A program made the translations under genes and the position numbers. Under the pieces are notes generated by a model. The model worked only from the letters and a program-made list of their open reading frames with translations. It had not been told where the DNA came from and did no database searches. A stretch of 64,000 nt of DNA from an uncultured Verrucomicrobiota bacterium (GTDB lineage: Bacteria; Verrucomicrobiota; Verrucomicrobiia; Limisphaerales; UBA9464): NCBI GenBank assembly GCA_903939515.1, contig CAJAHH010000015.1:71058-135057 (forward strand), read 5' to 3'. Of the stretch, positions 1 through 64,000 are shown one piece after another. Each line of letters begins with the position of its first letter. The first letter of the stretch is position 1.

Positions 1-86
1 TAAAGCCACATTCCCTCGTCGGAACGAAGGGCCCCGGTTCCGCAGAACACCGCCAGCGAGGCGGCCATAAACGTCTTGCGCGACAT
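1..86 (-). CDS. Peptidase S46 (dipeptidyl-peptidase 7/11-like), 5' end only
   Basis: Reading leftward from an ATG at 86, the frame is open to the window edge and gives 28 residues. They form a short positively charged start (MSRK), a hydrophobic stretch (FMAASLAVFCGTGAL) and then SDEGMWL. The sequence DEGMWL right after the signal peptide is the typical mature N-terminus of S46 serine exopeptidases, in which it lies close to the active site. Such enzymes release dipeptides in the periplasm. Only the start is visible, so no catalytic residue can be checked. The assignment rests on this short motif and its position. Confidence 0.55.
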   Translation of the reverse strand, partial: MSRKTFMAASLAVFCGTGALRSDEGMWL

Positions 87-315
87 GCACTCCCAAGAAC
101 CTCCGAGAGCGTCCGCCCGTCAAGGGACGAATTGCATGAGTGACGGTCTATTCAGGGGTCGAGAACGCTCCAGAACACCCACCTTTTCCCATCTTATTGA
201 AGATACCCGCAGGTTCGTCCCTCTGCCACCCGGCGGTGATGGGTCCCCTGTGATGCCTCCGTGACCCGATCGTCACCCGTATTGACAGAGGGCCAAGTTC
301 TGGCGTAACACGCCC

Positions 316-475
316 CTGCAGCCGAAGCCTGGTCGGTGTCCAATCGAACAGGCGCGGGGGACCCAAGGCCGAAATCCATCCATGATTTCAGCACGGGGCG
401 TAGGGTCGGGAAACCGACCCGGGGCACTTCCAAGCCCTAGCCCGTCAGCTAACCTCGCAGGCATATGGAAGGGTA
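316..475 (+). ncRNA. c-di-AMP riboswitch (ydaO/yuaA type)
   Basis: The 3' part at 441-471 (CCCGTCAGCTAACCTCGCAG, then GCATATGGAAG) matches the conserved end of ydaO-type c-di-AMP riboswitches almost base for base. The 5' part has the conserved GCCGAA (321-326), a GGCGCGGGGGACCC block (351-364) corresponding to the GG-N-GGGGAACC element, and a following CCGAAATCC. A GNRA-capped hairpin GGGTCGG-GAAA-CCGACCC sits at 403-420. GCC at 321-323 can pair with GGC at 460-462 as closing helix. It lies in the leader of kup, a potassium transporter, which is a classic regulon member; in known cases c-di-AMP binding turns expression off. Boundaries are approximate. No other gene is supportable in 87-651. 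Confidence 0.85.
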
Positions 476-651
476 TCCGGTCGTGCGCAGTTCGGCGGAG
501 TCGGGCTTGCGACAACGGTGACCCTCGGTCGCTGGTCTGTTGCAGACATCATGAACTCATTCCTCCCGACGCCTAGGGCCGCTCTGGTAATTCCAGATCA
601 GGTCGTGTTGGCCAATTCCCTGCCACTGTCCTCCCACCAGAACTCTGTGCT

Positions 652-2556
652 ATGAGCAAACACGCACCCGCAACTGGCAAACGCTTGGTAGGCCTTTCAA
701 TGGCCGCGCTGGGCATCGTTTACGGAGACATCGGTACCAGCCCGATTTACGCCTTCAAGGAATGCTTCGCACCCGGTCATGGAGCGCCAGTGAGCGCTAG
801 TAATGTCCTCGGGGTGGTATCGCTCATCCTCTGGTCCCTGCTGCTGATCGTGACCGTCAAATACCTGGTCTACGTGCTTCGAGCAGACAACAAGGGCGAA
901 GGCGGAATCCTCGCGTTGTTGTCCTTGGCCTTTCCGGAAGCCAAAACGGGTCACCGGAGCCGCTTGGCCAAGAGCTTCGCCGCCATCGGCATCGGCGGGG
1001 CCTGCCTGCTCTATGGCGACGGCATCATTACGCCCGCCATCTCGGTGTTGGGAGCCGTGGAAGGCTTGAAGATGGCCGGAGCCGGGTTAGATCGATTCAT
1101 CCTTCCTATCTCGGTGATCATCATTCTCGTCCTGTTCGCAGCCCAGCGGTTTGGTACGGCGAAGGTCGGACGAATCTTTGGCCCGATCACGCTGGTTTGG
1201 TTCGTGACCATCGCCATCCTTGGAATCCGGGGCATCCTGATGCAGCCGGAGATTCTGAAAGCCTTCAATCCCCTCCATGGCCTGTCCTTCTTGGCGGGTC
1301 ACGGGAAGATCGGTCTGGTGGTCCTCGGTTCCGTCGTGCTGGCGGTCACTGGCGGTGAAGCGCTCTACGCAGACATGGGGCATTTCGGGCCACGCCCGAT
1401 CCGTCTCGCCTGGTTTGTGGCGGTATTTCCGGCCCTGATCCTCAATTACCTCGGCCAAGGCGCTCTTCTGTTAGCCCAGCCCGAAATTGCCGCGACATCC
1501 ACTTTCAATCCCTTCTATCAACTCTGCCCTCAGTGGGCGCTCTACCCTCTGGTGATTCTGGCCACTGCCGCGGCGATCATCGCCTCCCAAGCGCTCATCT
1601 CCGGGGCCTACTCCCTGACGATGCACGCCATTCAATTGGGCTACATGCCGCGACTCCTCATCGAACACACCTCTGAACACGAGCGTGGCCAGATTTACAT
1701 GCCTCAGGTCAATTTCGCTCTGATGGTTGCCTGCCTCGGACTCATCTTCGGCTTCAAGACCTCGGAAAACTTGGCCAGTGCCTACGGAGTCGCGGTGACC
1801 TTCACCATGGTGACCACCACTCTTCTCTTCTTCTTCGCCTCTCAGCGGGTGTTCGGTTGGTCCCGACTCCATGCCTCGCTGGTGGCCGGTGGCATGCTTA
1901 TGGTGGAGGGCCCCCTGGCCATCGCCAACTTGCTAAAGATTCCCCACGGCGGTTGGTTCCCACTGCTCATCGCGGGAGCAATGTTCCTCATCATGTCCAC
2001 TTGGAAAACCGGCCGACGCCTCGTCTGGGAACGCCTCCGGATCAGCGCCATGCCGGCCGTCAAGTTCGTCGCGGACATGGCCAAAAAGGATCCGCTTCGG
2101 GTGGCCGGAACCGCCGTGTACATGGCCAGCAGCCCGCATACGACTCCGATGGCCCTGCTGCACAATCTCAAGCACAACAAGGTGCTCCACAAGCGGGTCG
2201 TCTTCTTCACCATCTGCGTGGACGAAGACCCTGTGGTGGACAAGGCCCACCGGCTGGAGGTAGAGCGGATGGAGTCTGGCTTCTGGCGGGTCCAGGCCCA
2301 CTACGGGTTCATGGAGACCCCTAACATCCAGGCCATCCTTCGGCAGTGTGCGGAACACGATCTCGAGTTCCACGAGATGGACACGACCTTCTTCCTCAGT
2401 CGCGAAACGGTGATCCCGAAGGCCGACAATGGCGGCATGAACATCTGGCAGGAGCACATGTTCGCCATCATGGTCCGCAACGCCCTCAGCGCCACAGCCT
2501 ATTTCCGCCTGCCTGCCAACCGAGTCGTCGAGTTGGGCATGCAAGTGGAGATCTGA
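652..2556 (+). CDS. kup: Kup-family potassium uptake protein
   Basis: The 634-residue product is an integral inner-membrane K+/H+ symporter of the KUP/HAK family. The N-terminus carries the hallmark GIVYGDIGTSPIYAF (about residues 22-36), and GGEALYADMGHFG (about 231-243) is the second family signature. About 12 hydrophobic segments cover residues 15-455, followed by a soluble C-terminal domain of about 170 residues, which is the normal size and architecture. The ATG at 652 gives an N-terminus starting just ahead of the first membrane segment. The gene stands alone behind a c-di-AMP riboswitch, so expression is probably tied to cellular K+ status. It converges with the pfkB-type gene downstream. 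Confidence 0.95.
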   Translation: MSKHAPATGKRLVGLSMAALGIVYGDIGTSPIYAFKECFAPGHGAPVSASNVLGVVSLILWSLLLIVTVKYLVYVLRADNKGEGGILALLSLAFPEAKTGHRSRLAKSFAAIGIGGACLLYGDGIITPAISVLGAVEGLKMAGAGLDRFILPISVIIILVLFAAQRFGTAKVGRIFGPITLVWFVTIAILGIRGILMQPEILKAFNPLHGLSFLAGHGKIGLVVLGSVVLAVTGGEALYADMGHFGPRPIRLAWFVAVFPALILNYLGQGALLLAQPEIAATSTFNPFYQLCPQWALYPLVILATAAAIIASQALISGAYSLTMHAIQLGYMPRLLIEHTSEHERGQIYMPQVNFALMVACLGLIFGFKTSENLASAYGVAVTFTMVTTTLLFFFASQRVFGWSRLHASLVAGGMLMVEGPLAIANLLKIPHGGWFPLLIAGAMFLIMSTWKTGRRLVWERLRISAMPAVKFVADMAKKDPLRVAGTAVYMASSPHTTPMALLHNLKHNKVLHKRVVFFTICVDEDPVVDKAHRLEVERMESGFWRVQAHYGFMETPNIQAILRQCAEHDLEFHEMDTTFFLSRETVIPKADNGGMNIWQEHMFAIMVRNALSATAYFRLPANRVVELGMQVEI

Positions 2557-2562
2557 TCGAGT

Positions 2563-2590
2563 TTTCCCTGGCTTCCCTGGTTTCCCTGGC
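2563..2590. repeat. Short tandem repeat, three copies of TTCCCTGG
   Basis: Directly after the kup stop codon the unit TTCCCTGG occurs three times, with spacings of 9 and 10 bases. It is noncoding. No function is apparent. Confidence 0.6.
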
Positions 2591-2616
2591 CACGGGCGGC
2601 CTTTGCCCGAGGCCCA

Positions 2617-2638
2617 GGGGGCAACTTCAGTTGCCCCC
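2617..2638. terminator. Inverted repeat between convergent genes
   Basis: GGGGGCAACT and AGTTGCCCCC form a perfect 10-bp stem around two bases (TC) between the convergent ends of kup and the PfkB kinase gene. There is no T-run on either side, so it may act as a bidirectional terminator or mRNA 3' stabiliser rather than a classical intrinsic terminator. Confidence 0.5.
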
Positions 2639-2783
2639 GGGTCCAGAATCAGGAACTGGGCCCCGCCGATGGCCGCTCGAACGCGCTGAAGATTGGCCTC
2701 CAAACCGGAGGCCTCGTTTCAGTTCAGCAGGCCGATGGACAGGCTCCCAGAAGAGGGGCGCCAATCTGCCGCCTCTTGGCCCA

Positions 2784-3689
2784 TCAGAACTTGCTCAGGC
2801 GCTCGAGCTCTTTGACCCGCTCCAAGATCTTAGCCTTGGTCGTGCGGGTGGTGACATTAAGACCAAAACCCTCGCAACAGAAGGACGCCACGACACTGCC
2901 GTGCAAAATGGCGCGTCGGAGATTGGACTCAACCGTTCCTTTTTTCTGGGCCGCCAGATAACCAATCAAACCGCCCACGAACGAGTCCCCGGCACCGGTC
3001 GGATCGACCACCTTGCGGAGCGGATAGGCCGGTGCGATGAAGAGCCCCTTCGGACCTGAGAGAATGGATCCGTGCTCGCCTTTCTTAATGATCACGTACT
3101 TCGGGCCCATCCGGTGAATCTTGGTCAGGGCGCTGACCACATTGTCGTCGGAGACCAATTGACGGGCCTCGCTGTCATTGAGCACCAGACAGTCAATGCG
3201 CTTCAACAGGGTAAGCACCTCGGGCAATGCAATGTTCAGCCACAAGTCCATCGTATCGGCGATGACGAACTTGGCCTTGGAGATCTGATCCAGCACCCGG
3301 TGCTGCACCCCCGGAGAAATATTGGCCAAGAGGACGAACGGTGTGGACTCGTAGGCCGCCGGAAGCGCGGGCTGCCAGTGCTCGATGACTCCGAGAACGG
3401 TTTCCACCGTCCGCCGGTTGTTCATGTTGACCTCGTACTCGCCCGACCAATGGAAGGTCTTCCCGTCTTTCACCCGCTCCAATCCCTGGAGACAAATACC
3501 GTGCTTCTTGAACAGCGTGAGGTATTTGGCCGGAAAGTCGCCCCCGACGACACCCAACAAGCGAGTCGGTGCGAAGAAGCTCGAAGCCACGGCCGCATGG
3601 CTGGCAGAGCCGCCCAACAAGCGAGGGTTTTCTGATTTTGGAGTCTTAATGGAATCCAGCGCGGTGGTACCGATGACGAGAACGCTCAT
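2784..3689 (-). CDS. PfkB-family carbohydrate/nucleoside kinase
   Basis: The 301-residue cytoplasmic protein has the PfkB (ribokinase) fold. Near the N-terminus GGSASHAAV (residues 26-34) matches the sugar-binding glycine region, and DPTGAGDSF at 229-237 is the C-terminal PfkB signature with the catalytic base Asp235 and the anion hole. ATP-dependent phosphorylation of a sugar or nucleoside hydroxyl is expected; the substrate cannot be read from sequence. The ATG at 3689 gives a start (MSVLVIGTTALD) typical for the family. It is transcribed toward kup, and no neighbouring sugar pathway is visible. Confidence 0.88.
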   Translation of the reverse strand: MSVLVIGTTALDSIKTPKSENPRLLGGSASHAAVASSFFAPTRLLGVVGGDFPAKYLTLFKKHGICLQGLERVKDGKTFHWSGEYEVNMNNRRTVETVLGVIEHWQPALPAAYESTPFVLLANISPGVQHRVLDQISKAKFVIADTMDLWLNIALPEVLTLLKRIDCLVLNDSEARQLVSDDNVVSALTKIHRMGPKYVIIKKGEHGSILSGPKGLFIAPAYPLRKVVDPTGAGDSFVGGLIGYLAAQKKGTVESNLRRAILHGSVVASFCCEGFGLNVTTRTTKAKILERVKELERLSKF

Positions 3690-3788
3690 GAGTGTGGACC
3701 AACCCTATCGTCAGCCACCGGCTACGATCAAGAACACGGCACAGGGAAGATGAGGAGTGACGCTGCGCCCCTCAATTTTGAACCACCG

Positions 3789-4727
3789 CTAGCGGAGGTA
3801 ATCCATCAAGGACATCGACAGGATCTTGCCGCCCGTCTGGAGGGCGGCCTGGTAAGAAACCTGAGTCTCGTTCAGTCGAACCAATGCCTTGGCCAAGTCG
3901 ACGTCGGTCTCGCCAGAAATTTGGCCTTCGAGAGAGAGCAACCGATCGCTCACTGTTGCACTGGCAGCCTCCAAGCGGCCTTGCACAACGCCATTGGCGG
4001 CAATGTGGCGCAGGAGATTGTCGGCATCGGCCTGCAACCCCACCGCCGTGGTGGTCGTGACCGCGGCTCCGTTGCCAGCCAGCAACTGATCCTGGAACTG
4101 GATGAGGTGATTGAAGAGGTCGGCTCCAGCTCGAGGGTCTTCAATCAAACCAGCCGGACCTGAGCCCGTCGGGTTCGAGCCTACCACGCTGGCGCTGAGT
4201 TCCTGACCTTCGGCAATGTCCAGAGACGGTATGTCCTGATTGCCGTTGTAGGTCACCGACTGCACCCGACCGTCGGTGCCCAGGGTCAGAGTGTAGGCCG
4301 GTTGACCATTGCGGGTACCAGCCATCACCGAATCACCGCGCAGGTTGGTATTCACCGAAGACACAGCCTGATGGATCATTTGGGTCACCTCCGCTGCGTA
4401 AGCCTTGAGATCGTCGGCCGAGCGGATGCTATTGGCCTTCACGGCCAATTCTCCGGCCCGAGTGGCGATCTTGGACAACGAGCGCATCACCGTGTTGGTC
4501 GTGGTGGCCGTCTCCTTGAGCCGGGTAACGTTGCGACCGTACTGACCCACCCGACCGCGCTCCCCCTCGAGATCCAACGCCCGACGCACGGCACCCGGAT
4601 CGTCCTCGGGCAGGGTAACTCTCTGACCGGTGGAAATCTGCGCCTGATAGCGAGCCTGGCGTGCGGTAATGCTGCCCAGGTTGGAAATCAACCGATCGGC
4701 ATAGGCTCCTGAGGTGACTCGAATCAT
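3789..4727 (-). CDS. flgL: Flagellar hook-associated protein 3 (hook-filament junction)
   Basis: The 312-residue protein resembles FlgL, which with FlgK joins hook and filament outside the cell. Evidence is the flagellin-like N-terminal helix (MIRVTSGAYADRLISN, then QAQISTGQRVTLPEDDP at about residues 28-45, a motif shared by flagellin and FlgL) and a C-terminal helix with a heptad pattern ending in SYQAALQTGGKIL near residue 305. It is exported by the flagellar type III apparatus and so lacks a signal peptide. It is the last gene of the operon, 25 bases after flgK. Confidence 0.9.
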   Translation of the reverse strand: MIRVTSGAYADRLISNLGSITARQARYQAQISTGQRVTLPEDDPGAVRRALDLEGERGRVGQYGRNVTRLKETATTTNTVMRSLSKIATRAGELAVKANSIRSADDLKAYAAEVTQMIHQAVSSVNTNLRGDSVMAGTRNGQPAYTLTLGTDGRVQSVTYNGNQDIPSLDIAEGQELSASVVGSNPTGSGPAGLIEDPRAGADLFNHLIQFQDQLLAGNGAAVTTTTAVGLQADADNLLRHIAANGVVQGRLEAASATVSDRLLSLEGQISGETDVDLAKALVRLNETQVSYQAALQTGGKILSMSLMDYLR

Positions 4728-4752
4728 GTTGTTAGCCTTTCAGTGAAGATCC

Positions 4753-6183
4753 CTAGCGCTTGAGGCTCAGGGTCGTATCCATCAGTTCGTCGATGGTGTT
4801 GATGAGCTTAGCACTGGCCTGATAGCCGCGCTGAAAGCGAGTGAGGTCGGCCATTTCTTCATCAATAGAAACACCGCTGACCGAATCCCTCTGTCCCTTC
4901 AGCAAATCGGCAACCACTTTTTGGTCGGCCAACTGCTGGTTGACGGAGGAAAGGTCTTCACCCAACCGTCCGACGATGCGGTTGTAGGCATTGCCCAAAG
5001 TTTGGCCATCCAGTGCTGCTATTGGCCGGTTTCCCAACTGCGAGAGAGCCTGGGCCACCCGATTGTCGCCTCGTGCGATGGCGCTGCCGGAAACCTGCAG
5101 GGAGTTCGGATTATCCAACAGGTCTTGGTTGACACGAATATCCGCTGCGGAAGAACCCAAGAAGAAGGCCCGGCCGGTAGTACCATCGAGAGCGAAGCCG
5201 GAGGTATGCACGGCATTGACTTCGTCGATCAAGTTCTTAGCTAGGTCATTAATGCTGCTGCGCAATTCTTTCAAACCGCCGTCACGGGCATCCAGGGTTC
5301 CGTGCACGCGACCCAAGGTAATAGCCAACACATCGGTGGTGCCGGAAGCGCGGATCATCCGCTGGCCGTCGGTATTGGTAAACGTCTCCAGGGTCTTTGC
5401 CCGGATATCGCTGGTGACCAATGAAACACCACCCACCACGATCCCCACAGAGCCGTCGGACGCCTCGAACGAATCGAATCCAATCACTCCGGAAAGCGAT
5501 TCCATCTTGGCTTGCCGTTGATCCCGCAGGTCGTTGGCCGAACCGCCCGAAACGGCCTCGGTCCGCGAAATCTGCCCATTCAGACGCGCGATGTCGGACA
5601 AGAGCGTATTGGCCGACTTCAGGTCGGTGTTGAGGGATTCGTCCAACTGAGTGCTCAGAGCGGATAAACGATTGTCGAGCGCCGGGAACTGGGCCGCCAG
5701 GGACGCTGCCCGACGTAGGGTAATTTCGCGCTCGGGAAGCGAGGTCGGCTGGGCGGCCAGAGACGCGAAGTTGTTGAAGAAATCGGTCAGACCCGCGGCC
5801 AACTGCTGGCCGCCACCCACACCGTCGGCTGCCGAGGTGCCTCCGGCGCCGGTGTTGCCCCGATCGATGCTTTGCCCCAAGAGGGATTGTACTGTTTTCA
5901 AGGCGTTCTGCTGGGCTTCCAGAGAGCCACTCACCCCACCCTCGGTAATAACTTGCCTGTCCAGGATTTGGTCACGGATCTGACGGATAGCCACCACCTC
6001 TGCTCCAGAACCCACCGGATCAGTGAGGCCGTCGCTGGAGGCGGTCGATTGAATGGAGACCCGTTGCCGGGCGTAGGCCGCGTTGTTGACGTTGGCCAAA
6101 TTGTGGCCGGCCACCTCGACGCCCTGCCGTTGAGCAGCCAAGGCCCGAGTTCCCAGACGCAATGTTCCCAAGAGTCCCAACAT
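4753..6183 (-). CDS. flgK: Flagellar hook-associated protein 1
   Basis: I place the start at the ATG at 6183, giving 476 residues that begin MLGLLGTLRLGTRALAAQRQ. This is followed by the rod/hook-family box GHNLANVNNAAYARQRV (residues 28-44). The C-terminal DLTRFQRGYQASAKLINTID (446-465) is the conserved HAP1 helix. An upstream extension to 6510 is open but reads through flgN and has no homology. FlgK forms the first junction ring on the hook. The length is within the lower normal range. It follows flgN, whose product normally chaperones FlgK and FlgL. Confidence 0.95.
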   Translation of the reverse strand: MLGLLGTLRLGTRALAAQRQGVEVAGHNLANVNNAAYARQRVSIQSTASSDGLTDPVGSGAEVVAIRQIRDQILDRQVITEGGVSGSLEAQQNALKTVQSLLGQSIDRGNTGAGGTSAADGVGGGQQLAAGLTDFFNNFASLAAQPTSLPEREITLRRAASLAAQFPALDNRLSALSTQLDESLNTDLKSANTLLSDIARLNGQISRTEAVSGGSANDLRDQRQAKMESLSGVIGFDSFEASDGSVGIVVGGVSLVTSDIRAKTLETFTNTDGQRMIRASGTTDVLAITLGRVHGTLDARDGGLKELRSSINDLAKNLIDEVNAVHTSGFALDGTTGRAFFLGSSAADIRVNQDLLDNPNSLQVSGSAIARGDNRVAQALSQLGNRPIAALDGQTLGNAYNRIVGRLGEDLSSVNQQLADQKVVADLLKGQRDSVSGVSIDEEMADLTRFQRGYQASAKLINTIDELMDTTLSLKR

Positions 6184-6203
6184 ACAACGTGCTCCAAAAA
6201 GGT

Positions 6204-6701
6204 TTATCCGACCGCTTCGTAGATGCGGCGTGAGGTGGCGCGAGCGCCCAACAACGCTCCGTCGCCCGAGTAGGTGCTGCCTCCCTTGGCGGCAAACAAG
6301 CCGCCCATGAGCCGCTGCATCAGCTCCACAGTCCTCGAGAGCAGCAAGTGGTTCTGACGAGAGCGGGCCCGGACGCGGGTCAGTAACTCGTTGTTTTCCT
6401 CTACCAACGCCCGGATCAGAGGACGGTAGTCCTCGGGCAGCAGCGGTAGGAGGTGATCGAACGACGCATCGGCCGGAGCTCCCAGGGAGCGGGCCAGGTC
6501 GGCCCGGCACAATTCGCGTTCACGACGGGCCTCCTCGATGAGAGCGGCCTGACTTTCAATGGCGGCAGAGCCGTCCAGCACGCCTTCAGCATCTCGCCGA
6601 AAGACTGTTTCCTGCTGCTGATCTAAACGGGCCAGCAGTTCACCATATTGCTGCAGCTCCATCCGCAGCGCTTCAATTAGATCCTTAATGGATGAATTCA
6701 C
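6204..6701 (-). CDS. flgN: FlgN-type flagellar export chaperone
   Basis: The 165-residue protein is almost wholly helical with heptad-rich segments (QQYGELLARLDQQQETVF near the N-terminus, LVEENNELLTRVRARSRQNH in the second half). This is the usual make-up of FlgN, the cytoplasmic chaperone that keeps FlgK and FlgL export-competent. The start is a GTG at 6701 overlapping the flgJ stop as GTGA, which implies translational coupling. The location directly before flgK and flgL supports the assignment more strongly than the sequence, which is poorly conserved in this family. Confidence 0.75.
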   Translation of the reverse strand: MNSSIKDLIEALRMELQQYGELLARLDQQQETVFRRDAEGVLDGSAAIESQAALIEEARRERELCRADLARSLGAPADASFDHLLPLLPEDYRPLIRALVEENNELLTRVRARSRQNHLLLSRTVELMQRLMGGLFAAKGGSTYSGDGALLGARATSRRIYEAVG

Positions 6702-7060
6702 GGGAGAGTTGTGGCGCCTGAGAAGGCCGCCTCGGGGGTTGAAATGGACACAGGGGAAGACTGACGAATCTGGAGTTCGAGACTTCGGGCGACGCCGAAT
6801 GTCCCGGATTGGCTAATTTGGTCGGCCCAACGCTCGACCATCATGTCTTGGTAAATGCCGCGGGACGACGAGGCCGGGAGAGCTCCCCCACCAAGGACGG
6901 GCTTCTGAGCCTCATTGAGCAGGTGCCGCACAAAGACGGCCTCGAACTGCTGGGTCATCTCGCGGGTCTTGTCCGCGGGAACGGCACCGGGCAGCCCAGA
7001 ACCCGTGGGGGTAAGGCTGGCCAGCGGCGCAGAAGAAGGACGGGGTCCAATGGCGTTCAT
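6698..7060 (-). CDS. flgJ: Single-domain FlgJ rod-binding protein
   Basis: The 120-residue protein corresponds to the N-terminal rod-capping domain of FlgJ. The conserved core is QQFEAVFVRHLLNEAQKP (about residues 38-55), then GIYQDMMVERWADQIS (68-83) and GTFGVARSLE. The C-terminal muramidase domain found in enterobacterial FlgJ is absent, so peptidoglycan must be opened by a separate enzyme. It lies three bases after flgI and overlaps flgN. Confidence 0.88.
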   Translation of the reverse strand: MNAIGPRPSSAPLASLTPTGSGLPGAVPADKTREMTQQFEAVFVRHLLNEAQKPVLGGGALPASSSRGIYQDMMVERWADQISQSGTFGVARSLELQIRQSSPVSISTPEAAFSGATTLP

Positions 7061-7063
7061 GGT

Positions 7064-8197
7064 TCAGCGCAAAATAAGTTCGGCCTGGAGCGCTCCGGCC
7101 TGCTTCATGGATCCGAAGATGGCCATCATGTCCCGCGGAGTGACGCCGATGGCATTGAGGCCGGCCGCCACTTTTTCCACGGTAGGCAAGTCGGATAGGA
7201 CCATCAGCGTACCCTTGCGTTCATTGACGTTGGCGTCGGCCCGCTGTGTAACGGCGGTCTCGCCGGTTTGGCTCAGCGCGTTGGGTTGCGAGACATCAAA
7301 GCTGTTGGCGATGGTGATGGTCAGGTCACCGTGTGAGACCGCGCAGCTGGAGATCTTCACCTTGGAAGTAGCCACGATCGTTCCGGTCCGCTCGTTAATG
7401 ACGATGCGGGCGGTGGTGTCCGGGGACATTTCGATGTCTTCCAGACGGGCCACAAAATCAACGGAGGCCTGATCCACCCCTTCAGGCATGCGGACCTTCA
7501 CCGAAGTCGGGTCGATGGCTCGGGCCGAATTGGTGAACCGCTCATTGATTGCCATGGCTAATCGGGCTGCAGACGTGAAGTCCGGCTCGCGCAGCAGTAG
7601 CTCAATTTCTTGGTTCTCCACGATGCGGGTCGGAATCTCCCGCTCCACCAAGCCACCGCCGGTAATCGTCGCCACAGTGGGGTGGTTCTTCTGAACGCTC
7701 GACGACGCATTGCCGCCGATGAAACCGCCCACAGCCAGAGCACCCTGGGCCACGGCGTAGATTTGTCCGTCGGCCGCGTAGAGTGGGGTTTGCACCAAGA
7801 CGCCCCCTTGCAAACTGCGCGCATCGCCCATGGCCGATACGGTGACATCCAGACGTTGACCATTCTTGGAGAAGGCCTTGATGTCGGCCGTCACCATGAC
7901 CACAGCCACGTTCTTGGCGATGAGCGTCTGAGCCGGCACCTGGACGCCGAAGCGCTGGAGCAAGTTGGCGAAGCTGCGAAGCGTGTAAATGGGGTTCTTG
8001 TCGCCGTCCCCGTTGAGGCCGACCACAATTCCATAACCCACCAACTGGTTGTCGCGCGCCCCGGCGACCATAACTAGGTCTTTGACCCGGGTGCCCAAGG
8101 CCAGCGCCTGTGAGCAGCACAAGAGGCCTAGAAGCGCGAACGCTCGGGTCCAGCGATCTAGCGCAGTCCAACAGGATGAAACTCGGTGGAGGCGCAT
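7064..8197 (-). CDS. flgI: Flagellar P-ring protein
   Basis: I choose the ATG at 8197, two bases after the flgH stop, giving 377 residues with a Sec signal peptide (hydrophobic FALLGLLCCSQALALG). The mature start RVKDLVMVAGARDNQLVGYG followed by IVVGLNGDGD is the classic FlgI opening. The C-terminal part (VEKVAAGLNAIGVTPRDMMA, then IFGSMKQAGALQAELIL) is equally typical. FlgI forms the periplasmic ring in the peptidoglycan layer around the rod, assembled with FlgA. Its presence implies a Gram-negative envelope. Confidence 0.95.
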   Translation of the reverse strand: MRLHRVSSCWTALDRWTRAFALLGLLCCSQALALGTRVKDLVMVAGARDNQLVGYGIVVGLNGDGDKNPIYTLRSFANLLQRFGVQVPAQTLIAKNVAVVMVTADIKAFSKNGQRLDVTVSAMGDARSLQGGVLVQTPLYAADGQIYAVAQGALAVGGFIGGNASSSVQKNHPTVATITGGGLVEREIPTRIVENQEIELLLREPDFTSAARLAMAINERFTNSARAIDPTSVKVRMPEGVDQASVDFVARLEDIEMSPDTTARIVINERTGTIVATSKVKISSCAVSHGDLTITIANSFDVSQPNALSQTGETAVTQRADANVNERKGTLMVLSDLPTVEKVAAGLNAIGVTPRDMMAIFGSMKQAGALQAELILR

Positions 8198-8199
8198 GA

Positions 8200-8892
8200 T
8201 CAGAACGGGGTAATTTTGTCGAAAGCGCGGGTAAACCAACCGCGGCGTTGGCTGTCGGAGACCACGCCCTTGGAGACAAACTTGATGCTGGCGTCAGCGA
8301 TGTTGTGGCTGAGGACCGTATTGCCAGGCTGGATGTCTTCTTGACGGACCAATCCGCGGAGCACGGCTTCCTGCTCCTCGCCACCCACTAAGGTCATGCG
8401 GCGGCCCTCGAGAATCATGTGCCCATTGGGCAGCACCTCCGTCACACGGACCGCGATCCGGGCGGTTATGCGCTCGGAATTGTTGATTGTACCGCCTCCC
8501 TCGAAGCTTTTGTCGGACTTCATGTCCATGGACGGATACTTGCCGCCACGGGTCAGAAATCCGTCTTGGCCCGCGCCGAACAGGAAGCTCGAGATGCTCG
8601 CACTAATGCCCGTCTTTTTGGCGGTCTTGGTATTGTTCTGCTTGGCCGACTCGTTGGTCTCTTCGACCACGATGGTCAGGATGTCGCCCACATTGCGGGC
8701 CCGATTATCGGCCAAGAGCAGACGGGCAGACGACTCGGTCCACAACGATCCATTGGCGCCCAGCACAGGCATCGGTATCACGGTCATTACGGTCATAACG
8801 GTCGTTACCGCGAACGCTTGGATCGCGAAGAGCGGGCGTCGGAATTGGGAAAACTCATTCATGGGGATCGTGGATTTCTGGACCGGCTTCAC
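8200..8892 (-). CDS. flgH: Flagellar L-ring protein
   Basis: The 230-residue protein matches FlgH, the outer-membrane ring of the flagellar bushing. Visible features are a hydrophobic export segment (about residues 18-44), GSLWTESSARLLLADNRARN and VGDILTIVVEETNESA (about 48-85), and a central region ending in RITARIAVRVTEVLPNGHM. The start is either GTG at 8892, which overlaps the flgA stop as GTGA, or ATG at 8862. I see no obvious lipobox Cys at the mature end, unlike enterobacterial FlgH. Confidence 0.93.
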   Translation of the reverse strand: MKPVQKSTIPMNEFSQFRRPLFAIQAFAVTTVMTVMTVIPMPVLGANGSLWTESSARLLLADNRARNVGDILTIVVEETNESAKQNNTKTAKKTGISASISSFLFGAGQDGFLTRGGKYPSMDMKSDKSFEGGGTINNSERITARIAVRVTEVLPNGHMILEGRRMTLVGGEEQEAVLRGLVRQEDIQPGNTVLSHNIADASIKFVSKGVVSDSQRRGWFTRAFDKITPF

Positions 8893-9857
8893 AGGGGAAC
8901 TAGAACAGAGTTCTCACCTTGAACGACCCCTCGGAACTCGCGTTTTGAGAGGGGGTTACGCACCCGAATGCTCTGCCCGGGATATCCGTCCTCTAGGGCT
9001 TCGACCTTGGTGGTGATTTCGAGTGTGCCCGCCTGGATCCGGGCATCGACCCAACGGCCCCGGAAGACCACGGTCTTGAGGCGGAGGCTTCGATCGGAAA
9101 AGGCCTGACCCGGAGCCAAGCCCTCGGCCAATTCGTAATCCTGAACCGCTTTGGGCAATGCCTTGAGAATTCCCCGAGAGACCAAAACGTCCCGACGCTC
9201 GAGCACGGTCTCGACCTCGACCAGGGGTTGCCCACGGCGGAGGGCAGCAGCAGCCACCGGCACTTCGCACCAGTGACGGACCTGGATGGGTTGGAACCAA
9301 GAACCGACCGCGTCGCCCCCAACCAGCCCCTCCACCTTGAGAGAAATCAACGACTGGAGGCCCGCGGTGGGTAAATCGAGAAGGCGGATATCCAAGGATT
9401 CGTCGGGGATGGAGACCGAGCGCCAGGGGCGAGAGAGACGCACCTCGATCTCGCCGCCGTTGCGGGCAAATCGGCGCTGAAGTTCTTGGGTAATCTGATC
9501 GCGCACCTCGGCCTCACCCAATTCTCGCATCGCCCGAGAGATCCGGGCCGATTCTGGGCCGGTCCAACGGACGAGCGAAAGATCGACCCCCGCGATGCGC
9601 AATGCCTCGACAACAGAAGTCCGGGAAAGCTGAGACCAGGCACCGACCTGAGGAGCCGGGGCCACGCGGACACGCGGCAGGGCCGGAATTCCCTGGATCA
9701 GGTCCGTGGAAAAGACGCCTTCGGAACGAACCATCGCACCCGTAGCGAAGACCGCGACGAGCGGCTCGGGGGCCGCCACCGTCGGAGCCGAGGCTTGGGC
9801 CGCAAGGGATGCCACCCCCAGCAACAACTCGATCAGGATGGAGAGAGAGAGCTTCAT
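8889..9857 (-). CDS. flgA: Flagellar P-ring assembly chaperone
   Basis: The 322-residue protein has an N-terminal signal peptide (LSILIELLLGVASLAAQASA) and a C-terminal SAF/FlgA domain. The latter contains VAAAALRRGQPLVEVETVLERR at roughly 205-226 and ends YPGQSIRVRNPLSKREFRG, typical for FlgA. It acts in the periplasm to help FlgI polymerise. It is longer than E. coli FlgA (about 219 residues) because of an N-terminal extension. The ATG at 9857 shares one base with the flgG stop (TGATG). Confidence 0.88.
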   Translation of the reverse strand: MKLSLSILIELLLGVASLAAQASAPTVAAPEPLVAVFATGAMVRSEGVFSTDLIQGIPALPRVRVAPAPQVGAWSQLSRTSVVEALRIAGVDLSLVRWTGPESARISRAMRELGEAEVRDQITQELQRRFARNGGEIEVRLSRPWRSVSIPDESLDIRLLDLPTAGLQSLISLKVEGLVGGDAVGSWFQPIQVRHWCEVPVAAAALRRGQPLVEVETVLERRDVLVSRGILKALPKAVQDYELAEGLAPGQAFSDRSLRLKTVVFRGRWVDARIQAGTLEITTKVEALEDGYPGQSIRVRNPLSKREFRGVVQGENSVLVPL

Positions 9858-10639
9858 CAGCGCTTGAGGTTATTGGCCTGACCCATCATTTCGTCGGCCG
9901 CTTGAACCGCCTTCGAGTTCACCTCGTAGGCACGCTGAGCGACGATCATACCGACCATTTCCTCGACGACCTTCACGTTGGACATTTCGAGGTAGTTTTG
10001 AGCGAGACTGCCGAACCCATTCTGGGCCGCATTGCCCTGCTCGGCCTGACCGGAGGCGGTCGTCTCGCGGTACAAATTGCGACCCAAACTCTGAAGCCCT
10101 GCCGGGTTGATGAAGCGGACCAGATTGACCTGGAAGGTCTGATTGCCCTGAGCACCTTGAGTGGTGACGGTCCCGCCGGGTGAAATGGAGACGTCGGTTG
10201 TTCCCGCGGCCACTGCCTGGAACCCGCCCAAGAGAGGCAGTCCATCGCTAGTAACCCAGTTGCCGGTGTTGCTGAGCTTCAACGCGCCGTCGCGGGTGAA
10301 GGCCCGACTGCCGTCGGGCATCTGAACCTCGAGGAATCCATCCCCCTGAATGGCCACGTCGAACTTATTACCGGTGTTGGTGAGTTCTCCGGTGGTGAAA
10401 ACCTTGGCCGTGGCCACCAATTGGGAACCATGACCAATCTGGACTCCGGACGGTGCCAAGTTGCCCGCACCCTGATCGGCTCCGGAAGGCCGCTCGTTCT
10501 GGTACAACAAGTCCTGGAACTCGGGCCGGGATTTCTTGAATCCCGTCGTGTTCACGTTGGCAAGGTTGTTGGAGATCACGTCGAGCTGCGTCTGCTGGGA
10601 CTGCATGCCGGCGGCGGAGGAATAAAGGGCTCGAATCAT
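9857..10639 (-). CDS. flgG: Flagellar distal rod protein
   Basis: This 260-residue protein is a full-length FlgG. The N-terminus MIRALYSSAAGMQSQQTQLD followed by VISNNLANVNTTGFKKSRPE is the rod/hook-family motif. The central AIQGDGFLEVQMPDGSRAFT and the C-terminal EMVGMIVAQRAYEVNSKAVQ complete the signature. It forms the distal rod inside the P- and L-rings and is exported by the flagellar type III machine. It follows flgF by 43 bases. Confidence 0.97.
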   Translation of the reverse strand: MIRALYSSAAGMQSQQTQLDVISNNLANVNTTGFKKSRPEFQDLLYQNERPSGADQGAGNLAPSGVQIGHGSQLVATAKVFTTGELTNTGNKFDVAIQGDGFLEVQMPDGSRAFTRDGALKLSNTGNWVTSDGLPLLGGFQAVAAGTTDVSISPGGTVTTQGAQGNQTFQVNLVRFINPAGLQSLGRNLYRETTASGQAEQGNAAQNGFGSLAQNYLEMSNVKVVEEMVGMIVAQRAYEVNSKAVQAADEMMGQANNLKR

Positions 10640-10682
10640 GGAGGATGGGGTTCGGGGAGGTGTTCTTTAATTTGATTCAGGC

Positions 10683-11444
10683 CTAGTTGGGAGTGCCCCC
10701 GAGGTCATTAATAACCCGCCCCATGCGGTCATCTTGCGTTTGGATGACCTTCTGGTTGGCCTCGAACATGCGCATGGCGTGGATCATGCCGACCATTTCA
10801 GCCACGGCGGAGGTGTTGGATCCTTCGAGCCCGCCACCGCGCAGCGTGGGATTGGGGGCATCGGTCTTCTGCAGCGCCGGATCGGTGGACTTCCAGATGC
10901 CGCCACCGGCCGCCATCAGGCGGTTGGGAGCATTAAAATTAACGACACGCAGCTTGCCACGGGGAGCGGCGCCCTTAGACACGGTGCCATCGGCCGCGAT
11001 GGAGATCGGACCGGGTACGGTGTTATCCAACTGGACGGCCCCACCGTCTGAGAGGACTGGAAAACCCTGCGAAGTCACCAACTGACCAGTCGGCCCGATG
11101 GAGAACTGTCCGTTGCGAGTGTAGCCCAACTCGCCGTTGGGCAACTGCACCTCGAAAAAACCGTTCCCCTCAATTGCGACATGGGTGGGAACCCCAGTAG
11201 CCTGAAACTCACCGGCCGAGAAAACCGTCGAACCCCGGGCATTGGGCAACTGGTAGCGCATGCCGCGGTCGATTTGGCTGCCGGCTTCACCGGGCGGGAC
11301 AAACCCCGAAGCCAGACTAGTAAAGGAGACCTCCGTGCGCTTAAACCCGGGCACCGTCGCGGAGGCCAAGTTCTCGGAAATAGCCTCCTGCCAGCGGGCA
11401 TTGCCCGTCATGGCTGCAGCAGCTTGATAAATTCCGACGTTCAC
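10683..11444 (-). CDS. flgF: Flagellar proximal rod protein FlgF
   Basis: The 253-residue protein is a FlgF/FlgG-family rod component. The start is MNVGIYQAAAAMTGNARWQE (GTG at 11444) with ISENLASATVPGFKRTEVSF following; the box is less canonical (ASATVPGFK) than in FlgG. The core AIEGNGFFEVQLPNGELGYT and the C-terminal EMVGMIHAMRMFEANQKVIQ are clear. Its place as first gene before flgG and its divergent N-terminal box favour FlgF over a second FlgG. It heads a nine-gene operon whose genes are packed with overlaps or short gaps. Confidence 0.9.
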   Translation of the reverse strand: MNVGIYQAAAAMTGNARWQEAISENLASATVPGFKRTEVSFTSLASGFVPPGEAGSQIDRGMRYQLPNARGSTVFSAGEFQATGVPTHVAIEGNGFFEVQLPNGELGYTRNGQFSIGPTGQLVTSQGFPVLSDGGAVQLDNTVPGPISIAADGTVSKGAAPRGKLRVVNFNAPNRLMAAGGGIWKSTDPALQKTDAPNPTLRGGGLEGSNTSAVAEMVGMIHAMRMFEANQKVIQTQDDRMGRVINDLGGTPN

Positions 11445-11455
11445 ACCTGCCGTGA

Positions 11456-11471
11456 AGCATCTGGAGTGCCA
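11456..11471 (-). promoter_or_regulatory. Possible sigma-54 promoter of the flagellar operon
   Basis: On the minus strand TGGCAC-N5-ATGCT gives the GG-N10-GC spacing required by sigma-54. It sits so close to flgF that the transcript would start at about the GTG codon, which weakens the call. An AT-rich tract at 11477-11507 offers an alternative promoter. The remainder of 11445-11796 holds no gene I can support. Confidence 0.3.
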
Positions 11472-11796
11472 CGCGCTTTTTAGGGCATTTTTAAAGGGGT
11501 TTTAATACCTACAGCCTCGAAGACAGGCTCTTTCTCCCCAAGACCCACCGGCAACCCAGACCCCCATCCGGACAACTTTGCCGTGTCATCCGATTTTACC
11601 CCGGGAGACAACAAACCGTTCATCCAGACCCAAATCAAATCCACCCAACGCCTTCGGTACTCATTCGCCACCCAAATCGGAACGATTCATCGGAGGCCAA
11701 ATTCGACACCGCTCGACTCAATGGCTGAACAGGCCCGCCATCGCCAGGAACAGGCCCCTGAATTGAACCAGAAGCGACGCCCACTTCCAGCGAGCT

Positions 11797-11844
11797 CCTT
11801 GGCCAAAAACAATTCAGGCGTCTCCGAAGACCGGAAACGCCTGA
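11797..11844 (-). terminator. Intrinsic terminator of the small Cys-rich gene
   Basis: TCAGGCGT-C-TCCG pairs with CGGA-A-ACGCCTGA (11814-11844), a 12-bp stem with one internal mismatch and a five-base loop. On the minus strand it is followed by a T-rich run (AATTGTTTTTGG), and it lies about 50 bases beyond the stop of the small gene at 11896. Confidence 0.7.
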
Positions 11845-11895
11845 TCGATTGGCCTCTGCGGATTTCGCCCACAGGGTGCAGAGCTGAGGCTCTTT

Positions 11896-12069
11896 TTACT
11901 TCTTGCTGTCCTTCTTGCAGCAAGCGCCGCCCTTGGAGTCGCAGTGGCCCTTTGCCGACTTCGACGACTCATTGGAAGCACCCCGCGGAGAATGCGCTGC
12001 GGAAAGTGCGGTGGCACCGAACACGGCCGAAACCAAAGCGAGAATCACGGACAATTTGAGGGTCTTCAT
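11896..12069 (-). CDS. Small exported Cys- and Lys-rich peptide
   Basis: The 57-residue product starts MKTLKLSVILALVSAVFGAT, a clear Sec signal peptide with likely cleavage after ALSAA. The mature part of about 33 residues has many Ser and Lys and a tail KGHCDSKGGACCKKDSKK with three cysteines and one histidine. I do not recognise a family. The Cys/His-rich tail could bind a metal or thiol, but that is inference. An upstream in-frame ATG at 12111 would only add a polar extension ahead of the signal peptide. The gene is monocistronic with its own terminator. Confidence 0.65.
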   Translation of the reverse strand: MKTLKLSVILALVSAVFGATALSAAHSPRGASNESSKSAKGHCDSKGGACCKKDSKK

Positions 12070-12310
12070 GGCTTGAGTGCGTTTGTTGTTGTGTTGTGTA
12101 TGCAACACCACCCATGACCTGCCGAGGTTTCTGACGGGGTTGCTTGAAGGAATATGACTCCTAAAAGGGGCCTGACAGCAACCATTCCTGTCTGGAAATC
12201 ACCCAATTTTGCTTCACACACCCGTGCACCCGAAGCCCCTTCCGATGAATTCGGATAAGCCCTCGGAAAATTGCCGACTCGCCAGACTCGGTTTCATCCC
12301 CCACCGTCAC

Positions 12311-12713
12311 AGCGTCTTGGAAGGGTGGAGGGTCGCTCGCGGCGCAAGTCGCGGGAGGAAAGTCCGAACTCCATAGGGCGCGGAGCCACGTAACTCCGGT
12401 TAGGCCGGAGATACACGCGGGAGGTCACGACGTAAGGCGTGGCCGACAGACAGTGCCACAGAGAATATACCGCCCGCGCCGAAAGGTACGGGTAAGGGTG
12501 AAAAGGCGGTTTAAGAGACCACCGCCCGCGACGCAAGAAGCGGGGCATGGCAAACCTCTCCGGGAGCAAGACCAAATAGGGGACCTTCGATGCGGCCCGC
12601 ATCGTATCGGCGAAAGTCGATCGGGTTCCGGGTATCGGTCGCTCAGAGAAATGACTCTCTCCCTGGCGCAAGCCAGGAAGACAGAATTCGGCTTACAGCC
12701 CTTCCAAGACACT
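12311..12713 (+). ncRNA. rnpB: RNase P RNA, bacterial class A
   Basis: All universal blocks of class A RNase P RNA are in order: GAGGAAAGTCCGAACTCCAT and AGGGC (12353-12378), CAGTGCCACAGAGAATA (12451-12467), GGTAAGGGTGAAAAGGCGG (about 12490), AAGAGACCACCG (12512-12523), GGCAAACC, then GAGCAAGACCAAATAGGGG (12564-12582) and the closing ACAGAATTCGGCTTAC (12681-12696). The ends pair perfectly as P1 (GTCTTGGAAGGG at 12314-12325 with CCCTTCCAAGAC at 12699-12710). It is the catalytic RNA for tRNA 5' maturation. Exact ends are set from P1. Confidence 0.97.
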
Positions 12714-12774
12714 ATCTCTCCCCCCGACCGGGGCGGGATTCCATAAGCCGATCGACCCAACAGTCCCACCCGGA

Positions 12775-13794
12775 TCACGGCGATGCTTGGATTTGCCGCA
12801 CAATCTCAAAAGCAACATCCAGCGCCGCCTTAGCCTGAGCTCCACTCACCTTCGGCACCTGTCTCTCCCGCACGCAGGCCACGAAGTCCGACAACTCCAG
12901 CTTCAACGGCTCATCCTTATTGATGGGTACCGGTTCCCGAACGATTCGCTTGCCGGCAAACTCACTGACAATCGTCGACTCCTTCGCCGACAACAGCTTG
13001 CGAAGCAACGAGCTCTCCTCCTCGCCGTCCCGCGCCAATCGGTAAAGGAAGCCTTCCTGAACCCGGTAATCGAGGCTGATGTACACCGGATGATCGCCCC
13101 CGCTGAAGACGCGAATCTTGCGCATCCGCTCCGGACTGATGCGGCTGGCCGTGAGGTTGGCCACGCAACCATTGGCGAACCGAAGCCGAGCATTGGCAAT
13201 GTCCTCGCTGCGACTCAGCACCGGGATCCCCACCGCATCCACCGACACCACCGGCGACTTCACAAACGCCATCACCACATCGAGATCGTGGATCATCAGG
13301 TCCAGCACCACCCCAATGTCGGTGCTCCGAGCCGGAAACGGCGACAGGCGATGGCATTCGATAAACTTCGGGAACGGCGCCGCCTGTTCCAAATAGCTAA
13401 ACACCGGGTTGAACCGCTCCACATGCCCCACCTGAAGCACCAGCCCCTTTTCCTGCGCCAATCGAACGAGATCTTGAGCCTGATCCGAATTGTCGGTCAT
13501 CGGCTTCTCGACCAACACATGTCGCCCCAGACTGAGTAACTCGCGAGCGATCGCATGGTGAGTCACCGTCGGAGTCACCACACTGAGAGCATCGCTTACC
13601 TCCGCAGCCTCAGCCACCGAAGCAAAAGCTCGCACCCCCCAACGCGCCGCATGAGTGCGAGCCGCCTCAGGATTGGCATCGAACACCCCGGTAAACTCCG
13701 CCAACCCCGCCTTGGCTAGGTCGGCATAAATACGCGCGTGTTCCTTGCCCAGCGACCCCGTCCCGATCACCGCCACCCGCACTTGGTTCGACAT
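12775..13794 (-). CDS. Gfo/Idh/MocA-family NAD(P)-dependent oxidoreductase
   Basis: From the ATG at 13794 the product has 339 residues. The N-terminal Rossmann fold begins VRVAVIGTGSLGKEHARIYA (residues 5-24), and the family EKP motif is present as HVLVEKPMTD (about 92-101). The C-terminal domain contains a GVVLDLMIHDLDVV segment with the Asp/His pair typical of the catalytic region. It oxidises or reduces a sugar or cyclitol derivative. The substrate is unknown. A longer frame upstream to 13971 lacks homology. The gene is divergent from the metallo-hydrolase at 14078. Confidence 0.9.
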   Translation of the reverse strand: MSNQVRVAVIGTGSLGKEHARIYADLAKAGLAEFTGVFDANPEAARTHAARWGVRAFASVAEAAEVSDALSVVTPTVTHHAIARELLSLGRHVLVEKPMTDNSDQAQDLVRLAQEKGLVLQVGHVERFNPVFSYLEQAAPFPKFIECHRLSPFPARSTDIGVVLDLMIHDLDVVMAFVKSPVVSVDAVGIPVLSRSEDIANARLRFANGCVANLTASRISPERMRKIRVFSGGDHPVYISLDYRVQEGFLYRLARDGEEESSLLRKLLSAKESTIVSEFAGKRIVREPVPINKDEPLKLELSDFVACVRERQVPKVSGAQAKAALDVAFEIVRQIQASP

Positions 13795-13800
13795 ACACCC

Positions 13801-13828
13801 AAGCCTAAGCCGGAACGATTCAGTTGGG
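13801..13828. repeat. Dispersed short repeat, copy 1
   Basis: AAGCCT-AA-GCCGGAACGATTCAGTTGG matches the site at 46863-46887 over 25 bases with one two-base gap. It lies just upstream of the Gfo/Idh/MocA start codon in the divergent promoter region. Confidence 0.6.
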
Positions 13829-14077
13829 AAGAAAGCGACGGCGCAGCGGATTCTTTCCCAAGACGACCAGTAGAGAAAGAAGACCCAGCCCAACTGAGGC
13901 CCCTGCTTGAGGCCCATAATCAGCAAACGACAACGCTCTTGTGGAAGAAGACGTATCCAGCACGACCTCACCCACTCAAAGCGTTCGGCGCAGAGATCCC
14001 TCGGCCTGGAGAATCACTCAATGGATCCCACACGGCGGGCTGGAGTCCGAACCCATGATCAGTAACCTATCCACATT

Positions 14078-15124
14078 ATGTCTCTGCGTCGCTTCGCCCT
14101 GAGCCTAGCCCTCGTCCCGTCCCTCGCTCTTTCCCTCATCGCCGGCAAGTCCGACGGGCGGCTAGACATTTGGTGGTGCGACTCAGACGGCGGTGGTTCC
14201 ACCCTCATCATCACTCCTGCCGGCGAGAGCATTCTCATCGACTCCGGCAACCCCGGCGGCCGCGACTCGGCCCGCATCCTCAAGGTTCTCACCCAGACCG
14301 CGGGTCTCCAACATCTCGATCACCTCGTCATCACCCACCTGCACATTGACCATTTTGGCGGCGCCGCCGAAATCGCCGCCCAAGTACCCATCAAAAACCT
14401 TTGGGACAACGGCCTCACCGACGCCGACCCGGACGGCAACCGCAACTCCACCTGGCCCCTGACCAGCAAGACCTACCGCACCATGCCTGTTGGACAACGG
14501 CATCGCGTCGAACCTGGCATTAGCCTACCGCTGACCAGCGGCAAGACCCCCCTGTCGATACGCTGTGTCATCACCCGTCAGAAACCCGCCGAAGGAGCCT
14601 TTCCGACCCGCAAAGCCGAAGGATCCGCCCCGACCCTCAAAGCCCCGGACACCTCCGACAATGCCAACAGCTCCGCCTGGGTCCTGAGCTTCGGGAACTT
14701 CCGCTTCTTCGACGGCGGCGACCTCACCTGGAACGCCGAAACCCAATTGATCTGGCCGGAAATCCGGCTCCCCGAAGTGGATTTGTATCAAGTCACCCAC
14801 CACGGCCTCGATGTCAGCAACCACCCGCGCCTGCTGAGCGCCCTCAACCCCACCGTCACGGTCATGAACAACGGCGCCACCAAGGGAACCGCCGGCGAAG
14901 TTCTTGCCACGCTGCGCACCCTGCCGCGGCTCGAAGCCCAATACCAATTGCACCGGAACCGCCGGCCTGACGGCGTCACCAACAACATCCCCAACGACTT
15001 CATCGCTAATACAGAAACAGGAACCGCCCACCCCATCCACTGCGCGGTCCTCCCCGATGGCAGCACCTACTCCATCACCCTGCCCGGCCCCGTCACCCGC
15101 ACCTACACCACCCGCCGCCACTGA
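14078..15124 (+). CDS. Secreted metallo-beta-lactamase-fold hydrolase (ComEC-C-like)
   Basis: The 348-residue protein has a signal peptide (LALVPSLALSLIAG) and a metallo-beta-lactamase fold. The metal motif is VITHLHIDHFGG (H87, H89, D91, H92), FFDGGDLTW supplies a bridging Asp, and VTHHGLDVSNH resembles the late His motif of the ComEC C-terminal hydrolase group. The extracytoplasmic substrate might be a nucleic acid or phosphodiester, but this cannot be established here. The gene starts with ATG at 14078, about 280 bases from the divergent oxidoreductase, and precedes gcvH. Confidence 0.85.
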   Translation: MSLRRFALSLALVPSLALSLIAGKSDGRLDIWWCDSDGGGSTLIITPAGESILIDSGNPGGRDSARILKVLTQTAGLQHLDHLVITHLHIDHFGGAAEIAAQVPIKNLWDNGLTDADPDGNRNSTWPLTSKTYRTMPVGQRHRVEPGISLPLTSGKTPLSIRCVITRQKPAEGAFPTRKAEGSAPTLKAPDTSDNANSSAWVLSFGNFRFFDGGDLTWNAETQLIWPEIRLPEVDLYQVTHHGLDVSNHPRLLSALNPTVTVMNNGATKGTAGEVLATLRTLPRLEAQYQLHRNRRPDGVTNNIPNDFIANTETGTAHPIHCAVLPDGSTYSITLPGPVTRTYTTRRH

Positions 15125-15220
15125 CTCGCCTGAGCTTACCTGCGAGCGCAGGGCCGAACCCGCGGAGCCCTTTATTTCTGCTCGCTTCACCACAGCCGTC
15201 CCGTTAATTCCTTCACCAGC

Positions 15221-15607
15221 ATGAGTTCGCAAGTCCCCGCAGATCTGAAATACGCCAAGTCCCACGAATGGGCCCGCATCTCCGGCGACACCGCCGTCGT
15301 CGGCATCACCGACCACGCCCAGCACGAACTCACCGACATCGTCTTCGTCGAACTCCCTTCAATCGGCCGCAAAGTCAAAGCCGGTGAACCCTGCGCCGTC
15401 GTCGAATCCGTCAAAACCGCCAGCGACATTTACTCCCCCCTGTCCGGCGAAATCATCGCCGTGAACAGCACCGCTAGTGACAACCCGGCCTCGGTAAACA
15501 CCGAACCCTATGCCGGCGGTAGCTTCTTTACCCTGCGCCTCTCCAACCCGGCGGAATCCGAGGCGCTCCTGTCGCCTGCTGCCTATTCCCAGCAAATCGG
15601 AGGTTAA
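15221..15607 (+). CDS. gcvH: Glycine cleavage system H protein
   Basis: The 128-residue protein matches GcvH at full length: KYAKSHEWARI near the start, VGITDHAQHELTDIVFVELP, and the lipoylation site VVESVKTASDIYSP with Lys65. The lipoyl arm shuttles the aminomethyl group between the P, T and L proteins. The gene stands apart from gcvT and gcvP, which are not in the window. It ends in a strong hairpin terminator. Confidence 0.97.
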   Translation: MSSQVPADLKYAKSHEWARISGDTAVVGITDHAQHELTDIVFVELPSIGRKVKAGEPCAVVESVKTASDIYSPLSGEIIAVNSTASDNPASVNTEPYAGGSFFTLRLSNPAESEALLSPAAYSQQIGG

Positions 15608-15669
15608 CGAACTCGGGCTCAGACTCGAGCCCGGGCTCACCACCCCATTCATCGAGCGTCAAACCGCCC

Positions 15670-15704
15670 TGAACCACCGGCCTCACCGGTGGTTCAATTG
15701 TTTT
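15670..15704 (+). terminator. Intrinsic terminator of gcvH
   Basis: TGAACCACCGG and CCGGTGGTTCA form a perfect 11-bp stem with a five-base loop (CCTCA), followed by ATTGTTTT. The stop codon of the convergent minus-strand gene (15694-15696) lies within the right arm, so one hairpin probably serves both genes. Confidence 0.85.
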
Positions 15705-15966
15705 CAGGAGCATCCCGCCGCAGACCCACCTTGTCGGCGATGTCATTAAATTCCTCCCGACTCACCTCGTGCAGCTCCTTGCCTCGCTTGGTGAGGTGCT
15801 CGTTGATCTTGATCGCCTTCTCAGTCATCGCCTCGTGAGTTTCCTGAGTACCACCCACGAGCGCGAAGTTCTTGCCCTTGGTCAACCGCTGGTGGCCATC
15901 CGAATCGAGACCCACCCCCAACAGGAGAGCAGGAGCCTTCTTCGAGGGCTTCTTGGAATCTGGCAT
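15694..15966 (-). CDS. Small cytoplasmic protein of unknown function
   Basis: From the ATG at 15966 the product has 90 residues, starting MPDSKKPSKKAPALLLGVGL. It is charged, with a helical centre (EAMTEKAIKINEHLTKRGKE) and a C-terminal segment EEFNDIADKVGL. No membrane segment or enzyme motif is visible. An upstream ATG at 16041 is open but adds unlikely sequence. I do not recognise the family. The clean frame and the shared terminator support a real gene. Confidence 0.65.
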   Translation of the reverse strand: MPDSKKPSKKAPALLLGVGLDSDGHQRLTKGKNFALVGGTQETHEAMTEKAIKINEHLTKRGKELHEVSREEFNDIADKVGLRRDAPENN

Positions 15967-16114
15967 GGCGAGACGGTAGATCGGAAAAAACCCAAGTCGC
16001 CACGGCAAATCTTCAATCGAGTTAAGGCCCAGCCCCGACATTGATTGACTCGATGCCTCTCAAAAAACATTCGATTCACGCAGAAACGAAGCACCGGGCG
16101 ACAACAGCGGAGTC

Positions 16115-16738
16115 ATGAGCGACCCCGTATTCTGGACCGTCCACATCACACAAACCCTAGCGAGTATCGCTATGGCCGTCCTGTCCGCCGATTTTGTTGT
16201 CGGTGTGTTCCACTGGATCGAAGACGCCTACCTCCGCGAAGACTGCCCCCTGCTGGGAGAACTCATCGCCCGGCCCAACATCCTCCACCACTACCGACCT
16301 CGCCATTTCCTTAAACACTCCTGGTTGGACTCCTGTTGGGACCTATGGGTCGTGGCGGCAATCTTCGTCCTCAGCGCATGGGCCCTGGACTCCCTCACGC
16401 CGGCCGTCTGGGTCTTCGCCTGCTTGGTCGGCAACGCCAACCAAATCCACAAGTGGGCCCACCGCAGTCGGCGTGAGAATGGCCCTTGGATAAATCTTCT
16501 CCAAGATCTCAGGATTCTCCAAAGTTCTCGACATCATGCGATCCACCACACAGACCCCAAATCGACTCACTACTGTGTGATCACAGAGCACCTCAACCCC
16601 GTCTTGGAACAGTTGCGATTCTGGACCCATCTGGAGTGCTGGCTGTGGAGAACCTTCCGGATTCGACGCCGCAGCGACACCTCGAACCGACGTCATGGAA
16701 TCACACCCGAATGGATTGTGCGCGCTGAACACGCTTAA
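16115..16738 (+). CDS. carF: CarF/PEDS1-family plasmanylethanolamine desaturase
   Basis: The 207-residue membrane protein has the full motif set of the TMEM189/Kua/CarF family: SADFVVGVFHWIEDAY (24-39), ILHHYRPRHFLKHSW (56-70), GNANQIHKWAHRS (106-118), and SRHHAIHHTDPKSTHYCVIT (138-157) followed by EHLNPVLEQLRFW. The histidine clusters HxxxH (112, 116) and HHxxHH (140-145) would hold the di-iron centre. Hydrophobic segments at about 10-32 and 76-106 anchor it. Characterised members (human PEDS1, Myxococcus CarF) use O2 to introduce the vinyl-ether double bond that turns plasmanyl- into plasmenyl-ethanolamine. It is the first gene of a lipid operon, 12 bases before the LplT-like gene. Confidence 0.88.
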   Translation: MSDPVFWTVHITQTLASIAMAVLSADFVVGVFHWIEDAYLREDCPLLGELIARPNILHHYRPRHFLKHSWLDSCWDLWVVAAIFVLSAWALDSLTPAVWVFACLVGNANQIHKWAHRSRRENGPWINLLQDLRILQSSRHHAIHHTDPKSTHYCVITEHLNPVLEQLRFWTHLECWLWRTFRIRRRSDTSNRRHGITPEWIVRAEHA

Positions 16739-16750
16739 ACCCCGCCTCGA

Positions 16751-18031
16751 ATGCCCAACCTCCAGCGCAATTACCCGCTCCTGCTCCTGAGCCAATTCCT
16801 CAGCGCACTGGGCGACAACGCCCTCCTCGCCGTCATCGTGGGACAACTCACCTACCTTCAGCAGGCAGGCATCTTGTCCGAGGCTCAGCTCAGAACTCAC
16901 AACACCGTCTACACCAGCCTCCTGTTCGTTCCCTTCATTTTCTTGGCTCCCGTCGCTGGTTTTCTCAATGACCGACACTCCAAAACCTCCTGGCTGGCCG
17001 GCGGCAACGCCCTGAAAATTTTCGGCACACTCCTGTGCGCATTGAGCCTCCGCTGGGGGCCCATCTGGCAGGGCATCGGATACCTCGTGGTCGGCGTGGG
17101 CGCCTGCGTCTATGGGCCTGCCAAGTATGGCATCCTGCCCGAGATCCTCCCCAGAGAACGCCTCGTCCGAGCCAACGGCATGGTCGAACTCCTCACCCTG
17201 GTGGCCATCCTCGGCGGAGCGATCGCCGGCTCGGTCATGGCCGACCGGTGGAAGGATTCCGTATTGAGCTCCTATGCGGTGCTCGTGGGGATTTATCTCG
17301 GCTCGTTCCTGCTCAATCTCCTCATGGAGCGGACCCCGTCCAACCCCGGCGTCCTCTGGAGCGCCAATACAAACGCCTTCAAAGACCATGCGCGGCAACT
17401 GGCCTTGGCTCCCCGATTGTCCCGAATGCTGGTCGGCACCGGACTCTTCTGGATTTGCGGTGCCGCCATGAAGATCAACTTCCAACCGTGGGGCCTGAGC
17501 GTTCTCCACCTGCCCGACAACACCCAAATCGCCCTGCTCGGATTGTGGCTGAGCGTAGGAGTCATGGTAGGCAGCATCCTGGCCGGCCGATGGTTTCCCG
17601 TCGGGCAATTACAACGCACCCGACTCTTCGGTTTTGCCCTCGCCAGCATGCTGGGGCTCCTGTTTTCCGTTGAGCACCTCAACCTCTGGAAGCACCCCAC
17701 TGTTCAGGCCGGCGCGTTGCATTTGATTCTGCCGGTGGTCGGCCTTCTCATCGGCACCGGCATCGCCGCCGGATTCTTCCTCATCCCACTTAATGCGGCC
17801 CTGCAGGCCGAATCCGACCCGAACAAACTGGGCAAGACCATCGCGGTCCAAAACCTGGTTGATAATCTCGGCATGGTGAGTGCCAGCCTGCTGTGCCTCT
17901 TCAGCGTCCAGGTAGGCATCAGTGCTTCCGGCGTCTTCTTAGTACTGGCCGTGGTGACCGCCGGCATCGTCGCTCTACTGAAGATTCCGGCTTCGACTAT
18001 CCCCACAACCCCTGCAGGAAAAACCCGATGA
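16751..18031 (+). CDS. lplT: LplT-like lysophospholipid transporter (MFS)
   Basis: The 426-residue major-facilitator protein has about 12 membrane segments. FLSALGDNALLAVIVGQLTY (17-36) and the loop GPAKYGILPEILPRERLVRA followed by NGMVE (about 119-143) are hallmark features of LplT and of the Aas-linked MFS group. LplT flips lysophospholipids, mainly lyso-PE, into the inner leaflet. The gene overlaps the aas-like gene by four bases (ATGA), the same pairing as lplT-aas in E. coli, which is strong contextual support. Confidence 0.85.
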   Translation: MPNLQRNYPLLLLSQFLSALGDNALLAVIVGQLTYLQQAGILSEAQLRTHNTVYTSLLFVPFIFLAPVAGFLNDRHSKTSWLAGGNALKIFGTLLCALSLRWGPIWQGIGYLVVGVGACVYGPAKYGILPEILPRERLVRANGMVELLTLVAILGGAIAGSVMADRWKDSVLSSYAVLVGIYLGSFLLNLLMERTPSNPGVLWSANTNAFKDHARQLALAPRLSRMLVGTGLFWICGAAMKINFQPWGLSVLHLPDNTQIALLGLWLSVGVMVGSILAGRWFPVGQLQRTRLFGFALASMLGLLFSVEHLNLWKHPTVQAGALHLILPVVGLLIGTGIAAGFFLIPLNAALQAESDPNKLGKTIAVQNLVDNLGMVSASLLCLFSVQVGISASGVFLVLAVVTAGIVALLKIPASTIPTTPAGKTR

Positions 18032-20238
18032 TCAAGACCCTAATCCATTGGCTCCTGCGCCTGTGTTTCCGTTACCGCGCCTACAATACAGAAGTGCTGT
18101 CCACGCCAGGTCCGGTGCTATTGCTCCCGAACCACGTCTCTTGGCTGGACTGGGCTTTTCTCGGCGTCGTGCTCGATAAGGATTGGAAATTCGTCACCAG
18201 CTCCACCACAGCCAAGACCTCGTGGATCCATAGCCGGATCATGGTCAACCAGCGTACCTTCCCCATCGATCCGGCCTCCCCTTACGGAGCCAAGCGCATG
18301 GCGGAGTACCTCGCTCAAGGCGGCCGACTCGTCTTGTTCCCAGAGGGCCGATTAACGCGAACCGCCCGGATGATGAAGCTCTTCGACGGCACTGGCTTCC
18401 TCATTCACAAAACGAAGGCAAAGGTCATCACCTGTTATTTGCGCAATGCGGTTCGAGTACCTGCGGTGCGGCATACGGGCTGGACCCGCTGGTTTCCTCA
18501 GGTCTCGGCCCACTTCAGCGCGGTACAGAGCGCCCCAGACCTGTCGCACCAAGCCAACTCCGTGGCACGAGCCCGCATCACCCGCTGGCTGCGTGACGCG
18601 ATGGTTCACCAGCAATTTCAGGCCGAAATGGACCTCGGGCCCCAGGATGTCTTGGAAGCCATCGCCGAAACCGCCAAGGCCCTCCCCAGACGGCAAATCC
18701 TCGAAGACATCACCCTCAAGCCACTGACCTATCGCCGGCTCATGGTCGGAGCCGAACTGCTGGCACAGCAGTTCCAGAGTCTGCTTCCGAAAGAAACCCG
18801 CCCTCCCCAGAGCGACCCCACCCGGGTGGGCGTGCTCCTGCCCAACGTCAACGGCATGCCACTGACGCTGCTGGCCTTGTGGTCCACGGGGCATACCCCA
18901 GCGGTTCTCAACTTCTCCACGGGGCCCACCATACTTCTGCAATGCGCCCGACTAGCGGGTATCCGGGACGTCATCACCTCCCGCACCTTTCTCGAGAAGG
19001 CCAAGTTGGACATCGGCCCATTGGAAGCGGCCGGCATTCGCTTCCACCGACTGGAAGACGTCCGCACCCGGATCAGTACCCTAGATAAGTTGCTCGTCCT
19101 CCTGAAGCACAGCATCCGGTGCGGCACAGGCCTTCGTGTGCCGCGCGATGGCTTCGACCCGCTTAAGACTCCGGCCGTGATTCTCTTCACCTCCGGATCA
19201 GAAGGCATTCCCAAGGGTGTGGTGCTCACCCACGCCAATCTTCTGGCCAACATTCGTCAGATGGACGCGTTCCTGGATGTCTCCGATCACGAGCGGTTCT
19301 TCAATGCACTCCCCCTCTTTCACAGCTTCGGCCTGACAGCCTGCACGCTGCTGCCACTGGTTCGAGGTCTCTACACCTTCTTGTATCCGTCTCCCCTGCA
19401 CTACCGAGTCATCCCCGGCGTGGTGTATGACCGCGACTGCACGGTCATGGTGGGCACCAACACCTTCCTCAATGGCTACGCCCGCAAGGCCGCCCCCTAC
19501 GACTTCAACTCGGTGAAGTACCTGGTGGCCGGCGCCGAAAAGGTTCAGGAGGCCACGGCCCAAACCTGGGCACGGAAGTTCGGCATCCGCCTGCTGGAGG
19601 GTTATGGAGCAACGGAGTGCAGCCCGGTGCTCTGTGCCAACAACCGCATTGAGGCCCAGTTTGGCAGTGTCGGGCGCTTCATGCCCGGCATGGAATGGAA
19701 ACTGGAGCCTGTCGACGGCGTCAGCGAAGTCGCCCTCGATGGCCGCATCATCTCCGGACGTCTCTTCGTGCGCGGTCCCAACGTCATGCGCGGCTACCTC
19801 AACTCCGAAGCCGATACCGCCTTCCAGGCCTTGGGCGGCTGGTACGACACCGGAGATCTGGCCCGGATCGATGACGACGGGTTCGTCTTCCTGCTGGGAC
19901 GCATGAAGCGCTTTGCCAAGATTAGTGGCGAAATGGTCAGCCTCACCGCTGTAGAAGACGCCTTAGCAGGTGCCTTCCCCCAGCACGGACTGCGCTGCGA
20001 GATCGCCGTGGTGGCCGTCGCCGACGAGGAGAAAGGCGAAAAACTCATCGCCATTTGCAATGTCCCACGTCTGTCGATGGATGACGTGCGACAGGCCATC
20101 AAGGCCAAAGGTTTAACCAACTTGTGTGTCCCACGCGAAATTCGGTTCGTGAACGAGATCCCCAAGCTGGGCACCGGCAAGATTGATCATCGGGCACTCA
20201 TCGAAATTGTCCGCTCCGAGGCAACCCGCTTGACCTGA
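18028..20238 (+). CDS. aas: Aas-like bifunctional 2-acyl-GPE acyltransferase / acyl-ACP synthetase
   Basis: From the ATG at 18028 the product has 736 residues. The N-terminal PlsC-type acyltransferase domain carries NHVSWLD (His36, Asp41, the HX4D motif) and VLFPEGRLTRT (about 102-112). The C-terminal AMP-forming domain (about 230-730) has LFTSGSEGIPKGVV (about 384-397), EGYGATECSP, WYDTGDLARIDDDGF and a late GTGKIDH with the catalytic Lys. It activates a fatty acid with ATP onto ACP and transfers it to lysophospholipid at the inner membrane. It is coupled to lplT upstream and to the hydrolase downstream (TGATG), making one transcript with carF likely. Confidence 0.9.
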   Translation: MIKTLIHWLLRLCFRYRAYNTEVLSTPGPVLLLPNHVSWLDWAFLGVVLDKDWKFVTSSTTAKTSWIHSRIMVNQRTFPIDPASPYGAKRMAEYLAQGGRLVLFPEGRLTRTARMMKLFDGTGFLIHKTKAKVITCYLRNAVRVPAVRHTGWTRWFPQVSAHFSAVQSAPDLSHQANSVARARITRWLRDAMVHQQFQAEMDLGPQDVLEAIAETAKALPRRQILEDITLKPLTYRRLMVGAELLAQQFQSLLPKETRPPQSDPTRVGVLLPNVNGMPLTLLALWSTGHTPAVLNFSTGPTILLQCARLAGIRDVITSRTFLEKAKLDIGPLEAAGIRFHRLEDVRTRISTLDKLLVLLKHSIRCGTGLRVPRDGFDPLKTPAVILFTSGSEGIPKGVVLTHANLLANIRQMDAFLDVSDHERFFNALPLFHSFGLTACTLLPLVRGLYTFLYPSPLHYRVIPGVVYDRDCTVMVGTNTFLNGYARKAAPYDFNSVKYLVAGAEKVQEATAQTWARKFGIRLLEGYGATECSPVLCANNRIEAQFGSVGRFMPGMEWKLEPVDGVSEVALDGRIISGRLFVRGPNVMRGYLNSEADTAFQALGGWYDTGDLARIDDDGFVFLLGRMKRFAKISGEMVSLTAVEDALAGAFPQHGLRCEIAVVAVADEEKGEKLIAICNVPRLSMDDVRQAIKAKGLTNLCVPREIRFVNEIPKLGTGKIDHRALIEIVRSEATRLT

Positions 20239-20918
20239 TGTCGATGTCTGGCGCCACCCCAACGCTTCAACCCGGCAATCCGCGTACCGAGGCCGTGGTC
20301 CTCCTCCACGGTTGGTACTCGTCACCGATCCCAATGAAGCGGCTAGAATGGGCCCTGCGACGGGAAGGCTACCAGGTCTTCAATCCGGCCTACCCATCCA
20401 TTCGGGTGCCGCTCACGATCTTGGCTTCGGAGTACCTGCCAGACTATTTGCTGCGCACGATTCCGGAGGGCATCCAACGGATTCATTTCGTTACCCACTC
20501 CATGGGCGGACTGCTGCTGCGCGGCAGCTTGGCGGCACACCGCCCTGCCCGTTTGGGACGCGTCGTCTTTTTGGGCACGCCTCACCATGGCAGCGAAGCG
20601 GCAGACTTTTGGTCTAAAAATGCCCTCTGCCGATGGTTAGCCGGACCCAATTTGGCGGCGTTGCAGACCGGGCTTGCAGGCTACTCGGTCAACCTGGGCC
20701 CGGCCGACTATGAAGCCCTCGTCATCGCTGGAGATCGTCCCTTATCGCCCTTCTGGTCTCCATTGCCCGCCCCGCATGACGGCAAGGTGAGCGTCGCCTC
20801 GACCCGACTGGCAGGATCGGCCCGTCACGTCGTCGTGCCTCATACCCACATCGCCCTGCCCATCCGGACCGAGATCATCCGGCAAGTTGTGCAATTCCTG
20901 CGCGGAGACGTTGCCTGA
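20238..20918 (+). CDS. Lipase-like alpha/beta hydrolase
   Basis: The 226-residue protein has an alpha/beta-hydrolase fold: VVLLHGWYSSP near residue 20, the nucleophile elbow THSMGG (about 81-86, Ser at centre), FLGTPHHGSEAADF and a late VVPHTHIAL that can supply the catalytic His. This resembles the lipase/PGAP1-like group acting on acyl esters. There is no signal peptide, so it would act at the inner side of the membrane. The start codon shares one base with the aas stop. In this operon it may deacylate phospholipids or act as a remodelling lipase, which is inference. Confidence 0.82.
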   Translation: MSMSGATPTLQPGNPRTEAVVLLHGWYSSPIPMKRLEWALRREGYQVFNPAYPSIRVPLTILASEYLPDYLLRTIPEGIQRIHFVTHSMGGLLLRGSLAAHRPARLGRVVFLGTPHHGSEAADFWSKNALCRWLAGPNLAALQTGLAGYSVNLGPADYEALVIAGDRPLSPFWSPLPAPHDGKVSVASTRLAGSARHVVVPHTHIALPIRTEIIRQVVQFLRGDVA

Positions 20919-20952
20919 CTTTATCAGCGCCCCACCGCATTTGACCCTTTGA

Positions 20953-20973
20953 TGCGTCACGCCGAATGACGCA
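20953..20973. terminator. Short hairpin after the lipid operon
   Basis: TGCGTCA and TGACGCA pair perfectly around seven bases (CGCCGAA), 35 bases past the hydrolase stop. No T-run follows, so it is a weak candidate 3' end or mRNA stabiliser. Confidence 0.4.
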
Positions 20974-21087
20974 AGCTCAGCGGCAAGCCCCTTCCGCGCA
21001 AACCCGAGTCAGCAAACCGCGCCTTTACAGGTCTACTCATTGCGGCAAAGTCTCGTCACGTCCCTGCTCTAAACTCCCTTTCTGAAC

Positions 21088-21807
21088 ATGTCCAAGGTCA
21101 TCGCTGAAATGCTCGTCGAGTCGGTGAAGATGGAACTTCCCGACACCAAAACCGTCCGCTTCCAATGGCCCGAGGGTTATGCCCCCGACTTCAAGACCGG
21201 CCAATTCATCACTGTGTATTGGCCGCACAAGGCGAAGTACAAGCGGGCCTATTCGCTCAGCTCATGCGCGCTGGATCGGGGCCACTACGAGGTCACCGTG
21301 AAGCGCGATGGCAAGATGGGCACCAGCATCGTGGACTGGGTCGAGGCCGGTGACCGCATGTTCGTCATCCCTCCGACCGGCCGCTTCCTGCCGGTGTTCG
21401 ATCCCCCGGGCAAGCACCTCATTTGCGTGGCCGGCGGCTCGGGCGTGACGCCCTTCCGTGGCTTCGTCCGCGAGGCCACCGAGAAGAATCTGGATACCCG
21501 TATCACCGTTCTCTACACGGTGCGAACCACCAGCGACATCATCTTCGCCGAAGAATTTCTTGCCCTGGAGGCCCGCAACCCGCGCTTCAAGTTTGTGGTG
21601 ACCTGCACCCGCTTGGCTCCCGAAGACCCTTGGACCGGCCGCCGTGGCCGCATCACCCCGGAGTGGGTGAAGAGCTTCGTCGATGACGCCGCCAACACCG
21701 TCTTCTACGCCTGCGGCACCAACGACATGGTCAACGCCGTCGAACATTTGGTGCTGCATGACCTCGGCTTGCCCAAGGAACAAATGAAGCTCGAGAAGTG
21801 GGGCTGA
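21088..21807 (+). CDS. Ferredoxin/flavodoxin--NAD(P) reductase-like flavoprotein
   Basis: The 239-residue soluble protein has the FNR two-domain fold without a 2Fe-2S extension. RAYSLSS (about 53-59) is the FAD-binding motif, GGSGVTPFRGFV (about 115-126) starts the NAD(P) domain, and YACGTNDMV (about 211-219) is the C-terminal pyridine-nucleotide motif. It transfers electrons between NAD(P)H and a small carrier such as ferredoxin. It has its own leader (170 bases) and a strong terminator, so it is probably monocistronic. Serving the nearby CarF-type desaturase is possible but unproven. Confidence 0.85.
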   Translation: MSKVIAEMLVESVKMELPDTKTVRFQWPEGYAPDFKTGQFITVYWPHKAKYKRAYSLSSCALDRGHYEVTVKRDGKMGTSIVDWVEAGDRMFVIPPTGRFLPVFDPPGKHLICVAGGSGVTPFRGFVREATEKNLDTRITVLYTVRTTSDIIFAEEFLALEARNPRFKFVVTCTRLAPEDPWTGRRGRITPEWVKSFVDDAANTVFYACGTNDMVNAVEHLVLHDLGLPKEQMKLEKWG

Positions 21808-21832
21808 CCCTCACACCGCTCTCGTTCGATTC

Positions 21833-21870
21833 ACGGGGAGTCTGCCGAGCGGCGGCTCCCCGTTTTCTTT
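21833..21870 (+). terminator. Strong intrinsic terminator
   Basis: ACGGGGAG-T-CTGCCG pairs with CGGCGG-CTCCCCGT, a stem of about 14 bp with one bulged T, closed by a very short loop and followed by TTTTCTTT. It lies 26 bases after the flavoprotein stop codon. Confidence 0.9.
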
Positions 21871-21876
21871 GCCCGG

Positions 21877-22296
21877 TCAGGATTTGGAATCGAGCGAATC
21901 GGCAGACCCCAAAGCTTGAAATGGCCCATGTCCGGCCACCCGGGCCCAGACCAAATATTCCAAGACACCGAGCCCCAAGGCCCCCAAGGCCATCGCGATC
22001 GTGCGGACCGGGGTCGTGGCAAAGACCAGCAACCAGCCGACACCGGCCAAAAGGAGCGGCAAGGGATAGAACCAGACCCGATAGGGCCGCTCCAACTGCG
22101 GGGCATGCCGACGCAGCAACCACAAAGCCACGATCTGCCCCACAAATTGAATGAGGATTCGGGCTGTGGTGGGCATGTCGATGACCACGGTCAGCGGCAG
22201 GAAGGACGCCCCGATCGATAAGCCGCCCATCGCGAGCAGCGACACGTCCGGGAAGTTTCCCCGCGGATGCTGCCAGGTGAAGATCCCGCAACGGGG
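21877..22296 (-). pseudogene. C-terminal remnant of an APC-family amino acid permease
   Basis: The readable frame ends at 21877 and encodes about the last 139 residues of an APC transporter. It includes HPRGNFPDVSLLAMGGLSIG, then VVIDMPTTARILIQFVGQIV, and a YRVWFYPLPLLLAGVGWLL membrane segment. Upstream in frame there are stops (TAA at 22297-22299, preceded by TGA), and no start or N-terminal eight or so helices exist anywhere nearby. The gene was therefore cut near 22290, exactly where lower-GC accessory DNA begins. It is very unlikely to make a working transporter. Confidence 0.8.
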
Positions 22297-22309
22297 TTAT
22301 CAACGAAAC

Positions 22310-22336
22310 GCCTTGCAGCACGTGTGCTGTTAAGGC
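22310..22336. promoter_or_regulatory. Palindrome before the toxin gene, candidate operator
   Basis: CAGCACGTGTGCTG (22316-22329) is a perfect 14-base palindrome. It is extended on both sides by GCCTT and AAGGC with one mismatch and one bulge. It ends 12 bases before the toxin GTG, where autoregulating antitoxins usually bind. It could instead be a recombination scar at the permease breakpoint. Confidence 0.45.
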
Positions 22337-22347
22337 AGACGCTCACT

Positions 22348-22653
22348 GTGCAGTATGTTTGGGATTCAAATCAGAACGATTTCCTGAAGGCGAATCGCGG
22401 GATTTCGTTCGAGGCCGTCATTGTGCACCTTCGCCGCGAAGACATCTGGAAGGTTACAGACCACCCGGATTAAGCCCGGCACCCGGGGCAAAGGATCCTT
22501 TTCGTGATCGTAGACGACTATGTTCACATGGTCCCATTAGAGATCCGAAGAGACACGCTATGGCTTGTGACAATTATCCCGAGCAGAAAAGCAACAAGAC
22601 AATACAGAGAGGAGAACCAAAATGAAACTGAGCAAAGAAGAAAAGGAAATTGA
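22348..22653 (+). pseudogene. BrnT-like toxin interrupted by an in-frame stop
   Basis: From a GTG at 22348 the frame reads QYVWDSNQNDFLKANRGISF, EAVIVHLRREDIWKVTDHPD and then TAA (22471-22473). It continues in the same frame with ARHPGQRILFVIVDDYVHMV and TIIPSRKATRQYREEN to a TGA at 22651. Across the stop the whole reading is collinear with BrnT-type ribonuclease toxins (start WD-N-N---F---GISFEA, end IIPSRKATR-YR). One substitution thus split a complete toxin gene of about 101 codons. It overlaps the intact antitoxin start by 32 bases. The toxin is probably inactive unless the stop is read through. Confidence 0.8.
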
Positions 22654-22897
22654 ATCTTTTTACGAAAGCAATTCCCTCGAACTTCGTAAGCCGGATAAGG
22701 CATTGCTACGCCAGTTGAAGGCGGCAACTGAAAACACCTTCAAGAAGGATCGCCGAATTAATATACGATTGTCTGAGCATGACATGGTCGGCATTCAGAG
22801 GGTCGCTGCAACAAAAGGGATTCCGTATCAGTCGTTGATTTCGGGCCTGATTCATCAGTTTGTGGAGGGTGATCTCATGGAGAAATCAAAAGGCTAA
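22622..22897 (+). CDS. Antitoxin of a BrnT-like pair (ribbon-helix-helix type)
   Basis: The 91-residue protein begins MKLSKEEKEIESFYESNSLE behind a good ribosome site (GAGGAG, seven bases before the ATG). The C-terminal half has FKKDRRINIRLSEHDMVGIQ and AATKGIPYQSLISGLIHQFV, a MetJ/CopG-like ribbon-helix-helix pattern that is standard for antitoxins paired with this toxin type. It should bind its own promoter and the toxin. Base composition is AT-richer than the neighbours, suggesting transfer. Its toxin is broken, so it is now an orphan antitoxin. Confidence 0.82.
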   Translation: MKLSKEEKEIESFYESNSLELRKPDKALLRQLKAATENTFKKDRRINIRLSEHDMVGIQRVAATKGIPYQSLISGLIHQFVEGDLMEKSKG

Positions 22898-23031
22898 CGG
22901 GGAGAAATTTATTACAAAGATCAGTCAAATTGGTTAGAGGATTGTTGTGAAAATACTCATAAATAATCTTCAACCCCCTTCCTCCAACCAATCATTATTC
23001 AACCATCTCTGTGTAGATTAATGGTTCCTCG

Positions 23032-23443
23032 CTATTTTAAGTAGGTCTTGTCGCTTTTTACGAAGTGCGGCGGCCCACGCACCGAAAAGGCCGGGTTCTT
23101 GGGCAGGATCTGGCCCAAGACGAGATGATCGAAGAGCCTGCGCTGCGCAGCGAGGTTCAACTTGACACTGGGCTTGGAGAGCGAGCAGCCCAGTTCCTCG
23201 ATGTTACGCCGCGATGATGATGGGTTGGATCTGGGGCCGTTGGATCCGTCGGACTTCGCACCAGTCGCAGAACCGAACGGCGGCGCGGGCGTAGGCTTCG
23301 CGGGTGTTCGGGTTGCGAAGGACGGCGGTGAAGAATTCGAGAAAACGTGGGCTCGCCGCCTTGCCGGCGTGGCGGATCAGTATCGGCAGTCCCGTTTCCA
23401 ATGCTTCGATTCGCATTCCGCCAACCCGCTCCCAGTCCCGCAT
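23032..23443 (-). pseudogene. Tyrosine recombinase/integrase relic, frameshifted and truncated
   Basis: The first part (23443 down to 23204) reads as an integrase N-terminal arm and core-binding domain: PRFLEFFTAVLRNPNTREAY, then ARAAVRFCDWCEVRRI and IIAA, stop. One frame over it resumes IEELGCSLSKPSVKLNLAAQ, RRLFDHLVLGQILPKNPAFS, VRGPPHFVKSDKT and ends at 23032. The break is explained by one extra base in GCGGCGTAACATC (23204-23205), where GCGTAC would give the usual Ala-Tyr-Ile. The entire catalytic domain is missing. It marks a former mobile element. Confidence 0.85.
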
Positions 23444-23578
23444 TCCGGTTTCCCTCTTGGAGTCCCCTGTCGAGAACCAAAAAGGACATTATGCCTCACA
23501 ATGCGGGGCCTGCGAAAGAGGGCAACCCGGTCGTTTTTGGCTGGGCAGAACGGGCTTTGGGCAAAAGTGAGGCCAGGT

Positions 23579-24070
23579 TCAGAGCGACCGGGAACGGCGG
23601 ATGCGGTCGCGCTGGAGGGCTGCTTCGTACAGGGCGGCATCAGCGCGGAATGTGGTCTGGCGAAGGGCGTCCAGTGCCTCGGCCAGGTTCAGCAGCCGTC
23701 GTTCCGAAGCCTCCTCGAGAATACCTAGCGTACCTCGGATGCGGATTCCCAGGGCAATCGCTGAGCGGCGGCCATCTCGTTCGTCGATCAGAAGCCGTTG
23801 CGCCCTCAGCTCGACCGCCAGGGAGATGGCCTCGGCCTCGCCGTCGTCGAGGAGATCTAGGAACTGGACATGGCCGGGCGTGCGCACTTGAAACCACGGC
23901 GGCGGATTCTGGGCGACGAGCCGGAGTCCGGGCGGCGCATGGGGGTGCATCATTTCGCGTAGGACCGCCGGCGGCACGAGCACCTCGCCATAGAGGGCCG
24001 GCAAAATTTCCAGCTGGCCGATGATGTGCAGGTAATTGAGTGGTCCGGTATCGGCGACCACGATGGTCAT
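23579..24070 (-). CDS. PIN-domain toxin, DUF3368 type
   Basis: The 163-residue protein has the PIN-like fold of DUF3368 toxins. VVADTGPLNYL at the start contains the first acidic metal ligand, DLLDDGEAEAISLAVEL (about 73-89) the middle Asp/Glu cluster, and LIDERDGRRSAIALGI followed by GTLGIL the late conserved DE-R-A block. It probably cleaves RNA. The ATG overlaps the upstream UPF0175 antitoxin by four bases (ATGA). The frame is intact, so this is the one complete toxin-antitoxin pair in the islet. Confidence 0.85.
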   Translation of the reverse strand: MTIVVADTGPLNYLHIIGQLEILPALYGEVLVPPAVLREMMHPHAPPGLRLVAQNPPPWFQVRTPGHVQFLDLLDDGEAEAISLAVELRAQRLLIDERDGRRSAIALGIRIRGTLGILEEASERRLLNLAEALDALRQTTFRADAALYEAALQRDRIRRSRSL

Positions 24071-24312
24071 CGGGAACCGTTCCGTTCCAGTTCGTAGTCA
24101 GCGAGGCTCAACGCAGGAATGGCTTGGGCCTGCTCAAGCAGCGCCTCGGTAGACCAGCGGTCCAGACCCAATACGGAGCCGACCTGCTTCTGGGTCAGGC
24201 TCCCCTGCCGATACCGCACGATGGCATAGGCTTCCAGCAAGTCGCGGGCGAGCGAGTCTTCCGGTGGCAATGCCACCTGAGCGCTCTCAGGGATTTCAAC
24301 CACGACTTTCAT
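24067..24312 (-). CDS. UPF0175-family antitoxin
   Basis: From the ATG at 24312 the product has 81 residues, starting MKVVVEIPESAQVALPPED. The core YRQGSLTQKQVGSVLGLDRW followed by STEALLEQ is the UPF0175 helix-turn-helix region. It regulates and neutralises the DUF3368 toxin encoded next to it. An upstream ATG at 24330 would add six residues; I prefer the internal start because UPF0175 proteins begin at the beta strand. Confidence 0.85.
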   Translation of the reverse strand: MKVVVEIPESAQVALPPEDSLARDLLEAYAIVRYRQGSLTQKQVGSVLGLDRWSTEALLEQAQAIPALSLADYELERNGSR

Positions 24313-24651
24313 CTCTTTGCAGTTTAGCATAGGACCTTAGGTTTCCTCAAGGGGCTTACTTGGGCCGCCTCGTGTACGAATTGCCGCTCAACCCGACAAG
24401 AATGCCGAAAAACCCGCTTGCCTCCTACGGGCTAATCGCCACCGTCTGCGGTGCCGGTCGTCACTTGTGTGGCGGCATTTTCGGCTGAGAAACACAGTTA
24501 AACCAGTCACCTAACCGCTAACCTCCGTTGTCAACCGCAACGTCGGTCACGTTGGGCAATGGAGTCTTCTGAGGGGCAATTTTACCTCGCCCCGCTCAAG
24601 TCTCCTCGCAGATAAACCGCTCGGGCGCTCACGCGTTCGGCTTATACCATT
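24313..24651. other. Intergenic region ahead of rpsA
   Basis: About 340 bases separate the divergent antitoxin and rpsA. GCCGAAAA near 24403 and TTTTCGGC near 24479 can pair over a loop of about 70 bases. I see no gene. The region must hold the rpsA promoter and leader. Confidence 0.5.
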
Positions 24652-26328
24652 ATGTCGGCCTCCGCCGCATTCGCAGAACTGCTGAAGCAGTACGACCGCC
24701 ATTTCAAGGCAGGTCAAATCGTCAAAGGAACCATCCTCGAAGTCCGTCCGAAAGAAGTCCTCGTGGACATCGGCGGCAAGTCCGAAGGCGTTGTCAGCGC
24801 CTCCGAGTTCGTCGAGTTCGATAAAGTCATGGTGGGAGACATCATCGACGTCCTCATCGAGAAAGCCGAAGACAAGGAAGGCAATGTCCACCTGTCCAAG
24901 GAAAAGGCCGAGTTCCAACAGAACTGGGACCGTATCCAGAGCATTTGCAACGAGGGTGGCAATGTCACCGGCAAGGTGAAGTCCATCGTCAAGGGTGGTT
25001 TGATCGTCAACATCGGTGTCGAGGCGTTCTGCCCCTCGTCCCAGGTCGACATCGTTCCCCCGAAGAACCTGGCTTCCTTCATTGGCAATGCCTACGAGTT
25101 CAAGGTCGTTAAGCTCAATCCGGATCGCCAGAACGTGGTCCTGAGCCGCCGCGAAATCATCGAGACTGAGCGCAACGCCCGCCGTTCGTCGCTGCTGTCC
25201 GAGATGATGCCCGGCGACATCCGCAAGGGTACGGTCAAGAACCTCACCGACTTCGGTGCGTTCATCGACCTCAACGGCCTCGACGGCCTCCTGCACATCA
25301 CCGACATGTCCTGGGGTCGCCTCACGCACCCGAGCGAGATGCTCAAGGTGGGTCAGGAAATCGACGTCGTCGTTCTCGACATCAACCGCGAGAAAGAGCG
25401 CGTCAGCTTGGGCCTCAAGCAGAAGCTGTCCAATCCCTGGGACAACATCGAGAGCAAGTACCCCGTCAACGCCAAGATCAAAGGCAAGATCGTCAACCTC
25501 GTGCCCTACGGCGCGTTCGTCGAGATCGAGCCCGGCGTCGAGGGCTTGGTGCACGTCACCGAGCTGTCCTGGACCAAGCGCATCGCCAAGCCTTCCGACG
25601 TCCTCAAGCAGGGCCAGGAAATCGAAGCGGTCGTCCTCGGTATCAACCGCGACGAGCAGAAGATCAGCCTCGGCATCCGTCAGCTCGAGACCAACCCGTG
25701 GGATTTGGCTCACACCAAGTATCCGCCGGGCACCAAGGTTAAGGGACCGATCCGCAACCTCACCAGCTACGGCGCGTTCCTCGAGCTCGAGGAAGGCCTC
25801 GACGGTATGGTGCACGTGTCGGACATGAGCTGGACCCGCAAGGTCAACCACCCGAGCGAAGTCCTCAAGAAGGGCGACGAAGTCGAGGCGGTTGTGCTCG
25901 AAGTCGACAAGGCCAACCAGCGCATCAGCCTCGGCATGAAGCAGCTGGGCGTGGATCCGTGGGAGCAGATCGAGACCCTCTTCAAGGTGGGCGATTTGGT
26001 CACCGGCAAGGTCACCAAGCTGGCCAGCTTCGGTGCGTTCGTTGGCTTGCCCAACGACATCGACGGTCTGGTTCACATCTCCCAGGTCAGCGAAGACCGG
26101 GTCGACAAGATCAAGAACGTCCTCAAGGTCGGCGACGATGTCACCGCCCGCGTCATCAAGATCGACCGCGCCGATCGCCGGATCGGTCTGTCCATCAAGG
26201 CCGCGAACTACAGCACCGAACAGCTGAAGGAAGAGCAGAAGCTCCTCGATCAGCTCAAGCCCGGTGAAGACCTGGTCGCCCTCGAGCACGCCTTCGCCGC
26301 GGCCGAGGAGAAGAAGACCCTGGACTAA
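24652..26328 (+). CDS. rpsA: 30S ribosomal protein S1
   Basis: The 558-residue protein contains six S1 (OB-fold) repeats at about 20-90, 105-172, 190-262, 277-349, 364-436 and 451-523. The later ones share the pattern G-V-N-T-YGAF-E---G--GLVH-S--SW. This is the full bacterial length. S1 binds mRNA on the small subunit and helps start translation, which fits the scarcity of Shine-Dalgarno sites in this genome. The gene starts with ATG at 24652 and is followed by a strong terminator. Confidence 0.96.
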   Translation: MSASAAFAELLKQYDRHFKAGQIVKGTILEVRPKEVLVDIGGKSEGVVSASEFVEFDKVMVGDIIDVLIEKAEDKEGNVHLSKEKAEFQQNWDRIQSICNEGGNVTGKVKSIVKGGLIVNIGVEAFCPSSQVDIVPPKNLASFIGNAYEFKVVKLNPDRQNVVLSRREIIETERNARRSSLLSEMMPGDIRKGTVKNLTDFGAFIDLNGLDGLLHITDMSWGRLTHPSEMLKVGQEIDVVVLDINREKERVSLGLKQKLSNPWDNIESKYPVNAKIKGKIVNLVPYGAFVEIEPGVEGLVHVTELSWTKRIAKPSDVLKQGQEIEAVVLGINRDEQKISLGIRQLETNPWDLAHTKYPPGTKVKGPIRNLTSYGAFLELEEGLDGMVHVSDMSWTRKVNHPSEVLKKGDEVEAVVLEVDKANQRISLGMKQLGVDPWEQIETLFKVGDLVTGKVTKLASFGAFVGLPNDIDGLVHISQVSEDRVDKIKNVLKVGDDVTARVIKIDRADRRIGLSIKAANYSTEQLKEEQKLLDQLKPGEDLVALEHAFAAAEEKKTLD

Positions 26329-26349
26329 TCGTCTAGATTCCGTTTCCAA

Positions 26350-26379
26350 GCGCGCACCCTCACCGGTGCGCGCTTTTTT
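26350..26379 (+). terminator. Intrinsic terminator of rpsA
   Basis: GCGCGCACC and GGTGCGCGC form a perfect 9-bp GC-rich stem with a six-base loop, followed by TTTTTT. It begins 22 bases after the rpsA stop. Confidence 0.95.
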
Positions 26380-26445
26380 GTTGGGTTGGGCCGGGTCCAA
26401 ACTCCTGTGTCCGGTTTGAAGGGGAGGCGGCAGTATCGTAGTGAA

Positions 26446-28050
26446 ATGACCGCCGCGACCACGACGCCCGACCGCGATCTGGTGCGATGCTACGCTTCCG
26501 AAGGATCGGAAACGGCCTTCCGTGCCCTGGTGGACCGGCATGTGGGTTTGGTCTTCGCCACCGCCTATCGGCAAGTCGGTGACGCGGGTCTCGCCGAGGA
26601 AATCACCCAGAACGTCTTCGTGCGGCTCGCCCGCAAGGCTCCCTTGCTCGCCGGACACGAAACCATTGCGGGATGGCTCCATCGGTCGGCCATCCTGGAG
26701 TCCAAGGCGCGTTTCCGCTCCGAGATGCGCCGCCGTCGTCGCGAGGAAGTTGCCGCCGCCCTGGCCGAGACAGAGCTCCAGGGACGCGACCCCTCCGAGG
26801 ATCTCACTCCGCTGCTCGATGAGGCGCTGCTCCAACTCCGGGAAGCCGACCGCCTCGCGCTGGTCCTCCGATTCCTGGAGGAACGCAGTTTGCGCGAAGT
26901 GGGCAACGCGCTGGGCATCGACGAAGACGCGGCCCGCAAGCGGGTGAGCCGGGCCCTCGAGCGGGTGACGGAGTTCTTCAGGAACCGTGGCTTCGCCCTG
27001 CCCTCCGCCGGCGGTGCGGCCCTGCTCGGCCAAGCCACCCAGGCCGCTCCGGCCGTTCCAGCCGGGCTTGCCTCGAGCGCCGCAGCGGCAGGCTTGGCCG
27101 CCAGCGGCCCTGCCTCGGGCCTGGGTCTGTTGCTCCTTTCCGTCATGAGCCTCACCAAAACCCAGACCACCCTGCTCTGCGGGGTCCTCGTGCTCGCGCC
27201 CCTCGCCTGGCAATCGGCCTCCCTGGCCCATGCCCAACGGGCGGTCGATTCGCTCGAGCGGGATCGAGTAAGGTTCGATGGACAGGTGGCGGACGCCGAA
27301 CAAGAACTGGCCCAACTCGACCGCACCCTGCTCCGAGTCCGAAACGAAACGGCCGCCGCCCGCACCCAGTTGGCCCGAATGAAAGACGGCCTTTCAAAAC
27401 CGGCCCCGGATTCCACGGCCACAAACACTTATCGCTGGGACGACAATGCTCCTTTGGTGCGCCTGCCAAAGCGATTGCTTCCTGCCTTCCAATTCCAAGA
27501 AAAGGCAAACGCATCGGGTGAACTGTCCCCGGAAATCCGGAGCGTTCTTCAAATCACGGAAGCTGAAGCCCGCGAGGTCGAATCTGCAATTGACCGTTTC
27601 TGGGCCGCCTACCAGACGCTAATCTTGAAGGTTGCCCGCCCGGTCGCACCCACCCCTGAAGAATTGGATGGCTGGTCACGCGATCAGGTTAGGACCTTTG
27701 AATTTCAGGGACTCTCCAAACCCGCCCTTAGCCTTCGCAGGGATTTCTTAACCCAACTAGAAGGAACGCTGGACACCGAACGACTAAGACTCCTCGACAG
27801 ATACGGTGCCTTCTGGGGCGAACCGGACCATCGGCTCACCGTCTACCAGTTCGACCCATCATCACCCAACGGGGCCAAACCCATGGTGACTTTCCGAGTT
27901 GAGACTCCCGACGGCGGATTATCTACAACCCGACGATCTTTAAACAATTTCCCCCGCTATGCACGTCCACTCATTCAGTCATGGCTCGATGCCGTGGACC
28001 AGAAGGCAAGGGTTTCAGCTCCCGCAACAGGCGCGCCCACCAATCCATGA
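26446..28050 (+). CDS. ECF sigma factor with fused membrane segment and extracytoplasmic domain
   Basis: From the ATG at 26446 the product has 534 residues. Residues 25-95 are sigma region 2 (FRALVDRHVGLVFATAYRQV, then EITQNVFVRLA) and 120-180 region 4 (LRFLEERSLREVGNALGIDE, then DAARKRVSRALERV). An Ala/Gly-rich linker (190-232) leads to one membrane helix (about 241-258, LLCGVLVLAPLAWQSAS), a coiled coil (262-312) and a C-terminal domain of about 200 residues. Such a protein would tether a sigma factor to the inner membrane with a sensor outside. C-terminally extended ECF factors are known in Planctomycetes and Verrucomicrobia. It overlaps the next gene as ATGA. Confidence 0.88.
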   Translation: MTAATTTPDRDLVRCYASEGSETAFRALVDRHVGLVFATAYRQVGDAGLAEEITQNVFVRLARKAPLLAGHETIAGWLHRSAILESKARFRSEMRRRRREEVAAALAETELQGRDPSEDLTPLLDEALLQLREADRLALVLRFLEERSLREVGNALGIDEDAARKRVSRALERVTEFFRNRGFALPSAGGAALLGQATQAAPAVPAGLASSAAAAGLAASGPASGLGLLLLSVMSLTKTQTTLLCGVLVLAPLAWQSASLAHAQRAVDSLERDRVRFDGQVADAEQELAQLDRTLLRVRNETAAARTQLARMKDGLSKPAPDSTATNTYRWDDNAPLVRLPKRLLPAFQFQEKANASGELSPEIRSVLQITEAEAREVESAIDRFWAAYQTLILKVARPVAPTPEELDGWSRDQVRTFEFQGLSKPALSLRRDFLTQLEGTLDTERLRLLDRYGAFWGEPDHRLTVYQFDPSSPNGAKPMVTFRVETPDGGLSTTRRSLNNFPRYARPLIQSWLDAVDQKARVSAPATGAPTNP

Positions 28051-28940
28051 AACGGATTCTGCTGATCACCGCAGCTCTCTTGATGGGTTGCCTCGTCTTG
28101 CGGCGGACGGGCATCGAATCCAGTCGCCTTCGCGAAAATTCGCTCCCGTTAGAGGGGCAAGTTCTCGCCGCATCGAACCAACTGGCCGCCGTTCTTTCCA
28201 GTGTCGACTCCCGACGCCAAGACCTCGCGCGGGAGACGGCGGAAAGCGAATCCATGGTCGCTGAACTCGCCCAAGTCGCTCGTCGTCGGTCACAGGCCTC
28301 AGCCGAGGCGGTTGTCACCTCCACACCGCTTCCAAACAAGCTGCCCACCTGGAATCCAGAGTCCCCCTACATCTGGTTGGAGAAACCGCTGTTGAAAGGG
28401 CTGTCATTTGTCGTTTTCGGACTGGATGGATCCCTCTCGCCGCCCGGGTTAGAATTTCTGGCACTGCAACCGGGTGAGGCGAACCCATTGAGTGAATCCT
28501 TGAAGCGACTCGTCATCGAACATAAGCGCCTGGAGGCCTCTCGCAGTCGGGTGGTGCAGGAACACCTACCGGAGATCGCCAACGATCCAGGCCCTAAGTT
28601 CACCTTGCGCATCGACCCCGTGACGGAAGTCTCAATGGGCCTCAGAACCGAGGCCGAGGCCGTTCTGACGGAACACTTGGGAGTACAACGTATGGAACTC
28701 TTCAACGGAGCCATCACGGACGGGTTGTCGAAACTCTTCGGAAAACAACCACTCGGAGCCAGAACCCTTTCGTTTGTCCGCATCCCCAACGGCCTGTTCA
28801 TGGTGGCCGACCAACAAGGTGACTCCGAAACCAGCCGTGACTGCTGTTTTCCTGATATCCGGCAGAAGCTCCCGGAACACCTCCACCACCTGACCCCGCC
28901 CGAATTCCTCGAGAAACCGCCTGAACCCACCGAACCCTGA
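28047..28940 (+). CDS. Membrane-anchored paralogue of the sigma factor's extracytoplasmic domain
   Basis: The 297-residue product begins MKRILLITAALLMGCLVLRR, a signal anchor (the LMGC could be a weak lipobox). A coiled coil follows (about 35-85) and then a domain that parallels the C-terminus of the upstream sigma protein. WLEKPLLKGLSFVVFGLDGS, followed by LSP, aligns with RLPKRLLPAFQFQEKANASG, followed by ELSP. Farther on, LGVQRMELFNGAI aligns with LDTERLRLLDRYG. It is translationally coupled to the sigma gene. I do not recognise the domain. A partner or co-sensor role is inferred from paralogy and coupling. Confidence 0.7.
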   Translation: MKRILLITAALLMGCLVLRRTGIESSRLRENSLPLEGQVLAASNQLAAVLSSVDSRRQDLARETAESESMVAELAQVARRRSQASAEAVVTSTPLPNKLPTWNPESPYIWLEKPLLKGLSFVVFGLDGSLSPPGLEFLALQPGEANPLSESLKRLVIEHKRLEASRSRVVQEHLPEIANDPGPKFTLRIDPVTEVSMGLRTEAEAVLTEHLGVQRMELFNGAITDGLSKLFGKQPLGARTLSFVRIPNGLFMVADQQGDSETSRDCCFPDIRQKLPEHLHHLTPPEFLEKPPEPTEP

Positions 28941-29083
28941 CAAAGATCCACAGCCTCGGCGGACTCCTCGCTACCGACCCGAATTCGCCCCATTCCGTCC
29001 CTAGTCCATCGACCTTCGCCCCGGTCCGGGAAGACCCCAGGTCGACCCGGGGGTTTCCCCGTGTTTTCCCTCGGCTGGCCAAG

Positions 29084-30040
29084 TTGCGGGATCTCAGCCA
29101 TGGTTGCGCCGTGCAGTTCCCGATCACCGAGATCACCGACGCCTTGCTCGCGAGCTATTCGCGTCATGGGGGCATCAACCATCTGGACGGGATCAACCTG
29201 CCCTCCAAGGCCTCCGTCGCCGACATTACCCGCGACCTGCTCCGACTGGTGTTCCCGGGCTTCTTCGACGAGCACATCATCCACAGCTCCGAGCTGAAGG
29301 CCGAGACGGCGCTGCTGCTCGACAGTATCGCTGGCCGATTGGAGGACGAACTCTACAAGGCCCTGCGCTGCGCCGATCGCGCCGATGGCAACTCATCGAC
29401 CAAGTCCGACCCGCGGCCCATGGCCCATCACCTGGTCAGCGAGTTCTTGCGCGAACTCCCGGCCATCCGGGAGATCCTGACCACGGACGTCGAGGCCGCC
29501 TTCTCAGGCGATCCCGCCGCGGCGAACCGCGAAGAGATCATCGTGGCCTACCCGTTCGTCGAAGCCGTTGCGGTGCATCGATTGGCCCACGCCTTGTACC
29601 TGCGCCATGTGCCCTTCCTGCCGCGCATCATGGCCGAGTGGTCCCACAGCCGGACCGGCATGGACATCCACCCGGGTGCCCGCATCGGAGACCATTTCTT
29701 TGTCGACCATTGCACCGGCGCGGTGATCGGCGAAACCGCCGTCATTGGCAACCGCGTGAAGCTCTACCAAGGCGTGGGCCTCGTGGCCCGCTCATTGGCC
29801 GCAGGCCAAGCCCTCCGCGGACAAAAGCGCCACCCGACCATCGAAGACCGGGTGACCATCTATGCCAACGCCACGATCGTGGGCGGCGACACGGTGATCG
29901 GCGCCGGCAGCACCATCGGAGCCAATGTCTTCCTCATGCAAAGCGTACCGCCTGAGTCACTGGTGCTCATGGACGACCACCGCCTGAAGGTCACCGCCAA
30001 GAAAGACCGCACCATCGCCCCCGTCGATTGGCAGATTTGA
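29084..30040 (+). CDS. cysE: Serine O-acetyltransferase
   Basis: The 318-residue protein has the N-terminal helical domain (GGINHLDGINLPS near residue 28) and the left-handed beta-helix acyltransferase domain. It carries the catalytic stretch RTGMDIHPGARIGDHFFVDH followed by CTGAVIGETAVIGNRVKLYQG (about 193-233) and IEDRVTIYANATIVGGDTVI. It makes O-acetylserine from serine and acetyl-CoA, the first step of cysteine synthesis. The start is uncertain: TTG at 29084 or GTG at 29111 are the options before the conserved region. No cysK lies nearby. Confidence 0.92.
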   Translation: MRDLSHGCAVQFPITEITDALLASYSRHGGINHLDGINLPSKASVADITRDLLRLVFPGFFDEHIIHSSELKAETALLLDSIAGRLEDELYKALRCADRADGNSSTKSDPRPMAHHLVSEFLRELPAIREILTTDVEAAFSGDPAAANREEIIVAYPFVEAVAVHRLAHALYLRHVPFLPRIMAEWSHSRTGMDIHPGARIGDHFFVDHCTGAVIGETAVIGNRVKLYQGVGLVARSLAAGQALRGQKRHPTIEDRVTIYANATIVGGDTVIGAGSTIGANVFLMQSVPPESLVLMDDHRLKVTAKKDRTIAPVDWQI

Positions 30041-30059
30041 GAGTCGGATGGGCAGCCCA

Positions 30060-30125
30060 TCAAGGCTCCGAAGGCTCCAGATGCAGACTGGCTAACACGT
30101 CTTTTTGCAGAGCGGTGAGAGGCAT
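30060..30125 (-). pseudogene. Start of an AbiEii-like nucleotidyltransferase toxin gene, truncated
   Basis: From an ATG at 30125 the frame reads MPLTALQKDVLASL and stops at 30060 after 21 residues. AbiEii/AbiGii-type toxins often start with LT-LQ--VL. It overlaps the end of the preceding minus-strand gene by 34 bases, as paired genes do. It breaks off beside a GATGGGC-A-GCCCATC palindrome (30047-30061) at the 3' end of cysE. The identification rests on very few residues. Confidence 0.35.
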
Positions 30126-30352
30126 TTGTGCAACTCCTGAGCCGCCCACCAGGCGCGGCGATCGCCGTATTCCCGCAGATGCTCCACCACCAGCCGAATG
30201 TCCCCCAGATGACGGATGCGGGCCTCGGGGTGTCGGAACCAAAAGCACTCCGGGTGAGCGCGAACCAATTCGCTGGCCCTCTCGATGAGTGCCGGAGGTG
30301 CCGCCACTGCGGTCGCTACCTCGTTGGATTTGTGTTCGGGCACCGGAGCCAT
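30092..30352 (-). CDS. Small protein, possible antitoxin of an AbiEii-like pair
   Basis: The 86-residue cytoplasmic protein has the conserved-looking block HPECFWFRHPEARIRHLGDI followed by RLVVEHLREYGDRRAWWAAQ. I recall such small proteins next to AbiEii-type nucleotidyltransferase toxins in Verrucomicrobia, which fits the truncated frame overlapping its 3' end, but I cannot verify this. No catalytic motif is visible. ATG at 30352 is the first start. The 225 bases from 30353 to 30577 hold nothing I can identify. Confidence 0.55.
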   Translation of the reverse strand: MAPVPEHKSNEVATAVAAPPALIERASELVRAHPECFWFRHPEARIRHLGDIRLVVEHLREYGDRRAWWAAQELHKCLSPLCKKTC

Positions 30353-30577
30353 CCTGTGAATAGTTAGCGACAGGCGGCGGGAGCGGCAAGGCGGCGGTTG
30401 CCCTCCTGCACCGTCGCTCGCTTGGCCATCCGTTCGAAACAGCGAACCGCTGGAAGTTCACCCACCCACTGCCATCAGCCGAGGGGCCAAGACTGAATCA
30501 TCCGAAAGGTTCCCCACCTACCCAAACGTCGAAAACCCAAAACTCAGACCTCAATAAAAACCCACGGATTGGGAGAC

Positions 30578-33205
30578 TCAGGGGCGTTTCACTTTAGGTT
30601 TATCGTCCTCATCGTCGTCGTCCATCCCTTCCGCCAAAACGAAGCCAGCGCGCACTGGAGAGGGCATGGAGGACTGGGCACCCCGGACTGAACGCCAGAT
30701 GATCTCGTTGAGTTCCAGATCATCGGCTGCATCTTCGCGGCTCAAGTCCATCTTGTCCGAACGTTCGCGGCCCCAGGCATCCGCGAGATTCTTTTCATCG
30801 AGCCGAGCCTGAGGCGTGATGGCCGTGTAGGGCTTGAGATCGGGCTTGGATACAAAGCAGGCGTGCATGGGCATCGCAGCCGCATCAAACTGGGTCATCG
30901 GCTTCATTCCGAGAATGAGTTCCATGGTCCGCAACATCGAACACGTGGAGTACAGGGTGGAATCGACCGTCTTGCGTCGGATGTACGGGCTGATGGCATA
31001 GGCAATGGTTCTATGGGCATCAATGTGATCGGGGCCATTTTGTGCGTCGTCCTCCACGACAAAAATCGCGGTAGAAGCCCAGAATTTCGATCGGCTCACG
31101 GCCTCGACCACGCGACCCAGGGCCAAATCATTTTCAGCCATGTACGCGGTCGGAGTCGGCTTGCCCGTCGAAGTTCCGGCCGTGTGATCGTTCGGAAGCC
31201 GCACAATTTGCAGGCGAGGCATTTCTCCCTCGCGCTCAAATCGATGCAATTCGGAGATGAATCGGTCCGCCCGGGCCAAGTCGCTGTAATCCATGTCGAA
31301 ACTCCGGAAGTGCGGATCAAAATGTCCCTGGAGCGTCGGAACCAAGGTCGAACACGGATCATTGGTGGTCGCACCATTATTGACGAATTCGCCGTAGCTT
31401 CGGTAGGTCACCTTGGCCGCTTTGGCTCGGTCCCAAAGATAACCGCCGGCGGGCTGCGCAATCTTGAATCGCCCCTCGCTCGGATAGGCGTATTTACGGT
31501 CCTGATTGTGGCCGTAACTCATCGGCCAGATCCGCTCGACGAAATCCGTCGCGTAAGCACCCATGGTCCATTCGTGGCCATCGGCACTCACTTCGCTCTC
31601 GACGTAGAAGTTGTCGAGCAGCACGAACTCGCGGGCGAGTCGATGATGGTTCGGAGTCACGGATTCGGGAAACAGGCACAGGGTGGGATCGCCCTTCCCC
31701 TGCGGCATGTCGCCCAGAACCTGATCGTAGGTGCGGTTTTCTTTGATGATGTAAATGCAGTGGCGGATGGGAGAGGGGTTGCCGGTGATCAACGGCACGG
31801 GGTGGCCCGGCTCCAGCGTTGCAGGCGGTGCCGACGGGCGGCACGCCAAGGTTCGCGCGGTGTACCGCTTCAATTGCCTCTCCAAGTCTTCGCGATCCTT
31901 GGGCAACTCGATGATGGACAACGATCCCGGCAAGAGACCGCCAATGTATTCACGAATGGTTGCCGGCGCTTCGCGGCCGGGTTGAGGGCCCATGCGATTG
32001 GACTTGGAAGCCAACCCTTTGCCATTGGTCACCAACAGCCGCCGACCATCCGGAGTGACGCGGACCGAAGTGGGATACCATCCGGTTGGAATGAACCCCA
32101 TCGATCGGCTGCGACCGGGCTGCCGAACATCAAAAACGGCAATCGCGTTGATGTTGGCGTTCGACACGAAGAGCAACGATTCGTCGGGGCTGAGGGCCAC
32201 ACTGTTGGGCGTTGAGCCCGGGGGCGAATCCGGCTCCAGTTCGGAGGCGAGAGTTTCCACGCAACTGCCGCCAGCCGTTTCGAGAACACTAATGGTGTTG
32301 CGGTTGGCGTTGGCGACGAACAGAAAGTTGCCCGCCCGGTTGAGGACCATTTCATTCGGGTGCTCTTGCACAGCCCATCGAGCCAGCTTGCGCCCGGAAC
32401 TCAGCTCCAACACGCCGACCTCCGCGCGACCCCAGTGACTGACGTAAAGTCGGTCGTGGGCGACGTCGGGTAGACAGGCGAACGGATACGGAGCCTCCGT
32501 GTTCAGCACCTCCAAAAGGGCGCGCGCACGCTTGGTGATGGATTCTTCGTCGAGATCGAGCCACGGGTCTTTTTCTCCCGCGACCGGCGGCGCCGTACGC
32601 TCGCCCAACTGGATGTCGCGAACCACGGTGCCCGCATTCGTGGACGCCTGAAGAGCGACCTCGGTCACGGTCTGCCCCAACACGTTGGCGACCCAAAGCT
32701 TCCGACCATCCGGACTGACTGCAATGCCCGCAGGAATCCCCCTTTCAGACGCAGGCCGCAGCGCCACGGTGTTGCCATTGGCGAGGCTGCCTTTTTGGAA
32801 ATCAAACAAGTGGATAACTTCTTTTCCCGCGCCACTCGCGACGATCCGCTTGCCATCCGGGGTGAAGGCAATTCCGTGAAAGGCTTCCGGGAGAACGGTC
32901 CTGGAAAGAATTTTGGCACTCGGAACGTCCACCAAGATGATCTCGTGGGGGCCAAAGCCGGAGTGGAGCACCGCCGCGAAACGCCCCGATGGATCCACGG
33001 CCATGTTTACCGGGAAATCTCCCAGAGAGACTTGCTTGCCCACCGGATCCAACAGCCATTGATTGGGCAATCGAACCGTTCCATCCGGGCGGCTGCCCGG
33101 CCAGTTACCCGCTTCAGGTGGGGTTGAGCTACCGGTTTGCTGGTGGGTGAGACAACCGGCCACTAACGCCAGACCGGCCAAGCACGGCATCCAGAATTGC
33201 TTCAT
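30578..33205 (-). CDS. Secreted beta-propeller plus phosphoesterase (phospholipase C/acid phosphatase-like) lipoprotein
   Basis: The 875-residue protein begins with a lipoprotein signal (LAGLALVAGC, Cys18). Residues 60-430 form a YVTN-type beta-propeller with repeats such as AVSPDGRKLWVANVLGQTVT and SLSPDE-like turns. Residues about 480-800 belong to the phosphoesterase family with HCIYIIKENRTYDQVLGDMP, ADGHEWTMGAYATDFVERIW, RLPNDHTAGT and FVVEDDAQNGPDHIDAHRT, which carry the metal ligands. The C-terminus is acidic (DDDDEDD). It likely hydrolyses a phosphomonoester or phospholipid outside the inner membrane. This fused architecture is common in Verrucomicrobia and Acidobacteria. Confidence 0.88.
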   Translation of the reverse strand: MKQFWMPCLAGLALVAGCLTHQQTGSSTPPEAGNWPGSRPDGTVRLPNQWLLDPVGKQVSLGDFPVNMAVDPSGRFAAVLHSGFGPHEIILVDVPSAKILSRTVLPEAFHGIAFTPDGKRIVASGAGKEVIHLFDFQKGSLANGNTVALRPASERGIPAGIAVSPDGRKLWVANVLGQTVTEVALQASTNAGTVVRDIQLGERTAPPVAGEKDPWLDLDEESITKRARALLEVLNTEAPYPFACLPDVAHDRLYVSHWGRAEVGVLELSSGRKLARWAVQEHPNEMVLNRAGNFLFVANANRNTISVLETAGGSCVETLASELEPDSPPGSTPNSVALSPDESLLFVSNANINAIAVFDVRQPGRSRSMGFIPTGWYPTSVRVTPDGRRLLVTNGKGLASKSNRMGPQPGREAPATIREYIGGLLPGSLSIIELPKDREDLERQLKRYTARTLACRPSAPPATLEPGHPVPLITGNPSPIRHCIYIIKENRTYDQVLGDMPQGKGDPTLCLFPESVTPNHHRLAREFVLLDNFYVESEVSADGHEWTMGAYATDFVERIWPMSYGHNQDRKYAYPSEGRFKIAQPAGGYLWDRAKAAKVTYRSYGEFVNNGATTNDPCSTLVPTLQGHFDPHFRSFDMDYSDLARADRFISELHRFEREGEMPRLQIVRLPNDHTAGTSTGKPTPTAYMAENDLALGRVVEAVSRSKFWASTAIFVVEDDAQNGPDHIDAHRTIAYAISPYIRRKTVDSTLYSTCSMLRTMELILGMKPMTQFDAAAMPMHACFVSKPDLKPYTAITPQARLDEKNLADAWGRERSDKMDLSREDAADDLELNEIIWRSVRGAQSSMPSPVRAGFVLAEGMDDDDEDDKPKVKRP

Positions 33206-33382
33206 CTGAAATCATGCTGGCGACCCAGTACTGATTTAGACAAGTGACGACTTGGTTTCGAAGACCTCGTGATGGCTCGGATTCGAGCAACTCGAGGCAG
33301 CGGTATCGTCTAATCACCCACTGAACCACCGGCCGAACCCTCGGGCATCCAAGAGCCAGGAGAGGGTTCACGCGGCATCCAA

Positions 33383-34228
33383 CTAAACCACGAACTCCAG
33401 CGGCGGGGCCTTGGGGATCGCGCCCAGGGCTTGGCCGCGGTCAAGGAAGCGGCGGATGCTCTCGCGACCGCGCTCGCCGTAGTCGAGGGTCCAGTGGTTC
33501 ACGTACATGCCCACAAAGCGGTCGGCCAAGTCATGCCCCATGTCGCGGGCCCATTGCAGGGAGTGCGCCACGGCCTCAGGCCGGTGGTCGAGGCTGTACT
33601 GGATACTCGCGGTCAGCACGTCGCTGACCCGCTTGCGCAGCGCGGGCTCGTGCCGCTTGTGGATGACGTTGCCACCCAAGGGCAGCGGCAGGCCGTCATT
33701 CTCGCGGCCCCACCAGACTCCGAGGTCTTCACACACCACCAGGCCTTCGTTGGCGTAGGTCAACTGGCCTTCGTGGATGATGAGTCCGATATCGGCCACA
33801 CCCGACTTCACGGCCTGGAAAATCTCGTCGAACGGCACCACCACTAGGTCCAGCTCGGCCCCAAGACGACCCGCCCACAACTGGAGGGCCAGGAAGGCGC
33901 TGGTCATCCGCCCCGGAATGGCAATGCGCCGGAGCAACACTTCGTCGCGAGTGTAAGGGTGCTTCGACACCAGCATGGGGCCGTAGCCATCGCCCATGCT
34001 CGCGCCGCTGGGCAACAAGGCGTACTGGTCGCAGACATGCGCGTAGGCATGGATGCTAATGGCCGAGATGTCCAACTCACCGCGGGTGGCCCGTTCGTTG
34101 AGGGTCTGGATGTCTTGGAGGATGTGTTCGAAGCGCAGGCCGGGTGAGGGAATCAAATCCCGCGCCAAGCCATAAAACATGAAGGCATCGTCCGGATCCG
34201 GCGAGTGGCCGAGTGTGAGCGTCAGCAT
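33383..34228 (-). CDS. mqnD: 1,4-dihydroxy-6-naphthoate synthase-like protein (futalosine pathway)
   Basis: From the ATG at 34228 the product has 281 residues and begins LTLGHSPDPDDAFMFYGLAR, the MqnD signature. Further on come ELDISAISIHAYAHV and VADIGLIIHEGQLTYANEGL, typical of this periplasmic-binding-protein fold with a conserved His. MqnD converts cyclic de-hypoxanthinylfutalosine to 1,4-dihydroxy-6-naphthoate, so menaquinone is probably made by the futalosine route. No other mqn gene is in the window. A longer frame upstream has no homology. Confidence 0.88.
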   Translation of the reverse strand: MLTLTLGHSPDPDDAFMFYGLARDLIPSPGLRFEHILQDIQTLNERATRGELDISAISIHAYAHVCDQYALLPSGASMGDGYGPMLVSKHPYTRDEVLLRRIAIPGRMTSAFLALQLWAGRLGAELDLVVVPFDEIFQAVKSGVADIGLIIHEGQLTYANEGLVVCEDLGVWWGRENDGLPLPLGGNVIHKRHEPALRKRVSDVLTASIQYSLDHRPEAVAHSLQWARDMGHDLADRFVGMYVNHWTLDYGERGRESIRRFLDRGQALGAIPKAPPLEFVV

Positions 34229-34286
34229 ACCGTTAAGTGAGCGGACGCTACGTCGGAACCCGGCGAAGTCGAGCGCGCGAATGCAA

Positions 34287-37151
34287 TCACTGCCCCGGCA
34301 AGGCTTCCAAAATGCGCAAGAGGACCGGTTGGGAGCACTGGCCACCGTCGCCCGTCGCCCGCAAATGGAAGAGGCGAGTCCCCGGACGGGCTTTGCGCGC
34401 GGCGGTGATGAAGAACTCCCGCTCGGTCTGGTCTTCGACAATCAACAGGCCGTTGAGGCCGATATTGTCCACATACACACCGTGCGGCAGGTTGCGGCCC
34501 GAGTCTTCTCCACCCAACTCAATGCGTGACTTGAAATCACGCCGCTCGGCCCGCACACGGGCGGTGATGGTTTGACCCGGTCGAATGAGCAATTCCATGG
34601 GTCGACCCGCCTCTTGGCGCACCACCGAACGGTCAGGGCCGGGCAAAATCACCACGGTCACTTTGGGAGCTGCGTCCAATTGCACATTCCCCAGATCTCC
34701 CAATTCACGGCGCACCTCCCTGCCCTGGATTTCGGCCGTGGCGCTCACCCGAACTGCCCGGTCTGAGGCTTCTAGGGAATCGGCCGCACCGACCGCAGCG
34801 TAGAGGACCGCAACAGCACGGATTTGTCCGGCTTCAATTTCTACTGGAGTGCTCGCGGTGAATCCGGCCGGCAACCGATCGAGATGGATGCGAATGGGGC
34901 CCTCGAACCCTTCACGACGGGTGGCCACGAAGCGGATTTCACGACCACTGCCCGGGCTTACCTTCGGATTCATGCCATCGACGCGCACGGTGAACTCGGG
35001 CTGCTGCGGGCGGACCGAGAGCCGATAGGCATAATTGGTGCCGCCGCCAAATCCGCGGGTGTCGGTCACGCGAACCAAGTACCGAGCGGTCGTGGGTGCG
35101 GTGAAGAGCAGCATGGAATCCGTACCCGACAGACGGCTGGGATCGTCGTCATTCTGATAGTTCAATCGAAACACGGGCAAGCCATTGGGAACCGGCCGAC
35201 TGCCCGCCGGATAGGCCTTCACGAGGTAAGCGGGCTCATTGAGCGCATGCGACAAGGGCGTGGTTCCAAAGAGGGACTGACGACGCCCCTCGCCCGGATA
35301 AACCTTGAACCCGGAATCCGGCCCGCGCGGATAGAGCCACAACCGCACCACCTCACCGTTGGCGTACAAGTATTCGTCCAATTCCATTTCGGCCCAGTTC
35401 TGGAGGCGAAAGTCGTCCACGGTGTCGGAGTCCTTGCCGCGGAAGGTGAACCAGGAATCGCGAACCGCCTGAAGCACCGCCTGCTCCACGGGTTGGCCAG
35501 CCGCCGTCAAGACCTCCAGACGGGAGTCCATCGCGGAACCGTCGCGCGCCGCCTGAACTTCCAAGGTCAACGCCTCACCCGCCCGGGCCTGGAATGCGAA
35601 ATGATCCACATCGCCCGGGTGACCCATACGACCGTAGGTCTCTGATGGAATAGCCACCGGCTGAGCCCGCCGGATCCCATCGTTGGGCTCCAACTCCGCC
35701 TGATGGATGGGAGAGCGCAGTGATTGCGCCGAGCTGGAAACGGAAATACGGCCCGACGCAGACGCTTTGGCCGGGCCGTGTTTTGCGGTACCCATCCCGG
35801 CTGAACCCACGGCGACGTCGCCTTTGAGCGCGAGGGTTTCCACGGAGCCATCCATCCGCGCCACCAGTATTCGATCTCCTGAATGATCCATAGCCAAGGC
35901 CCCAACCACATCCGATTGCCCGGTCCAGGAGGCCACCTCTTGCAGTTCGGGCAGACGCCATTGCTTGAGGGACCGGTCGATGGCCGCGGTGACGAGATGC
36001 CGTCCGTCGCGAGACAGGGCCATGGAAACGATCCCGGCCTCATGGGCAAAGCGCGCCGTGACCACCGGGTTTAGGGCCGGCGCCTCACGGGAAACAAACC
36101 GCCATTGGTGGATCCGGCGATCGGCCCCGCCGGCCAGCACGTGCTGCCCATCCGGGGTGAACAACACCCGATTCAAATCGCCCTGAGGCTGATTGAGTGT
36201 GTCGAGCCGCAACCCATCCCGAACGCGCCACAGTTTCACCGTCTGATCGGCGCTGGCCGAAGCCAGCACGGTGCCAGACGGATCGAAGGCGAGATCAAAA
36301 ACCGCCCCATTGTGGACGGAGTTGGACCACACCAGAGAATGGTCTGCCACCTGCCACAACCGGATCGACCGATCATAGCCCGCAGTGGCCAACCAACGAC
36401 CATCTGGCGATAGCTCAGCATCTTGAACCGCGTCGCGGTGACCTTCGAGTCGGACCAATTTCTGACCCGTTGCCACCGAATAAAGCTCGGCCACGCCATC
36501 AATGCCTGTGATCCCCGCCGCCACAACTAAGGTGGCCCCATCGGCAGAAAAATGGAGGGCATTCACCTTCCCGGGAATCCCATCTATCACTCGTTGGATA
36601 CGACGCCCTGAGGCGTTTCGAAACTCCACTCGCCCCGCCGTTCCCAACGCCAGGATCTTGCCGTCTGGCGAATACTCGACCGCCGTCCAGGGACGGGCAC
36701 CCCCCCGACCGACGGCCACCTCAGGCACCACCAGATTTTTCAGGAGGGACTCGTCCCGCTGAGGTCCAGGAGCCCCGTCGGCAATCCATTGGCGCAGCAG
36801 TGCCAACTCCGCCGCGGGAACCCTGGGCTCATCTTTTGGCGGCATCGACGGCTTGCTGCGGCCCTCAATGAGTTTCACCAGCAGCGAACTCTCCGGGTCG
36901 CCCGGCTTTAGGGTCGCCCCCTTGTCGCCGCCCTTGTTCAGGCTGGCGAAGGTCTCCACCGAAAATTCGCCTTCGCGATCGGCGTCGTTGTGACAACCCG
37001 CGCAATACGTGCGCAGGATCGGCGCGATGTCGCGTTCGTAGAGCCAATTGCGACTCGCGGCCGAAGTCGTGCAGACAGGCAGCAGGCAAGCAATAAGCCA
37101 CCGCAATCCGGCCCGCTGACAAAAAATCCCGTAGGCGTTGAAGCGTTTCAT
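34287..37151 (-). CDS. Cytochrome c (PSCyt1)-WD40-PPC secreted protein
   Basis: The 954-residue protein has a signal peptide (LIACLLPVCTTSAAS) and then a planctomycete-type cytochrome c domain with one heme motif YCAGCHND (about 49-56). About seven WD40 repeats follow (about 155-445; for example AELSPDGRWLATAGYDRSIR and LASASADQTVKLW). The C-terminal half (480-950) contains a prepeptidase-like beta domain (HFAFQARAGEALTLEVQAAR). It is the last gene of a three-gene operon, two bases after the DUF1549/1553 gene. A periplasmic redox or binding role is likely; the reaction is unknown for the family. Confidence 0.85.
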   Translation of the reverse strand: MKRFNAYGIFCQRAGLRWLIACLLPVCTTSAASRNWLYERDIAPILRTYCAGCHNDADREGEFSVETFASLNKGGDKGATLKPGDPESSLLVKLIEGRSKPSMPPKDEPRVPAAELALLRQWIADGAPGPQRDESLLKNLVVPEVAVGRGGARPWTAVEYSPDGKILALGTAGRVEFRNASGRRIQRVIDGIPGKVNALHFSADGATLVVAAGITGIDGVAELYSVATGQKLVRLEGHRDAVQDAELSPDGRWLATAGYDRSIRLWQVADHSLVWSNSVHNGAVFDLAFDPSGTVLASASADQTVKLWRVRDGLRLDTLNQPQGDLNRVLFTPDGQHVLAGGADRRIHQWRFVSREAPALNPVVTARFAHEAGIVSMALSRDGRHLVTAAIDRSLKQWRLPELQEVASWTGQSDVVGALAMDHSGDRILVARMDGSVETLALKGDVAVGSAGMGTAKHGPAKASASGRISVSSSAQSLRSPIHQAELEPNDGIRRAQPVAIPSETYGRMGHPGDVDHFAFQARAGEALTLEVQAARDGSAMDSRLEVLTAAGQPVEQAVLQAVRDSWFTFRGKDSDTVDDFRLQNWAEMELDEYLYANGEVVRLWLYPRGPDSGFKVYPGEGRRQSLFGTTPLSHALNEPAYLVKAYPAGSRPVPNGLPVFRLNYQNDDDPSRLSGTDSMLLFTAPTTARYLVRVTDTRGFGGGTNYAYRLSVRPQQPEFTVRVDGMNPKVSPGSGREIRFVATRREGFEGPIRIHLDRLPAGFTASTPVEIEAGQIRAVAVLYAAVGAADSLEASDRAVRVSATAEIQGREVRRELGDLGNVQLDAAPKVTVVILPGPDRSVVRQEAGRPMELLIRPGQTITARVRAERRDFKSRIELGGEDSGRNLPHGVYVDNIGLNGLLIVEDQTEREFFITAARKARPGTRLFHLRATGDGGQCSQPVLLRILEALPGQ

Positions 37152-37153
37152 GG

Positions 37154-39427
37154 TCAGTGCTGGAAGAGGAATTCGCGGCTGGTGAGAATTGACCAGAACA
37201 AGTCTTCGGCCACTGAAGTCCGCTGGGCAGGACCGGCTTCCTGAAACAACTGTAGGTAAGCCTTCCGCTCCGCCTCACGCGGAGCTCGGGAGAGCGCCAC
37301 GGAATACGCCTCGGTGATCAAACGATCGGCATCAGCCTCCTCACGCAGCAGGCGAGCCAATCGTCCCGCGGGGGCCGACAGCTTATCATTCACGGTTGAT
37401 CCGTTCGAGAGGTGCAGCGCCTGGACCAAACTCGGCTGATTGGACCGCTCGCACTCGCAGGTAATTTCGCGTTGGTTGCGACCGAAAGTCTTGAGGAAGT
37501 AGGAGGTCACCGAGGCATCGTAGAGCTGCAGCGATCGCGGACTATTGGTGTAGAACGAAGTCTTTTCGGTCGATCCATCGCTCAAGGTCAGCTCCGTAAA
37601 CTGTTCCCGAATACCGGTGACATCGGCAAAGGCGTCCTGAAGAACCTCAGCGCTGAGACGACGAGGGAAATGCCTCGAATAATGACGTCGGTCCTCCCGA
37701 TTGGTTGGCAGGATTTCCGAGGAACGCCGATACGTTTGCGAAACGAGAATCTCACGCATCAACGACTTCAAATCAAACCGTTGAGCCACCAGATAATCGG
37801 CCAGAGCCGACAGTAATCGCTCGTTAGATGCGGGGTTAGATGCGCGCAAATCATCCACCGACTCAACCAAACCGATGCCCAAATAATGGGCCCAAATACG
37901 ATTAGCGATGGCCCGGGCAAAGTACGGATTGGAAGGCGCGGTCAGCCAGTCGGCCAGCACCTCGCGGCGATCGCGGGTATCGGTCGTCGCCATCGCGGGG
38001 GCATCCAAGGGGGCCGGTGCCTGGGGCTTTCCCGTACGGGGCTGAATCAGGTCTCCAGAGGCTTCGACGTACAGTTGCCGTTGTCCGTCTCCATTGCGTG
38101 GATCCCCTCCCCAACCCTTGGCTCGAACCCGCGAAAACAAGTTAGCGAACTGGTAATACTGGTCGTTGGTCCACTTTTCGAGGGGGTGATTGTGGCAACG
38201 GGCGCAGTTGATGGAGAGCGACAAGAACGCCTGACTGACGTTCTCGGCCATGGACTCGGGATCTTGATGAACGGCGAAGAAGTTCGACTCCCCTTCATTG
38301 ACTGAAGACCCCTTGGCCGTGACCACCTGCCGCACGAACCGGTCCCAGGGAGTGTTGTTGGCCACCTGATTCCGAATCCATCCGTAGTACGATTTCACGG
38401 CTGCAGGGCGCAGGTGTGCCCCACTGACGAGCAGCACGTCCGACCACTTGTAGGCCCAGAAATCGACATACTCCGGAGCACTCAAGAGCCGATCGGCCAA
38501 GCGAGCGTGCTTGTCGGCACGCGCATCCTCGACGAATGCCCGCACCTCAGCCGGTGTTGGCAAGCGGCCCAGCGTGTCGAGCGAGGCCCGGCGGATAAAT
38601 GTGGCATCGTCGGCCGGCGGCGAAGGTTGCAAGTGCAGGCGCTTCAACTGATCCAGCACCAGGGAATCGAAGTCGCTGGTGCGCGGGGCGGAGGCATAGA
38701 CTTCCGCAGGGATCGTGGCGTCATAGGGCGAGGTGATGCGCGCGATGACAATCCGCGACAAATACCAAGCCGTGATGGCCCCTTCCCCTGGCCCCATCAC
38801 AGTCACCTTCCCGGTGCCGTCCACCGAGGCCACGGTCTCATCGGTGGAAGTGAACTTCGCCCATCGAGTGACGTCCCGTTCGCGACCATCGCTGAACCGA
38901 GCCTTGACCGTCAGTGTCAGAGTCTCCCCGACCCGCACAGAGCGTTCACCGGGATCGATAACCAAGGTTCGCAACTCCGCTTCTCCCGCCTTGGGCCCGG
39001 GCGCACCCTCAGCAATCCAGCGGGCCAGCGTGCGGTAATCGTCCGAATCGATCTCGAGTCGTTTGCCTCCCTTGTGTCGAACGGTCGTCGTTGGTTTGGT
39101 CAGCAATAAACTCAGGCCCGGTTGGGAGACTTCGACACGGCGACCCTGTGCCTCGCGGGTGATAGACAAGTGGTCTGCCTCAGGATTGTAGCCAAAGAGG
39201 GACAATCGAAATCCACCCTTCCCGGCCAAGGCCCCATGACACCCGCCGCTATTGCAGCTGGCCTTAGAGAAGATGGGCACGACGTCGTTGCGGAAGGACA
39301 CCGGGGCCTCGGAGACCGAGCCCGCCAGCAGTCGCGCGGCCATCGACGTGATCACCCAAAGAAAGCAGGCCCCACGCGAACAAAGGCCGTACGCCAGAAG
39401 CGAAATAAACTTCGTTAGAGCTCTCAT
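37154..39427 (-). CDS. DUF1549/DUF1553 protein with cytochrome-like N-terminus and Ig-like domain
   Basis: The 757-residue exported protein (hydrophobic segment at about 8-40) contains NSGGCHGALAGKGGFRLSLF (a CxxxCH-type site in place of a CxxCH heme motif), a BIG2-like domain (about 150-235) and the DUF1549 and DUF1553 regions (SFDSL-like DSLVLDQLKRLHL; FLSLSINCARCHNHPLEKWT with a second CxxCH; FARAIANRIWAHYLGIGLVE). These domains travel together in PVC bacteria with DUF1501 proteins. Its start overlaps the DUF1501 stop by four bases. A role in extracytoplasmic oxidation or polysaccharide use has been suggested for the family but is not shown here. Confidence 0.85.
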   Translation of the reverse strand: MRALTKFISLLAYGLCSRGACFLWVITSMAARLLAGSVSEAPVSFRNDVVPIFSKASCNSGGCHGALAGKGGFRLSLFGYNPEADHLSITREAQGRRVEVSQPGLSLLLTKPTTTVRHKGGKRLEIDSDDYRTLARWIAEGAPGPKAGEAELRTLVIDPGERSVRVGETLTLTVKARFSDGRERDVTRWAKFTSTDETVASVDGTGKVTVMGPGEGAITAWYLSRIVIARITSPYDATIPAEVYASAPRTSDFDSLVLDQLKRLHLQPSPPADDATFIRRASLDTLGRLPTPAEVRAFVEDARADKHARLADRLLSAPEYVDFWAYKWSDVLLVSGAHLRPAAVKSYYGWIRNQVANNTPWDRFVRQVVTAKGSSVNEGESNFFAVHQDPESMAENVSQAFLSLSINCARCHNHPLEKWTNDQYYQFANLFSRVRAKGWGGDPRNGDGQRQLYVEASGDLIQPRTGKPQAPAPLDAPAMATTDTRDRREVLADWLTAPSNPYFARAIANRIWAHYLGIGLVESVDDLRASNPASNERLLSALADYLVAQRFDLKSLMREILVSQTYRRSSEILPTNREDRRHYSRHFPRRLSAEVLQDAFADVTGIREQFTELTLSDGSTEKTSFYTNSPRSLQLYDASVTSYFLKTFGRNQREITCECERSNQPSLVQALHLSNGSTVNDKLSAPAGRLARLLREEADADRLITEAYSVALSRAPREAERKAYLQLFQEAGPAQRTSVAEDLFWSILTSREFLFQH

Positions 39428-40815
39428 GTGAACAATTCGCGGATGGGTTCGGTGCCGAGGTCCGTCAGGGTGAACGGGCGACCGCCCGGGCCCGGCAAAT
39501 GGGACGCATGATTGAGGCCCAGCGAATGGAAGATCGTGGCCACGATGTCGCCCGGATTGACCGGTCGTTCCGCCGGAAATCCCCCGATGGGATCACTGGC
39601 TCCTACCACGCGACCTCCCTTCACACCGCCACCGGCAAAATACGTCGTGAAGCATTGAGGCCAGTGATCGCGGCCTCCGGCCGGGTTGATTTTTGGAGTG
39701 CGACCAAACTCGGAGAGATTAGCCACCAACGTATCCTCGAGCATTCCCCGCTGGCTCAGGTCTTCGATGAGCGCGCTGTACGCCTGATCATACATCGGGC
39801 AGACGAGCTCTTTCATACCAGCGACGGATGTGAAGGGCTTGGATCCGTGGATATCCCAGGTGATTTCATCGAACACGGTGAGGAAGGTGTTGATGGTCAC
39901 GAAGCGCACCCCGCTCTCCACCAACCGTCGTGCCAAGAGGCAGCACTGGCCAAAGCGGTTCATGCCATAGCGCTCCCGCACCTTCAGGGGCTCGCGGGTC
40001 AGATCAAAGGCCTCGCGAGCCTTCTGACTGGTCATGATGCGAAACGCCGCATGGAAATTCTCGTCCATCAATCGGGCATCCTCACTGGCCTCAAATTGGG
40101 CAATCGACGACTCGACGATGTCCCGCATCTTGCGACGACGCTCGAGGCGATGGGCGCCAATTTGATCGGGCGGCAGCAAGTCGGGCACCTTGAAGTTCTT
40201 CTGCGACGGATCGGCCATCAACGCAAACGGATCATGGGCCTTGCCCAAAAAACCACCGGCTTGCCCGTTCGGTAAATTCCCGCCGCCACGTCCCATCAAC
40301 TGAGGCAGCACCACGAAGGGCGGCAAGTCGGTGCGTCGCCCCTTGAGGTGAGACAGAACCGCTCCGGCATGCGGTGTCTGGATACCCCCGGTGAATCGCC
40401 GACCCGTTTGCATCATCTGCCACCCCGCGTCATGCACCGCCGCCCCATCGTGGTGACAAGACCGGACCAGCGAAAACTTGTCGGCAATCGCCGCATGGCG
40501 CGGCAGCAGCTCAGAAATCTCGAAGGCGTTGGATTTGGTACGGATCGGTTTAAACGGACCACGAATTTCGGAGGGCGCATCCGGCTTCATGTCCCACAAG
40601 TCGATGTGACTGGGGCCGCCGAGGTTGAAGATCATGATGCACGAACGCCGGTCGTCCGCGGGCTTCACTATCCCAGCCTCTTTGGCCTGCAAGTACTGCG
40701 GCAACGACAGTCCCACCGCCGCCAGCGAACCCACCTGAAGGAACTCCCTCCGCGAAACGCCCGGCCCACAAAGACGCACCCGGTCCTGGGGAGATTCTGC
40801 GAGGAGGTCGAACAT
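39424..40815 (-). CDS. DUF1501 protein with Tat signal (sulfatase-like fold)
   Basis: The 463-residue protein starts with a twin-arginine signal (VSRREFLQVGSLAAVGLSLP). DUF1501 features follow: CIMIFNLGGPSHIDLWDMKP, then SLVRSCHHDGAAVHDAGWQM, and NLSEFGRTPKINPAGGRDHW near the C-terminus. The fold is related to alkaline phosphatase/sulfatase enzymes. It is the first gene of the operon with the DUF1549/1553 and cytochrome-WD40 genes. Export as a folded protein is implied by the Tat motif. Its substrate is unknown. Confidence 0.88.
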   Translation of the reverse strand: MFDLLAESPQDRVRLCGPGVSRREFLQVGSLAAVGLSLPQYLQAKEAGIVKPADDRRSCIMIFNLGGPSHIDLWDMKPDAPSEIRGPFKPIRTKSNAFEISELLPRHAAIADKFSLVRSCHHDGAAVHDAGWQMMQTGRRFTGGIQTPHAGAVLSHLKGRRTDLPPFVVLPQLMGRGGGNLPNGQAGGFLGKAHDPFALMADPSQKNFKVPDLLPPDQIGAHRLERRRKMRDIVESSIAQFEASEDARLMDENFHAAFRIMTSQKAREAFDLTREPLKVRERYGMNRFGQCCLLARRLVESGVRFVTINTFLTVFDEITWDIHGSKPFTSVAGMKELVCPMYDQAYSALIEDLSQRGMLEDTLVANLSEFGRTPKINPAGGRDHWPQCFTTYFAGGGVKGGRVVGASDPIGGFPAERPVNPGDIVATIFHSLGLNHASHLPGPGGRPFTLTDLGTEPIRELFT

Positions 40816-41029
40816 GACGGCAGTTTGAGCGAAATTTGCTCAGCACCTCAAGGGGCAGATGCACTCGGCGTACGATTCTCCAGCGTCGACAGACGGCCCG
40901 GGCCGGCGGGATCTCCTTAGCTTCCACTGGTTTAACGCGCACCCATCAACCGGCCAACCCTCCGGGACTGCGGCTTGAATGTCATAAATCCGTTTGATAA
41001 TCGTTACTTAATCGACTTATATCGACCTA

Positions 41030-43132
41030 TTGAGAGAGACTGCGTCCACACTCAAATCGAGAGGCATCCTGCCTCTGCTCCGCTTCCCGCTGGCACTCAG
41101 CCTGTGCCTCCTGATTACTTGGCAGCTCCTGAGGATGGTGCTTTGGCTCCGATTTGCTCCCTCCGGTTTGAGCACGGCCGAATCCTTGCGAATTTTCGGA
41201 ACCGGCCTCCTGGCTGATGCAGCCATCTCGGTCGCGGGCGCGGCCTTCATCATCGGGCTGTGCAGCTTCCTCTCCTCCGTGCTGGCGTTGCCCAGCTTGC
41301 TGCTGCTTCCGCTGGGGTTTCACCCTTGGATTCCGGTGCGACGAGCCCTGTTCCGCATCGCGGTGACGGTCGGATTAATGGTGACCCTCTTCCTGTGGAT
41401 CAGTGAGTGGTACTTCTTCGCGGAGTTTGAAAGCCGCTTCAACACGGTGGCTATCGACTACCTGATTTACCCGCATGAAGTGTTCACCAACCTGCGTGAG
41501 AGTTACCCCCTGCCCTGGATCGGTCTGGCGTGCTTCATCGGAGGATTAGGACTGTCCTCTTGGCTCTTCCTGCGAACATCGCCACCCCCATGGCATTCCG
41601 TCCGTCCCCTGACCCGTTGGTCCTTAGCCTCGGCCTGGATTCTAGTGGCCGCGATGGGGGTGCTGCACAACCAACTTCAACCCATCCCGTCTCACCGGCA
41701 GCGAGTGGTGTCCGAGCTGTCCGCCAACGGATGGGCCGCAGCCTTGCGGGCGGCCTGGTCGCGCAACCTCAACTATTCTGATTTCTATCCCGTGATCGAC
41801 CGGACCGACGCGTTCCGTCGAGTGCGATCACTGCTCACCGAGACGGGCGTCACCTTCTTCGGACCTGAAGTCTCCGCAGCACCACAACCTGGACCCGATG
41901 GCAGTGTCGACGCCAATGCGGAAGCCCGCTGGCTCGACTCGGCCCGCGACTCCCTCCGTCGAACGATCCCGGGCGATCCGGCGAAGCCGCGGCTCAACGT
42001 GTGCATCATCACTGAGGAAAGCCTGGGCTCCGAATTCTGGGGCTGCCTGGGCCGCGAGAAGGACGGCCGTCCAGACACCCTCACGCCCCGCATGGACCGC
42101 CTCGTCCACGACGGAGCCACCCTCTTCACGCATTTGCTGGCGGACGGCAACCGCACCATCCGCGGTCTAGAAGCCATCTACTCCAGTTTCCCCCCATTGC
42201 CCGGAGATTCCATTCTCGCGCGCGACAAGACCGAGAATGTGGAGACCTTGGCGCGGGTACTGGGCCGGGACGGATACTCGACCCTCTTTTTGTATGCCGG
42301 TCACGGCACCTTCGACTACATCCGCAGCTATTCGCTGCGCAATGGTTGGGAGCGTTTAGTCGAGGAATCCGACTTCACTCATCCCGCCTTCCGGACTGCC
42401 TGGGGTGTCAGCGATGAGGACTTGCTCCACCGCGGCATCGAGGAAATGCGAGCGCTGCACCACACTGGGAAACCCTTTCTCACCACCTTCATGACGGTGT
42501 CCAACCACCGACCGTTCACCTACCCAACCGGACGCATTCCCGAGGATCCCGCGGCCCGCCAACGCGACCACGCGGTCCGCTACGCTGACTGGGCGTTGGG
42601 TGATTTTTTTGAGCGAGCCCGATCGGAGCCCTTCTGGACCAACACGGTTTTCGTGGTCATCGCCGACCATGGAGCCCGCGTCTATGGCAGCCAAACCATC
42701 CCCCTGCGGAGCTATCAAATTCCCTGCGTGGTGGTCGCCCCGGCCCTACGGAATCTGCCTGCGCGCATCGACGCCGAAGCCTCGCAAATGGACATCGCTC
42801 CTACCTTGCTCGGGATGATCGGCCGCCCCTACGAGAGCCTCTTCTTCGGTCACAACGTCCTCGAGACCTCTGGCGCCAAGCAGGCCCGCAGCCTCATGCA
42901 CCACAACCGGTCCATCGCCGTCTACCGGGATCGACACCAGGTGGTCTTCGGCCTCAACAAGATGATTGAACATTGGGCGGGCGAACCCGCTTCCGGGGCC
43001 ATGGCCCGACAACCCGAACCCGATGCCGCCGCGCTCAACTTGAGCACCGACGGCATCGCCCTGTTCCAAGTGGCCGACGAACTCTACACCGCTCGTCGAT
43101 TCAATCTGCCGACCCAAACCACCGGCCGCTAA
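41030..43132 (+). CDS. LTA-synthase-like membrane phosphoglycerol transferase/sulfatase-fold enzyme
   Basis: The 700-residue protein has five hydrophobic segments in residues 15-205 and an extracytoplasmic alkaline-phosphatase-like domain (about 300-640). Visible motifs are NVCIITEESLGSEFWGCLG with the metal-binding Glu, GNRTIRGLEAIYSSFPPLPG with the presumed nucleophile Thr, FMTVSNHRPFTYP and VFVVIADHGARVYG with the Asp-His pair. This is the architecture of LtaS and the OpgB/EptA relatives. It probably transfers a phosphoglycerol- or phosphoethanolamine-type group to an envelope glycan. The start is a TTG at 41030, the only start after the in-frame stop at 41009. Confidence 0.85.
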   Translation: MRETASTLKSRGILPLLRFPLALSLCLLITWQLLRMVLWLRFAPSGLSTAESLRIFGTGLLADAAISVAGAAFIIGLCSFLSSVLALPSLLLLPLGFHPWIPVRRALFRIAVTVGLMVTLFLWISEWYFFAEFESRFNTVAIDYLIYPHEVFTNLRESYPLPWIGLACFIGGLGLSSWLFLRTSPPPWHSVRPLTRWSLASAWILVAAMGVLHNQLQPIPSHRQRVVSELSANGWAAALRAAWSRNLNYSDFYPVIDRTDAFRRVRSLLTETGVTFFGPEVSAAPQPGPDGSVDANAEARWLDSARDSLRRTIPGDPAKPRLNVCIITEESLGSEFWGCLGREKDGRPDTLTPRMDRLVHDGATLFTHLLADGNRTIRGLEAIYSSFPPLPGDSILARDKTENVETLARVLGRDGYSTLFLYAGHGTFDYIRSYSLRNGWERLVEESDFTHPAFRTAWGVSDEDLLHRGIEEMRALHHTGKPFLTTFMTVSNHRPFTYPTGRIPEDPAARQRDHAVRYADWALGDFFERARSEPFWTNTVFVVIADHGARVYGSQTIPLRSYQIPCVVVAPALRNLPARIDAEASQMDIAPTLLGMIGRPYESLFFGHNVLETSGAKQARSLMHHNRSIAVYRDRHQVVFGLNKMIEHWAGEPASGAMARQPEPDAAALNLSTDGIALFQVADELYTARRFNLPTQTTGR

Positions 43133-43167
43133 CTCCGCCGGATTCAACGAATAAGGCCCGATTCAAG

Positions 43168-44241
43168 TCACTTCCGATGGGCGGTCCAGGCTCGGCTGAC
43201 CGCGTTGCCATCCATCGTGGTCTCGGTCTTTCCTTCGATCTTCCCGTTCACCAGCTTGCCCGACATCGAATACACCATGGTGCCGCCGTCCGGGCGGTCG
43301 CGCCGCATCGTCCAAGTCAGCATGTCGCCCTGAACCTTGCCGTCGGTCACCTCCAGGAACTTACCCGCCTCGCGGCCGCGGACAATCTGCCCCGTTAGCC
43401 GAGCGCCCTCCTGCTTCAAGGTCATCGGCAGGTCTACGGGCTGGTCATCCGGCCCGGAAATGGTCAGGACCCAAGCTCCCGAAACGTCATTTCCTGAAGC
43501 GACTCCGGCCTGCACCGGCGCTTCTCCGAGCAAGTGGGACAATTGGGTTTCGATGGAGTCAGCCCAAATCTGGTAGCCCTTCTTGGAGAGGTGCAAGTAA
43601 TCGGGCATCAACTCGCGAGGCATGGTGCCGTCGTCGTTGAGGAACTTGTGACCGAAGTCGGACCAGAACACCGTCTTGTCATCGGCGATGCGACGCAGCG
43701 CCTGATTGATTTGAGCCAACTTGCCCCGTTGGGCACTGAAGTTCTCGGCGCGCGGGAAGATGGCCACCAACAGAACCTTGGTTCCCGGAAGTTTCGTGCG
43801 GAGCTTGTCCACGATGGCGCGGACGCCGTCCACGATTTGCTCCGGGGAGTTGTCTTCGCCGTTGGAATTGTTGGTCCCGATCATCACCACCGCCGCCTTG
43901 GGCTTGAGACCGTCGAGGTTGCCGTTGTCGAGACGCCAGAGGACATGCTGGGTGCGATCGCCGCCGATGCCCAAATTGATGGCGTTGCGGTGGGCGTAGT
44001 GTTTGGCCCAAGTCTCCTTGCCCTCCCCTTCCCAGCCCTGGGTGATGGAGTCGCCAATAAAGATTAACTGAGCCTTGCCCCCATCGGCGGCCACCGTGGC
44101 GTTGAAGCTGGCCTGACGATCCACCCAACCCTTGTCGGTGCGGGGTGCAGGTTCAATCGCGGAATGAGCGAAAACCGAAACCAGGCCCAACTGAAGGCCA
44201 AGGACGAGTGCCGCCAAGCGGGAAGTAGATCTCATAGGCAT
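43168..44241 (-). CDS. Secreted SGNH/GDSL-family hydrolase
   Basis: From the ATG at 44241 the product has 357 residues with a signal peptide (LAALVLGLQLGLVSVFAHSA). The SGNH blocks are IFIGDSITQGW (nucleophile Ser), LGIGGDRT, VVMIGTNNSNG (Asn) and DYLHLSKKGY (Asp/His). This matches the PAF-acetylhydrolase-like esterases. A C-terminal beta domain of about 100 residues (SGAWVLTISGPDDQPVDLPM) may aid substrate binding. The likely role is deacetylation of secreted glycans or lipids. The next gene in the same direction, at 44294, lies upstream of it, so they may share a transcript. Confidence 0.88.
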   Translation of the reverse strand: MPMRSTSRLAALVLGLQLGLVSVFAHSAIEPAPRTDKGWVDRQASFNATVAADGGKAQLIFIGDSITQGWEGEGKETWAKHYAHRNAINLGIGGDRTQHVLWRLDNGNLDGLKPKAAVVMIGTNNSNGEDNSPEQIVDGVRAIVDKLRTKLPGTKVLLVAIFPRAENFSAQRGKLAQINQALRRIADDKTVFWSDFGHKFLNDDGTMPRELMPDYLHLSKKGYQIWADSIETQLSHLLGEAPVQAGVASGNDVSGAWVLTISGPDDQPVDLPMTLKQEGARLTGQIVRGREAGKFLEVTDGKVQGDMLTWTMRRDRPDGGTMVYSMSGKLVNGKIEGKTETTMDGNAVSRAWTAHRK

Positions 44242-44293
44242 GGAAAAACCATGCGCCATAAACCACCACGGGCGAGGATTTTCTTAAAGCCTG

Positions 44294-45562
44294 TTAACGA
44301 CCGTTGAAGCAATACAGCCCACCCTCGGTGCGCAAGTAGACTCGACCGCCCGACACCGCTGGCGTGGCCAGTGTGTCTTCGTTGAGCTCATTGCGTGAGA
44401 GCAACTCGAACTTCGGAGTCGCCGCCACCACCGCCGTATTGCCCCGGCCACTCGTGAAGTACACCCGCCCCGCCGCCACCACGGGCGACACCTTGACGTT
44501 CTCGGTGAACAACCGCTCCTGCCACAGGGCTTCGCCGGTTTTTAAATTCAGGCACGAGGCCATGCCGTCATCGCGAATAGAGAACAAATGCCCACCGACG
44601 ATCACCGGGGTCGGGCAATCCGCCGAGTAGCGGGTGGATTTCCACAACGAATGGGTCGTGGTGATGTCGCCATGCCCACCGGCCTTAATACCGACGGTGT
44701 AACCGCGGTTTTGAAAGCCCGAGGCCACCGCCACCACCACGCCTTCGCCCGCGGTCGGACCGGCAATGGTTCGACCGTAGGGATGCGCCACATCCAAGCC
44801 GCTCACACTCCAAACCACATCACCATTGGACGGATTGTAGGCATTGAGCACCTCCGCTCCGGCCACCACCACTTCGAGTTTGCCGCCGTGCCTATGGAAC
44901 ACAGGCGAGGAGTAGGAGTCTTTGCCTTCTTCGCGGGCCGCATTGGAGCGGTCCTTCTTCCACAAGTCCTTGCCGGTCTTGGCATCCACCGCCATCACAT
45001 ACGAGTCAGCTCCCTGATGCATGCGCACGACGAAGAGCCGATTGCCATCGAGCATCGGCGACGATCCGTAGCCGTGGTTGGTCTTCAGCGGCCCGAATTC
45101 TTTCACGAGATTGCGTTGCCACGCGATGTGACCGTCGGCGCCCACGCAGGCCAGATCCCCGGTCCCAAAAAGCACCCACACGTGCCGACCGTCGGATACG
45201 GCGGTGGGGGTGGCCATGTTGTGCAACTCGTGGGCATGCAGCTTGCCGCGCGCGATCTCGGTGTCCCACACCAGCGCCCCGGTCTCGGGATCGAGGGCCA
45301 ACAAATGCATTCCTTGGTCGGGAGTTTGAGTAGTCAGGTAAATGCGTTTGCCCACGACGATCGGTGAGGACGCACCGCGTCCCGGCAGCGACACCTTCCA
45401 GGCGAGGTTCTTCTCCTTCGACCACGACAGGGGGACGGTCTTTTCGGTGCTAATCCCCAAGCCATCAACCCCACGCCAACAGGCCCAATCCGCAGCAGAG
45501 ACTGCGAGAGAGCAGCACAACGACGACATGGCGACGGCTTGCAAAGGGCGAAAGGAATTCAT
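44294..45562 (-). CDS. Secreted PQQ-type beta-propeller protein
   Basis: From the ATG at 45562 the product has 422 residues with a signal peptide (AVAMSSLCCSLAVSAAD). Blades of a PQQ-like propeller are visible: LALDPETGALVWDTEIARG, AVDAKTGKDLWKKD and LNLKTGEALWQERLF. The start WACWRGVDGLGIST is the usual beginning of the verrucomicrobial family. Quinone-ligand residues cannot be judged, so binding of PQQ is not implied; many such proteins are scaffolds. It precedes the SGNH hydrolase. Confidence 0.85.
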   Translation of the reverse strand: MNSFRPLQAVAMSSLCCSLAVSAADWACWRGVDGLGISTEKTVPLSWSKEKNLAWKVSLPGRGASSPIVVGKRIYLTTQTPDQGMHLLALDPETGALVWDTEIARGKLHAHELHNMATPTAVSDGRHVWVLFGTGDLACVGADGHIAWQRNLVKEFGPLKTNHGYGSSPMLDGNRLFVVRMHQGADSYVMAVDAKTGKDLWKKDRSNAAREEGKDSYSSPVFHRHGGKLEVVVAGAEVLNAYNPSNGDVVWSVSGLDVAHPYGRTIAGPTAGEGVVVAVASGFQNRGYTVGIKAGGHGDITTTHSLWKSTRYSADCPTPVIVGGHLFSIRDDGMASCLNLKTGEALWQERLFTENVKVSPVVAAGRVYFTSGRGNTAVVAATPKFELLSRNELNEDTLATPAVSGGRVYLRTEGGLYCFNGR

Positions 45563-45676
45563 GGGATTGTCGCGAAGACTATCGACGGCATCGGCTGCTT
45601 TCCAGAGACGATTCCAAAGCCAGTCCAATCCACGGCCCGGCTCCTTCTCCTCCCGAAGGGCCCCATGACCCCGGCA

Positions 45677-46570
45677 TCAAGGCCGCTGGGCCAGTGCAGT
45701 GCGAATGATCTTCAGCACCGACTCGCGCTCCGCGCCCGAGATGGGCAAACGCGGCTCGCGCACCCACTCCGTGCCCAGACCGGTTTCCTGGCACAGCAGC
45801 TTAATGTACTGCACAAAATGCACGTGCGTATCGAGCTTCATCAGCGGCTGCGACCAACGATACAGGGCGCGCGCCGCATCCCATTGACCGGCCTTGGCCA
45901 AGTCCCACAATTGCTGGTTTTCCTTCGGGAAGGCGATGCCGCTGCCGGCCACCCAACCGTCAATCCCCAGAATGGCGGACTCCAAGAACAAGTCATCTAC
46001 ACCCGTAAAAATCTGGTACCGATTGCCCACCTGATTGCGCAACTCGGTGATGCGCCGCGTGTTGGCGCTGCTTTCCTTGATGGCCACCAAATTGGCCACA
46101 TCGGTCAACTGGGCAAACATCTCCGGGGTGACATCGGCATGATAGCCCACAGGGTTGTTGTAGAGCATCCACGGCAGCGGCGTCTCCGCAGCCAGTGAGC
46201 GGAACCAATGGAGCAATTCGGCGGGATCGGCCTTGTACACCATCGGAGGCATGACCATGAACCCGGAGATGCCCAAGGCCGCGCAGTCGCGCATGTAGGT
46301 CGCAGCCAGCGACAAGCTCATCTCAGCGACACCGCTCAAAACCGGCACCCGACCCTTGGCCGTCTCCAACGCACAGCGCACCACGGCCCGCTTCTCATCA
46401 GGCAGCAGGCATTGATTCTCACCCAACGAACCACACACCACCAACCCGGACACCCCGGATTGAATCAGCACCTCGAAGTGACGCGCCGTCGCCGCAAAGT
46501 CGATCGACTGATCGGCGTTCAAGTGGGTGATAGCAGCAGGAAAAACACCGGTCCAACGGGGGTGGCTCAT
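45677..46570 (-). CDS. DapA-family class I aldolase (dihydrodipicolinate synthase/NAL superfamily)
   Basis: The 297-residue TIM-barrel protein has the family motifs CGSLGENQCLLPDEKR (G-[ST]-x-GE loop), PLPWMLYNNPVGYHADVTPE with the Tyr of the catalytic triad, and NLVAIKESSANTRRI with the Schiff-base Lys. It condenses or cleaves pyruvate-type substrates. Context does not show lysine synthesis, so a sugar-acid or hydroxyproline-type aldolase is as likely as DapA itself. ATG at 46570 gives a family-like N-terminus (GVFPAAITHLNADQSID). Confidence 0.88.
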   Translation of the reverse strand: MSHPRWTGVFPAAITHLNADQSIDFAATARHFEVLIQSGVSGLVVCGSLGENQCLLPDEKRAVVRCALETAKGRVPVLSGVAEMSLSLAATYMRDCAALGISGFMVMPPMVYKADPAELLHWFRSLAAETPLPWMLYNNPVGYHADVTPEMFAQLTDVANLVAIKESSANTRRITELRNQVGNRYQIFTGVDDLFLESAILGIDGWVAGSGIAFPKENQQLWDLAKAGQWDAARALYRWSQPLMKLDTHVHFVQYIKLLCQETGLGTEWVREPRLPISGAERESVLKIIRTALAQRP

Positions 46571-46784
46571 GGCGAAAATTGAGGTGATGTCGATCAGGGT
46601 TCAACCGATTGAAACACAGAGGATTTACTGAGGAAATCCAAGCTCCCAATCACCGCCTATTCAGACGGCGAGCGCAAGCTACCGCCCCAGTTTCCAGCCG
46701 GTCAACGCACTGTTTGGCAGGAGAATACGGGCGACAGGTCGCAGTGGGGTAGCGCGTTCGCATGGGTTTCGGTAAGGTAAACAC

Positions 46785-46994
46785 ATGGAGGACCGAGTGA
46801 CCGTCACCACGGACCGCGAGCTAATCGTCTGGGCAAAACGTCAAGCCCACCAGACAGGGATCAAGCCTGCCGGAACGATTCAGTTGGATCGGTCAGGTTT
46901 CGTGGAACGGTGGGCAGACCAGTTCACCGTTCGTGAAGGCGGGACCGAGGACCTTCGCCTCCAAGCGCTGAAGACCAAGCACCGCATCGCGTGA
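46785..46994 (+). CDS. Small protein, possible antitoxin of a truncated PIN module
   Basis: The 69-residue product (MEDRVTVTTDRELIVWAKRQ at the start) is charged and has no membrane segment. Its stop overlaps a GTG start (GTGA) of a frame that begins as a PIN-domain toxin, so an antitoxin role is plausible. I do not recognise the family. About 25 bases of its coding sequence (46863-46887) are a copy of a dispersed repeat, which may have altered the protein. Confidence 0.45.
   Translation: MEDRVTVTTDRELIVWAKRQAHQTGIKPAGTIQLDRSGFVERWADQFTVREGGTEDLRLQALKTKHRIA
46863..46887. repeat. Dispersed short repeat, copy 2
   Basis: AAGCCT-GCCGGAACGATTCAGTTGG matches 13801-13828 apart from a two-base gap, 33 kb away. 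This copy lies within the small frame at 46785-46994. Confidence 0.6.
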
Positions 46995-47110
46995 AGATCC
47001 TGATAGATACTAACATCCTGCGGCATGGCGCCCTCGGCCGCGCCAGATTGGCCGAAACCGGAAAGTTGCTTTCCTTTTGGCCGGGATACGTTAGCGGTCC
47101 CTCACAGTGA
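46991..47110 (+). pseudogene. N-terminal remnant of a PIN-domain toxin
   Basis: From a GTG at 46991 the frame reads MKILIDTNILRHGALGRARL and stops at 47108-47110 after 39 residues. ILIDTNIL is the first strand and metal-binding Asp of PIN-domain (VapC-like) ribonuclease toxins, which are usually about 130 residues long. The rest has been lost and the propeller gene begins at 47107. The remnant has no further catalytic residues. Confidence 0.6.
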
Positions 47111-48759
47111 ACGAGAAGATCCCCGATCCGAGCCTGAAGGTCGGCAACACATCCGGCGCTCCGGACGCCAACTCAGTGACATCCCCGCAAAGGAAAACGG
47201 GTTTCCCATGGTTTCCCGTGGTCACCCTCGCGCTGGTGGTGGCAGGCATCGCGGCCGTGAAGTGGCAACCAGAACTTGAGCGCAACCTGCGCGCCTGGGC
47301 TACGGCTGCCTTGGCCCTTCTCGGTACACTCACGCTGTTGATTTGGTTCCTCGCCTCGTCCCGGTTCCGAGCCCGGACCCGGTTGCTCGGCCTGGCCATC
47401 GTCATCCTCTCTGGACTCGCCCTGAAGGGGGCACTGCGGGTGGATGGCACGATCAATGGCACGGGCCTGCCCCGGTTGGTCTGGCGAGGGAGCCACTCCG
47501 ACGCGACCCCACCTACCGCATCGCCAGCCGAAACAGCGCGGAACCCGGTTCAAGGAGCGGCCCTTCCTGGCCTGGAAGACTCCGCCCAATTCCTCGGGCC
47601 TGACCGCACCGGCGTATTGCCGATCGCCCGATTTTCGACAAATTGGAACACTCAGGCCCCGCGCGAGCTGTGGCGTCGCCCCATCGGACTCGGATGGTCC
47701 TCGTTCGCGGTGGTCGGCGGACGCGCCTGGACTCAAGAACAGGTCGGGGATGACGAGCGGGTCACCTGCCTCGACATAGCCACGGGCCAAACCCTTTGGA
47801 GCCATTCCGAGCGCACCCGTTTTTCCGAATGGCAAGGCGGCGACGGCCCGCGCGCGACGCCCACTATTCAGGATGGCCGAGTGTATGCGATGGGCGGGAC
47901 CGGAATCCTGCTCTGCCTCGACGCGGCGACGGGGAAGCTCGTGTGGCGACGTTCGGTGCTCGAAGAAAACGGGTTGTCCAACCTCACCTGGGGCACAAGC
48001 TCATCACCATTGATCGTGGATGGTCTCACCGTAATCACCGGAGGCAGGGGTTCCGGTGCGGTGCTCTACGCCTACCGGTCCTCGGACGGCACCCCGGCTT
48101 GGAAATCCGGCGAAGGCGATGCGAGCTACGCCTCCCCGGTACTGGCCACCCTAGCCGGTCGCCGCGTGATCTTATCCAACAACGCCGCGAGCCTGACGGC
48201 CCACGATCCCGCCACTGGCCGCATCCTCTTCAATCATGCCTGGGGCGCCTCGAAATGGCCCAAGGCTTCGCAACCGGTGGTGCTGCCCGGAGACCGGGTC
48301 TTCGTGTCGGCCGGCTACGGGGTGGGTTGCCAAATCATCCAAGTGACCACCGGCGAGGCTGGATCCGACCGCGCGACGGGAGCCCTGAAGACGGAGACCG
48401 CGTGGAAGGGCATCACCATGAAGACCCAGTTCAACAGCCCGGGATTGCGCAACGGCTACGTGTACGGGCTCGATGACGGACTGCTGGCCTGCGTCGATGC
48501 GACGACAGGGCGGCGCATTTGGAAGGACGGCCGTTTCGGTTCGGGCCAAACCTTGATCGTCGGCGATACAGTCGTGGTGCAGAACGAGAACGGCACCGTG
48601 CACGCCTGCGTCGCGAGCCCGGATGGGTTCCGTGAACTGGGTCAAATCGCGGCTTTGTCGTCCAAGACCTGGAACCAACCGGCGGTGGCCGGCCGCTACC
48701 TGCTAGTGCGCAACGACCGCGAAGCCGTGTGCTGGGAGCTGCCCGCTGCCGGGCGATGA
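47107..48759 (+). CDS. Membrane-anchored PQQ-like beta-propeller protein
   Basis: The 550-residue protein has three hydrophobic segments (about 35-52, 63-82 and 90-107) and a large propeller domain (about 150-545). The blades include CLDIATGQTLWSHSERTRFS, CLDAATGKLVWRRSVLEENG and CVDATTGRRIWKDGRFGSG. AQFLGPDRTGVLP resembles the fixed start of the verrucomicrobial PQQ family. The propeller should lie in the periplasm. GTG at 47107 overlaps the stop of the PIN remnant; another start nearer the first helix is possible. Function unknown. Confidence 0.85.
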   Translation: MNEKIPDPSLKVGNTSGAPDANSVTSPQRKTGFPWFPVVTLALVVAGIAAVKWQPELERNLRAWATAALALLGTLTLLIWFLASSRFRARTRLLGLAIVILSGLALKGALRVDGTINGTGLPRLVWRGSHSDATPPTASPAETARNPVQGAALPGLEDSAQFLGPDRTGVLPIARFSTNWNTQAPRELWRRPIGLGWSSFAVVGGRAWTQEQVGDDERVTCLDIATGQTLWSHSERTRFSEWQGGDGPRATPTIQDGRVYAMGGTGILLCLDAATGKLVWRRSVLEENGLSNLTWGTSSSPLIVDGLTVITGGRGSGAVLYAYRSSDGTPAWKSGEGDASYASPVLATLAGRRVILSNNAASLTAHDPATGRILFNHAWGASKWPKASQPVVLPGDRVFVSAGYGVGCQIIQVTTGEAGSDRATGALKTETAWKGITMKTQFNSPGLRNGYVYGLDDGLLACVDATTGRRIWKDGRFGSGQTLIVGDTVVVQNENGTVHACVASPDGFRELGQIAALSSKTWNQPAVAGRYLLVRNDREAVCWELPAAGR

Positions 48760-48914
48760 CTCAAAACGCCGGAAATCAGTGCATTTTATCCCCTCTCGTT
48801 CGGTGCCGGTCATGGCCTCAAGATGCCATCTTGTCCGGGCTCACCCTTGTTCGCGCTCAATCTGGTCCGGGGCTTGAAGATCCCCCGCTCCGCGTCAACC
48901 CTGAGTCAGCGCCC

Positions 48915-49529
48915 GTGAATCCCAAAAAAACTAAGAATTCCCAGCCGGTCCTCTTCGAAATGGATCCGCCCACCGACCTCGTCCAACACGACGCTGGGGG
49001 CAAGGCGCGCCCGGCCTGGCCCAAGGATTCCACCGTCACCGCGGTGTTCTCAGATTGCCAACGGTACCGCTACCAGCTTCGGGAAGTCTGGGATCCGGGC
49101 CGTCCGATGGTGCTCTGGCTGCTCATGAATCCCAGCGTGGCCTGCCTAGACCACGCCGATCCCACGCTGCGAAAAACTGGCAATTTCGCGCGGATCTGGG
49201 GCTACGGCGGACAGTGGGTCGGCAACGTCCATGCTTACCGTTCCACCAACAAAAACCGCCTGCTGGAAGTCGAGGATCCGGTGGGGCCAGACAATGACCG
49301 CTTAATTCTAGAAATGGCGGAGCAGGCTCAAACGGTGGTTCTGGCCTACGGACAACCCCCGAAGCAACTGCGCGCGCGTGGAGCCCAAGTAGTCGATCTC
49401 CTGCGCCACCACCCGCAATTGTGTCATTTGCGATTGGCCCAAGACGGAACCCCCGTTCACCCGCTCTACCTGCCCTTCAACCTCCGCCCCCAACCCCATG
49501 CCGCCACGGGGTTCGCCCCCCCGGATTGA
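48915..49529 (+). CDS. DUF1643 protein
   Basis: From the GTG at 48915 the product has 204 residues. The DUF1643 core is clear: FSDCQRYRYQLREVWD, VLWLLMNPSVACLDHADPTL, RIWGYGGQWVGNVHAYRSTN, DPVGPDNDRLI and a C-terminal LRLAQDGTPVHPLYLP. It is a soluble, monomer-sized protein. The biochemical role of this family is not established to my knowledge. Starts farther upstream are possible because the frame is open to 48729, where it would overlap the propeller gene; ATG at 48960 is the other option. Confidence 0.8.
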   Translation: MNPKKTKNSQPVLFEMDPPTDLVQHDAGGKARPAWPKDSTVTAVFSDCQRYRYQLREVWDPGRPMVLWLLMNPSVACLDHADPTLRKTGNFARIWGYGGQWVGNVHAYRSTNKNRLLEVEDPVGPDNDRLILEMAEQAQTVVLAYGQPPKQLRARGAQVVDLLRHHPQLCHLRLAQDGTPVHPLYLPFNLRPQPHAATGFAPPD

Positions 49530-49616
49530 GCCACTGAGTCCCTGTTCACTTTGCCGCACCAGTTCGAGGACGCCGGATGCGGCTCAGCGCGACCGATCCC
49601 ATCAAATCGTTCCGCC

Positions 49617-51116
49617 TTAGACCAGACCCCGAATGGGTTCACCGCGACTGATCGCCTCAATCACCCGCTGGGAGACACCGGGAAGCAGCCGGGCCTGACC
49701 CACGTCCATCAGCGAGTGCATCACCGTGGCGATGAGATCCTTCATGGTGACCGTCTGGCTCGCAGGCTCCCCGCCATCGCGCGACGACTGCCCGATCACC
49801 TGCCCCATCTTCAGCCCGCCGCCATAGAGAAGCAGCGGAGCCAGATTGCCCCAATGATCGCGACCGCCGTCCTTGTTGATCGTCGGCGTCCGCCCCATCT
49901 CGCCGCAGCAAACCAGCAGGATCTTGTCCGAAAGCCCACGCGCCTCGACGTCCTCGATGAAGGCTGAGACGGCATGGTCGAAGGGAGTCCCCACGTAGTC
50001 CATGCCCACTGTCATAGGGGCATTGTTCACGTCGGCGTGCATGTCCCAGATGAAACTGGTGGTGACGGTGACGAAGCCCGCCCCGCGCTCGCACAGGCGA
50101 CGAGCCAAGAGCAGTTGACGACCGAGGGTCTGGGCGTTGGTGGCGTAGTGCTCGATGTTCTTCCACCGCGGGTCGATGCGCCCGCGCGGCAACAGGGGCG
50201 CCGTGTCGTAACGTTCAATCAACCGGGGATCTTCGCGCGAGAGATCGAAGGCGTCGAAGACGCCGCGATGCAGCAGCTCGAAGGCCTTCTGCTGGAACCC
50301 ACCAAACTCCTGAACGGAGGCTTGGTCGTCCATCCAATGCCGCCACTGATCCACCGAATTTAACAAGGCCTGACGGTCATGGAATCGTCCCTCCGGCAGA
50401 TTGATCCGCAGGTTCTGCTGCAAATCCAGACCCGATCCCGGGACGAATGGAGCCACAGAGCGGCTTAGTTCACCCGTCCCCTCGAAATTCCCGAACTCCT
50501 TGACGACATCTTGGGCCTTCGCCTCCACCGATCGCGGGAACAGCGCGATGTTCGTCGGCATGGCCGAATTGGGCCGGCTGGGACCGGCGATGCTGGAATA
50601 GAGCGAACCCATGTTGGCCTGAAGGGTGTCGACCCCAAGGATGGGCTTGATGTCGTGATTGCCGTCTCCGGTGGCGAACGAACGAACGACGCTGAACTTG
50701 TGAGCCAGCTTGGCCAACCGCTGGAAGGTGCTGCCGAAGGTGATGCCAGGCAGCGTGGTGGGGATCTCACCCGTGGCGCTGCGCACATGCGACGGCGCGT
50801 CCATCTTCGGATCGAAGGTCTCGAACTGCGAAGGCCCTCCGTGCATGAAGAGGAAGATGACCGACCGATCCTTGAGTGGATTGCCCGGCGAGCCCCGATC
50901 GGCTCCCGCCGCCCGACCGCCAGCCGATTCCTGGCCTGCTCCGGACGCCCCGGACGACCCGGTCGTTGGATTGATTCCATTGCCCCCCGCTGCCGCCGCC
51001 CGGACCCCAAACGTGTCCGCCAAGTTGAGCCCGCCCAGCGCCAGCGCGCCCACCTGCAAGAACTGCCGCCGATGCCGCCGCCCGCCCCGCCAGAAATGAT
51101 CCTGGAAAGTCAGCAT
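49617..51116 (-). CDS. DUF1501 protein, stand-alone
   Basis: From the ATG at 51116 the product has 499 residues. RRHRRQFLQVGALALGGLNL is a Tat-like signal. DUF1501 blocks follow: SVIFLFMHGGPSQFETFDPK, FSVVRSFATGDGNHDIKPIL and CCGEMGRTPTINKDGGRDHW. A Gly/Ala/Ser-rich insertion lies after the signal (residues 40-75). Unlike the copy at 39424 it has no DUF1549/1553 partner, although the paired gene may lie elsewhere. An enzymatic phosphatase/sulfatase-like role is possible. Confidence 0.87.
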   Translation of the reverse strand: MLTFQDHFWRGGRRHRRQFLQVGALALGGLNLADTFGVRAAAAGGNGINPTTGSSGASGAGQESAGGRAAGADRGSPGNPLKDRSVIFLFMHGGPSQFETFDPKMDAPSHVRSATGEIPTTLPGITFGSTFQRLAKLAHKFSVVRSFATGDGNHDIKPILGVDTLQANMGSLYSSIAGPSRPNSAMPTNIALFPRSVEAKAQDVVKEFGNFEGTGELSRSVAPFVPGSGLDLQQNLRINLPEGRFHDRQALLNSVDQWRHWMDDQASVQEFGGFQQKAFELLHRGVFDAFDLSREDPRLIERYDTAPLLPRGRIDPRWKNIEHYATNAQTLGRQLLLARRLCERGAGFVTVTTSFIWDMHADVNNAPMTVGMDYVGTPFDHAVSAFIEDVEARGLSDKILLVCCGEMGRTPTINKDGGRDHWGNLAPLLLYGGGLKMGQVIGQSSRDGGEPASQTVTMKDLIATVMHSLMDVGQARLLPGVSQRVIEAISRGEPIRGLV

Positions 51117-51245
51117 CGCGATTGAGCCGGGCACCGAAATGCCGGGATGTAGGCTGTGCCCATAGTGGAAGACCACAACTCTACCTGCACCGCGCCGGTG
51201 TGCCAAGCTCGCGCGCGCTGTTGATTCTGCGCCTCACCGACCACA

Positions 51246-51937
51246 CTAGAGTGCCGTCTCAAAGTGCAGGTTGATGCGGCACGTCCCCATTACCTCGAAC
51301 TGCTCACGCTGGACCACACCTGCGAGCGGAGCTTTTACAAAATAAACCCTGTCCGTATAGAGGGCGTATTTGAAATTGCCCATGTCCAGACAGTCCTTGA
51401 GCGCGTCGGTGAACAACTTGCGGTAGTTTTCCTCGATGAACGCCGACTGAATGAAGTCCTCGTCACGCTGGTTAATGTATTTGGTGCCCCCCCTGTGCGG
51501 CGGTTGATCGTGTCGATGACGATGTCGAGGATCGCTTTGCGAAGAAGACCAGCGCGCTCCGACTCGGTCATCAGCATCGCGATATTGAGGAAGGCGCGAA
51601 AGTCAAGCACTCCTAAGCGAGCGGTCTTCCCGATCATCCCGAAATCTGTTTCGGGATGATCCAGCCCCTGAATCGCCAACTTCAATGTTTTCAGGCGCTT
51701 GCCGGTAACAACCTCATAGCCGTTCCGCGCCAGTTCCTCAGCGTTGCGCTCCAAATAATTCTCCACGGTTCGGAGCGTCACATCAAAAAACAGGGCCACC
51801 TGCTCCTTGAGCACCACGGTTTTTCCCTCGAAAGGAATGCCCCTAATGCCTGCAGCCTTCTCGATTTCTGCCAGCGCATACGGGTTGTTCAGGATGTTCT
51901 GTCGATCCAATGCTGAGTTTGTCAGGTCTTTGCTCAT
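51246..51937 (-). pseudogene. DNA-binding (RhuM/Fic-associated type) protein, frameshifted at a G-tract and truncated
   Basis: From the ATG at 51937 the frame reads MSKDLTNSALDRQNILNNPY, then VVLKEQVALFFDVTLRTVEN and DFRAFLNIAMLMTESERAGL. It leaves homology after INRRTGG at a run of seven Gs (51487-51493). Adding one G restores a collinear reading, TKYINQRDEDFIQSAFIEEN, YRKLFTDALKDCLDMGNFKY and ALYTDRVY, and then an unrelated tail to a stop at 51246. The family (as I recall, about 330 residues with a helix-turn-helix start, often beside Fic or restriction genes) would continue for another 130 residues. The gene is therefore both frameshifted and 3'-truncated. Confidence 0.75.
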
Positions 51938-51942
51938 ATTGC

Positions 51943-52137
51943 TCACAGACTGCGGATGTTCTCGAGACCGTGCTGTTTCAAGAACTTGGTCAAATTGGTC
52001 TTGGCCACGTCGGCGGCGAAGGCGATGTCACGGAAGATCAGGATACTTTCACGAGCCGTTGCCTGAGCCTTGTGCCAATCAACGCTGCCCAAGGCCAGTG
52101 ACTCGAACTCTTCGGTAATGATCGCTGGAGCAAGGCA
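51943..52137 (-). pseudogene. C-terminal fragment of an unidentified, probably defence-related gene
   Basis: An open frame without a start, bounded upstream by an in-frame TAG (52138-52140), ends at 51943 with a GTGA overlap to the DNA-binding gene. Its residues (TEEFESLALGSVDWHKAQAT, then ARESILIFRDIAFAADVAKT and NLTKFLKQHGLENIRSL) look like genuine coding sequence. I cannot name the family. Tight coupling to the next gene shows both came from one operon. Confidence 0.5.
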
Positions 52138-52216
52138 CTAAGTCCAATGCTGTGCACCGTCCTCGGTGACCCTGGATCAACGCGAACGACTCAGCACCCC
52201 ACACACCGCCCCCGGT

Positions 52217-53209
52217 TTACTTCCCTTGCTGGCGGATAAAGCGCAGGAGGAGTGGGAAGGCGGGTTCGGCCATTTGGCCGTGGTCGTAGCCTTGGAGTTC
52301 GAGCAGCTCCACGGAGGGGTGTCCCACTTCTTTGAGCATGCGCCAGAAGTAGGCGCTCTCTTCGTAGCGGCCGAGGAGTTCGTGATTGCGGTCGCCGCTG
52401 ATCAAGAGAATCGGCGGGGCGTCCTTGCGCACATGGTACACCGGTGCCAAGTCTTCGATGAGCGGGCGGGTGCGGGCTAGGCCGCGCTCTTCCCTAATGG
52501 CGAAGTGGGTAATGGACTGGCCGCTGAACGGGACCAATCCGGCGAGGCGATCGGGGTCCACGCCGTGGACGGCCAACCACCGGCGATCCAGAGTTATTAG
52601 GCTGGCCAGATAACCGCCGGCCGAGTGACCGGAGAGGAAGATCCGGTTCGTGTCGCCGCCGTATCGCGCGATGTTCTTGAAGGTCCACGCCACCGCCGCC
52701 GCGGCATCCTCAATGTAGGCCGGAGCCTTGGCCTTGGGGCTCAGTCGATAGTCCACCGCTACCACGATGATCCCCTGCCCCTTCAAGGCCGACGGGATGG
52801 ACCGGTTGCCGCCCGTCAGACCTCCGCCGTGGAACCAGATCACTGTCGGAACGGCCGAGGCGCCCACCGGATGGTACACATCGAGTTTGCAGCGTTCCCG
52901 GGCATAGACGTCGGGCTCGGAGTCCGGACGGTACGCCAGCCCGCTCTCGGTCTGATAGATGAGCTGAAGGGTTGATGAGGCCGCCCTTTGGACGGAGGGC
53001 CTAGACGCGGTGGTTCGAGCGGCCGCGGAGTTGGCGGTTGGGTCTGTGGTTCGACCCAAGGTCGGTACCGCGGTCTGAGCCATCGCGCCGAGACCAACGC
53101 ACCCCAGCACGATGAGAGCAGCCCAGGCCTTCGGTGCTGCGAAACCCGTGCGCGCGGGACCGGTCGGTCGCGTCTCGCGGGCGAAGCAGATCAGGTTCTG
53201 GAAGTTCAT
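52217..53209 (-). CDS. Exported alpha/beta-hydrolase esterase (HSL/BD-FAE-like)
   Basis: The 330-residue protein has an N-terminal hydrophobic export segment (ALIVLGCVGLGAMAQ). The carboxylesterase motifs are VIWFHGGGLTGGNRS (oxyanion hole HGGG), LSGHSAGGYLASL (nucleophile Ser), an ISGDRNHE Asp region, and GYDHGQM with the catalytic His. This matches feruloyl/acetyl-xylan-type esterases in PVC genomes, but the substrate is uncertain. It follows the phosphatase gene by 31 bases and may share its transcript. Confidence 0.88.
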   Translation of the reverse strand: MNFQNLICFARETRPTGPARTGFAAPKAWAALIVLGCVGLGAMAQTAVPTLGRTTDPTANSAAARTTASRPSVQRAASSTLQLIYQTESGLAYRPDSEPDVYARERCKLDVYHPVGASAVPTVIWFHGGGLTGGNRSIPSALKGQGIIVVAVDYRLSPKAKAPAYIEDAAAAVAWTFKNIARYGGDTNRIFLSGHSAGGYLASLITLDRRWLAVHGVDPDRLAGLVPFSGQSITHFAIREERGLARTRPLIEDLAPVYHVRKDAPPILLISGDRNHELLGRYEESAYFWRMLKEVGHPSVELLELQGYDHGQMAEPAFPLLLRFIRQQGK

Positions 53210-53240
53210 GGTTGGTTCGTTCGATCAGCGCGGTTTCGAC

Positions 53241-54773
53241 TCACTTCACAGGCACTTCCACCGTGTCCACCGACAGCCGCCAGTCAGCGAAGGCGGGGGC
53301 GGTTTGAAGGATCACAACGGTAGCGAAGGTGAACCCATTGCCCTGCCCGTACACGCTGTCGGGCGAGACATTGAGGGTCCACACCGATCCCTCCGGAATG
53401 GGCCGCGATGCTCCAGTTTCCAAGGACGCAGCCTCGAACCGGTCGCCCGCCGGCTCGGCCGCTTCCTGCCAGTGACGGAAAGCCCCCCGGCTGGCCATGA
53501 GGCGGCGCATGATGGGATTAGGCACACCCGAATGCTGGTGCGCCCGGATCACGCCGTGCACCCGAGTCGTCGGCGCGCTCTGGGTTTGCAAGATATGCGT
53601 CACCGCCGCTTTCCCATAAATGCTGGCCCGCTCCGGGTTGTTGGCAAACGCGGTCTCGCCCGAGAACACCGTGAAGTCATTCCACATGAACCCGATCACC
53701 GACGGGCTGATGGGCGATTGCGGACGAAAATCTCGAAACCACTTAGCCGCTTCGGCACCGGCAGCCGGATCAGTCGTTGCCCACCCAGGCTTGTCGGCCA
53801 AATAGGCCTGCTGCTTCAACTCCACGATGCGCTGGAAGGCATTGGTCCGGTCCGACTGGAGCAACGGCCTCGGATCGAATCCGGGTTCCACGCCACCATG
53901 GCACAATTGCACGACAGCATTGCCCGTTCCCAAATATACCGCCACCGGTAGGAAATCATGAAACCGCACCACCTTGGCCGCGTCGAAGTCCGCCCCATAC
54001 TTGGCCTGTCCCTCCGCGAGAAACCCATACCGGGAGACGAGCGAAACATCCTCGTGATTGCCCCGGATGAGCAGCACCCGACCCGGGTTGGCCAACTGCA
54101 ACCGCAGAAGCGTGTAAATCACTTCCACGCCGTACACACCCCGGTCGGTGTAGTCTCCCAAAAAGGCCATGTAAAACCGCGGATCGGTGATTTGAAATCC
54201 CTTGAGCAACCCGCGCTCTTGAAGGCGGCCGAGTACCGCCAGCAGCGAGTGGATGTCTCCATGGAGATCGCCTTGCAACAGCACCTGGGAACCCGGCGGC
54301 ACCAGGCGCTTTTGGACAAACGGCTCGAACGCCGTGCGCGGATTGCCATGCCAACTGCGGGCCACGTCGAAAAATCCCGGACTCGGAGACTCTCCCACCC
54401 AGGCTCCCAATTGGCTCAACGGTCCGTTGGTGGCGCCCGCAAAATACGCATCAAGAATGGCCGATACTGACTCAAACCGAGGCAACGGCAGCAAGGCCCG
54501 CGGAGGCAATCGCCCCCCGAGGACACGATTCTTGGGCAAGCGGGCGCACGCCTCGCGCCAGGCCTCAAAATCAGGACCCGTTTCGGCGGATGCGATCGAA
54601 GACGAACCCAGCAGGGTCCCCACCGCCCATACCGAAAGTATCAGCTTCAAGCGCAGCGCCCCAAGGCGGGTTACCTGACACAAGGCCCCACAAAGCCGCA
54701 GGAGTAGCACCCGTCGCACGAGTCGGGCCGGAAGCTCGCTGGCCGAGTCATCAATCCACATAGGCAAATTCAT
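53241..54773 (-). CDS. Exported PPP-type metallophosphatase
   Basis: The 510-residue protein carries the full PPP-family metal motif set in order: LLQGDLHGDIHS (about 163-174), AFLGDYTDRGVYG, LLIRGNHEDVSL, QLCHGGVEPG and GVIRAHQHSG. These are the hallmarks of serine/threonine protein phosphatases rather than generic phosphodiesterases. A hydrophobic stretch (LKLILSVWAVGTLLGSSSIA) ending ASAE suggests export. The start is unclear: ATG at 54773 overlaps the upstream gene by 23 bases, while GTG at 54710 would put the signal peptide nearer the end. Substrate unknown. Confidence 0.85.
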   Translation of the reverse strand: MNLPMWIDDSASELPARLVRRVLLLRLCGALCQVTRLGALRLKLILSVWAVGTLLGSSSIASAETGPDFEAWREACARLPKNRVLGGRLPPRALLPLPRFESVSAILDAYFAGATNGPLSQLGAWVGESPSPGFFDVARSWHGNPRTAFEPFVQKRLVPPGSQVLLQGDLHGDIHSLLAVLGRLQERGLLKGFQITDPRFYMAFLGDYTDRGVYGVEVIYTLLRLQLANPGRVLLIRGNHEDVSLVSRYGFLAEGQAKYGADFDAAKVVRFHDFLPVAVYLGTGNAVVQLCHGGVEPGFDPRPLLQSDRTNAFQRIVELKQQAYLADKPGWATTDPAAGAEAAKWFRDFRPQSPISPSVIGFMWNDFTVFSGETAFANNPERASIYGKAAVTHILQTQSAPTTRVHGVIRAHQHSGVPNPIMRRLMASRGAFRHWQEAAEPAGDRFEAASLETGASRPIPEGSVWTLNVSPDSVYGQGNGFTFATVVILQTAPAFADWRLSVDTVEVPVK

Positions 54774-57066
54774 TCAAATTGATCAGGGCCCGGCACAGTT
54801 CAGCCAGGCTCCGTCGGTGCAGAAGCCTCAGGCACGCCTCGCGTTCATCGGGTTTCGGTTCGCGTTGCAGGGTGATGCGAAAGACGTGTCGCACCTGAGC
54901 CTCAGGGGCATTCCCCGCCTCCTGACGCACTCGTTTGGCCAACTCTTGAGAGGCCTCCACAGCCAGTGGTGAATGCAGCAAGGACAACGCTTGGGGCGCG
55001 ACTATCGAACCCGTCCGACGGGCGCACGAGGTGGAGTTTTCGGGCAAGTCGAAGGTCTCCATGAAGGGCACCCGCACAGTGCGCTTCTGGACCAAAAACA
55101 CGCTACGAACCGACTGCCGCTCTCGGGGTGACGGATACCAACCCTTGGTTCGGGTGGCATTGTCATCCAGGAAGGCGGGATTGGCCTGAAGGATCTCGGC
55201 CGGCAAGTCCGGCCACACGGGGCTTCCACCAGCGACGAATTCCAGGGAGCCCGAGGTTGCCAGCAGCGCATCGCGCAACTGCTCGGCCGACAGCCGTCGC
55301 GGACTGCGGCGGAAACCCACGGCAGCCGCGGAAGAATCTGCTCCCCCATCGGGCGACCCAACCACCGGCTCGACCGCCTGTCGGTAGGCCGCGCTGAGCA
55401 CCACGGTCCGGTGCAAACGCTTCACCGACCACCCGCCGCGCACGAACTCCGCGGCCAGCCAGTCCAGCAGTTCCGGGTGGCTAGGGCGGCTTCCGGCCAG
55501 GCCGAAGTCGTTGGGAGTATCCACCAACCCCTGACCGAAGTGCTGTTGCCACAGGCGGTTCACGAAAACCCGCGCGGTGAGTGGGTTATTTGGCGAGGCA
55601 ATCCATCGCGCCAAGGCCAACCGACGACCCAGTGTCTTCGGGTTGGCAGGCTTGGAAATCAGCGCTGGATTGGGGTCGAGGATTGAAAGGAATCCGGGCA
55701 CCACCGGTTGGCCCAGCCTTTTGTGGTCTCCCAACACCAGAATCCGCGTCTCCGCCGGACGAGTCTCCTGATCGGTCATCAAGAGACCGGTGGTAAACTC
55801 ACGCCGAGCGGAATTAATTTGGGTGATCTGTTTTTCGAGTTCGGCATGACGGGTTTTGGCGTCTCCTTCTAAGGCTGCCTTTAACTCCGATTCCTTGGGC
55901 TCTACCTGTTTGCGCAAGGTCGCCACGCGCGGGCGGCGCTCTTCCGGATGCCGATCGTCAGGATCTTTCAGCCACTGGCGCTCTTCGTCGGTGAGTCGGG
56001 CCAAGCGTTCGGCGCGGAGGCGTTCTCGATGCGGCGCCAAGAGCATCTGACGGCGCACTTCAACTTCGTCGCGCTGGCGGTCGATGCCCGCGTTGTGCTC
56101 CCGGATAGCCGCCTGATCGGTGGCCAAATCCAGCGGCAGGTCATCGGCGAATTTCACGCCTTCAAAAAAGGCCCGCAGCCGGAAGTGGTCGGCCTGCAAC
56201 AGCGGGTCAAACTTGTGGTCGTGACACCGGCAGCAGGACATCGTGAGTCCCAAGAAAGCACTGCCGGTCGTCTCGGTGAGATCCGCCATCAATTCGGCAC
56301 GGCTGCGGTCCTGTTCGTTGAACAACCCGGCCGCATTGTCGTGAGGGCCTAGGCGCAGGTAACCCGTGGCAATCAACGCATCCTGCTCGGAGACAGTGCG
56401 CGGGGGGCCTTCCAGCAATTCATCACCCGCCAATTGCTCGAGAATGAACCGGTCGAAGGGCTTGTCGGCATTGAAGGCCCGGATCACGTAGTCGCGGAAG
56501 CGCCAAGCCCGGGGTCGAAATTCATCCCAATCGAACCCGTTGCTGTCGCTGTAGCGGATGACGTCGAGCCACTGGCGCGCCTGGTGTTCTCCATAGCGCG
56601 GCGAAGCCAGCAGGCGATCGACCCGGCGTTCATAGGCCTGCGATGCCGCGCCCCCCGCGCTCCGCGACTCCTGAACGCACTCCCGCTCGAAGGCTTGAAC
56701 CTCAGCAAGGCTCGGCGGAAGCCCGGTCAGATCGAGGGTCACGCGGCGAATCAACGTCCGGGGATCGGCCTCGGGTGCGTTTGGGCGGCCCAGCCAGGCG
56801 TCCAGCGGGGCATCGGCAACCGCCGAGGACGAAACCCCTGGATTCCCAGCAACCCCGGCCCGTTCGGACGGAGTCTCGCGAAGCACCACCGGTCGAAGCG
56901 ACCAAAGATCGAGGCGCTGCCCACCAAAGATCCGGACGACTGGATTGCGAGGGTCTTCCCAAGCATTGCCTACGACACCGGCCGGTGCCCCATCGGCCCA
57001 GGCCGCAAACGACACCAGGCAGCCCCAGATCGCGAAGATCAGTTGGATGCGCCGGAGGGAAGTCAC
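54751..57066 (-). CDS. DUF1549/DUF1553 protein
   Basis: From the GTG at 57066 the product has 771 residues with a signal peptide (LIFAIWGCLVSFAAWADGAP). DUF1549 starts around DPRTLIRRVTLDLTGLPPSL and includes QWLDVIRYSDSNGFDWDEFR and GLTMSCCRCHDHKFDPLLQA (CxxCH). A coiled coil (about 350-440) separates it from DUF1553 with ARWIASPNNPLTARVFVNRL, HPELLDWLAAEFVRGGWSVK and ENSTSCARRTGSIVAPQALS. It lacks the N-terminal cytochrome domain of the copy at 37154. It is divergent from the DUF1501 gene at 57159. An open frame extends to 57150 but would leave no promoter room. Confidence 0.86.
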   Translation of the reverse strand: MTSLRRIQLIFAIWGCLVSFAAWADGAPAGVVGNAWEDPRNPVVRIFGGQRLDLWSLRPVVLRETPSERAGVAGNPGVSSSAVADAPLDAWLGRPNAPEADPRTLIRRVTLDLTGLPPSLAEVQAFERECVQESRSAGGAASQAYERRVDRLLASPRYGEHQARQWLDVIRYSDSNGFDWDEFRPRAWRFRDYVIRAFNADKPFDRFILEQLAGDELLEGPPRTVSEQDALIATGYLRLGPHDNAAGLFNEQDRSRAELMADLTETTGSAFLGLTMSCCRCHDHKFDPLLQADHFRLRAFFEGVKFADDLPLDLATDQAAIREHNAGIDRQRDEVEVRRQMLLAPHRERLRAERLARLTDEERQWLKDPDDRHPEERRPRVATLRKQVEPKESELKAALEGDAKTRHAELEKQITQINSARREFTTGLLMTDQETRPAETRILVLGDHKRLGQPVVPGFLSILDPNPALISKPANPKTLGRRLALARWIASPNNPLTARVFVNRLWQQHFGQGLVDTPNDFGLAGSRPSHPELLDWLAAEFVRGGWSVKRLHRTVVLSAAYRQAVEPVVGSPDGGADSSAAAVGFRRSPRRLSAEQLRDALLATSGSLEFVAGGSPVWPDLPAEILQANPAFLDDNATRTKGWYPSPRERQSVRSVFLVQKRTVRVPFMETFDLPENSTSCARRTGSIVAPQALSLLHSPLAVEASQELAKRVRQEAGNAPEAQVRHVFRITLQREPKPDEREACLRLLHRRSLAELCRALINLNEFAYVD

Positions 57067-57158
57067 AAGACGACTTTCGCCCTGCACCGCACATGTTGTC
57101 CAAGGCAAAGCCCACCGGACTTCTTGCTCGACGGCCGAAGCCGTGGGCAAAGTGACGG

Positions 57159-58619
57159 ATGTTCGTGACGCCCCAGGCGGGAACGCGGCGACGCTTCATG
57201 GGATCGATGGGCACCGGCTTCGGTGCGCTCGCGCTTCAGGCGTTGACTGGACTGGAAGCAAAAGGGGCGTCCAAACGGACAGGGCCCGATCCTCTCAACC
57301 CGTTTGCGCCGAGACCGGCCCCGCTGCCTCCGAAGGCCAAGTCAGTCATCTTCCTCTTCCTGGTCGGCGGCCCCTCGCAAATCGACACCTTCGACTACAA
57401 ACCGCTGCTCCAGAAGCTCCACGGCAAACCGGTGCCCGAGTCGTTCCGCGATGCGGTCAAGGCGACCCGCTTCGCCAACGTGTTCCACGGCTGCAAAGAC
57501 GAGTTGATGGCCAGCCCGTTCACCTGGTCGCAGCATGGGCAGTCTGGGCTGTGGGTCAGCAACCTCATGCCGCACATCACCCGGCATGCGGATGACTTGT
57601 GCGTGCTGCACTCGCTTCAGGCCGATTCCAACAACCACGCGCCGGCGAGCTACCAACTGCACACCGGCGACATCCGACCGGGCAAGGCCAGCCTGGGTTC
57701 CTGGGTCACCTACGGGCTGGGATCCGTGAACCACGACTTGCCGGGATACGTGACCCTCTTCGACGCGGGCCCTCTCGGTGGGGCTGCCAACTATTCCAAC
57801 GGGTTTCTACCGGCGGCGTTCCAACCCACTCGGCTGCGCGACAAGGGCACGCCAGTATTAGACTTGCTGCCCCCGCCCGAGTTCGCCGACGGCCAACGCG
57901 ATACCCTCGACCTCATCCGCGATTTGAACCTGCGGCATCGGGACTCGCGTCCTGGATTTGCCGAATTCGATGCGCGCATCGCCAGCTACGAACTGGCCTA
58001 TCGGATGCAGTCTTCGGCCCTCGAAGTGGGAGACACCGATCGCGAATCCCAAAGCCTCCGCCGGAGCTACGGCCTCGAGCACGCCGACCCACGCACCCAG
58101 GCGTTTGGTCGCAAATGCCTGCTGGCCCGGCGCTTGGTCGAGCGGGGTGTCCGATTCGTCCAGGTATACGACATGCCCGACAAAGACGGCTGGGACGCTC
58201 ACGACAACCTGGTCAAAAACCACGAACCCCGCGCCCGCTGGACCGACCAGCCCGTAGCAGCCCTGCTGACCGATTTGAAACAGCGGGGCCTGCTCGATGA
58301 AACCCTGGTCGTCTGGGCCAGCGAATTTGGTCGCACGCCCATGATGCAAGGCAACCTCGGTCGCCAGCACAACGCCGCAGGGTTTACCATTTGGATGGCT
58401 GGTGGCGGTGTCCGGCCCGGCACCCGCATCGGAGCCACCGATGATCTCGGCCTACTGGCCGTCGAGAAGCCCATCCAAATGAAGGACCTCCACGCCACGA
58501 TCCTTCACTTGCTGGGATTGGAACACGAAGCCCTGAACTACGAGGTCAACGGCCGCCTCGAACGCCTCACCGGCATCGCCGGCGGAGCTCGGATCGTCCA
58601 CGAGTTGGTGGCCAGCTGA
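57159..58619 (+). CDS. DUF1501 protein, divergent from its DUF1549/1553 partner
   Basis: The 486-residue protein starts with a Tat-like signal (TRRRFMGSMGTGFGALALQA). DUF1501 blocks are SVIFLFLVGGPSQIDTFDYK, NNHAPASYQLHTGDIRPGKA and VVWASEFGRTPMMQGNLGRQ. In many PVC genomes DUF1501 and DUF1549/1553 genes form one operon; here they are head to head with about 90 bases between them, so they may share a bidirectional promoter. The protein should work in the periplasm. Confidence 0.88.
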   Translation: MFVTPQAGTRRRFMGSMGTGFGALALQALTGLEAKGASKRTGPDPLNPFAPRPAPLPPKAKSVIFLFLVGGPSQIDTFDYKPLLQKLHGKPVPESFRDAVKATRFANVFHGCKDELMASPFTWSQHGQSGLWVSNLMPHITRHADDLCVLHSLQADSNNHAPASYQLHTGDIRPGKASLGSWVTYGLGSVNHDLPGYVTLFDAGPLGGAANYSNGFLPAAFQPTRLRDKGTPVLDLLPPPEFADGQRDTLDLIRDLNLRHRDSRPGFAEFDARIASYELAYRMQSSALEVGDTDRESQSLRRSYGLEHADPRTQAFGRKCLLARRLVERGVRFVQVYDMPDKDGWDAHDNLVKNHEPRARWTDQPVAALLTDLKQRGLLDETLVVWASEFGRTPMMQGNLGRQHNAAGFTIWMAGGGVRPGTRIGATDDLGLLAVEKPIQMKDLHATILHLLGLEHEALNYEVNGRLERLTGIAGGARIVHELVAS

Positions 58620-58709
58620 TCCGACCGTTCTTCGCGACGATCCCATCCGTCGCGAACCGGTCGATTCAATCCTGTTCGAAACCCGGCCGCTCTGGGGTAG
58701 ACTCCTGCC

Positions 58710-61700
58710 ATGATTTCTAGGGTGCCTCTTGGCCCGTCTACCCTCGGCCGTTTCTGGGGCCTGAGTCTCATCCCGTTACTGATGGTGGCGCTGATCTCCG
58801 GTCACCCCGCAGAATTGCTCCAAGCTCAAGAAGTTCCCGGGCTCAGGGGTATCCGTGACACCCGCGGAATCCTGCTCCTGAGCAGCACCGGTGCCGATAA
58901 CCGGATGCATGTTCTGGAACACAGCCAGAATCTGAAACAATGGTCGGAGGCTGCCCGCACCCTGGGTGGTTTCGAATCATTCCCGGCACCCGATCCCACC
59001 CGAACCGAGGGATTCTACCGCATCCGCTCCCGTGCGCTGGAAGCCTCCGATGATTGGAAGAATCAAGTACACCTCCCGGACGACGCATTCCTGACCGGGA
59101 GCGGTGATGCAGCAGGCGGAGGCTTCCGCTGGGTCAAATTCACGCTCCGACTCGACCAGCCGGGCTTGGTCTATTTTCAGGATAGCGGTCGCCAACCCTT
59201 CCATTACGGGTTCATCCGCTCCCGCTTGCCGGATTTTCAGGGAATGTCCCCACAGGAGATCGACGCCATCTCGCTGCGCGCCAGCGGGCAACGCCTGGTG
59301 CTGGGGGCGGTCTTGCTGCCGCTGGACACCTCTTTCCGAGAAGTCGGACTGCAGATCCTGGGGCAGGAACCCATCCCCATGAGTCGGGTGGTGGATTGGC
59401 TCACGCAAGTCCGGTCCGCAATGGCTCTTCCGACCGGATGGAGCGTCCAGTATGTCCCGACTCTTGAGCAAGGTTCCCTGACCATGACGGACCAGAATCT
59501 GTTGAATGGGGCTGGATTCCCGGTCGCTCCATTGTCCCGTTGGATCCGCCAGGATGAGGTCTATGCGAAGGGCTGGGCCCACGGGCGAATTCGGGCGGTG
59601 CCTTCGGCCGAGATCCGCAACGCATTCATCACCGGAAAGCTCCGACCCGATGACATCCTGTTGACCGAGGCGGTGCCGGCGGAGATCCCGGTGCTGGCGG
59701 GGGTAATCACCACCAGCCCAGCGACCCCCAATTCCCACGTCGCAATCCTCTCCCAGTCCTTCGGCATTCCATTCGTGCATGTCTCGGATACCAACCGCCA
59801 GGCAGAGCTGCATTCCTGGGACGGCCAGGAGGCGATTTTGGTGGCCGGTCCTGAGGCCGGAAGCGACTTGATCCGAACCCTGAACGTGGAGGGTTTTCTC
59901 ACCCCAGCACAGCGATCCCTGCTGGCCAATGCCAAGACTCCAGTTCGGCTATCCGTGACACCGATGGAACGACTCGGAAGGATCCACGCATCGGTCGAAG
60001 ACCTGCTACCCAGGGATATCCGGTATGTCGGCGGCAAGGCGGCCAACTTCGCGACGCTGATACGATCGGTGCCCAATCATGTTCCAGGGCCTTCACTGGC
60101 GTTCACCTTCGATCTCTGGATGGACTTTTTGGAACAGGTCCTGCCCGATGGCCGGACACTCCGATCGGCCCTGGCAGAGCGGCTCAAAGGACATTCGTAC
60201 CCGCCGGACATGGGCCGACTGGCGTCGGACCTGGCCGCGATCCGCTCGCTCATCAAAGACACCTGTGATTTCTCGGAACCTCAAAAACGATCCATCTTGG
60301 ATGTGCTGAAGCCATTGCAGCCCAGGGGCAAACTCCGTTTCCGAAGTTCCACAAATGTGGAAGACAGCGAGCAGTTCTCGGGAGCCGGCCTGTACGACAG
60401 CTACAGCGGTTGCCTGCTGGATGACCTGGATGGCGATACGGACGGACCTTCGCTGTGCGATCCATCGGAACCGGCCGAACGGGGCGTGTTTCGGGCGCTC
60501 CGGCGGGTGTTCGCCAGCTTCTACAACGACAACGCCGTCCTCGAGCGCCTGCGTCACGGGGTGAATGAAACCTCGGTCGGCATGGCTGTGCTGGTGCATC
60601 CGTCCTTCCCAGATGAGATCGAATGGGCCAATGGAGTCGCGACACTGCGGGTGACGGGCGCAGAATCCAGCGCTTCGATGGCCTACGAGGGTGAGTTGGT
60701 TCTGCAACCGGGAGCCGAATCGGTGGCCAACCCCGACCCGAGAGCTCAACCAGAGGTGGTGACTATTACAAAGACCGCGGGTTCGACGGCGGTGTTTCAA
60801 CTGGCCCGGAGGGCGAATCGGATTCGCCTGGGAGGCACGGTTCTCGAATGGACTCGCGGGTACTCGTCTCTTGCTGAACTCCTCGAGTCGGCAGCCCAAG
60901 AGTTTGCCCGGGTCAGACCCGCTCAGGGGCAGCATCGGATCGACGTGGAATTCAAAAAAGTCGCCCCGGGAATCCTCGTGCTCAAACAGATCCGTGAAAT
61001 CCCCTCGAATCCTTCTTCGGGCCGACTGCCACCTTTTGCGCTTTCGGAATCGGCGGCCTTTGAGGTGTTCCAGCACCACGGCAAGGATCTCTTCTCAAAC
61101 CACCGACTCAAGTCCCTCTGGCGATTCCCGAACTTGGTCTTCGCCGGTGAATCGGGCGGGTCTAGTGGAAGCGGCTTGGACGTGTTGGTCGACCTGACCT
61201 ACCACGATGGCCAAGCCATCCGACGACGATCGGGACGGATCGGCTCCTTCCCCAAAGCGACGATCACCACCTCAGACAAGACCGTGACCTACCAATGGGT
61301 CTGGACCGAAGGTGATCTCAAGGGGACCTATAAGGTCATCGCCAGTTTTCCCACGGCTCCGATTCCAGGACGACCGTTGGTCTGGGCGGACGCCCTGCAG
61401 GTAGACCTGTCCTGCCTCTACGACAGCAACCAGCTGCTTTTCGATCCCAATGGGAACGTGAACACGGTGAAGAGCGAGAAGACTCGGTTGGTGCCACTAA
61501 GCCGGATCACCACGGGATCGTTGGCCCGTCAACGGCAGATCAATTCCGGGAGTATTCAAATCGCCATGGACTACACCCTGGCCTTCTTGAAATTCGGACA
61601 TCCCGGCATCGGCATTTACGACACCAAGAGCTATCCATTGGTGGATTGGAATGGAACCACTCTCACCGGCCTGGCCTCCGAACCGGTCCGACTCACGGGA

Positions 61701-61907
61701 GCTTTCTCGCAAACCTATGATTCGATTCGACACAACTTCTCCGAGACCTTCCTGTTCGAACCCGGGTTGGACCCACAGGTTTCTCCAGAACTTCAAGCAG
61801 AACTACGTGCGGCCAACGTCCGCAGAATCCGAGTCGATCTGGGTTTTTTCGAGGGCGGTACTGTCTGGATTCAGGGCTGGGACGGAAAGCTGAGGCGGGC
61901 CCGCTGA
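58710..61907 (+). CDS. Apparently exported dikinase-like protein with phosphohistidine and PEP/pyruvate-type ATP-grasp domains
   Basis: The 1065-residue protein begins with a signal peptide-like segment (FWGLSLIPLLMVALISG, then QAQEV). A verrucomicrobial domain ending FYRIRSRA (about 45-108) follows. TSPATPNSHVAILSQSFGIP (about 335-354) is a swivelling phosphohistidine domain with His343 in SHVAI. The PEP/pyruvate-binding ATP-grasp domain spans about 436-750 (YVGGKAANFATL; LRFRSSTNVEDSEQFSGAGL; HRIDVEFKKVAPGILVLKQI). The order His domain then nucleotide domain is that of glucan water dikinase, not of PPDK or PEP synthase. The last 300 residues are unfamiliar. A periplasmic ATP-using enzyme would be odd, so location or cofactor is open. 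Confidence 0.75.
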   Translation: MISRVPLGPSTLGRFWGLSLIPLLMVALISGHPAELLQAQEVPGLRGIRDTRGILLLSSTGADNRMHVLEHSQNLKQWSEAARTLGGFESFPAPDPTRTEGFYRIRSRALEASDDWKNQVHLPDDAFLTGSGDAAGGGFRWVKFTLRLDQPGLVYFQDSGRQPFHYGFIRSRLPDFQGMSPQEIDAISLRASGQRLVLGAVLLPLDTSFREVGLQILGQEPIPMSRVVDWLTQVRSAMALPTGWSVQYVPTLEQGSLTMTDQNLLNGAGFPVAPLSRWIRQDEVYAKGWAHGRIRAVPSAEIRNAFITGKLRPDDILLTEAVPAEIPVLAGVITTSPATPNSHVAILSQSFGIPFVHVSDTNRQAELHSWDGQEAILVAGPEAGSDLIRTLNVEGFLTPAQRSLLANAKTPVRLSVTPMERLGRIHASVEDLLPRDIRYVGGKAANFATLIRSVPNHVPGPSLAFTFDLWMDFLEQVLPDGRTLRSALAERLKGHSYPPDMGRLASDLAAIRSLIKDTCDFSEPQKRSILDVLKPLQPRGKLRFRSSTNVEDSEQFSGAGLYDSYSGCLLDDLDGDTDGPSLCDPSEPAERGVFRALRRVFASFYNDNAVLERLRHGVNETSVGMAVLVHPSFPDEIEWANGVATLRVTGAESSASMAYEGELVLQPGAESVANPDPRAQPEVVTITKTAGSTAVFQLARRANRIRLGGTVLEWTRGYSSLAELLESAAQEFARVRPAQGQHRIDVEFKKVAPGILVLKQIREIPSNPSSGRLPPFALSESAAFEVFQHHGKDLFSNHRLKSLWRFPNLVFAGESGGSSGSGLDVLVDLTYHDGQAIRRRSGRIGSFPKATITTSDKTVTYQWVWTEGDLKGTYKVIASFPTAPIPGRPLVWADALQVDLSCLYDSNQLLFDPNGNVNTVKSEKTRLVPLSRITTGSLARQRQINSGSIQIAMDYTLAFLKFGHPGIGIYDTKSYPLVDWNGTTLTGLASEPVRLTGAFSQTYDSIRHNFSETFLFEPGLDPQVSPELQAELRAANVRRIRVDLGFFEGGTVWIQGWDGKLRRAR

Positions 61908-62053
61908 ACCCAGCAAGCCCCACTCCCCAAGTGCTTGCACAACTCGGCACATCCAACGAAGCGACTCGCCTCCGAGCCATGGCTTTTTAACAGGCTGTGA
62001 CGGACTCCAGAGGCATCCGCCGCCCGCATCAGCTGATTGCAAGCCATGGCTCC

Positions 62054-63997
62054 TCAGTCCACGAAACGCACATTGTCCACGTAAACGGTGCCGCCCTGGG
62101 CCGACCGGAACAGCAAATTGAGTTGCCACCACGCGCTGCTGGCCGGAGCCGTCGCCTTCATGGAACTGTAGTCGAACTCCAAAGTCTTGGAGGCGGAGGT
62201 GTCACCGTTGAGCCACTCCCAGTCCATCAACTGCCTCTGAGTCCAAGTGGCGCCGTCGGCGTTCAGGCCCACCTGCACTTCTAGGTTCCATCCGGCCGAC
62301 TGAGCCGGTCGATGCACGTCGAAACGCACCTTGGAGTGCTTCTTCCAGGCCTCGTACACCGGAGTCCCGAATGATTGACCCAGCCATTCCCAGGTCATCG
62401 AGTTGTCCACAATCACCTTCAGGCTCTTGGAACCATCGGTCACCCCAGCCTCGGTGACAGCCTCGATGCTCACGTACGGTGGATTCTTGCCCGTCGGCAA
62501 CGCCTCCTCATAAGACTCCACTTTGGTGGGTTCGATCTTCGATCCCTGGTCGCGCAGTTGGAAATATTGCGCCGTTGCCGAATCCGTCGCCGCCTCCGGC
62601 AAGAAGACCGTGCGCACCCCACCTTGAGTAATGGGTGTCACGCCCGCGAAGGCCCATTGGTTGGAAGCCAACGCCTTGGACGACCAGAGGAACAACCCCA
62701 CATCGGGCAATGGCCACGAAACCCGCCATGCCGTACCCAAGGGTCGGAGTAAGACGCCGCCCGCTCCCTCTTGAAGTGACTGCAGCTTCGGGTCCAAGAC
62801 TGCAGCCATGGTAAAATCTTGGTCGATCGCTGCTGAGAAGTCGGCCCCACCCGCGATCCGCACCCGACTCAACGTCATCACCCGATCGTTGCGAGTGTAA
62901 GGCTGAGCACCGAAGAGCACCCAGGCGTTATTGCCCAGAGCGAAGGCTTCGAAAAGTTCGATCGGAATCTCCACCGTCCCTGTCAGCCCGCCCGGGGCCT
63001 GAACCGTCAACGATCGCGCTTGCAAGCTCAGAGCCCAAGTCCCCACCAATGAGGTCAAACCCGAGTTGGTCTTGGACCACAGAAGTCCTGATGGCTCGAA
63101 TCGCACACCGTGGCTGTTGGCGGCATTCACCTTGAAGCGCACGTCCACGGAATATTCGCCGCTCTCGGTCTGGCGCGCCTCGAGGAAGATCCCGTTCGGG
63201 TGGCTCCAGTCCGGGCTGGTGCTGACTGGAGCATCCGGCCCTGCGGTCAGCAGAATGTTGGCCGCATAACCCGAGGACCCCGCCTCCACGGTCTCACTGA
63301 CGGTCATCGAATAAGTCACCGGTCCTGAATCATTGCGCCAGGACAAGCCCGAGGCCACATCGGCCGTGGTGCCGATATTCTTGCGACTATAATCCGCATT
63401 GCCGGTGGTACGAATCTCCAAACCCGGCAGAGCGCGCCTCAGGCTCAAGACCGGCGGTGGCGGCGGGGCCGAAGCTTTGACGAACACGAGGTTGTCGATC
63501 CAGATCGACTGAGAGCCACTCAGGCCTGAGTTCCAGTGAATATTCACCCCGACGCTCGCCGTGGCCGAGGCCGGCAGGGGTTTCTCAAAGCGGGTCCAAC
63601 CGGTCTTCGTCAGAGTGCCCATCGGCACCTCGGTCCCGGGCCAGCCCCAGCCTACCGGCCGCAGTCGAACCGAGACCGTACCGTAGTCACCCTTGGCATT
63701 GGGTTTGGTGGCCGGATCGATGTACGCATCCAGACGCAGTTTGTCATATGGCCCAAAATCGCTGACCGCCAGAGCGCCCTGCAGGGTAGTATCCCCCGAC
63801 GAACTGAAATCGACATCCGCCCGGAGCGAACCGGAATCGGAGCTCCCGGTGCCATCCAGCGCAGGGTCCCACGAATAGGAACGCTCGGCCCCCCAACCAC
63901 CCGAGAACCCGTCCAAACCCTGATCGAAGCTCTTGCCCTTGAGGTCCTGTGCATGGAGCCCCTTTTGAAAAAGCAGCGCGACCATCAGCAGCATCAA
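62054..63997 (-). CDS. Large secreted carbohydrate-binding-type protein, N-terminus at window edge
   Basis: At least 647 residues. The start lies at the window edge; a hydrophobic run (MLLMVALLFQKGLHAQ) looks like the end of a signal peptide. Residues about 20-175 form a beta-sandwich of carbohydrate-binding type (SFDQGLDGFSGGWGAERSYS to SQSIWIDNLVFV), 185-400 a LamG-like region, then a domain ending AQYFQLRDQG that matches the FYRIRSRA domain of the neighbouring dikinase, and a second beta-sandwich ending GGTVYVDNVRFVD. No catalytic motif was found. It probably binds polysaccharide outside the cell. Confidence 0.65.
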   Translation of the reverse strand: MMLLMVALLFQKGLHAQDLKGKSFDQGLDGFSGGWGAERSYSWDPALDGTGSSDSGSLRADVDFSSSGDTTLQGALAVSDFGPYDKLRLDAYIDPATKPNAKGDYGTVSVRLRPVGWGWPGTEVPMGTLTKTGWTRFEKPLPASATASVGVNIHWNSGLSGSQSIWIDNLVFVKASAPPPPPVLSLRRALPGLEIRTTGNADYSRKNIGTTADVASGLSWRNDSGPVTYSMTVSETVEAGSSGYAANILLTAGPDAPVSTSPDWSHPNGIFLEARQTESGEYSVDVRFKVNAANSHGVRFEPSGLLWSKTNSGLTSLVGTWALSLQARSLTVQAPGGLTGTVEIPIELFEAFALGNNAWVLFGAQPYTRNDRVMTLSRVRIAGGADFSAAIDQDFTMAAVLDPKLQSLQEGAGGVLLRPLGTAWRVSWPLPDVGLFLWSSKALASNQWAFAGVTPITQGGVRTVFLPEAATDSATAQYFQLRDQGSKIEPTKVESYEEALPTGKNPPYVSIEAVTEAGVTDGSKSLKVIVDNSMTWEWLGQSFGTPVYEAWKKHSKVRFDVHRPAQSAGWNLEVQVGLNADGATWTQRQLMDWEWLNGDTSASKTLEFDYSSMKATAPASSAWWQLNLLFRSAQGGTVYVDNVRFVD

Positions 63998-64000
63998 CCC

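Follow-up and report, generated by a model that had tools for sequence, protein, structure and literature searches.

A PF10520 desaturase homologue encoded directly before lplT and aas in Verrucomicrobiota: a candidate phospholipid desaturase rather than a likely plasmalogen enzyme

The window considered here, being a stretch of 64,000 nucleotides from an uncultured Verrucomicrobiota bacterium, contains a gene whose product resembles CarF/TMEM189 (PEDS1), the plasmanylethanolamine desaturase, and which is directly followed by genes for lysophospholipid flipping and reacylation. This raises the question of whether the encoded enzyme makes plasmalogens or acts on the lipids handled by its neighbours. 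To our knowledge, few bacteria have been reported to possess CarF/PEDS1, and a homologue that keeps the histidines would easily be annotated as a plasmalogen enzyme.

Gene content of the operon

Four genes on the same strand are packed together (Table 1), the distances between desaturase, lplT, aas and hydrolase being 12, -4 (ATGA) and -1 (TGATG) bases, which confirms the open reading frames and the spacing of the original prediction. The first product, with its 130.5 bits, lies above the curated PF10520 (Lipid_desat) cut-off of 26.4 bits and is the sole PF10520 protein of its genome (4.7 Mb, 95.9% complete). The idea that it represents the only desaturase of the cell was rejected, as two PF00487 desaturases are encoded in this genome.

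For the second and third genes, the nearest NCBIfam models are of the LplT type (215 bits) and the Aas type (699 and 538 bits), all scores being under the strict equivalog cut-offs, and the earlier assignment of these genes as an lplT-aas pair is upheld. Pfam finds the domains Acyltransferase, AMP-binding and AMP-binding_C in Aas, in which the motifs HX4D (HVSWLD), FPEG and TSGSEG are kept. The arrangement is that of an LplT-Aas system, in which an MFS protein of the LplT type precedes an Aas combining an acyltransferase with an acyl-ACP synthetase domain. The fourth product keeps the serine motif THSMGG and is assigned by Pfam to generic Abhydrolase only. Downstream of the operon, a flavin reductase gene (21088-21807) is located, which stays near in the genus.

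Table 1 Features of the operon and of its desaturase homologue (coordinates refer to the window; residues in brackets are those of mouse PEDS1)
Feature	Position	Strand	Evidence
Lipid_desat (PF10520) desaturase, 'N-type' clade	16115..16738	+	207 aa; Pfam 130.5 bits
HWIED: H33 (H96) and D37 (D100), first di-iron motif	16211..16225	+	alignments
N55, place of F118	16277..16279	+	alignment
H58 and H59 (H121, H122)	16286..16291	+	alignments
H68, place of PEDS1-specific H131	16316..16318	+	alignments
H112 and H116 (H187, H191)	16448..16462	+	alignments
H141, H144 and H145 (H215, H218, H219)	16535..16549	+	alignments
LplT-type lysophospholipid transporter (MFS)	16751..18031	+	426 aa; PRK11195 214.8 bits, MFS_1 68 bits
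Aas, acyltransferase and acyl-ACP synthetase	18028..20238	+	736 aa; PRK06814 698.6 bits, PRK08043 538 bits
Alpha/beta-hydrolase (esterase/lipase-like)	20238..20918	+	226 aa; Abhydrolase_6 28.5 bits

Residues and clade placement of the desaturase homologue

Residue roles in this family have been established by mutagenesis: eight essential histidines are common to PEDS1 and FAD4, and D100 is essential as well (PMC8960569, PMC9131029). The F118A variant of PEDS1 retains 5.9% of the activity (PMC8960569), and H131, being present in PEDS1, is missing from plant and alphaproteobacterial homologues, which could not replace CarF (PMC8960569, PMC9131029). All eight catalytic histidines (mouse residues 96, 121, 122, 187, 191, 215, 218 and 219) are present in the window protein at positions 33, 58, 59, 112, 116, 141, 144 and 145, and the histidine clusters of the CarF/TMEM189 family were thus correctly recognised at the outset; the essential Asp (D37, equivalent to D100) is invariant in an alignment of 38 sequences. 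Since the PEDS1 spacings H96-H121 (25) and H122-H131 (9) equal H33-H58 and H59-H68 of the window protein, the positions of F118 and H131 can be mapped free of gaps. The place of F118 is occupied by Asn in the window protein and in nearly the whole of its clade, with Thr in Hyphomonadaceae. The place of H131 is occupied by His in the window protein and by H, K, N, Y, L, R, S, Q, G or A across the clade, i.e. it shows no conservation.

The desaturase had no match in the PDB by sequence, and a Foldseek search of the PDB with its AlphaFold2 model (pLDDT 96) returned no significant match, the only relevant, non-significant one being the Scs7p hydroxylase. This fold match, a weak FA_hydroxylase match in Pfam and the change in the second-shell residue N55 would agree with a di-iron enzyme of other chemistry (hydroxylase, conjugase or similar) acting on a lipid or hydrophobic substrate, which is nevertheless improbable given that the sequence is clearly nearer to Lipid_desat (130 versus 20 bits) and that both characterised Lipid_desat members are desaturases.

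In the phylogenetic tree, the N-type proteins are split with a support of 100/99 from the PEDS1-signature and Arg-131 groups together (the long branch of L076 being an artefact of a mis-extracted row). Both F118 and H131 are found in the proteins of three Myxococcales MAGs (L136, L137 and L140). A second paralogue, encoded by four congeners (L030-L033), has Phe at the place of F118 and Arg at that of H131; this 193-bit protein was rejected as a canonical CarF on account of that Arg. The CarF model NF045946 scored 73 bits for the window protein, 88 bits for a gammaproteobacterial homologue (L099), 177 bits for the Arg-131 type and 200 bits for a myxobacterial PEDS1-signature protein, the cut-off of 500 being strict because the last of these, with its PEDS1 residues, also falls below it. 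The N-type proteins are best explained as a distinct, uncharacterised third clade of the PEDS1/FAD4 superfamily, and the Asn/His signature at the places of F118 and H131 would provide a simple way to tell the PF10520 groups apart. Literature searches retrieved no paper on a desaturase-lplT-aas operon or on the N-type clade, and a plasmid search retrieved no homologue.

A true plasmanylethanolamine desaturase, in an operon which would then remodel plasmalogens, had originally been proposed here. Its shared Pfam family, its eight histidines and essential Asp and the His which the window protein has at the position of H131 are in favour of that proposal, while the Asn at F118, the variability of H131 in the clade, the separation in the tree from both PEDS1-signature myxobacterial and Arg-131 forms, and the CarF score below that of the myxobacterial protein argue against it. 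A gene for ether-lipid synthesis elsewhere in the genome, the absence of such a pathway having been named beforehand as refuting the same proposal, was also sought. No AGPS was found in the window's genome, in which the two FAD-oxidase_C proteins best match glycolate oxidase or D-lactate dehydrogenase, and none turned up when the 50 family genomes (this one and 49 relatives) were searched with a myxobacterial AGPS, the best matches being 28% identical paralogues without the N-terminal part. As a positive control, the Myxococcales genomes with the PEDS1 signature do have AGPS-like genes, one of which was confirmed against solved AGPS structures. No ElbD/FAR-type reductase was found in the window's genome, where PF07993 matches are weak and their frames correspond to short SDR-type proteins, and no PlsA/Ger was found there via DUF2229; we take it that PF07993 would score ElbD well and that DUF2229 would score PlsA/Ger. 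With neither the diagnostic residues (Asn in place of F118, H131 unconserved) nor AGPS, an ElbD-type FAR or PlsA/Ger found, the identification of the first gene as a plasmanylethanolamine desaturase is highly improbable and the plasmalogen reading of the operon unlikely, so that plasmalogens are not to be predicted for these Verrucomicrobiota from a gene of the window type alone.

Conservation of the gene order within and outside the family

Larger stretches around the loci were fetched for counting gene orders in the family, most members of which are uncultured. A PF10520 gene is present in 21 of the 50 family genomes, the window's type in 20 and the second type in four. Directly after the desaturase, with gaps of 2-34 bases, lplT is found in 18 of the 20 family loci, and 15 of the 16 loci that are long enough to include aas have it as the next gene or the next but one. 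In L046 and L049 no lplT is adjacent, and in L035 aas is missing. The desaturase-lplT linkage spans three genera, across which desaturase identity ranges from 98% down to 48%. The genes for glycine-cleavage H and a metallo-hydrolase located upstream of the window operon were not found in the other genera, and as the flanking genes differ between genera, the operon has persisted as a unit amid changing surroundings. Recurrence of the order in 18 of 20 loci amid changing flanks indicates that the grouping of desaturase and lplT is more than chance. The carF-lplT-aas synteny, proposed as a check on the original prediction, is thus conserved and the predicted link to lysophospholipid flipping and reacylation is sound, an association between the new PF10520 clade and lysophospholipid recycling being well supported at the gene level.

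The same does not apply to the fourth gene, for which the predicted acyl hydrolase family stands (Abhydrolase, THSMGG) and the membership of the operon does not, this gene being linked in close relatives only. It lies directly after aas in six closely related species, the window's included; two further loci have it at a distance of approximately 2.5 kb, and the remaining ones lack it. Its membership is weak and it forms no core part of the operon.

A scan of named genomes returned 80 loci. In one of them, from a gammaproteobacterial MAG (L099, the same locus as L151), an N-type desaturase gene, its product 45% identical to that of the window, is followed on the same strand after about 61 bases by a gene in which LplT and Aas are fused; the fusion protein scores 1184 bits with PRK06814 and is only 25% and 34% identical to LplT and Aas of the window, respectively. 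This independent case, which rests on one 5.5-kb MAG contig, suggests that a functional tie between desaturase and LplT-Aas arose twice; in a related genome (G468) the linkage was not found. Most N-type genes outside the family stand alone, many with an upstream regulator of their own, which is of the HTH_26 type in Proteobacteria and of the LysR type in other Verrucomicrobiota. This implies that the basic reaction does not need LplT or Aas and that the operon may merely co-express separate membrane-lipid functions. Cultured carriers of an N-type gene include Roseibacillus persicicus KCTC 12988 (L115) and Parvibium lacunae KMB9 (L106). Alternatively, the enzyme could be a FAD4-like desaturase which serves membrane adaptation by acting on the acyl chains of bulk phospholipids, its place before lplT-aas reflecting only shared expression with genes of general membrane upkeep. 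The stand-alone genes with dedicated regulators agree with this, as does FAD4, a member of the same Pfam family whose substrate is an acyl chain of a phospholipid (PMC8960569). We regard this as possible yet doubtful in view of the very tight, lineage-wide coupling to lplT in the family and its gammaproteobacterial recurrence, the two PF00487 desaturases already present in the genome, and the Asn at F118, which differs from the Arg-131 form too.

A proposed place in lysophospholipid recycling

In four relatives (L034, L036, L037 and L045) an open reading frame of approximately 500 amino acids lies between lplT and aas. All three of these four inserted frames that were scanned match CN_hydrolase, and the L036 insert (P0005) reaches 66 bits with the apolipoprotein N-acyltransferase model, below its cut-off. 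The window's genome encodes a homologue of this Lnt-like insert (54% identical) on contig C31, unlinked to the operon, and a canonical Lnt (263 bits) on contig C139. In E. coli, phosphatidylethanolamine (PE) loses its sn-1 acyl chain to Lnt, and the resulting lyso-PE is flipped by LplT and re-acylated by Aas, a 2-acyl-glycerophosphoethanolamine acyltransferase (PMC11416262). Taken together with this route, the Lnt-like insert points to ester-lipid recycling as the natural company of the operon.

A plasmalogen is without an sn-1 acyl chain. Because Lnt removes that chain and Aas acts on 2-acyl-glycerophosphoethanolamine (PMC11416262), the lyso-plasmalogen cycle of the original prediction fits poorly, and the lipase assigned to it as deacylase was rejected, its position next to aas not being conserved. 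Since the diagnostic residues of PEDS1 are missing or unconserved and the gene stands directly before the flipping and re-acylation genes, the window enzyme is more likely to represent a novel type of phospholipid desaturase than to make plasmalogens.

The explanation in which we place moderate confidence is that of an ester-phospholipid desaturase of the new PF10520 clade which works in LplT-Aas (and Lnt-like) recycling; its substrate, bond position and coupling to recycling are what we infer from this context. A lysophospholipid left by lipoprotein N-acylation, relatives having a divergent Lnt-like enzyme in the operon, or by envelope phospholipases, would be flipped inward by LplT and re-acylated by Aas at the cytoplasmic face. 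The desaturase histidines are expected on the cytoplasmic side, as in CarF (PMC9131029), and would thus face the same side as that on which Aas acts. The desaturase may then add a double bond to an ester-linked chain of the lipids returned by LplT and Aas. By analogy with FAD4, the reaction of which is Delta-3-trans desaturation of phosphatidylglycerol, and with PEDS1, this bond would probably be near the head group. More tentatively, the N-type enzymes of Verrucomicrobiota, Planctomycetota and Proteobacteria might constitute a third functional class of the PEDS1/FAD4 type, specific for the lysophospholipids that lipoprotein maturation leaves or for phospholipids just re-acylated from them, and might provide one step of a previously undescribed desaturase-LplT-Lnt-Aas pathway. 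If the coupling is real, no earlier desaturase with a link to both lysophospholipid repair and lipoprotein maturation is known to us, and the finding would give access to what this widespread PF10520 clade does.

With respect to known systems, the window protein shares with CarF/TMEM189 the PF10520 family, the essential histidines and Asp and the nature of a small membrane protein, yet differs in its Asn for F118, in the clade-wide lack of H131 conservation, in its separate clade, in a genome without a known ether-lipid pathway and in its operon with lplT-aas. FAD4, the plastid phosphatidylglycerol desaturase, compared here by description, is alike in family, in histidine set and in an unconserved H131, whereas the Arg-131 homologues keep Phe at F118 and branch with the PEDS1-signature proteins. 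The E. coli lplT-aas pair consists of the same two proteins in sequence and is fed by Lnt-derived lyso-PE (PMC11416262), whereas the window pair is preceded by a Lipid_desat gene and that of its relatives is split by an Lnt-like gene.

Reductase gene downstream of the operon

Within the genus of the window organism, a gene for an FAD/NAD(P)-binding reductase (identity 89-100%) sits shortly downstream of the operon, and its product is possibly the electron donor. Near the operon of other genera no counterpart of this reductase was found, and the gene may be a mere chance neighbour.

Neighbours of related desaturase genes

Four congeners (loci L030-L033) carry a second PF10520 paralogue, a Lipid_desat gene of the Arg-131 type (Arg at the place of PEDS1 H131), which in L031-L033 is adjoined, in opposite orientation, by an FA_hydroxylase-like ORF (confirmed as PF04116 in L031).

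Many stand-alone genes of the N-type (the clade of the window desaturase, with Asn at the place of PEDS1 F118) are preceded by a conserved, mostly divergent regulator (L095-L118 in Proteobacteria; L075-L098, L124 and L131 in Verrucomicrobiota). The proteobacterial regulator is of the HTH_26 type (a total of 14 loci, one of them Pedobacter-labelled), and that of other Verrucomicrobiota is LysR (15 loci). Some N-type genes have an FA_hydroxylase-like gene nearby (L106, L113, L126, L127, L139, L141).

Other ORFs of the window

Features outside the operon
Feature	Position	Strand	Basis
115-aa ORF, divergent, upstream of operon	15694-16041	-	
FAD/NAD(P)-binding reductase, 239 aa	21088-21807	+	
Small CopG/BrnA-like antitoxin, separate	22622-22897	+	by eye
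PIN-type toxin (DUF3368-like)	23579-24070	-	by eye
Small UPF0175-like partner	24067-24330	-	by eye

The ORF upstream of the operon gave no Pfam match. The toxin, its partner and the separate antitoxin likely represent toxin-antitoxin modules or remnants thereof.
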